From positions 1 through 36,334 of the forward strand of contig JAPLNQ010000165.1 in the NCBI GenBank assembly GCA_026401075.1: a stretch of 36,334 nt of DNA, given 5' to 3'. The position numbers and the translations under genes were made by a program. The notes under the pieces are model-generated. The model worked only from the letters and a program-made list of their open reading frames with translations. It searched no databases and was not told the origin of the DNA. This stretch comes from Planctomycetia bacterium (GTDB lineage Bacteria > Planctomycetota > Planctomycetia > Pirellulales > UBA1268). This document shows, piece after piece, positions 1 through 36,334 of the stretch; the stretch's first letter is position 1, and every line of letters begins with the position of its first letter.

Positions 1-1
1 A

Positions 2-886
2 GGACTGCTCCTGCCTGCCGTGCAAAACGCTCGCGAAGCCGGCCGGCGGGCTGTCTGCAGCAGTAACCTCCGCCAGTTCGGGCTCGCGGTACAGGGCTAC
101 GAGTCCAAGAGCAAGCGGCTGCCGAGCAGCCGTACCGCCCAGAGCCTCTCCACCCATGCGGCGATCCTCCCCTTCTGCGAAGAGGCAGCCGCCGCGACGT
201 CAATTGACTGGAATGTCGCCTGGAATCATGCCAACAACACCGCGGCGCGGGCCGTGCGGATCGGCATCTTCACCTGCCCATCCGACCGCACGACGGCGGT
301 GCCGACCGGCTGGGCCGGCACGAACTATCGGGCAAATCAGGGGTCGGGCCTGCTCAATGCGATGGCCCCCACCGACTCGAGCGATCCGAATTTTGGCATG
401 CCCAACCCCAACGGCGTGTTCCTGCCATCGATATCTCTCGCCTACAAGGACATCACCGACGGTCTCTCGCAGACGGCCGCCTTCAGCGAGCACGGGATCG
501 GAGACTTCGACAACGCCATCTCGAGCCCCGCCGACACGTTCTGGCCGCAGACCTATCCAGCGACGCCCGACGAGGCGTTCGCGCAGTGCGAGGCGATCGA
601 CCCCAAAGACCTGCAGTTCCAGCGGGTCAGCGACGTGGGGGCCCCCTGGCTGCAGGGATACCATTCGACCACCATCTACTTCCACGTCGCGCCCCCCAAC
701 AAGCGATCCTGCATGTTTCCCCCGGGACGCATCTCGACGACGGCCAAGAGTCAGCATCCCGGCGGCGTCAACGTCTGCTTCGTCGACGGCTCCGTGCGGT
801 TCAAGGTCGACGCAGTCGATCTGGCCATCTGGCGGGCACTCGGCTCCCGCAATGGCGGCGAGGTCACGCGTGCCAACGACGATTGA
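2..886 (+). CDS. DUF1559 domain protein (pseudopilin-like), 5' truncated
   Basis: The frame is open from the left edge, so the start and most of the hydrophobic type IV pilin-like N-terminal helix lie outside the window. The first visible residues (GLLLPAVQNAREAGRR, then CSSNLRQFGLAVQGYES) are the standard continuation of that helix in planctomycete DUF1559 proteins. A GTG at 20 is internal to this conserved block and is not a believable start. The C-terminal part has the family's H-X9-DG signature: a His, nine residues, then DG (HPGGVNVCFVDG). These proteins are abundant, probably surface-exposed paralogues in planctomycetes; the molecular role is unknown. The stop at 884-886 is 55 bases before the next gene. 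Family assignment is firm, function is not. Confidence 0.9.
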   Translation, partial: GLLLPAVQNAREAGRRAVCSSNLRQFGLAVQGYESKSKRLPSSRTAQSLSTHAAILPFCEEAAAATSIDWNVAWNHANNTAARAVRIGIFTCPSDRTTAVPTGWAGTNYRANQGSGLLNAMAPTDSSDPNFGMPNPNGVFLPSISLAYKDITDGLSQTAAFSEHGIGDFDNAISSPADTFWPQTYPATPDEAFAQCEAIDPKDLQFQRVSDVGAPWLQGYHSTTIYFHVAPPNKRSCMFPPGRISTTAKSQHPGGVNVCFVDGSVRFKVDAVDLAIWRALGSRNGGEVTRANDD

Positions 887-941
887 CCCATCGAGACCGC
901 ACGTGACAAGAGCCTCTCCTCCAGCCTTTCGGATTCTGCCC

Positions 942-2291
942 ATGACGAGCATGACGAGCATGAAGAGCATGATGAGGATGACCTTCTCGATCCTGCTGGT
1001 CGCCATGGCGATGCCGGGGGTCGCCGGCTCTTTGGCGACGGCCGACGAGGCATCGCCGCCCAAGGCCGTGCCGCAGACGAGGCGGCAGATGCTGGACGCG
1101 CTCGAATCGCTCAAGTCCCGCACGCCGCGAATCCCGCTGCCGCCGCCGGATACACGCGCGGCCGAGAATGCCGGCCCGCTGGGAGTCGTCAACAACGGCC
1201 TGATGCGCAGCCACTACCTGCCGGCCGAACTGCGGGCGGGCGGCTTCGCTCGGCAGCCCGATCCGGCGCTCGCACTCGACAATCAGTTCGCCGTCGAGCT
1301 CTTCTGGATCGTTTCGCGTGTCAACAACTGCCAGTATTGCCTTGGGCACCAGGAGGCGAAGCTCGCCACTGCGGGGATGACTGAAGCGGGCCTGCTGGCG
1401 CTCGACACCGACTGGAGGAGTTTCCCGGCGGAGCAACAGGCCGCATTCGCATTCGCCCGCAAGCTCACGTCGACTCCTCATGCCATTACCGACGCCGACA
1501 TCGATGCACTGCGGCCCCATTTCCAGCCGATGCAGATTCTCGGCATCGCGATGCTCGTCGCCCGCTACAACTCGACCAACCGCTGGACCGACAGCCTCGG
1601 CATTCCGCAGGAGGCCCGCCGGGAGTTTCGCTCCCACCTGACCACCGACGAGCAGGATCGACCTTCGCAGGTGACGATCAAGGGCTATCCAACCCGCGCC
1701 GGATTTCGTGACTTCACGGCCTGGAAAACGGCCTTCGACCGGGCCGCCAGTCGGACCTCGCGGCTGCCGCTGGCCGATGCGGCCGCAGTGGCCAAGCTGC
1801 TGGCCACGGACGGCGTGACCTCGGCGCCTCGCGCGTATGAACGCCTACTCGCAAACTTCCCCGTGGCGGGCAGCCCATGGATCACGCAGGTGCGGGCCGC
1901 GGAGTCGGCCGGGCAGCTGCCACGCGACCTCAGGGAAAAGATCGCCTGCGTGGCGGCCAGGGCCGATCAGGCCTGGTACATGCAGCACCGCGGCCGCCAG
2001 GCCCTCCTGGCACGGGGGCTCGACGAGCAGCAGATTTTCGCACTGGGTACGAATCTGGGGTCGAATCTGGGATCGAATCCTGACGCGCCGCCTGCCGAGG
2101 CCGTGGCGCTCGCATTCACCAATAAGCTCACCATCGATCCGCAGGCGATGACCGACGCCGACATCGAGTCGCTGCTCGTCCATTTCACACCGCACCAGGT
2201 GGCCGAGATCGTCTACCACGTCGGCGTGGCGGCCTTCCTCGACCGGCTCACAGAGGCTGCAGGCCTCGGCTGGTCCGAGGAGCAGCCCTAG
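942..2291 (+). CDS. Secreted two-domain AhpD-like (carboxymuconolactone decarboxylase family) protein
   Basis: About 449 residues. A hydrophobic stretch (TFSILLVAMAMPGVAGS) after a Met-rich start suggests an export signal. The first AhpD-like domain carries the redox/proton-relay motif C130-Q-Y-C133-L-G-H136, as in peroxidase-type AhpD proteins. The second half (about residues 300-445) looks like a repeat of the same fold, but the matching site reads W345-Y-M347-Q-H349: both cysteines are lost and the His kept. The start is ambiguous because 942-980 holds six in-frame ATGs (MTSMTSMKSMMRM) in a 9-base repeat and no clear ribosome binding site; I took the first. The frame is also open back to 156, but that part lies antisense-like over the DUF1559 gene in another frame. 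A 12-base repeat (2050-2080) encodes NLGSNLGSNP between the domains. Substrate unknown. Confidence 0.8.
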   Translation: MTSMTSMKSMMRMTFSILLVAMAMPGVAGSLATADEASPPKAVPQTRRQMLDALESLKSRTPRIPLPPPDTRAAENAGPLGVVNNGLMRSHYLPAELRAGGFARQPDPALALDNQFAVELFWIVSRVNNCQYCLGHQEAKLATAGMTEAGLLALDTDWRSFPAEQQAAFAFARKLTSTPHAITDADIDALRPHFQPMQILGIAMLVARYNSTNRWTDSLGIPQEARREFRSHLTTDEQDRPSQVTIKGYPTRAGFRDFTAWKTAFDRAASRTSRLPLADAAAVAKLLATDGVTSAPRAYERLLANFPVAGSPWITQVRAAESAGQLPRDLREKIACVAARADQAWYMQHRGRQALLARGLDEQQIFALGTNLGSNLGSNPDAPPAEAVALAFTNKLTIDPQAMTDADIESLLVHFTPHQVAEIVYHVGVAAFLDRLTEAAGLGWSEEQP

Positions 2292-2321
2292 CCGCGGCTG
2301 GTCCGAGGAACAGCCCCAGCC
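2267..2321 (+). repeat. 28-base tandem duplication across the AhpD-like gene stop codon
   Basis: Bases 2267-2293 recur at 2295-2321 with two mismatches (unit 28 bases, about 1.9 copies). The TAG stop (2289-2291) lies in copy one; the matching position in copy two reads CAG. The second copy fills most of the 33-base gap between this gene and the convergent nadE. It looks like a duplication of the gene's 3' end. Confidence 0.85.
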
Positions 2322-2324
2322 TCG

Positions 2325-4329
2325 TCACAGACCGGCCGCGGCCCGCAGCTCCGCCAGTTCCCGGGCGAAGCCGCCCGAGAGGATCGGGAACCGACACCAT
2401 GTCTTCGGGTCGAGATTCTCGTCGTCGAGATGGAACGACGGGGCGTAGCGTTCCCGCTTCCACTGGTTGCGGCTCCAGAGCGTGAAGAACCGCTCGGTCC
2501 AGAGGGCGAGCTGCCGGGCCGAGTGCGTCGGGAAGTCGACCTGCAGCCGCTGCCAGGTCTCGAGCGGTGTCTGCTTGTCGCGGATGGCGCACCGCTCGGC
2601 GGCATCGAGCACGTCGTAGGGCATGAGATCGGCTTCGTCGGTCTGATGCTCGGCCGGTGGCCGCAGCTCCGCCGTCGGCGCCTGCACGTTGACGGCGTGC
2701 AACGCCGGAAACGAACCGATGCCCTCCGGCCCGGAATGCTCGAGCCAGATCAGCCAACGCCGCAGATAGGCCTTGTCGATACCGGCGATCGGGGCCAGGC
2801 CACCGGAGGTGTCGCCGTCCATCGTCGCGTAGCCGACGGCCGCCTCGGAACGGTTGCTCGTGGAGACGAGCAACGCCCCGCGGATGTTCGCCAGCATCCA
2901 CACCCCCGGAGCCCGTGCTCGCGCCTGGATGTTTTGCAGGGCGATGTCGTCGGTCCGCCAGTCGAGCGGCCGGCCCACGGCCGCTGCGGCCAGGGCACAA
3001 TACGCCTGCACGATGCGGTCCACGTCAAACTCATGGAACTCGGCACCAAGGCTGTCGGCGAGTCCCTTCGCGGCATTTCTGGTCACGGCGCCGGAATGCA
3101 ATGTCGACGCGAATGCCGGCTTCAGCATCACCGGCAACGGCGTCGCCCGAGGCTCCATCCACTGAGGACGGTGCCACCCCGAGCCGGGAGGCCACCGCGG
3201 CCACCGGCATCTCGCGCGCAGCGAACCGCACGGCGAGGGCCACGAGGCTCGCCACGGCGGACGAGTCGGCGCCGCCGCTGGCCGAGACGACGAAGCCACG
3301 CGAGCGGCTCTTCAGCTGGTAGTCGAAGAGCCCGATCGCCACGGCCCGGGCGAATTCCTCCTCCTTCACGTGGGAGCCGGTCTCCCAGGCATCGCGGGCA
3401 TCGCCCGCGGCCAGTTCCCGCTGCGGAGCGAGCACGGGCGGCGTGAACGGAACCGAAACGCATTCACTGTCGCCGTCACCCTTACGATCGGACAACGCCG
3501 GCTCGAGCGACAGCCGCGTCTGCGCCAACCGCGTGGCATCGACATCCACGACGGCCGTCGTGCAGACCTGATCGGTGAAGGAGAACCGCCGGCCCGCGGC
3601 GGCAATCCGGCCGCCGGTGGCGATGATCACCCCGCCGTCGTAGATCGCGCGGCCCGCCTCGTTGCCGAGCAGGTTGGCATACACATAGGTCGCCCCGAAG
3701 GCCCGCGACCCCTCCAGCACGAACCGGCGGCGGATCTCGTCCTTGCCGAAGGCAAAATGGCTCGCGGATGGATTGAGAATCAGGTCCACGCCCCGCGCGG
3801 CCAGCCCCGCCCCGGGCCGGTCAGCCGCCCAGGCATCTTCGCAGATCTCGAAGCCGACACGGATGCCGCCACAGTCGAATCGGAGGTCACCGAGCGGCAC
3901 GCTCCGCCCGTCGACGGTCAGCAGAGCACGCCGCCCTTTCGGCCACGGTCGAAACCATCTCGGCTCGTAGTGGACGCCCTCGCCCGCAAGATGCTGCTTG
4001 CAGGCGATGCCCGTCAGCCGGCCATCCGCCAGCACCGCGGCCGCGTCGTAGACGCCGTTCTCAAACCGCACAGGCAACCCGACGGCCACGACGATGCCGG
4101 TTGTATGCGGCACGATCTCCTCGAGCACCCGCCACGCCATCCGCTGCACGCCCGGCGACTGGAAGGCGTCCTCACAGCCGTAGCCGCTGATGCAGAGCTC
4201 AGGCAGGCAGAGGATCGCGACACCGCGATCCCGCGCCGCCGCGATCGCCGCGATGATGCGGTCACGATTACCGTCCCAATCGAGCGGCGTCTGGTTGAGG
4301 GCGATGCCGCCCACACGGATCAGGTGCAT
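2325..4329 (-). CDS. nadE: Glutamine-dependent NAD+ synthase, reading frame broken near 3135-3200
   Basis: Converts nicotinate adenine dinucleotide to NAD+ using ammonia released from glutamine. The N-terminal nitrilase-type glutaminase domain shows the Glu-Lys-Cys triad: E44 (CLPELCISGYG), K111 (ACKQHLAGEG) and C163 (GFEICEDAW). The ATP-pyrophosphatase P-loop follows (SASGGADSSA, about residue 350). The frame set by ATG 4329 runs into nonsense just after SRLGVAP. The family sequence resumes one frame over with TLHSGAVTRNAA, then LLVSTSNRSEAAVGYATMDG and PIAGIDKAYLRRWL, to the TGA at 2325. The total, 2005 bases, leaves one base over, so one extra or two missing bases lie at about 3135-3200. 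This is either a real inactivating lesion or a sequence error. As NAD synthesis is normally essential, I favour an error or a second gene copy elsewhere. Confidence 0.85.
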
Positions 4330-4442
4330 TGGGATGTATGAAAAAGCGGAAAACGGGAGCGAAGCCGGTCGGGGTCACGCGCAGACGCCGGTGAATTTTG
4401 ACTGAAAGAGTTGGCGAACCATTCCAGAGGAGCATGAAACGT

Positions 4443-4479
4443 CAAAATCCGCCGGCGGCGAGCATGAGCCCCGCCGGCG
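4443..4479 (-). terminator. Candidate intrinsic terminator between speA and nadE
   Basis: On the minus strand a perfect 9-bp stem, CGCCGGCGG paired with CCGCCGGCG (4471-4479 and 4450-4458), encloses a 12-base loop and is followed by ATTTTG. The U-run is short (four), so termination would be weak. It lies about 80 bases after the speA stop and 114 bases before the nadE start, so it could end speA transcripts. Confidence 0.5.
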
Positions 4480-4535
4480 AAGCGGCCGAGCGTGACAAGC
4501 GATAAGCCGATGCAGTCGGGGGGATTCACGAGCGC

Positions 4536-4556
4536 AGCCTGTAGCCTGCAGCCGGC
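4536..4556 (-). repeat. 7-base tandem repeat just 3' of speA stop
   Basis: Three 7-base units (plus strand AGCCTGT, AGCCTGC, AGCCGGC) end two bases before the speA stop codon (4559-4561). Short, and on its own it could be chance. It fits the pattern of short repeats beside stop codons seen elsewhere in this window. Confidence 0.5.
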
Positions 4557-4558
4557 GT

Positions 4559-6437
4559 TCAACCCGGTTCCTCGAGGTAGGTGTAGCCGCCAAGCCCCTC
4601 TTCGTAAAACTTCAGGAACCGGCCCGCCTGGCCGTCGCAGATCCTGCCCTCGCGGACCGCCTGCTCGATCGAGGCCCGCAGTCGCTGCACCAACTGGTTG
4701 GCGTCGAATTCGACATAGTCGAGCACTTCCCGGACGGTGTCTCCCTTGATGACGGCATCGACGACGACCTCGCCCCGTTCGTCGGTGCTGACGTGCACGG
4801 CGTTGGTGTCGCCGAAGAGATTATGGAGATCGCCGAGGATCTCCTGATAGGCGCCGATCAGGAACGCGCCGAGGCTTCACGTCCCGGCGGTCGATGAACT
4901 GATCGATCTTGCCGTCGGAATCGCACGTCACGTCGCCGAGGACCGCATTGTGCGTGGGCCGCTCGCCGAGCCGATGGATCGGCATCACCGGAAAGAGCTG
5001 CTTGATCGCCCAGCTGTCGGGCATCGACTGGAAGAGCGAGAAGTTGCAGAAGTAGGTGTCGGAGAGCGAGGCCTCGAGTCCCTCCAGTTCCTCCGGCATG
5101 AACTCCAGCTGCTTCGACATCTTGGCGATCTTCCGGCTGATCGCCCAGTAGAGGTTCTCCACGGCAGACCGCTGGTCGAGCGGCAGGTAGCCGCTGGCAA
5201 ACAGGTTCATCGCGGTGTCGAGCGACTGTTGCGCGTCGTGATAGCTCTCCAGCAGGTTGCGGATGTTGATGTTTTGGAAGGTTTCCATCAGGTCGTGCAG
5301 CGGCTGCTCGGCATCGGCCGCCGGCTCGACCAGTTCACCGTTGCCCCCCTGCTCCGACACTCCCAGCACGCCGAAGATCAGCATGCTGTGGTAGGCGACC
5401 ACGGCCCGCCCGCTCTCCGAAATGATCGTCGGGTGCGGAACCCCCGCCTCATCGCAGGCGTTCTGCACGTGGTAGACGACGTCGTTGGCGTATTCCTGCA
5501 GGCTGTAATTCACGCTCGATTCGAAGTTCGTCTGCGAGCCGTCGTAATCCACGCCCAGGCCGCCGCCCACGTCGAGATACTTGAGCCCAGCCCCCCGTTT
5601 CACGAGTTCCGTGTAGATCCGCGAAGCCTCGTTGAGGGCCACCTTGATGTGGCGGATGTTCGTGATCTGGCTGCCTTGGTGGAAATGCAGCAGCTGCAGG
5701 CAGTCTTCCATCCCCTTGGAGGCGAGCAGTTCGAGCCCTTTCATCAGTTCGCTCGCCGTCAGGCCAAACTTGCTGCGAAAGCCGCCCGACGCCTGCCAGC
5801 GGCCGCTGCCGCGCGTGGCGAGTTTCACCCGCATGCCGATCCGCGGACGCACGCCGAGCTTTTCCGCGTATTCGAGCACCATGTGCAGCTCGGAAAACCG
5901 CTCCACGACCGGGATGATATGGCGGCCGATCTTCTGTGCGAGCATCGCCGTCTCGATGAACTCGGCATCCTTGAAGCCGTTGCAGATGATGGGCGTATCG
6001 TTGTCGGCCAGCGCGATCACGGCCAGCAGTTCCGGCTTGCTGCCCGCTTCCAGCCCGAAGCGATACGGCCGGCCAAACCTCAGCACCTCCTCCACCACCT
6101 GCCGCTGCTGGTTGACCTTCACCGGATAGACGCAGCAGTAATCGCCGCGGTAGCCGTTCTCCTTCATGGCCGACGCGAACACCCCGTGGATCTCTCCCAG
6201 CCGGTGCTCGAGGATCTCGGCGAATCGCAGGAGGATCGGCAGGTCGATGCCGCGAATCTGCAACCGGTCGACGAGCTGCTTGAGGTCGATGCTCTTGGTG
6301 GGGTTCTTGTCGGGGTGCACCAACAGGTGGCCGGTGGGGCCCACCGAAAAATAGCCGTTGCCCCAACGGGCCACCTCGTAGAGATCGGCCGCATCGGCCG
6401 TGTCCCAGTGTTTGACATCGAGATCTGCTGCTGCCAT
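4559..6437 (-). CDS. speA: Biosynthetic arginine decarboxylase, frame broken near 4862-4880
   Basis: PLP enzyme that turns arginine into agmatine for polyamine synthesis. Visible family blocks are the PLP-lysine region (CCVYPVKVNQQ), HFHQGSQITNIR, the glycine-rich YLDVGGGLGVDYDGS, and the catalytic-Cys block TCDSDGKIDQFIDRRDVK. After RRDVK (about residue 520) this frame drifts to a TAA at 4821. The true C-terminus continues in another frame from LGAFLIGAYQEILGDLHN through GDTVREVLDYV to YEEGLGGYTYLE and the TGA at 4559. Compared with the family, about 14 residues between RRDVK and LGAFLIGAY are missing, so a deletion near 40 bases fits better than a single-base slip. The start is ATG 6437 (MAAADLDVKHW), with GAGAGG upstream. 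An in-frame extension to 6620 is not family-like. Confidence 0.87.
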
Positions 6438-6529
6438 CGACGGCCCTCTCAGCACGCTGCGCGGGAGCGGCATCAAGCGACCGCCTCTAAGTAAGAGTGT
6501 AGCGTTCGCGAGGCGAGGGGCCATGGCAA

Positions 6530-7921
6530 TCACACTGCCGCACGTGACCATGACTTCCTGGAGAAGAGGAGCAGCATCACCGTGCCGCGAACCGTCAGGT
6601 CGGCCGCCATGGCATACCACGCACCAATTGCCGCCAATCCCAGTCCCGGAACGGTGCCTAGCCCGGCCGGCAGCACGATCGATTCCCGGGCCAGAAAGAC
6701 CGCCAGCGGCAGCCTGATCAGCAGCATTCCCAGGAAGTTGACGGCCAACGGCACCCGCGTGGCACCGGCTCCGCGCAGCCCCCCGGAAAACACCATCAGG
6801 AGAGCCAGAGGCGGCTGGGCAAACGCGACGATGCGGACGAGTTGGGCGGTCAACGCCGCCACCTCCGGCTGCCGGGAACCGCCCCCCACGAACCAGGCAG
6901 CCAAGCCGTCTGCCGTCGCGAGAAAACCGATTCCGGCGGCCGACATCAGCGTCATGCAGGCCATGGCCGCCAGCCAGACACTCCGCCGCGCCCGGCGTTC
7001 ATCACCCGCCCCCAGAAACTGGCCGGCCAGCGTGGCCGCCACCACCATGAAGGCACTGCCCGGCAGGAACGCGAGGGATTCGATCGTGATGGCGACGGAG
7101 TGGGCGGCGGCGGCAACATCGCCCAGGCTGTTCACGATCGACAAAAATGCCAGGTGGCACGTGGCGTTGGCCACGGCATCCACGCCGGCGGGAACGCCGA
7201 CGTGCAGGATGCGGCCGAGCCACTCCGTGTCGGGCCGCCAATCCGCCCGCGCCGGCCGCAGGCCCCTGCCCCGTCGGTAGAGCAGCCCAATCACGCATGC
7301 TGCCCCCAGGCAGTAGCCGACGGCCGTTCCCCAGGCCAGGCCCTCCCAGCCCAGCCGCGGCAGGCCGAATGCCCCCACTGCCAGAGCAAAACTCGCCGCG
7401 GCGTTCACGAGGTTGACGACCGACATGGCGAGCAGGCCAGCCCACATGTCGCCCGCCCCACGGAGCACGGCCACGCCAACATGGATGATCATCATCGCCG
7501 GGAGTGCCGGCAGAACGATGGCCAGATACCGCGTGGCCAACGCGGTACTGCCGGAGGGGAGGCCGAGCGCCCGCACAAAACTGTCGCCACAGACGGCCAC
7601 CACGCCCAACACCGCCGCGGTCAGCGCAGCAGCCACGAGCATCGCCTGCGTGGCCGCCCGTCGGGCACCCGGCAGGTCGCCCGCCCCCACGCTCCGCGAC
7701 ACCAGCGCCGTGGCGGCGACGGCAGGAACGGCGAAGAGCCCGGGAAGAAAGCCCAGGCAGTAGGCGACGAGGCCCACGGCCGCCAGATACTCGGCGCCCT
7801 CGAGCAGATTGCCGGCCAACCACTTGTCGGTAAAGCCCACCGACAGCCCCAACACCTGCTCCAAAAGCACCGGCCAGACCAGACGCAGCACCGGCCGGAC
7901 CGTTCCAGTGGTGCTGGCCAC
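6530..7921 (-). CDS. MATE family multidrug/cation antiporter
   Basis: Inner-membrane exporter of the MATE family, which couples Na+ or H+ entry to export of drugs or organic cations. About 463 residues with roughly twelve hydrophobic segments in two halves, the usual size. The N-terminal pattern RLVWPVLLEQVLGLSVGF followed by D-K-W is the conserved first-helix region. Other family-like stretches are RGAGDMWAG in the first half and GGLRGAGATRVPLAVNF in the second. The start codon is GTG at 7921, 29 bases after the DUF1501 stop, so it is likely cotranscribed with that gene. speA follows after 92 bases. Substrate cannot be told from sequence. No truncation seen. Confidence 0.85.
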   Translation of the reverse strand: MASTTGTVRPVLRLVWPVLLEQVLGLSVGFTDKWLAGNLLEGAEYLAAVGLVAYCLGFLPGLFAVPAVAATALVSRSVGAGDLPGARRAATQAMLVAAALTAAVLGVVAVCGDSFVRALGLPSGSTALATRYLAIVLPALPAMMIIHVGVAVLRGAGDMWAGLLAMSVVNLVNAAASFALAVGAFGLPRLGWEGLAWGTAVGYCLGAACVIGLLYRRGRGLRPARADWRPDTEWLGRILHVGVPAGVDAVANATCHLAFLSIVNSLGDVAAAAHSVAITIESLAFLPGSAFMVVAATLAGQFLGAGDERRARRSVWLAAMACMTLMSAAGIGFLATADGLAAWFVGGGSRQPEVAALTAQLVRIVAFAQPPLALLMVFSGGLRGAGATRVPLAVNFLGMLLIRLPLAVFLARESIVLPAGLGTVPGLGLAAIGAWYAMAADLTVRGTVMLLLFSRKSWSRAAV

Positions 7922-7950
7922 GCCGCCCGCCTGCCCAGCCGCCTGTCCGC

Positions 7951-9234
7951 TCAGGAGAACAACTCCTTGATCACCTTGCCGGAGTTGGCAATCTTCATCG
8001 GTCGGCCGTTCTTGGCCGTGAAGGTTGTCTCCAGCGAAATGCCAAGCGACTTGAGCACGCTCGCCATCACGTCTTGCGACGAGTAAGGCTCAGTGACGAC
8101 CTCCTTGCCGTCGGAACTGGTCTCACCCACCACCACGCCTCGCTTGAAACCGGCCCCGCCGACCACCACGCTCCAGCTCCGCGCCCAGTGATCACGGCCA
8201 CCGCCGCCGTTGATATTGGGGGTGCGGCTGAATTCACCCATCCAGATGATGGCGGTGTCGTCGAGCATGCCACGATCTGCCAGGTCGCTTACCAGTGCCG
8301 CCATCGCCTTGTCGAGTTCCGGCAGTTTCCGATCCGCCAGCGTCGGGAAGATATCTGCGTGCATGTCCCATCCGCCGAGATCGACCTCGACGAACGGCAC
8401 TCCGGCCTCGACGAGCCGACGGGCTAGCAGGCAGCCCCGACCGAATCCGGTCGTGCCATACTTTTCCTGCACCTCCTTCGGCTCCTTCATCACCTTGAAG
8501 GCCTCCATCTGCTTGCTCGTCATCAGCTTGACCGTCTTGTCGATCACCTTCTTGTGGTCCTCGGCCGATCCGCCGCGCTTCTCGCCGATGAACTTATTCT
8601 CGATCGTCTCGAGCATTCTCAGCCGCTGGTCCAGCCGGGTGGGATCGATGCCCATGTCGAGGTTGCGAACATTCCCGTTGGAATCGACCACGAACGGCGC
8701 CCACGTCATGCCCAGGAAGCCCGGGCCAACGCTGCCGCTGCCGACGGACACGCAAGGCGGGATCTCCAGGCCGGAAACCTGCTCGGCGAGTTCGTGGGAG
8801 ATCACGGACCCGTAGCCCGGGTGTTCCACGTTGGGATTGGGAACGTAGCCCGTGTGCATGTAGTAGCGACCACGCATGTGATCGGCTTCGCGGGTGCTCA
8901 TCGACCGCACGATCGACATGTGGTGCATCTGCTTGGCCATCATCGGCAGGTGCTCGCAGATGGCAACGCCATCGGCACTGGTGGAAATTTGCTTGAACTG
9001 TCCGCCGGTCGGCGCTCCGGGCTTCAAGTCCCAGAGATCCATCGTGCTGGGGCCTCCGCCCATCCAGAGCAAGATCGCGGCCTTGTGCCGCTTTTTGAGA
9101 TCGGTGGCATTGGCAAGCAGCGAGTTGGTGAACGCGGTGGCGGGAGCGGCCATCGCCGCCGACCCGGCGAGGTGGCTCATAAAGTGGCGTCGATTCATGC
9201 CGGCCGGAAGATCGAACATGCTGGACATGGTCAT
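7951..9234 (-). CDS. DUF1501 protein with Tat-type signal (alkaline phosphatase/sulfatase-like fold)
   Basis: About 427 residues. The N-terminus has a twin-arginine type leader (NRRHFMSHLAG, then an Ala-rich hydrophobic run), so export of a folded protein is likely. DUF1501 hallmarks are KAAILLWMGGGPSTMDLWD, READHMRGRYYMHTGY, VEVDLGGWDMHADIF, IIWMGEFSRTP and GGGGRDHW, with metal-ligand type Asp/His residues of the alkaline phosphatase superfamily. These genes are multicopy in planctomycetes and are usually paired, as here, with a DUF1549/DUF1553 gene (stop 21 bases upstream of this start). The substrate is unknown; a role in polymer or sulfated-glycan turnover is often suggested but not shown by this sequence. 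ATG 9234 was chosen; ATG 9228 or 9219 would also keep the leader. Confidence 0.88.
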   Translation of the reverse strand: MTMSSMFDLPAGMNRRHFMSHLAGSAAMAAPATAFTNSLLANATDLKKRHKAAILLWMGGGPSTMDLWDLKPGAPTGGQFKQISTSADGVAICEHLPMMAKQMHHMSIVRSMSTREADHMRGRYYMHTGYVPNPNVEHPGYGSVISHELAEQVSGLEIPPCVSVGSGSVGPGFLGMTWAPFVVDSNGNVRNLDMGIDPTRLDQRLRMLETIENKFIGEKRGGSAEDHKKVIDKTVKLMTSKQMEAFKVMKEPKEVQEKYGTTGFGRGCLLARRLVEAGVPFVEVDLGGWDMHADIFPTLADRKLPELDKAMAALVSDLADRGMLDDTAIIWMGEFSRTPNINGGGGRDHWARSWSVVVGGAGFKRGVVVGETSSDGKEVVTEPYSSQDVMASVLKSLGISLETTFTAKNGRPMKIANSGKVIKELFS

Positions 9235-9255
9235 GGTTCCTGGAAAGGGATCGCT

Positions 9256-10974
9256 TTAGTGATTGATGATGAACTCGTTGGAATTGAGGACCGCCCACCA
9301 GATGTCCTGGAGGGCGCCGATGGCGTCGCCTTTGCGGGCGACGAGCATCTCGTTGGCAGCCGAGACCTCCTTGGGCGACGGATGTCTCGCCAACGCCGAC
9401 TGGTAGAGCGTGGTGATTTTCGCGGCGTTCTTCATGTCACTTTTCGCCACACGATCCAGAAACCCGCCCTTCCCCGTATTCGTTGCCTGCTTGATGAGAT
9501 CGCCGTTGAACATCATCAAGACCTGGGGGATCGAGCCGTTGAACGTGGTGGAGTCATCGCCTTCGTCAGTGCCAAACGCGATGACGAACTGCGAGAGCCA
9601 TTGATCCTTCTTCTTGGCGGCTTCCTCGCCGCCGCGGGACTGGTCGGCCTCCGTCGCGATCAGGAGCGATTCGTAGAGATCCTCCGCCCGCATCTGTCGG
9701 AGATAGAAGTGCGTGAACTTCGGCTTCTCACCGAGCGAAGGATCGTCACGCTGATTTCCCTTGGACGCCTTGCTCGACAGCGCATACGGCCGAGACAGCA
9801 CGATCCAGCGGATCAACTCCTTCAGGTCGAAGCTCTGCTGCCGAAACCGCTCGGCGAGCCCGTCGAGCAGTTCCGGATGAGACGGCGGATTGTGCTCGCC
9901 CAGATCGTCGATCGGCCTGGTGAAACCATACCCGAGAAAGTGCCCCCACATGCGGTTCACGATGGCCTTGGGCATCAGTGGGCTGGCCTTCATGAGATCA
10001 GCCAGTTCCCTGCGACGGTTCGCACCAATCTCTCCACTCCCCTCGACCGTGCGGGGCACGTAGCCGGACCGTGAGATTTCCGTGCCGTCGACGAACACCG
10101 GATAGGCGACCTTCATGAGCCCGTTGCGCAGCTCGTAATACAGCTCCGCCTCCTCGGCATTGCCCCCTTCACCCGGAAAATCTTCGTCGACCAACTCAAT
10201 CCATTGGATGTCCCTGGTGCCGTCGAATCGCCGCAGCGACCGCACCTGGCGAAAGAAGGCGTTGAGTTCCCAGAACTGATTCTGCTTTCCCTTGTTGAAG
10301 GGATGGTTGTGACACTGCGTGCACTGGACCTGCATGCCGAGGAAGATCTGAGCCGTCTTCGCCGTGGCCTGAATGCCGTTCTCCTCCATCTTTCCAGTCA
10401 GGAAATTGGCGGCGCCGTTGAAGCCGTCCACGTCCTTGCGGTTGGCATTGGCCCCCGTGGCGGTGACAAGTTCCTCCATGAAGCGGTCGTACGGGATATT
10501 CTTCGAAAACGAACGCCGCAGGTACTGCCGCATGCCCGGTCGACTCACCATCTCGTTCTCTACATCGCGACCGATCAGCACGGTGGTCCAGACGTCGGTC
10601 CAGTTCCGGGCATAGTCGTCGATAAAGTCGTCGCCCAGCAGACGGTCCACGAGATCAGGCCGCTTCGAGGGAGACGAGTCGGCGACAAACGCCTGCAGTT
10701 CGACCAGCGACGGGATGCGGCCGATGATGTCGAGGTGCACCCTGCGGCACCACTCAGCATCCGTTGCCGCATCCGACGGCTTGAGCCCTACGTCGGCCCA
10801 GCCAGCCGCGATCTGCTCGTTGATGAACTTCACCTGCGCGATGCCAAAATGCTCGCCCTCCGCGGGGCCGGCAGCCTGGACACCGGCCGCGAGCAACAGG
10901 CAGAGACCCACCACCGGCCAAGCAGATCGGCGAAATGGCTGACTACGCGGGAAAATTCTGGTCGTCCACACCAT
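9256..10974 (-). CDS. DUF1549/DUF1553 domain secreted protein
   Basis: About 572 residues from ATG 10974, which follows AGAGGA; a longer in-frame start at 11061 gives an Arg-rich, non-family extension. A hydrophobic leader (AWPVVGLCLLLAAGVQAAG) indicates export. The DUF1549 half includes EWCRRVHLDIIGRIPS, a GDDFIDDYARNWTDVW block and the cytochrome-like C-T-Q-C-H-N-H-P-F motif. The DUF1553 half includes ELADLMKASPLMPKAIVNRM, RPIDDLGEHNPPSHPELLD and a C-terminal LNSNEFIINH. The N-terminal cytochrome-c and PA14-like domains found in larger relatives are absent. It forms an operon with the DUF1501 gene 21 bases downstream. The biochemical role is unknown. Confidence 0.88.
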   Translation of the reverse strand: MVWTTRIFPRSQPFRRSAWPVVGLCLLLAAGVQAAGPAEGEHFGIAQVKFINEQIAAGWADVGLKPSDAATDAEWCRRVHLDIIGRIPSLVELQAFVADSSPSKRPDLVDRLLGDDFIDDYARNWTDVWTTVLIGRDVENEMVSRPGMRQYLRRSFSKNIPYDRFMEELVTATGANANRKDVDGFNGAANFLTGKMEENGIQATAKTAQIFLGMQVQCTQCHNHPFNKGKQNQFWELNAFFRQVRSLRRFDGTRDIQWIELVDEDFPGEGGNAEEAELYYELRNGLMKVAYPVFVDGTEISRSGYVPRTVEGSGEIGANRRRELADLMKASPLMPKAIVNRMWGHFLGYGFTRPIDDLGEHNPPSHPELLDGLAERFRQQSFDLKELIRWIVLSRPYALSSKASKGNQRDDPSLGEKPKFTHFYLRQMRAEDLYESLLIATEADQSRGGEEAAKKKDQWLSQFVIAFGTDEGDDSTTFNGSIPQVLMMFNGDLIKQATNTGKGGFLDRVAKSDMKNAAKITTLYQSALARHPSPKEVSAANEMLVARKGDAIGALQDIWWAVLNSNEFIINH

Positions 10975-11020
10975 ATCGGAGTCCTCTAAAACACCGAACC
11001 TCGCTGGAAGCGGAGCCCTC

Positions 11021-11040
11021 TGCAGTTGCCTGCAGTTGCC
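11021..11040. repeat. Two 10-base tandem units upstream of the DUF1549 gene
   Basis: TGCAGTTGCC occurs twice in a row in the gap between rplQ and the DUF1549 gene, about 47 bases before the chosen start. No clear promoter or terminator was recognised in the rest of this 253-base gap. Confidence 0.7.
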
Positions 11041-11227
11041 TGTGGGTACCCTGCGACGCATGCACCACCTGCCGCCGCTTCACCTTACGGCAGTCTATTC
11101 GCAGTCTGCCCTTCAGCCTATTCCCGGGGAAATTACCAAGAAACTTGCGGGACCATCGCCCCCCTCAGAAAGGCGTTTTCCCGCGTGTTTCCGCAGTTTT
11201 TCCCCAGGCCCCTGCCAGGCCCCCTCA

Positions 11228-11809
11228 TCAGGCGCGGGCAGGCCGAGCGGACTCGACCCTGGGCGCCTGAGAACGGCCGGCGGCCACTTCTGGGCCAACG
11301 AATTCCAGCATGGCTCGGGGGCCGGCGTCGCCCAAACGGGGAGTCGCGAGCTTGAGAATCCGGGTGTAGCCACCCGGACGGTCAACAAACCGGGGGGCGA
11401 TCTTTTCGAAAAGGATCCGGGCCGCATGCTTGTCGCCTAGCAACGTCACCACGCGACGGCGGGCAACAACGGCGGGCGAGATCGTCTTCGCCCACTGCGA
11501 CCACTGCGCGCCCGTCCGCCACTTCTTCCATTCCGCGGAATTGCGGTCGGCCGTGGTGGCAAACTCCTTGGCCTTGTCGAGCGACACGAGTCCCCGCTTG
11601 GCGATTGTAATGCAGCGCTCGACGAGCGGCCTCACTTCCTTGGCCTTGGCAACCGTGGTGATGATCCGCCCTGCCACCTTCGGGGCCCCCACCTCGCCAG
11701 CCTCAGTCTCGCGCTCGGTGAGCATCAGGGCAGAGGCGAGATTCCTGAGCAACGCTCGCTGATGAGAGGGACTACGTCCAAGTACGCGGCCTTTACGACG
11801 GTGACGCAT
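11228..11809 (-). CDS. rplQ: 50S ribosomal protein L17
   Basis: L17 lines the large subunit near the peptide exit. The N-terminus (MRHRRKGRVLGRSPSHQR, then LLRNLASALM) is the conserved start. At 193 residues it is longer than the usual 120-130. The extra length is a central insertion rich in Trp and Lys (about residues 85-115, TADRNSAEWKKWRTGAQW) and a C-terminal tail after the conserved YTRILKLATPRLGDAGPRA block. It is the last gene of the alpha-type operon, 101 bases after rpoA. No convincing terminator was found after it. Confidence 0.95.
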   Translation of the reverse strand: MRHRRKGRVLGRSPSHQRALLRNLASALMLTERETEAGEVGAPKVAGRIITTVAKAKEVRPLVERCITIAKRGLVSLDKAKEFATTADRNSAEWKKWRTGAQWSQWAKTISPAVVARRRVVTLLGDKHAARILFEKIAPRFVDRPGGYTRILKLATPRLGDAGPRAMLEFVGPEVAAGRSQAPRVESARPARA

Positions 11810-11910
11810 GGGTGGGCTCCTCGACGGTCTCTGGTGTGTTCAGGAAGCTGATGAAATGGATACTGGAAGGAGCCGAGCCCGCCTCGCGGCGACCTCGCAA
11901 CACGTCTCTC

Positions 11911-12900
11911 TCAGGCCTCGGCGCCGGCGGGAAGCGGCATACCGAGATGGAGCCCATGCTCCCGCAGTTTGCCCTCGATCTCTTCCAGCGAAGTGTCGCC
12001 AAAGTTCCGCAACTCGAGAAGTTCTTCACGGGTACGGGACACCAGCTCGCGAAGCGTGGCGATAGCAGCCTCCTCGAGACAGTTGCTGGATCGCAGCGAA
12101 AGCCGCAGATCGGAAACGAGCATGCCGAGACGGCTCTCCAGCGGAGCCTCGATCGACAGCACGCTCCCGGCAGCAGCCAGGCTGACAGCAGGCCCGGGCT
12201 TGGTGTACCCGACGAACGGGTTGAGGTGCTTGCGAAGAATCTTGGCCGCCTCGACGAGCGCCATCTCCGGGGTCACGGTGCCATTGGTCCAGATCTCCAA
12301 CGTCAGCCGGTCATAGTTCGTCTTCTGGCCGACACGCGTCTCCTCGACCTCGTACTTGACACGGGTCACGGGGCTGAACACGGCATCGACCGGAATGATC
12401 CCGATCTCTTGCGAGACCTGGGTGTGCTCGCTCGACGGCACATAGCCGCGGCCATTTTCAACAACCATCTCGAGTTCGAAAGGCACGTCGTCGGTGAGCG
12501 TGGCCAGCACGAGATCCTTGTTGACCACCTCCACCGCATCGTCGGTGATGACGTCGCCGCCGGTGATCGGGCCTTTGGTGCTCCGCTCCACCCGAATGAC
12601 TCGCGTGGAATCACTGTGGTTCTTGACCACGAGACTCTTGACGGCGAGGACGATATCGGTCACGTCCTCGAGCACACCCTTGATGGTAGTGAACTCGTGG
12701 AGGGCGCCCGCCATCTTGATCTGAGTGACAGCACTTCCCTCCAGACTCGACAGCAGCACCCGCCTCAGACTGTTGCCGACGGTCGTGCCGAAGCCGCGCT
12801 CGAATGGCTCGGCCACAAACTTGCCGTAGGTCCCCGAAAGTGTTTTCTGATCGGGCACAACCGAGCCAGGGAGCTCGAGGCCTCGCCAACGAATATGCAT
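11911..12900 (-). CDS. rpoA: DNA-directed RNA polymerase alpha subunit
   Basis: Assembly subunit of RNA polymerase; it dimerises to nucleate the core enzyme, and its C-terminal domain contacts UP elements and activators. About 329 residues, normal length. The alpha-NTD is recognised by [20 protein letters not shown], with the conserved Arg in SLRR, and [17 protein letters not shown]. The alpha-CTD is recognised by [16 protein letters not shown], which keeps the Arg and Asn matching E. coli R265 and N268, and by [16 protein letters not shown]. Start ATG 12900 ([11 protein letters not shown]). It lies between rpsD (78 bases) and rplQ (101 bases), the classical alpha operon order. Confidence 0.97.
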
Positions 12901-12978
12901 GCGGAACTCCTTCTTGCCACAACGAAAGAATGATGGTGAGAAACGGTGTTCGAAACAGCCGCTACGGGAGCGGCGCCA

Positions 12979-13605
12979 CTACTTGGAGCAAAGCTCGATG
13001 ATCAGATTGGCCTGTACTGGGATCGACACGTCATCCGAAACAGGCAGGCGATCGACACGCCCCTCCGGCACGCCACCTTCACTTCTGGAGAGGAAGTCGG
13101 GCACATCACGGCGAAACTCGGCCAGGGCCGAATGCACGAGTTGCAGGCTGGGCTTGCGATTCTTGACACGGACGACGTCTCCCGCACGCACCGAATAGCT
13201 CGGCACGTCGACTCGCCGACCATTGATCGTGATGTGGCCGTGCATCACGAGTTGCCGGGCGCCGGCACGCGACGGCGAAAAGCCGAGCCGATGCACGACA
13301 TTGTCGAGCCGCCGCTCGAGCAGCGACATCAGCGTCTCGCCCGTATTGCCCTTCCCGCGTTCGGCACGGGAGAAGTAGGTACGAAACTGCCGCTCGAGCA
13401 CGCCGTAGTAGTGCTTGACCTTCTGCTTCTCGCGCAGGTGAACACCATATTCGGTGGGCTTCGAACGCCGCTTCTGCACCATGCCCGGAGGCGTGGGCCG
13501 ACGCTCGAAAGCACACTTCGGCGTGTCGCAACGATTCCCCTTCAAGAACAACTTGAGGCCGTCGCGGCGGCAGAGTCGGCAGACAGGCCCGGTGATGCGT
13601 CCCAT
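12979..13605 (-). CDS. rpsD: 30S ribosomal protein S4 (zinc-finger type)
   Basis: Primary 16S rRNA-binding protein that initiates 30S assembly. 208 residues from ATG 13605 (MGRITGPVCRLCRRDG). The N-terminus has four cysteines in the C-x2-C ... C-x4-C arrangement (CRLC and CDTPKC) of zinc-binding S4. The S4 RNA-binding domain follows (RRLDNVVHRLGFSPSRAGAR, HGHITINGRRVD). The frame is open further upstream to 13743, but that stretch is not conserved. It is preceded by a 163-base gap after rpsK and followed by rpoA. In some bacteria S4 represses the alpha operon; no operator could be recognised here. Confidence 0.96.
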   Translation of the reverse strand: MGRITGPVCRLCRRDGLKLFLKGNRCDTPKCAFERRPTPPGMVQKRRSKPTEYGVHLREKQKVKHYYGVLERQFRTYFSRAERGKGNTGETLMSLLERRLDNVVHRLGFSPSRAGARQLVMHGHITINGRRVDVPSYSVRAGDVVRVKNRKPSLQLVHSALAEFRRDVPDFLSRSEGGVPEGRVDRLPVSDDVSIPVQANLIIELCSK

Positions 13606-13768
13606 GAATCGCTTCGCTCGATTGAGTAAGTGTTTGCCCCGACAACCTCGGGACGTGGTGTTTTGACAGTGTGCTATCGACAATCGACGAATCAGCCTCG
13701 AGCCATCCCGTCCAACCAACGCTCCCGCTCGCCACACAAACAAGCGGCAGCACGGGCAGCGACAGCCA

Positions 13769-14146
13769 TCAGACCCGCCGCTTCTTGGGCGGACGACAGC
13801 CGTTATGAGGCAGGGGCGTGATGTCTTCGATGCTCTTGACGTTCATGCCCGCAGCCGTCAGCGCGGTGATCGCGCTCTCCCGACCGCTTCCTGGCCCGCA
13901 AACCCGGACCTCAAGGTCCTTGACGCCAAACTTCGCAGCCTTCTCGGCCGCCTGCTGGGCGGCACACTGGCCGGCAAACGGCGTGCCCTTGCGACTGCCC
14001 TTGAAGCCACAGGTGCCACCGCTGGCCCAGCAGAGCGTATCTCCGCGCGGATCAGTGATGGTGACCGTTGTGTTGTTGAAACTCGCGCTGATGTAGGCGA
14101 TCCCAGCCGAAACACTTTTTTTCTTGGCTTTGGCGACCTTGGACAT
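13769..14146 (-). CDS. rpsK: 30S ribosomal protein S11
   Basis: Component of the 30S platform, near the E-site mRNA. 125 residues, usual length. Conserved blocks are [51 protein letters not shown] and the C-terminal [17 protein letters not shown]. Start ATG 14146; the upstream ribosome binding site is weak (CACCT only). The 179-base gap to rpsM contains the 13-base tandem repeat. Confidence 0.97.
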
Positions 14147-14267
14147 AGGTGATGCTGAATCTCAGGAAGGAAGATGACGAAACGGGATTGAATACGATAG
14201 TGAACGATCGGGGAAGTCGGGCAGCACAGTCCGGCAACGGCCACGCCACTGGCTTACGTTTGACGCG

Positions 14268-14327
14268 ACTCGGCTACGCAACTCGGTTACGCAACTCGGC
14301 TACGCAACTCGGCTACGCAACTCGGCT
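14268..14327 (-). repeat. 13-base tandem repeat overlapping the rpsM stop codon (4.6 copies)
   Basis: Plus-strand unit ACTCGGCTACGCA at 14268, 14281 (one change), 14294 and 14307, plus a partial copy at 14320. On the minus strand the unit is TGCGTAGCCGAGT. The rpsM stop TAG (14326-14328) overlaps the end of the partial copy, so the array begins at the stop and runs about 60 bases into the rpsM-rpsK gap. Confidence 0.9.
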
Positions 14328-14709
14328 ATTTGAGGTCCTTCACGCCCTTCTTGCCTGCGACCGTCTTCTTCGGGCCCTTGCGGGTCCGGGCGTTGGTGCG
14401 TGTTCGCTGACCACGCACCGGCAGGCCGCGGCGGTGACGCAGCCCACGGTAGCTGGAAATGTCTTTGAGACGGGAAATGTTCTGTGCAACCTGCCGGCGG
14501 AGCTGACCTTCAACGACGTAGTCCTTGTCGAGCAGGGACGCCATGCGGGCCAGTTCGTCCTCGTGGAGATCACGGGCGTTGCACAGCGGGTCGACGCCCG
14601 CCTTATGGCACAGTTCGCGGGCAATCCGCGGCCCGACGCCGTAGAGATACTGCAACGAATAGATCGTCTTTTTTTCCGAGGGGATGTCGACGCCGAGCAG
14701 ACGGGGCAT
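14326..14709 (-). CDS. rpsM: 30S ribosomal protein S13
   Basis: 30S head protein that contacts the P-site tRNA and the 50S through intersubunit bridges. 127 residues from ATG 14709 (MPRLLGVDIPSEKK). Conserved elements are SLQYLYGVGPRIARELC (helix-hairpin-helix), DISSYRGLRHRRGLPVRGQR and the basic tail TRTNARTRKGPKKTVAGKK. The frame is open to 14823 but that extension is not family-like. It lies between rpmJ (151-base gap) and rpsK. Confidence 0.97.
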   Translation of the reverse strand: MPRLLGVDIPSEKKTIYSLQYLYGVGPRIARELCHKAGVDPLCNARDLHEDELARMASLLDKDYVVEGQLRRQVAQNISRLKDISSYRGLRHRRGLPVRGQRTRTNARTRKGPKKTVAGKKGVKDLK

Positions 14710-14860
14710 GTCAGGAATCCAGAGCAATGAATGGGGCACAACAACGAAACCGGCGATCAACCGCACGAAGGTCTCGCGGAAGCGGTTTCCCGCGACCAAC
14801 AGCCTTGCGCCGGCCTCCACCAACCATCACCATCATCCTGTTACCACCAACCCGTCGCCA

Positions 14861-14974
14861 TTAACCCTGCCGCTGCTTGTGGCGGGGGTCCGCGCAAACA
14901 ACGACCACCACCCCGCGGCGGCGGACAATCTTGCACTTATCACACATGCGACGGACGCTGGCGCGAACCTTCAT
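14861..14974 (-). CDS. rpmJ: 50S ribosomal protein L36 (zinc-binding form)
   Basis: 37 residues, the normal L36 length. It begins [17 protein letters not shown] and ends [11 protein letters not shown]. The zinc ligands C11, C14, C27 and H32 are all present, so this is the zinc-containing (C+) form. Start ATG 14974, stop TAA 14861-14863. It stands alone between a terminator and promoter on the map side and rpsM. infA, which often sits next to rpmJ, is absent here. Confidence 0.95.
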
Positions 14975-15037
14975 GGACAAGTCCGTGGTGACGACCACCA
15001 CGCCTTCAACAGAAATGGGATTTTGGGGGAGCCCTAG

Positions 15038-15067
15038 ACTATAGAACCCACCCCCGGGCGTTCACAA
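15038..15067 (-). promoter_or_regulatory. Candidate sigma70 promoter for rpmJ-alpha operon
   Basis: On the minus strand a -35-like TTGTGA (15062-15067), an 18-base spacer and a -10-like TATAGT (15038-15043). The expected start of transcription is about 55 bases before the rpmJ ATG. It sits directly downstream of the map terminator, which supports a separate transcription unit. Confidence 0.6.
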
Positions 15068-15088
15068 GGGGGGCACTCTCATTGGCCG

Positions 15089-15129
15089 AAAAAACGCGGC
15101 GAACGGGAAAATCGGCGGGCGTTCCGCCG
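15089..15129 (-). terminator. Intrinsic terminator after map
   Basis: On the minus strand, one base after the map stop, CGGCGGAACG (15120-15129) pairs with CGTTCGCCG (15097-15105) with one bulged G. A short CG and six T (15089-15094) follow. This is the clearest rho-independent terminator in the window. Confidence 0.75.
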
Positions 15130-15130
15130 G

Positions 15131-15931
15131 TCAGGCCGCCGTGCCGACCGTCTCGCCGGCCGCAGGGGGGGCGGTGAGCACACAGGGGCCGCTCTCGGTA
15201 ATGGCCACCGTGTGCTCGAAGTGGGCGCTGGGCTGGCCGTCCACCGTGGACTGCGTCCAATAGTCGGACAGAACTCGCACCTTTTTGGTACCCACGTTGA
15301 CCATCGGCTCCACGGCGATGACCAGCCCCGGCTCGAGTTCGAAATCATGATTCTTGCGAAACGCCGGCGAGCAGAAATTGGGCACCTGCGGATCTTCATG
15401 CATCTTCCGGCCAATCCCGTGGCCGACAAAGTTCTCGACTACCGAAAAGCCGTAGTCGCGCACGAACGTGGCCATCTCCTGGGCGACATCGCTCCAGCGG
15501 TTGCGGGTGGACATCAGCTGGATCGCCAAAGCCAAGACGCCCGATGTGCAGTCCAACAGCCGCTGGGCCTCTGATGAGACCACGCCCACGGGATGGGTGA
15601 CGGCGGAATCGCCGCACCAGCCCCCCACGCTGCAGCCCGTGTCGATGCTGACCACATCGCCCGCTCGGAGCACGCGAGCGCCCGGGATTCCGTGCACGAC
15701 CTCGTCGTTGACAGAGATGCAGCACGCCGCAGGAAAGGGAATCTTTCCTGGCACGCCCTTGAACAGAGCGATCGCGTTGTGCTTGGCAAAGAAACGGTCG
15801 ACCGCCTGATCGATCTCCCCTGTCGTCACGCCAGGCTTGACCATCGCCGCAGCCACCTGATGCGCGCCCCACACCACGAGACCAGCCCGCCGCATCAGGG
15901 CAATTTCACGAGCAGAACGAAGATTCACCAC
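15131..15931 (-). CDS. map: Methionine aminopeptidase type I
   Basis: Removes the N-terminal Met from nascent proteins. 266 residues with the five metal ligands: Asp in SIDTGCSVGGW, Asp in CGDSAVTHPVG, His in FVGHGIGRKMHEDPQVPN, Glu in IAVEPMVN and Glu in FEHTVAIT. The start codon is GTG at 15931 or 15928; no ATG and no clear ribosome binding site lie near the conserved start (NLRSAREIALMRRAG). It is 133 bases after adk, as in many spc operons, and is followed at once by a terminator. A perfect TATAAT at 15999-16004 on this strand, with no good -35, could be an internal promoter. Confidence 0.95.
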   Translation of the reverse strand: MVNLRSAREIALMRRAGLVVWGAHQVAAAMVKPGVTTGEIDQAVDRFFAKHNAIALFKGVPGKIPFPAACCISVNDEVVHGIPGARVLRAGDVVSIDTGCSVGGWCGDSAVTHPVGVVSSEAQRLLDCTSGVLALAIQLMSTRNRWSDVAQEMATFVRDYGFSVVENFVGHGIGRKMHEDPQVPNFCSPAFRKNHDFELEPGLVIAVEPMVNVGTKKVRVLSDYWTQSTVDGQPSAHFEHTVAITESGPCVLTAPPAAGETVGTAA

Positions 15932-15998
15932 GCTTCAAGCACCCACGAAGGAGGATCGCAAGACAACTCATCCACGGAAGGCGACCGCGCCGGATCGG

Positions 15999-16004
15999 AT
16001 TATA
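15999..16004 (-). promoter_or_regulatory. Possible -10 element upstream of map
   Basis: A perfect TATAAT on the minus strand in the 133-base gap between adk and map. No matching -35 hexamer is seen at 16-18 bases, so this is only a weak candidate for an internal promoter. Confidence 0.3.
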
Positions 16005-16064
16005 GCGACCGGCCACCGCGCCGCATCAGCCGTTCAAGGCACTCGCATTGCTCGTCCGTGCGCA

Positions 16065-16640
16065 TCAGCGGCCCTTGCCCGCCCTGGCAAACCGTTTCAC
16101 GGCTTCCTTCACACGGCCGAAGATTTCCTCGGCCGTACCCAGGCCGTCGACGCAAGCAAGTTTGCCGTGCCGACCATAATATTCCAACAAGGGTGCCGTC
16201 TGCTCTTCAAAACTGGTGATCCGCCGGGCAAAAATAGCGGGATCGTCGTCATCTCGCTTCCGCGCCAGCATCCGCCGGATCAGTTCATCGCGTGGCACAG
16301 CCAGTTCGATCACACCGTCGACACTCATAGCGCGGCGTTCGAGCAGGTCGTCGAGGGTTTCCGCCTGCGGCAGTGTGCGGGGAAAGCCGTCGAGCAGGCA
16401 GCCGTTCCGGCAATCGTTGGCCTCCAACCGACGGGTCACCATCCCCACGATCAACGGGTCGGGCACCAGTTGCCCTTGCTCCATCGAACGGGCCGCCTGC
16501 AGACCCTCAGGGGTGCCAGCCCGCACGGCCGCCCGCAACATCTCGCCTGTGGAGAGGTGCGGAACCTTCAGCAGTTCGACCAAGCGCTGACACTGAGTGC
16601 CTTTGCCCGCGCCGGGGGGTCCGATGAGGATGATCCGCAT
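16065..16640 (-). CDS. adk: Adenylate kinase (short form)
   Basis: Converts AMP and ATP to two ADP. 191 residues. The P-loop GPPGAGKGTQ is at residues 7-16, the AMP-binding STGEMLRAAV follows, and LDGFPRTLPQAE is the conserved central motif. The LID region (RMLARKRDDDDP, then ARRITSFEEQTAPL) is short, with no four-Cys zinc insertion. Start ATG 16640. It lies between secY (62-base gap) and map, the standard spc-operon order. Confidence 0.96.
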   Translation of the reverse strand: MRIILIGPPGAGKGTQCQRLVELLKVPHLSTGEMLRAAVRAGTPEGLQAARSMEQGQLVPDPLIVGMVTRRLEANDCRNGCLLDGFPRTLPQAETLDDLLERRAMSVDGVIELAVPRDELIRRMLARKRDDDDPAIFARRITSFEEQTAPLLEYYGRHGKLACVDGLGTAEEIFGRVKEAVKRFARAGKGR

Positions 16641-16702
16641 GGCGTAGCCTCACGAGTGACGGGCAAAGCCAGACCATCCGGCGCCGGCACTGACACAGGA
16701 GG

Positions 16703-18064
16703 TCAGGATTTTTCCAGGAGGCCGGTGTAGTTCCGCATCACAAGATGGCTGTCGATCTTCTGCACGAGATCGAACGCCACGCTCACCGCGATCAAGAGGC
16801 CGGTGCCGCCGTAGAAACTCGCGATCTGGGCCGGGATCCCGAGCGCTCCACCGACGATCGTGGGGATCACCGCCACCAGCGCCAGGAATCCGGCGCCGAC
16901 GTAGGTGATCCTCTCCATGACCCGCTCCAGGTAGTCGGCTGTCCGCTTGCCTGGCCGGTAGCCGGGAATGAACGCCCCGAAATTCTTGAGGTTGTCGGCC
17001 ATCTCCTTCGGATTGAAGGTGATCGCGGTCCAGAAGTAGCAGAAGAAGTAGATCAGCACGACGTACAGGACGTTGTAGAGGAACGACTGTCCGCGAGTGA
17101 AGGAATCGTGCAGGGCGCCCAGCACCGTGTTGCCGGGATAGGCATTGTGCAGGTACTGGAAGAACATCTGCGGGAAGAGCAGCAGCGAACTGGCGAAGAT
17201 GATCGGCATCACGCCGGCCTGATTCACCCGCAACGGCAGATACTGCCGGGTGCCGCCATACACGCGACGGCCACGAACGTGCTTGGCGCTCTGTGTGGGA
17301 ATCCGACGCTGGCCCTGGGTCATGAACACCACACCCGCAACTACGCTCACGAAGAGTGCCGCCAGCACAAGCAGCGTCTCCACGCCCATCTTGCCGCCGC
17401 CACCGCCCAGCTCCCAGTTCGTATCACTGCCGAGTTGGACCAGCGCACTCGGCATGGCCGCCAGGATGCCCGCCATGATCAGCAGGCTGATCCCGTTACC
17501 AATCCCAAACTCGTCGATCTGCTCACCCAGCCACATCAAGAAGATCGTGCCCGCCGTCATCGTCATCACTGCCACGAACTGCCAGACAAACGGGAGCCGG
17601 CCATCAACGAGGAAGCTTGATTGGATCAGCGACGTATCACCGACGCGGGCCGAGGATAGAAATGCCACGTAGGCCCAGCTCTGCACGAGGCAGATCAGCA
17701 CGGTTGCGTAGCGGGTGTATTCGTTGATCTTCTTACGGCCCGCCTCTCCTTCTTTCGAAAGCCGCTCCAGAGGCGGCCACACCGTGGAGAGCAATTGGAA
17801 GATGATCGATGCGGAGATGTAGGGCATGATCCCGAGGCCGAAGATGGTGGCCTGGGAGAGCTGGCTGGCGGAAAACACGGCGACTGTTCGCAACAGATCG
17901 CCGATGCCGCCCGATTCCTCGGCGAATGCGGTCATCGCCTTGGGATCAACGATCGGAAGGGGCACCTGCCAGCCAACGCGGTAGATCGCGAGGAGCCCCA
18001 ACGTCAGCAGAATCTTCTGCCGCAGTTCCGGGATCGTGAAGATGATGCGCAGCTTTTCAAGCAC
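16703..18064 (-). CDS. secY: Protein translocase subunit SecY
   Basis: Central pore of the Sec translocon. 453 residues with about ten membrane helices. Recognised by RQKILLTLGLLAIYRVG near the N-terminus, SQATIFGLGIMPYISASII (plug and second helix), the cytoplasmic loop TQGQRRIPTQSAKH, LPLRVNQAGVMPIIFASSLL, and FIPGYRPGKRTADYLERVM in the C-terminal half. The start is GTG 18064, preceded by GAGGAG. It is 68 bases after rplO. Length and motifs are intact. Confidence 0.97.
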   Translation of the reverse strand: MLEKLRIIFTIPELRQKILLTLGLLAIYRVGWQVPLPIVDPKAMTAFAEESGGIGDLLRTVAVFSASQLSQATIFGLGIMPYISASIIFQLLSTVWPPLERLSKEGEAGRKKINEYTRYATVLICLVQSWAYVAFLSSARVGDTSLIQSSFLVDGRLPFVWQFVAVMTMTAGTIFLMWLGEQIDEFGIGNGISLLIMAGILAAMPSALVQLGSDTNWELGGGGGKMGVETLLVLAALFVSVVAGVVFMTQGQRRIPTQSAKHVRGRRVYGGTRQYLPLRVNQAGVMPIIFASSLLLFPQMFFQYLHNAYPGNTVLGALHDSFTRGQSFLYNVLYVVLIYFFCYFWTAITFNPKEMADNLKNFGAFIPGYRPGKRTADYLERVMERITYVGAGFLALVAVIPTIVGGALGIPAQIASFYGGTGLLIAVSVAFDLVQKIDSHLVMRNYTGLLEKS

Positions 18065-18132
18065 GGGAAGGGCTCCTCAACCTCTGGGGTTCGGACGGAT
18101 TTGGCAGCACTCGAGGGCGCCGGCACGCCACC

Positions 18133-18648
18133 CTACCCTGCGGCCGGCTTTTTCCGCGATGCCGTTTTTGTAATTCGCTTGTTCCGCACGACCGGTGCCG
18201 GCCCGGGAATCTCGGTGACCGTTCCGCCGGCGGCGAGAATCTTCTCGCGTGCCTGGGCACTGAAGTGGTGGGCGGAGACCTTCAGAGACTTGGCGATGGT
18301 GCCGTTTCCGAGGATTTTCACCTCGTGCCAGATCCCCTTGGCGAGCCCGACGGTCCGCAGGCTTTCCGGCGACACTTCGCTGCCCGCAGCGAACCGCTCT
18401 TCCAGATCCTCCACGTTGACGTCTTTCACGATCTTGCCATGGCGGTTATGAAAGCCGCGCTTGGGAATGCGACGGATCAACGGCGTGCCGCCACCCTCGA
18501 AGATCGCCGGGGCGCTCCAGCCGGCGAGTTGTCCCTGGCCCTTGTTGCCGCGCCCGGCGGTTCTGCCGCGGCCGGAGCCCGGCCCTCGCCCCACGCGCAG
18601 CCGCTTGGGATTCTTGTGGACGCCCTTGTTCACATCATTGATTTTCAT
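18133..18648 (-). CDS. rplO: 50S ribosomal protein L15
   Basis: Binds 23S rRNA during late 50S assembly. 171 residues, somewhat longer than E. coli (144) through a Lys/Pro-rich tail ([17 protein letters not shown]). The conserved N-terminus is [20 protein letters not shown], with the Gly-rich [20 protein letters not shown] region and [15 protein letters not shown]. rpmD (L30), which normally sits between rpsE and rplO, is absent: only 59 bases separate them. Confidence 0.96.
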
Positions 18649-18677
18649 GGTCTGCCTTTTTCGCGCCGTGCTGGAAC

Positions 18678-18705
18678 GTTTTCCGTTTTCCGTTTTCCGC
18701 TTTCC
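18678..18705 (-). repeat. 7-base tandem repeat just 3' of rpsE stop (4 copies)
   Basis: Plus strand GTTTTCC at 18678, 18685 and 18692, then GCTTTCC at 18699. The array ends two bases before the rpsE stop (18708-18710) and takes up half of the rpsE-rplO gap. Confidence 0.85.
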
Positions 18706-18707
18706 GA

Positions 18708-19241
18708 TCAGGAGAGCGACACGCCCCTGAGCCGCTCCACATCCGCACGGGTCCGAAGTTGCTTGAGGCCGTTGAGCGTCGCCTTTACCAAGTTGACCGG
18801 GTTCGTGGAACCATGGACCTTCGTCAGCACGTCACGGATGCCTGCCGATTCACAGACGGCCCGGACGGCCGCACCGGCGATGATGCCCGTACCGGGGCTG
18901 GCCGGCAGCATGATCACCTTTGCCGTGCCGCTGTAGCCCTCGACGCGATGGGGAATCGAACCCGATTCCACCGGCACCTCGATCAGATTTTTCATGCCAT
19001 CCTTGATCGCCTTCTCAACGGCGGGCGGCACTTCGTTGGCCTTGCCATAGCCGCAGCCCACCTTACCGCGGCCATTTCCGACGACGACCAGACCGGCGAA
19101 GCTGAACCGCCGACCGCCCTTGACGACCGTGGCGCACCGCCGCACCTTCACGACCTTTTCGGCAAACTCCCCACCGCGGGAATCGCCGCCACGGGAATCC
19201 CTGTCTCTCGAATGCTTGTCTCTGTTGCCACCTGTGGACAC
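18708..19241 (-). CDS. rpsE: 30S ribosomal protein S5
   Basis: 30S body protein important for decoding accuracy. The core is unmistakable: [38 protein letters not shown] and [20 protein letters not shown] chose GTG 19241 (177 residues; [19 protein letters not shown]), which has GAGAGA about 7 bases upstream. ATG 19337 is also in frame, but its first residues come from the tandem repeat after rplR and the extension is not family-like. A charged Arg/Asp/Gly N-terminal tail with a short repeat ([10 protein letters not shown]) precedes the double-stranded RNA-binding domain. Confidence 0.9.
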
Positions 19242-19313
19242 GATTGGCTCTCTCGGTTGGAAGGCTGTGTTTTGTTCTGTGGAAACCGCGATACCGCTGA
19301 CTTGAAAACCTGC

Positions 19314-19383
19314 TCGCAAACATCTACTCGCAAACATCTACTCGCAAACATCTACTCGCAAACATCTACCCGCAAACATCTAC
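19314..19383 (-). repeat. 14-base tandem repeat 3' of rplR (5 copies)
   Basis: Plus-strand unit TCGCAAACATCTAC at 19314, 19328, 19342 and 19356, and a copy with one change at 19370. The array starts 15 bases after the rplR stop (19399-19401). On the minus strand each unit contains ATGTTTGCG, so it creates ATG triplets in successive frames, one of them in frame with rpsE. Confidence 0.9.
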
Positions 19384-19398
19384 CCGAAAGTGCCGACT

Positions 19399-19767
19399 CT
19401 AGAACTCCAGACCGGCCTCGCGGGCCGCATTGGCCAGGGCCGCCAAGCGACCGTGATAGCGGAACTCGCCCCGGTCAAAGCAGACCTTCTTCACACCGGC
19501 AGCCTGGGCCCGTTCCGCGATCGTCCGACCAATCGTAGCAGCAGCATCGGTGTTGCCGCCGAAGCCGAGCGTGTCGCGAAGTTGCTTGTCCATGGTGCTG
19601 GCGGACGCAAGCGTGCGGCCCGAGGCATCGTCGATGACCTGGGCGTAGATGTGCTTGTGAGCGCGAAAGACCGACAGGCGGGGCCGCTCCGCCGTGCCGC
19701 GGATGAACCGTCGCACGCGGTGGCGGCGGCGGATACGCTGGCGGAGAATCGTACGGGCGTGGTCCAT
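19399..19767 (-). CDS. rplR: 50S ribosomal protein L18
   Basis: Binds 5S rRNA with L5 and forms the central protuberance. 122 residues, usual length. Conserved parts are [40 protein letters not shown] and [19 protein letters not shown]. Start ATG 19767. The stop TAG is followed by the 14-base repeat array. It is 72 bases after rplF. Confidence 0.96.
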
Positions 19768-19839
19768 GGCAGGTGGTGCTGGCTATAAGGAGGTTGAGGG
19801 GGGCGTTTGAGAAACCGTGTAAAGACGTGTTGAAATGGA

Positions 19840-20385
19840 TTACTTGGTGACGGCCTTGCCGGCCTTGCGGCGCACCTGTTCGGCTTCGTAGCGGATGCCC
19901 TTCCCCTTGTAGGGCTCGGGCTTTCTCAGGGCGCGAACCTCGGCGGCGAACTGGCCGACGAGTTGCTTGTCGATGCCTTTGATGCTGATGTGCGTCTGGT
20001 CCGGGCACGTCACCGTGAGGCCGGGCGGAATCGGGACCTGCAATTCGTTGGCAAAGCCGACCCGCAACTGCAGGACGTTCTTCTGAATCGCGGCCAGATA
20101 TCCGACACCGACGATCTCGAGCTTTTTTTCGTAGCCCTTCGAAACGCCTTCCACCATGTTGGCCACGAGTGCCCGCGTGAGCCCGTGCACGCTCCGGGCC
20201 ACCCGATGGTCGCCCGTACGCGTCACTGTCAGCACCGACGAGCCCTGATCCATAGCGACAGCCACGGCAGGGTGGACGCTGTGCTCAAGTTTGCCAAGCG
20301 GTCCCTCCACGGTAACGCTGCCGGCATTCACCGCCACCTTCACACCCTTCGGAATTTCTACTGGCGCCTTGCCGATGCGGGACAT
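19840..20385 (-). CDS. rplF: 50S ribosomal protein L6
   Basis: Located at the base of the L7/L12 stalk near the sarcin-ricin loop. 181 residues, normal length. N-terminus MSRIGKAPVEIPKGVKVAVN; the C-terminal RNA-binding motif reads RALRKPEPYKGKGIRYEAE. Start ATG 20385, 135 bases after rpsH. That gap contains an 18-base repeat. Confidence 0.97.
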   Translation of the reverse strand: MSRIGKAPVEIPKGVKVAVNAGSVTVEGPLGKLEHSVHPAVAVAMDQGSSVLTVTRTGDHRVARSVHGLTRALVANMVEGVSKGYEKKLEIVGVGYLAAIQKNVLQLRVGFANELQVPIPPGLTVTCPDQTHISIKGIDKQLVGQFAAEVRALRKPEPYKGKGIRYEAEQVRRKAGKAVTK

Positions 20386-20428
20386 CGCCTGTGACCTTTC
20401 TTCTGCTTGCCTAGTGCTTCGTGTCTTG

Positions 20429-20482
20429 TTGTCAGATTCTTGCTGGTTGTCGGATTGCTGCTGATTGTCAGATTCTTATTGT
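20429..20482 (-). repeat. 18-base imperfect tandem repeat between rpsH and rplF (3 copies)
   Basis: Plus-strand units begin at 20429, 20447 and 20465 with the shared frame TTGTC(A/G)GATT. The copies differ at several positions near their ends. The array lies 38 bases after the rpsH stop and 43 bases before the rplF start. Confidence 0.8.
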
Positions 20483-20520
20483 TGGAGCGATGACTCGCCC
20501 AGCATCGTCGCGATCACCAA

Positions 20521-20916
20521 TCACCACAACTCACACAGCACTTCGCCGCCCAGCTTTCGCTGTCTGGCCTCGCGATCACTCACCACGCCGCTCGATGTCG
20601 AGAGGATCGAAATCCCCAACCCGCCGAGCACGGGACGCAACAAGGCAGACCGACTGTAGACCCGGTGGCCGGGAGAACTCACGCGACGGATGTTTCGAAT
20701 CAATCGCTCGCCGTTGGGGCCGTACTTGAGCTCCAAATGAAGTTGGGCAACAGGGGCCGCCTCGACCTCTTTCCAATCCCAGATGAATCCCTCTCGCTTC
20801 AAAACGTCAGCCACGCCGCGCTTCACCTTTGAACTCGGAAGTTCCACGGTGGCGCGTTCGACTCGAACCGCGTTGCGGATGCGGGTGAGCATGTCGGCGA
20901 TGGGATCGGTCATCAT
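20521..20916 (-). CDS. rpsH: 30S ribosomal protein S8
   Basis: Binds the central domain of 16S rRNA. 131 residues from ATG 20916 (20913 is equally possible), giving M(M)TDPIADMLTRIRNA, the conserved start, with GAGGG about 10 bases upstream. The C-terminus ends in the typical GISILSTSSGVVSDREARQR and GGEVLCELW. The frame extends to 21027 without conservation. In E. coli S8 represses the spc operon at the rplE leader; no such site was recognised here. Confidence 0.96.
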   Translation of the reverse strand: MMTDPIADMLTRIRNAVRVERATVELPSSKVKRGVADVLKREGFIWDWKEVEAAPVAQLHLELKYGPNGERLIRNIRRVSSPGHRVYSRSALLRPVLGGLGISILSTSSGVVSDREARQRKLGGEVLCELW

Positions 20917-21024
20917 GTCAGCGAAACCCTCTTGTGAAATCCTCAGACTCGGTCTTGTTCGTTCGTTCTGTACCTGATCGTTCGCTCTGTCGTGGCGATT
21001 GCCGAACCGCCCGACAAGCGTTAT

Positions 21025-21045
21025 CAACTGGCGCTACCAACTGGC
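21025..21045 (-). repeat. 13-base partial tandem repeat across the rpsN stop
   Basis: CAACTGGC occurs at 21025 and again at 21038, a 13-base period of about 1.6 copies. The rpsN stop (21034-21036) lies inside the first unit. Small, but in the same position as the other stop-codon repeats. Confidence 0.55.
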
Positions 21046-21219
21046 CTTTCGGACCCCCGGAATGCAGCCCTGATCGGCGAGCTTCCGAAAACAGATGCGA
21101 CAAATACCAAACTTCCGGTAGACGGCCCGGGGCCGGCCGCACAGCATGCAACGCTGCACCTGACGGGTGGAGAACTTCGGCGGCCGCTTGGCAGCGGCGA
21201 TCTTTGATTTGCTTGCCAT
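21034..21219 (-). CDS. rpsN: 30S ribosomal protein S14 type Z (zinc-binding)
   Basis: 61-residue short form of S14 in the 30S head. It has the four zinc cysteines as C-x2-C (CMLC) and C-x2-C (CRIC), and the conserved C-terminal [18 protein letters not shown]. Start ATG 21219 ([20 protein letters not shown]). It follows rplE after 38 bases; the short gap holds a hairpin (GTATCG / CGATAC at 21236-21255). Confidence 0.95.
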
Positions 21220-21235
21220 ATGTGTTTCTGGATTC

Positions 21236-21255
21236 GTATCGACCGGTTCCGATAC
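21236..21255 (-). other. Intercistronic hairpin between rplE and rpsN
   Basis: GTATCG (21236-21241) and CGATAC (21250-21255) form a 6-bp stem around an 8-base loop, between the rplE stop and the rpsN start. No T-run follows, so it is not a terminator. It may affect mRNA processing or rpsN translation, or be chance. Confidence 0.35.
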
Positions 21256-21257
21256 CG

Positions 21258-21875
21258 CTACGCCGCGGCACCGCCATCCTCTCCATCCTTCTTGAGCGGC
21301 ATTCCCATGGCGACGAGAAACTGCCGGGCTTCGTCGTCAGTCTTGGCAGATGTCACCATCGTAATGTGCATTCCCTGCGGCCGCGTGTAGCGGTCGGGGT
21401 TGATCTCCGGAAACACCATCTGCTCCGACAGGCCCAGGCTGTAATTGCCATGTCCGTCGAACGCGGTATTGGAGAGACCACGGAAGTCACGAACTCGCGG
21501 CAGGGCCAACGACACAAGCCGATCGAAGAACTCATACATCCGGCGTCCACGAAGCGTGACCTTGCAGCCGATCGGGAGATTTTCCCGCAGCTTGAAGCCC
21601 GCCACGGCCGCCTTGGAGATCGTGGCGATCGGCTTCTGTCCGGTGACCTGCGTCATGGCACCGATGGCCTCTTCTAGATACTTCTTCTCGGTCACAGCCA
21701 CACCGACGCCCATGTTCACCACGATCTTCTCGAGCTTGGGGATGGCGTGCGGGTTGGTCCTTTTCAACGCCTCGGCGAGTTGCGGCCGCACCACGTTGAC
21801 GTAGTGTTCCAGCATCCGCGGCGTTCCCGCCGCTGCCGGGGGGGCCTTTTCAGTTACTTTCGTCTTTTTTGCCAT
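21258..21875 (-). CDS. rplE: 50S ribosomal protein L5
   Basis: 5S rRNA-binding protein that also touches the P-site tRNA. 205 residues. Conserved parts are [54 protein letters not shown] and the [19 protein letters not shown] segment near the C-terminus. It has a short Lys/Ala-rich N-terminal tail and an acidic/Ala tail ([11 protein letters not shown]). Start ATG 21875 with AGGA upstream; an in-frame GTG at 21881 is possible. Confidence 0.96.
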
Positions 21876-21922
21876 CGCCACGATCCTGTTGGAGTCCTAT
21901 GAAAGTTTGCTGTCTACCGTTC

Positions 21923-22270
21923 CTATGCGCCGGCCTTCTTGCCGCGGGCCGGCCTGATCATGCTGATGTCCGCCTTGCACTTCTTGCAGACGCGGGCCTT
22001 GGAGCCGTCGGCGGCTACCCGCAACCCAATCCGCGTCGCCTTGCTGCAGGCAGCACAGACAACGAGCACGTTGGAGACACTGATCGGCATTTCCCGACTC
22101 AGACGGCCGCCCTGCGGATTCTTCTGGCTCCGCTTCATGTGGCGATAGACACGGTTCACGCCCTCGACGACGACCTTGCCGTCATCGGGCCGGACGGACA
22201 GCACCTTTGCACGCGTGCCGCGCGCGTTGCCTGTTGTGACCTCGACCAGATCGCCCGTATGGATCAACAT
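21923..22270 (-). CDS. rplX: 50S ribosomal protein L24 (with zinc-ribbon-like cysteines)
   Basis: Early 50S assembly initiator near the exit tunnel. 115 residues. The KOW motif region (HTGDLVEVTTGNARGTRAKV) and GVNRVYRHMKRSQKNPQGG are typical. Near the C-terminus two CxxC pairs (VCAACSK and VCKKCK) could bind zinc, as in many bacterial L24. The ATG at 22270 overlaps the rplN TGA by one base (TGATG), indicating translational coupling; an in-frame GTG at 22273 is the alternative. Confidence 0.95.
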   Translation of the reverse strand: MLIHTGDLVEVTTGNARGTRAKVLSVRPDDGKVVVEGVNRVYRHMKRSQKNPQGGRLSREMPISVSNVLVVCAACSKATRIGLRVAADGSKARVCKKCKADISMIRPARGKKAGA

Positions 22271-22638
22271 CACACCACCTCACTGGCAAGGCTGACGATC
22301 TTCATGAAGTTCGAGTCGCGGAGCTCGCGGGCCACCGCACCGAAGATGCGGGTTCCCTTGGGATTCTTGTCGTTGTCGATGATCACGCAGGCGTTCGTGT
22401 CAAACTGCACATAGCTACCGTCAGCACGCCGTGTCGGCCTCTTGCACCGCACGACAACGGCCTTGACCACGGCCTTCTTCTTCACGTCGCTGCCTGCGAT
22501 CACGCTCTTCACGCTGCAGACGATGATGTCGCCCAGGCCGGCAGTCCGCTTTTTGCTTCCCCCGAGCACCTTGAAGCACATGACTTCCTTGGCGCCGGTG
22601 TTGTCGGCCACAACGAGCCGAGTTTGCATCTGGATCAT
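22270..22638 (-). CDS. rplN: 50S ribosomal protein L14
   Basis: 50S interface protein that also binds the silencing factor RsfS, encoded at 33.1-33.5 kb in this window. 122 residues, normal length. [54 protein letters not shown] and [20 protein letters not shown] are all conserved. The ATG at 22638 overlaps the rpsQ stop by four bases (ATGA). Confidence 0.97.
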
Positions 22639-23006
22639 GTTGCTGCCCGCCCTTCCGTGCTCGCGTGCGCGCCGCCCGTGGCGTCAGCCGCCTCAGCCTT
22701 GGCTGCTGTCTCTCGCAGTTGCGTGGCCCTCGCACCACTCCGAAGAGAGGTGATGTCGACGGCGGTGCTCTTGGTCACCACCCGCACCAACTCCCAACGC
22801 TTCAGGCGGCTGCGCGGACGGCACTCGATGATCTCCACGAGATCGCCAGGCTGCGACTCTTCCTGTTCGTCGTGCACATGGCAGACGGTACGGCGATGCA
22901 GAATCCTGCCGTACTTCGGATGCCGCACGACACGCGGAATCTCGACCCGCCGCGTCTTGCTCGCGGCGGCGCTCGTGACCGTTCCTGTTTCCACTCGCTT
23001 GGGCAT
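22635..23006 (-). CDS. rpsQ: 30S ribosomal protein S17
   Basis: 16S rRNA-binding OB-fold protein. 123 residues, longer than the usual 80-90. The S17 core is [37 protein letters not shown] and [17 protein letters not shown]. The remaining roughly 45 residues form an Ala/Glu/Thr-rich tail ([20 protein letters not shown]). Start ATG 23006. The four-base overlap with rplN suggests translational coupling. Confidence 0.94.
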
Positions 23007-23080
23007 CTTCAGTGATTCCTAACAGTAAACCTGGGAGTACGTTGCTTGGTGTTGATCGGACTCACATGCCGATCGATCAG

Positions 23081-23116
23081 GTGCCACTCTTATGTGCCAC
23101 TCTTACGTGCCACTCT
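23081..23116 (-). repeat. 13-base tandem repeat across the rpmC stop (2.8 copies)
   Basis: Plus-strand unit GTGCCACTCTTAT or GTGCCACTCTTAC at 23081 and 23094, with a partial copy at 23107. The rpmC stop TAA (23103-23105) lies in the second unit, so coding and non-coding bases share the repeat. Confidence 0.85.
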
Positions 23117-23471
23117 GCGTCCGCTTCTTGAATTCACGCTTCTTGGCCACGCCGGCCTTCCCTGTTGCATGCACCTTGGCCCGACCGCTCTCGCGGTGTT
23201 TCTTGGCATGTTTCTCTTGCTGCGGCGAGTTTTCATCGTGACCGTCGCCCGTCGCAGAACCGTGGACCGAAGCGTTCTTGAGCAACCCTCGTTGTGTGAG
23301 GATCGTCTGGCATCGCGCGATCGTTCGGCGAAGCTTCCTCGCCTCGGAAGGCGATGCAAGCTTTTCGGTCTGCGCCTGAATGCGCAGACGGAAGAGCGAC
23401 TCGGCGGCGTCCTTCCAGACGAGCCGGATCTGCTCCTCGCCCATGTCCCTGAGTTCTCGTACCTTCGTCAT
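23103..23471 (-). CDS. rpmC: 50S ribosomal protein L29 with long basic C-terminal extension
   Basis: Exit-tunnel protein near the trigger factor docking site. The L29 core occupies about the first 65 residues: VRELRDMGEEQIRLVWKDA, LFRLRIQAQTEKLASPSE and RRTIARCQTILTQRGL. The full product is 122 residues, nearly double the usual length, because of a Lys/His/Gly-rich tail (from about 70) that is probably disordered and RNA-binding. The stop codon lies in a 13-base tandem repeat. The tail is in frame and ends cleanly, but whether it is conserved cannot be judged here. Confidence 0.93.
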   Translation of the reverse strand: MTKVRELRDMGEEQIRLVWKDAAESLFRLRIQAQTEKLASPSEARKLRRTIARCQTILTQRGLLKNASVHGSATGDGHDENSPQQEKHAKKHRESGRAKVHATGKAGVAKKREFKKRTQSGT

Positions 23472-23514
23472 GACCGTTGATTCTTTCCCGTTTGTCGTTC
23501 CAAGCCGACCTGGC

Positions 23515-23931
23515 CTACATCACCCGCCGTCTCACGAACCGCACCCGCACGGGCATCTTGTGCGCCAGCCTTGCCAGACACACGCGAGCCGCATCCTCCG
23601 TCACCCCGCCGATCTCGTAGAGAATCATGCCAGGCTTGATAACGGCCGCCCAAAACTCCGGCTCGCCCTTGCCCTTACCCATGCGGGTCTCGAGCGGGAT
23701 AGACGTAATTGATTTGTGGGGAAACACGCGCACGAAAAGCCTGCCCTCCGTACGGAGGTACTGCTGGGCCGCGATGCGACCAGCCTCGATCGTGGCAGCC
23801 GCGAGCCACCCCGGCTGTTCGGCCTGAAGGCCGAAGTCGCCGAAGACGACGCGGTTACCACGGGAGGCGTCACCTCTTATACGACCTCTTTGGCTTTTTC
23901 GGTGCTTGACCCTCTTGGGCATCAGCGCCAT
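23515..23931 (-). CDS. rplP: 50S ribosomal protein L16
   Basis: Organises the A-site and P-site regions of the 50S. 138 residues, normal length. Start ATG 23931 ([20 protein letters not shown]) has GGAG about 8 bases upstream; ATG 23922 is possible. Other conserved parts are [33 protein letters not shown] and [16 protein letters not shown]. The first 62 bases overlap the end of rpsC in another frame, an unusually long overlap for this cluster. Confidence 0.96.
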
Positions 23932-24565
23932 CGCCGGTCTCCTCGTACATACCTTGGTTCACCCACACCTGCACTCCGATGTGCCCCTGCGCCGTGGGAG
24001 CTTCGCAGAATCCGTAATCGATCTTGGCCCGTAGCGTGGAGAGCGGCACCGAACCTGCCATCGCCTTCTCGCACCGCGACATCTCCGCACCACCGAGCCG
24101 CCCTGACAGTTGAATTTTGACGCCCTTTGCACCAGCATCCATCGTGGTGTCGAGAGCACGCTTGAGCGTACGCCGAAAGGCCGCCCGCTTCGTGAGTTGG
24201 TCGGAGATGTCCTCCGCGATCAGCTGAGCCATGATTTCGGGACGGCTCACCTCTTCGACCTTGAGGTTCACCTTGCGGCCGAGCAATTCCTGCAATTCCT
24301 CCTGCAGGCGATCGGCCTCCTGGCCCTTGCGACCCAGGATCACGCCAGGGCGGGCCGAATGCACGATCACCTTCACCTCGTCGCGTGTCCGCTCGATCTC
24401 CACCTTCGGAATCGCCGCAGCGCGATGCTTCGTCTTCAGATAACGACGAACCTTGAAGTCCTCGAGCAGCAGATCGCGGAAATCCTTCTTGGCGGCATAC
24501 CAACGGCTCTTCCAAGGCTCGGTGATACCGGTCCGGAAACCGACTGGATTGACTTTCTGGCCCAT
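23870..24565 (-). CDS. rpsC: 30S ribosomal protein S3
   Basis: Forms the mRNA entry channel with S4 and S5. 231 residues. N-terminus [20 protein letters not shown]; the KH domain contains [19 protein letters not shown]; the C-terminal domain contains [18 protein letters not shown] and [15 protein letters not shown] charged tail ([21 protein letters not shown]) extends beyond the core and is read over the start of rplP in another frame. Start ATG 24565. Confidence 0.96.
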
Positions 24566-24618
24566 GTGACTCGCCTACTGTGAGTGGATACGCGTGCGAC
24601 TTGTTCGTGTATTGCTAC

Positions 24619-24969
24619 TTACTCTGCGGCCCCGACCACCTTCGAATCGAGCGCCACCTTGATGTGCGACATTCTTCGCTTGACGCCGAACGCCATGCCG
24701 CGAGCACGGGGACGGATCCGCTTGATCATCGGACCCCCATCGATGCGGGCATCCACGACGACCAAGTCGTCGAGTCCGGCCGCCTGCTTGTGCTCCGCAT
24801 TGCCCAGCGCACTCTTGATTACCTTCTCCAGCATGCGAGCACCGCGGTGCGGCTGAAACTTGAGGATGTCGAGCGCCTCGTCGGCAAACTTGCCCCGCAC
24901 AAGGTTGGCCAGGTGGCGAACCTTACGGGGACTGATGCGAGCGTATTTATGGATGGCTGTGTATGGCAT
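24619..24969 (-). CDS. rplV: 50S ribosomal protein L22
   Basis: Lines the peptide exit tunnel with L4. 116 residues. Conserved are YARISPRKVRHLANLVRGK, the KVIKSALGNAEHK helix, and the tunnel-tip loop PMIKRIRPRARGMAFGVKRR followed by MSHIKVAL. Start ATG 24969, 23 bases after rpsS. Confidence 0.96.
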   Translation of the reverse strand: MPYTAIHKYARISPRKVRHLANLVRGKFADEALDILKFQPHRGARMLEKVIKSALGNAEHKQAAGLDDLVVVDARIDGGPMIKRIRPRARGMAFGVKRRMSHIKVALDSKVVGAAE

Positions 24970-24992
24970 GAATCACCTGTGTCGGCTCGTGT

Positions 24993-25286
24993 TCACTTCG
25001 CCCCGCCGGGGGCCGCTGCTTCCTTCACCTTGCCGCCGTGGCCGCGGAACGTCCGCGTCGGCGAAAATTCGCCGAGCTTGTGCCCGACCATGTCCTCGGT
25101 GACAAAAACCTTCAAATGCTGCTTGCCATTGTGAACCATGAACGTGAGCCCGATGAACTCCGGCACGATCGTGCAGGACCGCGACCACGTCTTGATCGGG
25201 TCTCGCTTGCCGGAAGAAAGCTGGGCCTCCACCTTCTCGAACACTCGAGGATCGATGTAGGGGCCTTTTTTTGCGCTACGACCCAT
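24993..25286 (-). CDS. rpsS: 30S ribosomal protein S19
   Basis: 30S head protein that contacts the 50S and the A-site region. 97 residues. [60 protein letters not shown] and [13 protein letters not shown] are all family signatures. Start ATG 25286, 79 bases after rplB. Confidence 0.96.
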
Positions 25287-25365
25287 GGTTGCTGGATTCC
25301 ATCGTGATTGACGTGACTGGTGCTCGTACTTGCCGGCAGCCCAGGGGCCACCAGACCAAACGTGA

Positions 25366-26223
25366 CTACCTGAGTTTCAACTGCCCATAGCGTCGGCTCT
25401 TTCGCCGCCGCAGAATCGCCGCGCCCGACGGCTTGCGAGGCTTCCTCGTTCCGCCGCCCTTCGCGCTCTTTCCCGTCGGACTCACCGGATGACGACCACC
25501 CTTGGTGCGGCCTTCACCACCACCGTGGGGATGATCGACCGGATTCATGGCAGTGCCGCGGACGGTCGGGCGAATGCCCATCCACCGCTTGCGGCCGGCC
25601 TTGCCCAGCACGACGTTCATGTGTTCCGAGTTGCCGATGGCGCCGATCGTGGCGCGGCACGCGGCCGGCACGCGGCGAATTTCGCCAGACGGCAGCGTCA
25701 ACTGCGCCCACTGGGCCTCACGGGCCACAAGCACCGCCGACGAACCGGCCGACCGGCAGAGCCGACCACCGCGGCCCGCCTGGAGTTCGACGTTGTGAAT
25801 CTGCATGCCCAGCGGAATGGCCGACATCGGCAGGCAATTCCCAACCTCGGGCGCTGCGGCCTCTCCGCTCTGCACACTCGACCCAACCTGCAACCCCTCC
25901 GGCGCCAGGATAAACCGCTTCTCGCCATCGGCGTAGTGCACCAGGGCAATCCGACAGGTGCGATTGGGGTCATACTGAATCGACTCGATCTTGCCCGGAA
26001 TGCCATCCTTGTTGCGACGGAAGTCGATCAGACGATAGTGCTGCATGTGGCCACCGCCACGATGCCGCGAGGTGATCTTCCCCTGATTGTTGCGGCCGCC
26101 CGTCTTCTTCTTCCGCAAACGGAGTTGCTTGGGCGCCGACGCGCCGGGCGTCAGCTCGGCGAAGTCGGACACGCTCGCATTGCGGCGGCCGGGACTGGTC
26201 GGATTGTAGGTGCGAATACCCAT
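25366..26223 (-). CDS. rplB: 50S ribosomal protein L2
   Basis: Core 23S rRNA-binding protein required for subunit association and peptidyl transfer. 285 residues from ATG 26223 ([17 protein letters not shown]). Conserved parts are [33 protein letters not shown] and the functional [20 protein letters not shown] loop, with the His that matches E. coli H229. The frame extends to 26298 but the extra residues are not L2. It is 20 bases after rplW. Confidence 0.97.
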
Positions 26224-26243
26224 GGGTACGACTGCCTTCAGAT

Positions 26244-26564
26244 TCAGAACAGGTTGATTTTGAAATCGGGCTTCAGCGTGACAACGGCTTTTTTCCAAGC
26301 CTTCGTGCTGGTGCGCCGCATGCGACTGCGACGCATCTTGCCGATACGATTTTGGACGGCGACCTTCTCCACCTTGACGCTAAACAACTCTTCAACGGCG
26401 CGGCGGATGTCGGCCTTGTTGGCCTCGGTGACCACCTCGAACGTGTAGGCATTGTGCCGGGTGGCTCGATGAATCCCTTTTTCCGTCACGAGGGGACGGA
26501 GGATCACCTGGTGCGGGGACAGCCGCGGTGTGAATGCCGGAGGTGGTGGAACTGGAACAGCCAT
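26244..26564 (-). CDS. rplW: 50S ribosomal protein L23
   Basis: Docking site for trigger factor and SRP at the tunnel exit. 106 residues. A Pro-rich N-terminal lead ([11 protein letters not shown]) precedes the core [40 protein letters not shown] and [14 protein letters not shown]. Start ATG 26564, three bases after the rplD stop, so translation is probably coupled. Confidence 0.95.
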
Positions 26565-26567
26565 GGC

Positions 26568-27383
26568 TTATTTCTCCTTCTTCGCCGCCCGCTTGGCAGG
26601 CTTGCGACCCTCAGCAGGCTTTGATGCAGCAGGCTTCTCAACCTTCGCCGCCCCACGCCGAGCGGCAGGCCTCTTCCCGGCGGCGGCCGTCTTCCCGGCG
26701 GCGGCCGTCTTCCCGGCGGCGGCCGTCTTTTCAACGGCGGCCAACTTTTCAGCCGCAACCTTCGCGACCGACGCGCGGAATGCGTCGATGGCCGCGATGG
26801 TCATCAGCACCGCACGAGGCTGCAGCAATGACCAGGCATTCAGATCAGCGACCGGCGACACCGACACGCCGTCAATATTGCGTGCACTCTTCCAGAGCAT
26901 TTCGTCGTGCTTGGCCGGAGCGACCAACACGGTCTTTTCAGCGATCCCAAGCGACTTGAGCAACTTTGCGACGACGGCCGTCTTGGGCGACCCAAGTTCG
27001 AGGCCATCAACGAGCTTCACCTCGTCGTCGGCCAGTCGGGCAGCCAGCGCCATCCGCGTGGCCGCACGCAGCGCCTTCTTCGGCATCCGCCAACCGAAGT
27101 CACGCGGTCGCTTGGCGAAGATATGACCGCCGCCGCGACGCGTACCACTGCGCCGAGCACCGGCACGGGCGTTGCCCGTGCCCTTCTGCTTGTAAAGCTT
27201 TTTCGTGGAGCCGGCGACCTCGCCCCGATTCTTGGTGCGAAACGTGCCCTGCCGCTGATTCGCCTGGTACATCACCACGGCATCGTGCAGCAACTGCTTG
27301 TTCACAGAGGGAGCCAACTCGGCGGGGTCGATCTCGTAAGACCCGACCTGCTTCCCAGAAATGTCATATACGGCAAGATTCAC
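26568..27383 (-). CDS. rplD: 50S ribosomal protein L4 with Ala/Lys-rich repeat tail
   Basis: Exit-tunnel protein; in E. coli it also represses the S10 operon. 271 residues against about 205 usual. Core signatures are QGTFRTKNRGEVAGSTKK, YKQKGTGNARAGARRSGTRR, GGGHIFAKRPRDFGWRMPKK and, late, NAWSLLQPRAVLMTIAA. From about residue 210 a low-complexity Ala/Lys tail follows, with TAAAGK repeated in tandem (18-base DNA repeat at 26673-26744). The start is GTG 27383, overlapping the rplC TGA by four bases (GTGA). Confidence 0.95.
   Translation of the reverse strand: MNLAVYDISGKQVGSYEIDPAELAPSVNKQLLHDAVVMYQANQRQGTFRTKNRGEVAGSTKKLYKQKGTGNARAGARRSGTRRGGGHIFAKRPRDFGWRMPKKALRAATRMALAARLADDEVKLVDGLELGSPKTAVVAKLLKSLGIAEKTVLVAPAKHDEMLWKSARNIDGVSVSPVADLNAWSLLQPRAVLMTIAAIDAFRASVAKVAAEKLAAVEKTAAAGKTAAAGKTAAAGKRPAARRGAAKVEKPAASKPAEGRKPAKRAAKKEK
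26673..26744 (-). repeat. 18-base tandem repeat inside the rplD tail
   Basis: Three perfect plus-strand units (CTTCCCGGCGGCGGCCGT at 26673, 26691 and 26709) and a degenerate fourth at 26727. In frame they encode TAAAGK repeats in the L4 tail, so changes in copy number would keep the reading frame. Confidence 0.9.
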
Positions 27384-28153
27384 TTGGCACCTGCCTTCTT
27401 CTTGGCACCACCAGCGGGAGCCGGCCCACCGCGACGCTTGACCTTGTTGGTCTGCCGTACCACCACATACCCGCCATTGGGACCTGGCACCGCCCCGCGA
27501 ACGAGCAGGAGATTATTTTCGAGATCGATCCTCACCAGCTTGACGTTCCGCATGGTCGACCGCTCATTGCCGAACCGACCAGCCATCCGCTTGCCCTTGA
27601 AGACACGACCAGGCGATGTGTTCATGCCCGTACCGCCCTGGTGGCGATGCACCTTCTTCACGCCGTGACTGGCCCGCTGGCCGCTGAAGCCATGCCGCTT
27701 CATCACACCGGCCGTGCCACGCCCCTTGGTGGTGCCGACGATGTCAACGAAGTCGACACCCTCAAACAGGTCGACCTTCAGCACGCCACCGACCTCGACG
27801 CCGGGATAGTCCCCGCGGAATTCGCGGACAAACCGCTTCGGCTCGCAGTCGGCCTTGGCAACAGCCGTCACCCCGGCCTCGGCAGCCCGCTTCGCACGGC
27901 GACTGTCGAGCTTGGCGACATGACCCCGAACAGACCGACTTGCCAGCCGGCGGGGCTTGTCGAGAAAGCCAATCTGAACGGCTGCATAGCCGTCCCGCTC
28001 GACCGAACGCACCTGAGTCACCGAACACGGACCAGCTTCAATCACGGTGACCGGCACCACGGCGCCGTTGGCGTCAAACACCTGCGTCATCCCGACCTTG
28101 CGACCGAGGAGGCCCTTCCGACCAGCGGAATCAGCCTTTTTTTCTGCAGCCAT
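27380..28153 (-). CDS. rplC: 50S ribosomal protein L3
   Basis: Binds near the 3' end of 23S rRNA and helps start 50S assembly. Core: KGLLGRKVGMTQVFDANG, VTVIEAGPCSVTQVRS, TTKGRGTAGVMKRHGFSG and HRHQGGTGMNTSPGRVFKGK. From ATG 28153 it is 257 residues, with a short Lys-rich lead and a Gly/Ala/Lys tail. The start is uncertain: ATGs at 28159, 28165, 28195 and 28219 are in frame and none has a strong ribosome binding site. The 232-base gap after rpsJ (28154-28385) shows no promoter or hairpin I would defend. Confidence 0.93.
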   Translation of the reverse strand: MAAEKKADSAGRKGLLGRKVGMTQVFDANGAVVPVTVIEAGPCSVTQVRSVERDGYAAVQIGFLDKPRRLASRSVRGHVAKLDSRRAKRAAEAGVTAVAKADCEPKRFVREFRGDYPGVEVGGVLKVDLFEGVDFVDIVGTTKGRGTAGVMKRHGFSGQRASHGVKKVHRHQGGTGMNTSPGRVFKGKRMAGRFGNERSTMRNVKLVRIDLENNLLLVRGAVPGPNGGYVVVRQTNKVKRRGGPAPAGGAKKKAGAK

Positions 28154-28385
28154 ATGCATCGCCATCGAGACAGCATCCCAGGCAACCAGAAGCATTTCTG
28201 CTGCCGGCGCTGATTCCATCCCGCGATCACGCTCGAAGCCGTTGGCTGCGGGAGCACCCGGGCAACCTGCCCCGAGCCTTACCCGCAACGCCTTCCAAGC
28301 ATGCCGTGTCGTGCGCTCCTAAAGTGTGATGAAAAAGTGGTGAAGTGTGTGCGAAATCGAGCCCGTGATCCCCGCCCTGCCGCGG

Positions 28386-28712
28386 CTACCGCGACGAGGC
28401 CTTGATCTTGATATCAACGCCGGCAGGGAGGCTCAGTTTGTTGAGTGCTTCGATCGTCTTGGCCGTGGCCTGGACGATGTCGATCACCCTCTTGTGCGTG
28501 CGAATCTCGAACTGCTGTCTGGCCTTCTTGTCGATGTGCGGGCTCGAGAGCACCGTGTACCGTTCGATCCGCGTGGGGAGCGGAATCGGGCCGTGCACCT
28601 CTGAGTTGGTCCGCTTCGCGGTGTCGACGATCTCCGCGGCGCTCTGATCGAGCACCACGTGGTCGTACGCCTCCATACGAATTCTGATGATTTCTTGTGT
28701 CGGACCGGCCAC
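28386..28712 (-). CDS. rpsJ: 30S ribosomal protein S10
   Basis: 30S head protein and, as NusE, an antitermination factor. 108 residues. Signatures are [40 protein letters not shown] and [20 protein letters not shown]. The start is GTG 28712 ([12 protein letters not shown]), with TTGGAG upstream; the in-frame ATG 12 codons later would cut the first strand. It is the first gene of the ribosomal cluster, with a promoter and about 200 bases of leader upstream. Confidence 0.96.
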
Positions 28713-28835
28713 GAAAAAACTCCAATAACCGAGATCGAAACGGAGAAACAGTCAAAAACAAACGGGCATTCAAGAACGGCTCGGCGACAACTCATCGCAC
28801 GCCCACGCAGGCTTTTAAGCCCGGCAGGACTGAAG

Positions 28836-28860
28836 AAAGGCCTCCGAAAAGGCCTTTTTC
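28836..28860 (-). terminator. Hairpin with T-run in the rpsJ leader (attenuator or fusA terminator)
   Basis: AAGGCCT and AGGCCTT form a perfect 7-bp stem with a 6-base loop, flanked by A-rich and T-rich runs on both sides, so it could work in either direction. On the minus strand the tail is TTTCTT. It lies downstream of the fusA stop and also about 55-80 bases downstream of the proposed rpsJ promoter, so it could be an attenuator. Confidence 0.6.
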
Positions 28861-28918
28861 TGCGTCTCCTTCCTGCGGTCAACAGGCACCGCGAGGAGTC
28901 GCTGCGGATGAAGCACGA

Positions 28919-28947
28919 AATCTATGGTCACTCACGGCCGGTGTCAA
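28919..28947 (-). promoter_or_regulatory. Sigma70-type promoter for the S10 cluster
   Basis: Minus strand TTGACA (28942-28947), a 17-base spacer and TAGATT (28919-28924). The -35 is perfect and the spacing ideal. Transcription would start near 28912, giving a leader of about 200 bases before rpsJ. It lies about 54 bases after the fusA stop. Confidence 0.7.
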
Positions 28948-29000
28948 CACGCCGCTTTTCCGCAGCCAAATACGGCCTTGAACCCCTTTTTCACCGAACG

Positions 29001-31124
29001 TCAGACGAATGCGTCGGCCGTTTCGGCCGGTGCGGGGCCGTATTTCAGAGGAGCCATCGTGAAACTGGCCCGTCCCTGGCTCACGCTGCGGACCGCCGCG
29101 GAATAGCCAAACATGCTTGCGAGCGGCGATTCTGCCGTCAGCACGTTCATGCCGCCACGGATTTCCGTGTTGGTGATGATCGCCCGCCGCTGCTGGAGAT
29201 CGTTGATCACGTCGCCAAGATAATCCTCCGGCACCGTTACCTCCACCCGCATCACCGGCTCGAGAAGCACGGTGCCGGCCTCGCTGAGCATGCGGTCGAT
29301 GCAGTCAGCCGCGGCCATACGGATCGCCACGTCGGAGGGCAACGGTTCGGGCAGCGGACTCTCCAGCACCACGATTCGCACCGCCCAGAGCGGGCAGCCC
29401 TTGAGACCGCCCCGCTCGGCGCTCTCGCGAACCGACTCCGTCATGATCGCGGCCGCCGAGGCGGCCGCCTCAGACTGCGGAAACCAGCCCTGCTCCACGG
29501 TCACCGACGCCTGCTCGTTCGTCGGCTCGGCCCGGATCGTGACCTCGGCCACGAGCGTCTGGCCTGCCACCTGACGGTTGACACGGCCCGTCACAGTGAC
29601 AGCCCGGGCGAGCGTCTCCTTGTAGCTCACCCGCGGCTTGTGCACTCGGCAGCGGAGGTTGAAGTCCCGTTCGAGCCTGTGCCGGATGACCTCCAGGTGC
29701 AGTTCTCCCATGCCGGAAATGAGCGTCTGTCCGGTCTCCTCGCTCTCGACGGCCCGGAACGTGGGATCCTGCCGCTTCATCATCTCCAGCACGTCAGCCA
29801 GTTTCTTGCGCTCGAGGCTCGTCTCCGGTTCGATCGCCATCGAAATGACCGTCTCCGGAAACTCGATCTGTTCGAGAAGAATGGGGTCGTTCGCATCGCA
29901 GAGCGTGTCGCCGGTGATGCTCGATCGGGGACCGATCACGCCCACGATATCCCCGGCCTCGGCCTGCTCGATCTGCTCCCGGCGGTCGGCCTGCACGTGC
30001 CAGAGTTGGGCGATGTTTTCCTTCTTCTGCCGGAGCGGATTCCATGCCCGGCTGCCCGCCTTGAGCGTGCCCGAATAGACCCGCACAAACGAGAGATCGC
30101 CATGCTTCTCAGCCACGATCTTGAAGACAAGCCCGCAGAAAGGGGCCTTCGGATCGGCCTTCCGCGAGACCACCGTCGGCACCGCCACGGCCTTCTTGCC
30201 AGTGGCGAGCTTGGACGGATCGATCCCCTCGACCGGCGGCACGTCGGCCGGACTTGGCAGATACCAGGCCACCGCGTCGAGCACCGGCTGCACGCCGATG
30301 CAGTCGAGCGCCGAACCGCCCAACACCGGCACCACCTGCCGGCGAATCGTCGCCTGGCGAATTGCCTTCCGGATCACCTCCACGGGGATCGGCGCATCGC
30401 CGAGGGCCAGTTCGGCCAGCTCTTCGGAAAAGTCGAACAGCGTTGAAACCAGCTGCTCCCGCCACTCCGCCGCGACGTCGGCCAGCTCGGGCGGAATCGG
30501 CGACTTCGTCACCTGAGCGGTGCCGGCACCGCCCGCCAGGGCATCCTCTTTGGAGGGAAAGGTCAGCAGCTGCATCTCCACCAGATCGACGAGGCCGCGA
30601 AAAGGATCTTTGACATGGGGCGGCCCGAGGCCCAGCGGCACCTGCAGGACCAGCGGCCGGGCGGCCAGCCGTTCCTCGATCTGCCGGATCGTACCGAAGA
30701 AATCGGCCCCCTCGCGGTCAAGCTTGTTGACCAGCGCGATCCGTGGCACGCCGTATTTATCGGCCTGTCGCCAGACGGTTTCGCTCTGGGCCTCGACCCC
30801 CTCGCGAGCGGAGAACACCACGACCGCGCCGTCGAGCACCCGCAGGCTCCGCTCCACCTCGGCCGTGAAGTCGACGTGCCCGGGCGTGTCGATGAGGTTC
30901 ACCGTGACCTCCTGCCAGCGAAACGTCACCGCGGCGGAATAGATCGTGATCCCCCGCTCCTGCTCCTCGGGGTCGAAGTCGGTGATCGTGGTGCCACGGT
31001 CCACGTCGCCGAGCCGATGGCTCGTCTTCGTGAAAAACAGCAGCCGCTCGGTGAGCGTGGTCTTGCCCGCATCGATGTGGGCGATGATCCCGATGTTGCG
31101 AATCGTTTCCAACTGCCGGCTCAT
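29001..31124 (-). CDS. fusA: Elongation factor G, EFG2/GFM2-like type
   Basis: Translational GTPase of about 707 residues. G1 is AHIDAGKTTLTER, G3 is DTPGHVDFTAEVERSLRVLD and G4 is NKLDREGADF; domains II-V follow, with ISGMGELHLEVIRHRLERDF and a C-terminal SMFGYSAAVRSVSQGR. The switch region reads LGDVDRGTTITDF, then ERGITIYSAAVTFRW. That is close to mitochondrial EFG2 (GFM2) and the EFG2 group of spirochaetes and planctomycetes, rather than to canonical EF-G. EFG2 acts mainly in ribosome recycling. Start ATG 31124, with GGAGG 7 bases upstream and 13 bases after argS. The symbol fusA is used loosely; a second, canonical-type EF-G may exist elsewhere. Confidence 0.88.
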   Translation of the reverse strand: MSRQLETIRNIGIIAHIDAGKTTLTERLLFFTKTSHRLGDVDRGTTITDFDPEEQERGITIYSAAVTFRWQEVTVNLIDTPGHVDFTAEVERSLRVLDGAVVVFSAREGVEAQSETVWRQADKYGVPRIALVNKLDREGADFFGTIRQIEERLAARPLVLQVPLGLGPPHVKDPFRGLVDLVEMQLLTFPSKEDALAGGAGTAQVTKSPIPPELADVAAEWREQLVSTLFDFSEELAELALGDAPIPVEVIRKAIRQATIRRQVVPVLGGSALDCIGVQPVLDAVAWYLPSPADVPPVEGIDPSKLATGKKAVAVPTVVSRKADPKAPFCGLVFKIVAEKHGDLSFVRVYSGTLKAGSRAWNPLRQKKENIAQLWHVQADRREQIEQAEAGDIVGVIGPRSSITGDTLCDANDPILLEQIEFPETVISMAIEPETSLERKKLADVLEMMKRQDPTFRAVESEETGQTLISGMGELHLEVIRHRLERDFNLRCRVHKPRVSYKETLARAVTVTGRVNRQVAGQTLVAEVTIRAEPTNEQASVTVEQGWFPQSEAAASAAAIMTESVRESAERGGLKGCPLWAVRIVVLESPLPEPLPSDVAIRMAAADCIDRMLSEAGTVLLEPVMRVEVTVPEDYLGDVINDLQQRRAIITNTEIRGGMNVLTAESPLASMFGYSAAVRSVSQGRASFTMAPLKYGPAPAETADAFV

Positions 31125-31137
31125 GCCGCTGCCTCCA

Positions 31138-33093
31138 TCACATCTTTTCGACGGTGCCGATGCCGAGGAGCTCGAGTCCCTGGCGAAGAATCCGCCCCGT
31201 GAGATCACAGACCGCCAGACGGCTGTTCCGCTCGTCCCCCTCCGCCTTGAGGACCGGCAGGGCGTCGTAGAAGCTCGAATAACAGCCGGCGAGTTCGTAG
31301 AGCCAGGCCGTCAGCACGTTCGGCCGATAGTCGATCTCCACGTCCTCGAGAGCCTCGCCGAACCGCACCAACTCCAGGGCCAACGCCCGTTCCTGCGGCG
31401 TCGACAGCGACACGCCCTCCACCGACTGCCGCAGCGCCACGCAGTCGACCCCCCCCTTCGAGAAGATGCCCTCGACCCGCGCCACCGCATATTGCATGTA
31501 GGCCGCCGTGTTCCCGGTCAATTGCAGCATCTTGTCGAAGCTGAAGACGTAGTCGGTGGTGCGGTTCTGCGAGAGGTCGGCGTATTTGATCGCTCCCATG
31601 CCGACGATTTCAGCCACATGCCGCTGCTCGGCAGCATCCATGCCGACGCGGCCCTCCGTGCCCACGTGCTGTGGTCGGCCGTCTGCGGACTGGGTCTTGT
31701 CGCCGGCGTGCTGCATTTTCCCCGCCCGTTCCACTCCCTCGTCGAGCAGCGACTCCAGGCCGACGGTGTCGCCGGCCCGCGTCTTGAACGGCTTTCCGTC
31801 CTCGCCCAGCACGGTGCCGAAGGCGACGTGGGCGAACTCCACGCCGTCGATCCGCTGCCGGTCGCCGCAGCCCCACAGCTTTGCCGTCGCGAACAGCTGC
31901 TCGAAATGCGGCCCCTGCCGGCTGTCGACCACGTAGAGGATGCGATCGGGCTTCCAGTGCTCCATCCGCCACTTGAGCGTCGCCAGGTCGGTCGTGGCGT
32001 AGAGAAACGCCCCGTCCGCCTTGCGGATCAGGAACGGGGGCGCATCCTCGCCGTTCAAGAAGATGCCGATCGCCCCGCGGCTCTCCCGGGCCCGCACGGC
32101 CGGGTCGGCCATCAGCTCCGCCACCACGCCCGCCAACATCGGCTGAAAGAAGCTTTCACCGAGGGCATGGTCGAACGAGACGTGCAGCCGCGAAAAGATG
32201 CGGTCGATCTCGGCCCGGCAGAAGGGCATGAACTGCTCCCAGAGGGCCCTATTCTCAGAGTCGCCCTCGTGCAGTTTCGCCGTTTCGGCGAGCACTTCCC
32301 GGCCAGTGTCCGGATATCGAGCCGCGAGCGCCGCCGCCTCGGGATCACGGGCCAGTTCCTCCGGTTTGGCGTCGGCCACCTTCCGCACCAGCCGGTAGAG
32401 CCTGGCTAGTTCGGCAGTCGGGTCGGCCGCGAAACGGGCGCCGTCGCGGCAGTGCTTCCAGCCCCAGAGGATCATGCCGAACTGCGTTCCCCAGTCACCG
32501 AGATGGTTGTCGGTGATCGTGTGGTGGCCGCGAAATTCCAGGATCTTGGCGAGGGCGTCGCCGATCACCGTCGAGCGGATATGGCCCACGTGCATCGGCT
32601 TGGCGACATTCGGGCCGCCGAAGTCGATGACGATCGTCTCCGGCGTGGCGACCGGCGCGACTCCCATCCGCGGATCGCGGACAGCCGCGACGACCGCCCG
32701 GGCCAACGCATCCTGGCGGACACGAAGGTTGATGAAGCCCGGGCCCACCGGCTCCGCAGGTATCTCGAACAGGTCGCCCACGTCGAGCCGGCGGATGATT
32801 TCAACGGCCACATCCCGCGGCTTGAGCCCCGCCCGTTTGGCCAGCGCCATCGCCATCGTGCCGGAATAATCGCCAAATTTCGGGTCGGCCGTCTCACGGA
32901 CCTGGTCCACGAGCCCGGGCAGTTCCTCGGCCGTGATGCCCACGACGCCATCCGCAGACAGCCGCTCAAGTGCCGCCCGGAACAGGCCGCGAAGAGCCCC
33001 GCGAAACGTGGCCCCTCCCAACGGATCCTTCAGCGGATCCCCGAGCGGATCTTGTACCGACGCGCGGCCCTCATCGCCGCCTGCCGCGGTCAC
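31138..33093 (-). CDS. argS: Arginyl-tRNA synthetase
   Basis: Class I synthetase charging tRNA-Arg. About 651 residues. The HIGH signature is HVGH in PNVAKPMHVGHIRSTVIGDA. Also seen are DNHLGDWGTQFGMILWG, LNGEDAPPFLIRKADGAFLY, GEDGKPFKTRAGDTVGLESL in the KMSK-loop region, and GMGAIKYADLSQNR. The anticodon-binding DALR-type domain is at the C-terminus. I chose GTG 33093, overlapping the rsfS TGA as GTGA; it adds a lead with a short repeat (DPLGDPLKDPLGG, from a 12-base DNA repeat). An insertion of about 20 residues (HAGDKTQSADGRPQHVGTEG) precedes GMGAIKYADL. The frame is open to 33171, but inside rsfS. Confidence 0.95.
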   Translation of the reverse strand: MTAAGGDEGRASVQDPLGDPLKDPLGGATFRGALRGLFRAALERLSADGVVGITAEELPGLVDQVRETADPKFGDYSGTMAMALAKRAGLKPRDVAVEIIRRLDVGDLFEIPAEPVGPGFINLRVRQDALARAVVAAVRDPRMGVAPVATPETIVIDFGGPNVAKPMHVGHIRSTVIGDALAKILEFRGHHTITDNHLGDWGTQFGMILWGWKHCRDGARFAADPTAELARLYRLVRKVADAKPEELARDPEAAALAARYPDTGREVLAETAKLHEGDSENRALWEQFMPFCRAEIDRIFSRLHVSFDHALGESFFQPMLAGVVAELMADPAVRARESRGAIGIFLNGEDAPPFLIRKADGAFLYATTDLATLKWRMEHWKPDRILYVVDSRQGPHFEQLFATAKLWGCGDRQRIDGVEFAHVAFGTVLGEDGKPFKTRAGDTVGLESLLDEGVERAGKMQHAGDKTQSADGRPQHVGTEGRVGMDAAEQRHVAEIVGMGAIKYADLSQNRTTDYVFSFDKMLQLTGNTAAYMQYAVARVEGIFSKGGVDCVALRQSVEGVSLSTPQERALALELVRFGEALEDVEIDYRPNVLTAWLYELAGCYSSFYDALPVLKAEGDERNSRLAVCDLTGRILRQGLELLGIGTVEKM

Positions 33094-33518
33094 CGTGACG
33101 TCCCCGCGGCCGAAGCGGCGGCAGGCAGTGGCACGGTCTTGCAGCCGCTCCAGAGCTGCTCGAGGTCCCAATATTCACGCGCTTCCGCTTCGAACAGGTG
33201 CACGACCACGTCGCCGTAGTCGAGCACGATCCAGCGGCCCTCTTCGTAGCCTTCGCTGCCGCGATGGCTGTCGTGCATCTCCTTTTTCATCATCTGCTCG
33301 ATCTCGTCGGCCATGGCGTGGAGCTGCCGGCGGCTCGTCCCGGTGGCCAGCACGAAGTAGTCGAAAACATCGGTCAGCCCGCGCAGATCGAGGACATGCA
33401 CATCGGTGCCACGGTTCTCGTCGGCGACCCGCGCCGCAGCGAGCGCCCGCGCGCGGCCATGATCGGGCCTGGATTCAGCCTTCTGGGCGGTAGTCACGGC
33501 GGTCATGGCGTCCTGCAT
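33090..33518 (-). CDS. rsfS: Ribosomal silencing factor RsfS (Iojap/YbeB family)
   Basis: Binds L14 on the 50S and blocks subunit joining when nutrients run low. About 142 residues. The family core is GTDVHVLDLRGLTDVFDYFV, ATGTSRRQLHAMADEIEQ and WIVLDYGDVVVHLF, followed by AREYWDLEQLWSG. Possible starts are ATG 33518, ATG 33506 (AGGA upstream) and GTG 33599, which overlaps the coaX stop as GTGA. I favour 33518 or 33506 because a promoter-like element lies at 33554-33583. The C-terminal Ala-rich tail overlaps argS by four bases. Confidence 0.92.
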   Translation of the reverse strand: MQDAMTAVTTAQKAESRPDHGRARALAAARVADENRGTDVHVLDLRGLTDVFDYFVLATGTSRRQLHAMADEIEQMMKKEMHDSHRGSEGYEEGRWIVLDYGDVVVHLFEAEAREYWDLEQLWSGCKTVPLPAAASAAGTSR

Positions 33519-33553
33519 GCGGTGCGAGAAAAAAGAAAGCGGTGAAACGGCAG

Positions 33554-33583
33554 ATTCTACCCGGAATTTCCGGGCCTGCCCAA
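33554..33583 (-). promoter_or_regulatory. Candidate promoter with palindromic operator-like spacer upstream of rsfS
   Basis: Minus strand TTGGGC (33578-33583), 18 bases, then TAGAAT (33554-33559). The spacer contains the perfect 15-base palindrome CCCGGAAATTCCGGG (33560-33574), an arrangement typical of repressor sites between -35 and -10. The expected start of transcription is about 30 bases before ATG 33518. The palindrome could instead act as an RNA hairpin in a read-through transcript. Confidence 0.45.
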
Positions 33584-33595
33584 AGACCTCGGCCG

Positions 33596-34444
33596 TCACG
33601 GGGAGCAGGCACGGTCCGCCGCCAGCGCAATGCCGGTGAGCACCAGTTCCGGCATCTCGATCGCCCCGGGAAGGGCATCGCGGACCACCCCCCGCCAGCC
33701 ACCGGTGAGGATCACGTCGGCCTCGACACCGATCGACGCCCTGGCCTCCTCCACAAGCCTGGCGATCGCCCCACGAATACCCCAGCCGATGCCGGCGGCG
33801 ATCGCATCCTGCGTTGAGCGGCCGGGCATGACCGGAGGCGTTTCCTGCTCCAGGGCGGCCACGGCCGGCAGCAGGCTTGTGCCTTCGGCGAGCGCCCGGG
33901 CCATCAGCGCAGGCCCAGGCAGGATGGCGCCCCCGAGAAAGGCCCCGCTCGCGGAGACGAGATCGACCGTGGCGGCGGTCCCGCAGTCGACGATGATCAC
34001 CCCGCGGCCCGGCCGCCTGACCAGGCCGGCAGCCGCGGCGGCCGCCAGTCGGTCGATCCCCACCCTGTGAGGCTCGGCGACCATGATCTCCAGCGGCAGA
34101 TCCCCGTGGACGATCCGCCGCTGCTTCAAGGAGCGATGCCTGGTGGCAGAGAGTTCGGTGATTGCGGCCTCGAGTCTGGCCGCAGCGGCATCATGCACGC
34201 TGGCCACGAGCACGACGGCAGTGGTGGGCGCCGCCTGATTGAGCCAGTTTTCCAGGTTGTCGGGCCGAAATCCGTGGCTGTCGAGATCCAGCCGTTGCGT
34301 GACCGTCGGCAGCCGCCGTCCCGCCACGCCCGCAGCGTCGATACCCTCGTCAGACACCACGGCCAGTTTGATCCGCGAGTTGCCCACGTCGGCCAACAGC
34401 ACGGCATCGCCAAGGCAAACGGGAGCTTTGTTGGGAGTTGTCAT
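33596..34444 (-). CDS. coaX: Type III pantothenate kinase
   Basis: Phosphorylates pantothenate, the first step of CoA synthesis; an ASKHA-fold enzyme. 282 residues from ATG 34444 (MTTPNKAPVCLGD) with GAGGT upstream. Phosphate 1 motif LLADVGNSRIKLAVV; pantothenate/dimer region HRVGIDRLAAAAAA; phosphate 2 motif VIIVDCGTAATVDLV; then LGGAILPGPALMARALAEGT and the C-terminal DVILTGGWRG. Its normal family lengths are 250-270. It lies between obgE (284-base gap with the 35-base repeats) and rsfS. Confidence 0.93.
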   Translation of the reverse strand: MTTPNKAPVCLGDAVLLADVGNSRIKLAVVSDEGIDAAGVAGRRLPTVTQRLDLDSHGFRPDNLENWLNQAAPTTAVVLVASVHDAAAARLEAAITELSATRHRSLKQRRIVHGDLPLEIMVAEPHRVGIDRLAAAAAAGLVRRPGRGVIIVDCGTAATVDLVSASGAFLGGAILPGPALMARALAEGTSLLPAVAALEQETPPVMPGRSTQDAIAAGIGWGIRGAIARLVEEARASIGVEADVILTGGWRGVVRDALPGAIEMPELVLTGIALAADRACSP

Positions 34445-34580
34445 GGCGGCGACCTCAATCCATTGATGATACCGCAAGCGATCTGCCGTGGATCGACCGG
34501 GCTGCCGATCCGCAATAAAACGGCGAGCCGGGATCGGCGGAAGCTCGAGGAGCTGTCTTCACGAAAAACACGACATCGTG

Positions 34581-34715
34581 CCGGGACACGGACAAGTTGA
34601 AAACTTGCCGCCACGGGGGGAAGGACGAGACCGAAAGAGTTCGACCCGTGGCCACGAGTTTTTAACTTGTGGAATCCGCGCCAGGACACGGACAAGTTGA
34701 AAACTTGCCGCCACG
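34581..34715. repeat. 35-base repeat, two direct copies plus an inverted one (REP-like)
   Basis: Bases 34581-34615 recur at 34681-34715 with one mismatch, exactly 100 bases apart. Each copy contains CAAGTTGAAAACTTG, an inverted repeat with a 6-bp stem. Between them, at 34647-34670, is a related copy in the opposite orientation (about 19 of 24 positions alike). The cluster begins 12 bases after the obgE stop. The alternating orientation resembles REP/BIME elements or a small MITE remnant. Confidence 0.8.
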
Positions 34716-34727
34716 AGGCCGCCGCCG

Positions 34728-35717
34728 CTAGGCCGCGTCGAGCTGCGCCACGATCGCGTACAACAGCCGGTCGAGCCCCTGGCCGGTGACCGCGCTCACG
34801 GCGATCACGTCGCGGCCGATCTGTGCGGAGAGGGCCTCACGGATCGACTCCGCATCGGGGAGTTCGGCCTTGCTCACGACCACGATCTCCGGCCGCGTGC
34901 CCAGACGCTCGTCGTAGCGAACCAACTCATCCCGAATGGCCCGATAATTCATCAGCGGATCGCTGCCGTCGACCGGTGATGGCTCGACCACGTGCACGAG
35001 GATCCCGGCCCGCTCCACATGCCTCAGAAACTCGTGCCCGAGCCCGATGCCCGCGTGGGCTCCCTCGATCAGGCCCGGCAGGTCGGCGAGCACAAAACTG
35101 CGATCCCGCGACACGGCCACGATGCCAAGCATCGGCTTCTTCGTGGTGAATGCGTAGTCGGCGATTTCGGGGCGGGCCCGGGAAAGCCGCGAGAGAAGCG
35201 TGCTTTTGCCGGCGTTCGGCTTGCCCACGAGCCCGACATCGGCAATCACCTTCAGTTCGAGCAGCAGGCGGCGGGCCTCCCCCTGCTCGCCGGGGGTGGT
35301 CTCGCGAGGGGCGCGATTCGTGGACGACTTGAAGTGGAGATTGCCCCACCCCCCTTGCCCGCCCTTGGCAGCCACAATCGTGTCACCGGGTGTGGCCAGA
35401 TCCTTGAGCACGAGCCCGGTTGTCTCGTCGATCACGACCGTGCCGGGGGGCACGAGCAGCACGAGATCCGCCGCCATGCGGCCGTGGCAGTTGGTCGGTC
35501 CGCCCGAATCGCCACTGGGGGCCCGCCACTGCTTGCGATGGGCGAGCGGAGCCAAGGAATCGACGCCAGCCTGGGCCCGCATGATCACGCTGCCGCCGTC
35601 ACCACCGTTGCCACCATCGGGGCCGCCAAGAGGGACGTATTTCTCCCTACGAAAACTCTTGCAACCGCGTCCGCCGTTGCCAGCCGCCACTTCAATTTGG
35701 ACGCGGTCTACAAACAC
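34728..35717 (-). CDS. obgE: GTPase Obg/CgtA
   Basis: Essential GTPase of 50S maturation and stress signalling. 329 residues. The Gly-rich Obg fold ([54 protein letters not shown]) precedes the G domain with G1 [12 protein letters not shown]2 region [12 protein letters not shown]3 [20 protein letters not shown] and SA-type G5 [11 protein letters not shown]-like (VSAVTGQG). The G4 site reads SKAELPD instead of NKxD. The C-terminal OCT domain is absent, as in many lineages. The start is GTG 35717, two bases after the rpmA stop, so coupled. Confidence 0.95.
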
Positions 35718-35719
35718 GC

Positions 35720-35965
35720 TCAGCCAGCGAGCACGTTGATGCGCCGCCCCTCGCGGTCAAACCCGACCACGCCGTCGACGAGGGCGAAGAGCGTGAAATC
35801 GCTGCCAGTGCCCACATTCTTGCCGGCGTGGAACTTGGAGCCGACCTGCCGCACGAGGATGTTGCCCGCGCGGACCTGCTGGCCACCAAACTTCTTCACG
35901 CCACGCCGCTGGGCATTGGAATCGCGGCCGTTGCGGCTGGAGCCCTGACCTTTTTTATGTGCCAT
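35720..35965 (-). CDS. rpmA: 50S ribosomal protein L27
   Basis: Reaches towards the peptidyl transferase centre. 81 residues: [55 protein letters not shown]. It starts directly with the mature-type sequence, without the cleaved N-terminal extension of Firmicutes L27. Its usual partner rplU (L21) is not upstream in the visible sequence. Start ATG 35965; the nearest AGGAG is about 26 bases upstream, with a hairpin between. Confidence 0.96.
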
Positions 35966-35975
35966 GGTGTTTGCT

Positions 35976-35990
35976 GCGCCGTGACGGCGC
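35976..35990 (-). other. Perfect hairpin between AGGAG and the rpmA start codon
   Basis: GCGCC and GGCGC, extended by G/C, form a 15-base palindrome (GCGCCGTCACGGCGC on the minus strand). It lies between an AGGAG and the rpmA ATG (10 bases after the hairpin). Folding would bring AGGAG to normal distance from the ATG. Confidence 0.4.
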
Positions 35991-36135
35991 TCCTGCTCGA
36001 TGTGGACTGGACTATGTGCTTGAAATACGCGGACTAGGACTGCGTGTATGGGAACGGGGTGAATACGGCCGCCGGACCAACACCAAACCTGCGAGGACTA
36101 CGCCCGCGAGGCTCGCCACGGGACCGCTGGCAACA

Positions 36136-36333
36136 CTATTCTCCGTCAATTTCGTACTTGAAAACCCAGGAGTGGTCAATGCCCTCGGGCACTTCCGTGG
36201 CCCTGCCGTAGAGACTCGGTCCCCGCGGCCCGAACAGTCCCTCGAGAAGCCCCTCCCGCTGCTCCGGATCCTGTTGTGCCTGAATGGCCGGCCAAACGAC
36301 GTCAAAGGCGGTCAGGCCGTCGCTGCCGGGGAG
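36136..36333 (-). CDS. Unidentified protein, C-terminal fragment (5' end outside window)
   Basis: A frame open from the right edge to TAG at 36136-36138, about 65 residues. It contains GLTAFDVVWPAIQAQQDPEQ, a Gly/Pro-rich FGPRGPSLYGRATEVPEG and ends DHSWVFKYEIDGE. No start is visible. Composition and the clean acidic end look like a real protein tail, but I do not recognise a family. An overlapping minus-strand frame at 36012-36305 looks like a shadow. The 170 bases between this gene and rpmA contain the rpmA hairpin and no clear promoter. Confidence 0.5.
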   Translation of the reverse strand, partial: LPGSDGLTAFDVVWPAIQAQQDPEQREGLLEGLFGPRGPSLYGRATEVPEGIDHSWVFKYEIDGE

Positions 36334-36334
36334 C

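Follow-up and report, generated by a model that had tools for sequence, protein, structure and literature searches.

The systems closest to the repeats described here are the REPINs and RAYTs of Pseudomonas fluorescens SBW25, the REPs and BIMEs of Escherichia coli with the transposase TnpA-REP, and the GTAG-tagged palindromes of the PVC group. In SBW25, as in the planctomycete genome analyzed here, REPINs are inverted doublets that form hairpins, lie in intergenic DNA, and are accompanied by extra tandem clusters, and a cluster of each type lies beside a single-copy RAYT (PMC3116915); our genome differs in the hairpin itself and in adding many regular head-to-tail units of 40 to 41 bp. The E. 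coli system also combines a tag with a hairpin and has a bulge in the stem of one of its REP types, and its enzyme TnpA-REP (YafM; PDB 4er8), in which Y115 is catalytic (PMC8266576), can be aligned in its HUH and tyrosine regions with the RAYT described below, although the identity is low and our RAYT has a longer N-terminal part. TnpA-REP is described as tolerating no change of GTAG (PMC8266576), whereas the tag in our genome is GTGG. Both REP families and RAYTs have previously been described from planctomycetes such as Rhodopirellula baltica, and the GTAG-tagged families of R. baltica and of Opitutus terrae (GTAG-20) resemble ours as tagged palindromes from the PVC group that often lie downstream of genes and are linked to RAYTs; GTAG-20 is mostly GTGG tagged, and head-to-tail dimers, described there as absent or rare in most genomes, make up 13 of 40 adjacent pairs in a sample of our genome (PMC3733652).

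The repeats were noticed in a stretch of 36,334 nucleotides (here, the window) from a planctomycete genome of 4,155,231 bases in 301 contigs that is 93% complete (G000). On the minus strand, the window carries the gene pair obgE (34728 to 35717; Pfam GTP1_OBG and MMR_HSR1), which is the upstream gene, and coaX for type III pantothenate kinase (33596 to 34444; Pfam PF03309), which is the downstream gene. An earlier note, written from the sequence alone, had described two near-identical copies 100 bases apart around an inverted relative in the gap between them, and this description was confirmed: positions 34577 to 34618 and 34677 to 34718 are 93% identical over 42 nt at an offset of 100 bases, and the inverted relative at 34640 to 34670 is 81 to 83% complementary to both. 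The dyad CAAGTT/AACTTG that the note assigned to each unit is present in the outer two units, but the middle unit has CGAGTT/AACTTG. The 16-nt core ACAAGTTGAAAACTTG matches the window three times with up to three mismatches, a number reached by 0 of 100 dinucleotide shuffles.

The boundaries of the unit were read from a pile-up of other copies in the genome, i.e., 111 alignments outside self in a 436,334-base sample of G000 that comprises 20 stretches of 20 kb from core-bearing contigs plus the window, so that densities in this sample are not genome averages. The pile-up delimits a REPIN of ~71 nt (~34646 to ~34716; no strand assigned), an inverted doublet of two REPs with their GTGG tags pointing outward. 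Its left-type REP (34646 to 34674, plus strand; single-stranded DNA fold z = −3.4) has GTGG at 34648 to 34651 and a straight 9-bp stem (34652 to 34660 and 34664 to 34672), as in a profile of 45 left-type units, while its right-type REP (34681 to 34716, minus strand; z = −3.0) has its GTGG as CCAC at 34711 to 34714 and a stem with a one-base bulge, as in a profile of 102 right-type units. A third REP, also right-type with a bulged stem and delimited by the pile-up, lies at 34583 to 34618 on the minus strand (CCAC at 34611 to 34614; z = −3.2). Between the third REP and the doublet, a left extension aaggacgagaccgaaagagttcgac (34620 to 34645, plus strand), which occurs in many copies beside some left-type REPs, has 14 to 26 overlapping alignments elsewhere in the sample. 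On the coaX side, the cluster borders on a stretch (~34522 to 34583, plus strand; 7 alignments in the sample) that belongs to another dispersed repeat family, unrelated to the first and not listed in the earlier note. Further matches to this second repeat (gagccgggatcggcggaagctcgaggagctgtcttcacgaaaaacacgacatcgtgcc) occur in each of the five genomes of the genus (G000 to G004), even in G003, where the CAAGTT family is absent. With three alternating units, the left extension, and the second repeat, and with mixed clusters elsewhere, the region is a mosaic of alternating REPs and other short motifs of the kind known as a BIME.

A unit consists of GTGG, a three-base linker that is mostly CGG or CCA, and a hairpin around CAAGTT-TTY-AACTTG, and in the single-stranded DNA folds of all three window units the tag remains single-stranded on the 5' side of the stem, which closes on a three-base loop. 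A recognized variant of the GTAG tag, GTGG is present in 74 of 75 cores in the sample without any pre-filter for the tag. The profiled units were pre-selected for at most one mismatch to GTGG and typed by the bases adjoining the core, which placed 10 of 157 distinct units in neither type and outside both profiles. Among the profiled units, CC lies immediately 5' of GTGG in 76 of the 102 right-type units and in 36 of the 45 left-type ones, and both types tend to follow a C-tract. The folds are straight for left-type and bulged for right-type stems, and this asymmetry resembles that between the distinct REP types of E. coli BIMEs. As single-stranded DNA, the doublet folds into one long hairpin (z = −4.2).

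The earlier note had named uniqueness in the genome as the finding that would refute its interpretation, and the cluster is far from unique. With at most one mismatch, the 16-nt core is present at 222 places in G000, and the reversed control at 0; on the basis of this control and of the shuffles, chance was rejected as an explanation. BLAST of the 180-nt region against G000 gave 94 matches, and the copies are very similar, with alignments of ~100 nt that reach up to 96% identity. A 25-nt form with at most three mismatches was found 238 times in G000 and in 0 of the 391 other genomes among 392 drawn from the phylum. Across 59 genomes (G000 and relatives), the core is present at 25, 18, 5, and 0 places in the congeners G002, G004 (72% complete), G001, and G003, respectively, and every copy in G001 has a mismatch. 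Outside the genus, 3 of 54 genomes have one or two places with a one-mismatch core, and the one place displayed from each lacked the tag.

Arrangement was analyzed in the same sample using gene calls from a home-made codon-usage caller; with a slightly different search pattern than in the tag count, this analysis gave 73 rather than 75 cores. These form 33 clusters, 9 of which are singlets. Among the 40 adjacent pairs, the commonest type has the tags outside (22 pairs, with a core spacing of 37 or 38 bp in 20), followed by head-to-tail pairs (13, with a spacing of 40 or 41 bp in 11) and pairs with the tags inside (5). Inverted REPs with tags outside, as required for a REPIN that forms a single hairpin, are the layout of the window doublet and of 22 of 40 pairs. 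Although 82% of the sample was called as coding, 72 of the 73 cores are intergenic (P = 3e−52). Of the 29 clusters that lie between two called genes, 13 are in convergent, 12 in co-directional, and 4 in divergent gaps, and the remaining 4 of the 33 clusters fall outside these classes. Convergent gaps account for 21% of gap length, yet hold 13 of the 29 clusters (P = 0.003), and 10 of the 12 co-directional clusters lie closer to the 3' end of the upstream gene than to the gene that follows (P = 0.02). At one locus (L016 1150 to 1260; G000 C39), tandem partial units (gacgagacccgtggccgcac) lead into a REP doublet, which suggests local growth of tag-bearing fragments by slippage. We also noticed that a longer repeat containing ggctggcttcagcacgcagcaaccgcacgt adjoins a right-type REP in G000, G001, and G004 (L032, L035, L066, and L074), so that the same right end is joined to different left parts.

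A Pfam search for Y1_Tnp in G000 identified two genes (L061 1220 to 2060, C255; L062 1380 to 2195, C222), the ends of which carry inverted palindromes particular to each gene, ggggacgggagcgaatttc in the first and aaaacggtgcctggcaccaaat in the second. Both are RAYT-like genes with TIRs or REPs at their boundaries and have no relation to the window repeat, and mobilization by either was rejected on the grounds that their ends are different palindromes and that no core lies in their loci. In G002, a further Y1-type gene (L116 ~1500 to 2700; G002:C196) is flanked by several copies of the palindromic repeat gatcccccggcttgcgccgggggcttttat, likely another family of repeats that has a transposase of its own.

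The earlier note had also proposed looking for a RAYT, and by reading the gaps of ~700 bp between neighboring repeat clusters we found one that the Pfam family search had missed. An open frame with RAYT motifs, single copy in G000, lies at C142:13640 to 14284 between two clusters of the window's repeats. Cores lie upstream at 13411, 13453, ~13527 (inverted), and 13565 and downstream at 14295, 14336, ~14417 (inverted), 14455, and 14496, the nearest being within ~60 bp and ~15 bp of the gene, respectively. The protein scores 82.9 bits against NCBIfam NF047646, the equivalog model for the REP-associated tyrosine transposase (cut-off 80), and 15 bits against Pfam Y1_Tnp, which is below the cut-off of 23. 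Among 177,635 PDB sequences, 4er8 was its only match, and the HUH motif and the catalytic-tyrosine region align with that structure, where we take the position aligned with the tyrosine region to be Y115. Both the NCBIfam and the PDB match place the gene among the RAYT-family Y1 HUH transposases. The note's view of the layout as a BIME or as the trace left by a small non-autonomous transposon is supported by the REPIN/BIME arrangement, the >200 copies, and the presence in this genome of a RAYT with these repeats on both sides. A RAYT of the G000 type was not found in the drafts G001, G002, and G004, which hold some copies of the repeat, and in G003, the sole match is a weak one, to a different Y1 gene.

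Matches to the RAYT are present in 19 of 60 family genomes and are strong (at least 65 bits) in 7, including G000. Against NF047646, one of five other RAYTs scored over the cut-off, and four fell short (63.5 to 79.8 bits). The six other loci with strong matches, from other genera, were inspected, and each has its own repeats beside the RAYT. In G072, GTGGCGCATGCCTCCAGGCATGCG...CGCCAC lies beside the gene in the same outward-facing layout as in G000; in G015, G029, and G059, the RAYTs have GTRGGACAGGCTTCAGCCTGTC alongside; and in G061, the tag of the repeat is not clearly GTRG. Counted across 11 genomes, where one palindrome may count on both strands, the G072 palindrome is present at 124 places in G072 and at 0 to 1 in the other 10 genomes, that of G015, G029, and G059 at 177, 66, and 366 places, respectively, and at 0 to 5 in the other 8, and that of G061 at 17 places in G061 and at 0 in the other 10. 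All three palindromes tested are lineage specific. We note that the pattern GCATGCCTCCAGGCATGC in G072 also catches a second abundant palindrome, GCAAGCCTCCAGGCTTGC, which is altered on both sides of the stem, so that there are apparently two REP sub-families in this genome. More broadly, at the best 80 of 328 related loci in GTDB genomes, a repeated GTRG-tagged hairpin lies within 400 bp of the RAYT match in 44 of 80 cases and is absent in 36, compared to 1 of 78 control segments, while two control tag pairs gave 6 and 5 of 80 loci.

In G000, the RAYT has msrB (Pfam SelR) on one side and argF (Pfam OTCace) on the other. Outside G000, where these neighbors were recognized by eye, both flank the RAYT in G015, argF follows it in G059, and msrB precedes it in G081 and G029. 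The msrB-argF gap of G002 (L259; G002:C69, 7611 to 8575) contains a different Y1-type frame of 234 codons flanked by the repeat aagcccgaagcgccagcgagaggaaaccgcgacg, a fragment matching this frame precedes argF in G001 (L115 1 to 540; G001:C150), and in the corresponding gap of ~420 bp in G003, no transposase was seen. The msrB-argF site has thus held different RAYT-type genes within one genus. Turning to the gap in which the window cluster lies, the distance from the obgE stop to the coaX start is 21 nt in G003, which lacks the repeat, versus 283 nt in the window, and the extra DNA in the window includes the REP units and part of the second dispersed repeat; the G003 gap is too diverged to place the insertion point or to read a target duplication. 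In G001 and G002, obgE and coaX are on separate contigs, the ends of which carry yet other repeats. Most of the obgE-coaX spacer is explained as inserted repeats, not as a conserved regulatory region.

We estimate a probability of roughly 0.87 that the cluster is a REPIN with one extra REP, belonging to a new genus-restricted REP family that is moved by the C142 RAYT. This reading builds on what was observed: the sequence is repeated, its units share a tag and a hairpin, the doublets have a regular spacing, the copies favor intergenic DNA and are linked to one RAYT, and the family is confined to its lineage. That the RAYT cuts and copies the repeats we infer from the linkage, the co-occurrence, and the site without an insertion in G003. 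Points against this reading are the poorly aligning part of the RAYT (residues ~40 to 70), its Pfam Y1_Tnp score below the cut-off, the copies in G001, G002, and G004, where no such RAYT was found, the 36 of 80 related loci lacking a repeated GTRG hairpin, and the four of five related RAYTs that fall short of the NF047646 cut-off. The repeat is probably a tiny mobile DNA hairpin, and the C142 gene is most likely the single gene that copies it. The enzyme, as an HUH/tyrosine single-strand transposase, would recognize the GTGG hairpin in single-stranded DNA, cut and rejoin it, and would have copied the doublet into intergenic places such as the obgE-coaX gap, whereas the tandem arrays of 40 to 41 bp perhaps expanded in place through slipped replication or recombination.

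Three other explanations were weighed against this one. The RAYT of the family could be dead, in which case the copy numbers would reflect old transposition and local tandem growth. The gene could be damaged because residues ~40 to 70 align poorly with relatives, and the share of head-to-tail pairs (13 of 40) is in agreement with tandem growth; yet the frame is open, the HUH and tyrosine regions are conserved, and the ~100-nt, up to 96% identical alignments in G000 are unlike the few mismatched copies in G001, and we consider a dead family unlikely. A much smaller chance is left to the repeats being MITEs moved by a DDE transposase or another Y1-type gene and lying beside the RAYT by coincidence. 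G000 does contain two other Y1_Tnp genes, and repeats at dozens of places may land beside any gene, but the different end palindromes and coreless loci of both genes argue against this highly improbable scenario, as do the presence of clusters on both sides of the RAYT and the recurrence in relatives of a RAYT paired with its own tagged hairpin.

It is likewise very unlikely that the cluster is primarily a host regulatory RNA or terminator, under selection between obgE and coaX and mobile only in a secondary sense. The preference of copies for the 3' side of genes would fit such a role, and so would the strong hairpin predicted on the transcribed strand: folded as RNA on the obgE-coaX strand, the whole stretch reaches −61 kcal/mol (z = −6.4), which supports in silico the suggestion of the earlier note that a large hairpin could form in the obgE-coaX transcript. 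Against this, the cluster is absent from the G003 gap and from 391 genomes of the phylum, it has no Rfam match at the gathering threshold, and no T-tailed terminator was detected at the REPs, the one weak site lying in the neighboring repeat and not exceeding expectation. In the transcript, the doublet would fold into a stable hairpin that separates obgE from coaX, and an effect of this hairpin on the two halves of the mRNA or on mRNA stability, as the note also proposed, is a guess, possible but unproven. E. coli BIMEs are bound by IHF, gyrase, or Pol I.

Returning to a REPIN family moved by the C142 RAYT, we put forward a tentative extension that is possible but doubtful as a whole, namely, that in this lineage the guide tag of the REPs has shifted to GTGG and the cutting dinucleotide of the RAYT from C/T to C/C. 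The C-tracts would then be the cut sites, successive cutting and joining at CC would explain the 40- to 41-bp arrays, and the msrB-argF site would be a recurrent seat of RAYT-type genes that replace one another. In the Marinomonas enzyme, a change from GTAG to GTGG is described as having moved cutting to CC (PMC8266576).

The kind of element described here is already known; added to it are the REP family, its GTGG tag and the accompanying C-tracts, the abundant arrays of head-to-tail units, and the RAYT together with the site that it occupies. In the parts of the planctomycete REP/RAYT literature that we drew on, we found no description of the CAAGTT family, but a similar family may already be listed among the REP consensus sequences of PMC3733652. 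E. coli genomes with a RAYT hold more REPINs than those without (PMC8049555), and the copy numbers in our genus, based on five genomes, one of which is 72% complete, fit this pattern. With these findings, an uncultured planctomycete is represented by a complete REP-RAYT pair, and there is a small natural comparison within one genus, with 222 cores in the genome with the RAYT, 25, 18, and 5 in those where the RAYT was not found, and 0 in the congener lacking both, which bears on whether REPINs decay after RAYT loss. With its GTGG tag and C-rich flanks, the family offers a naturally altered system in which to test the guide-tag model of REP cutting.
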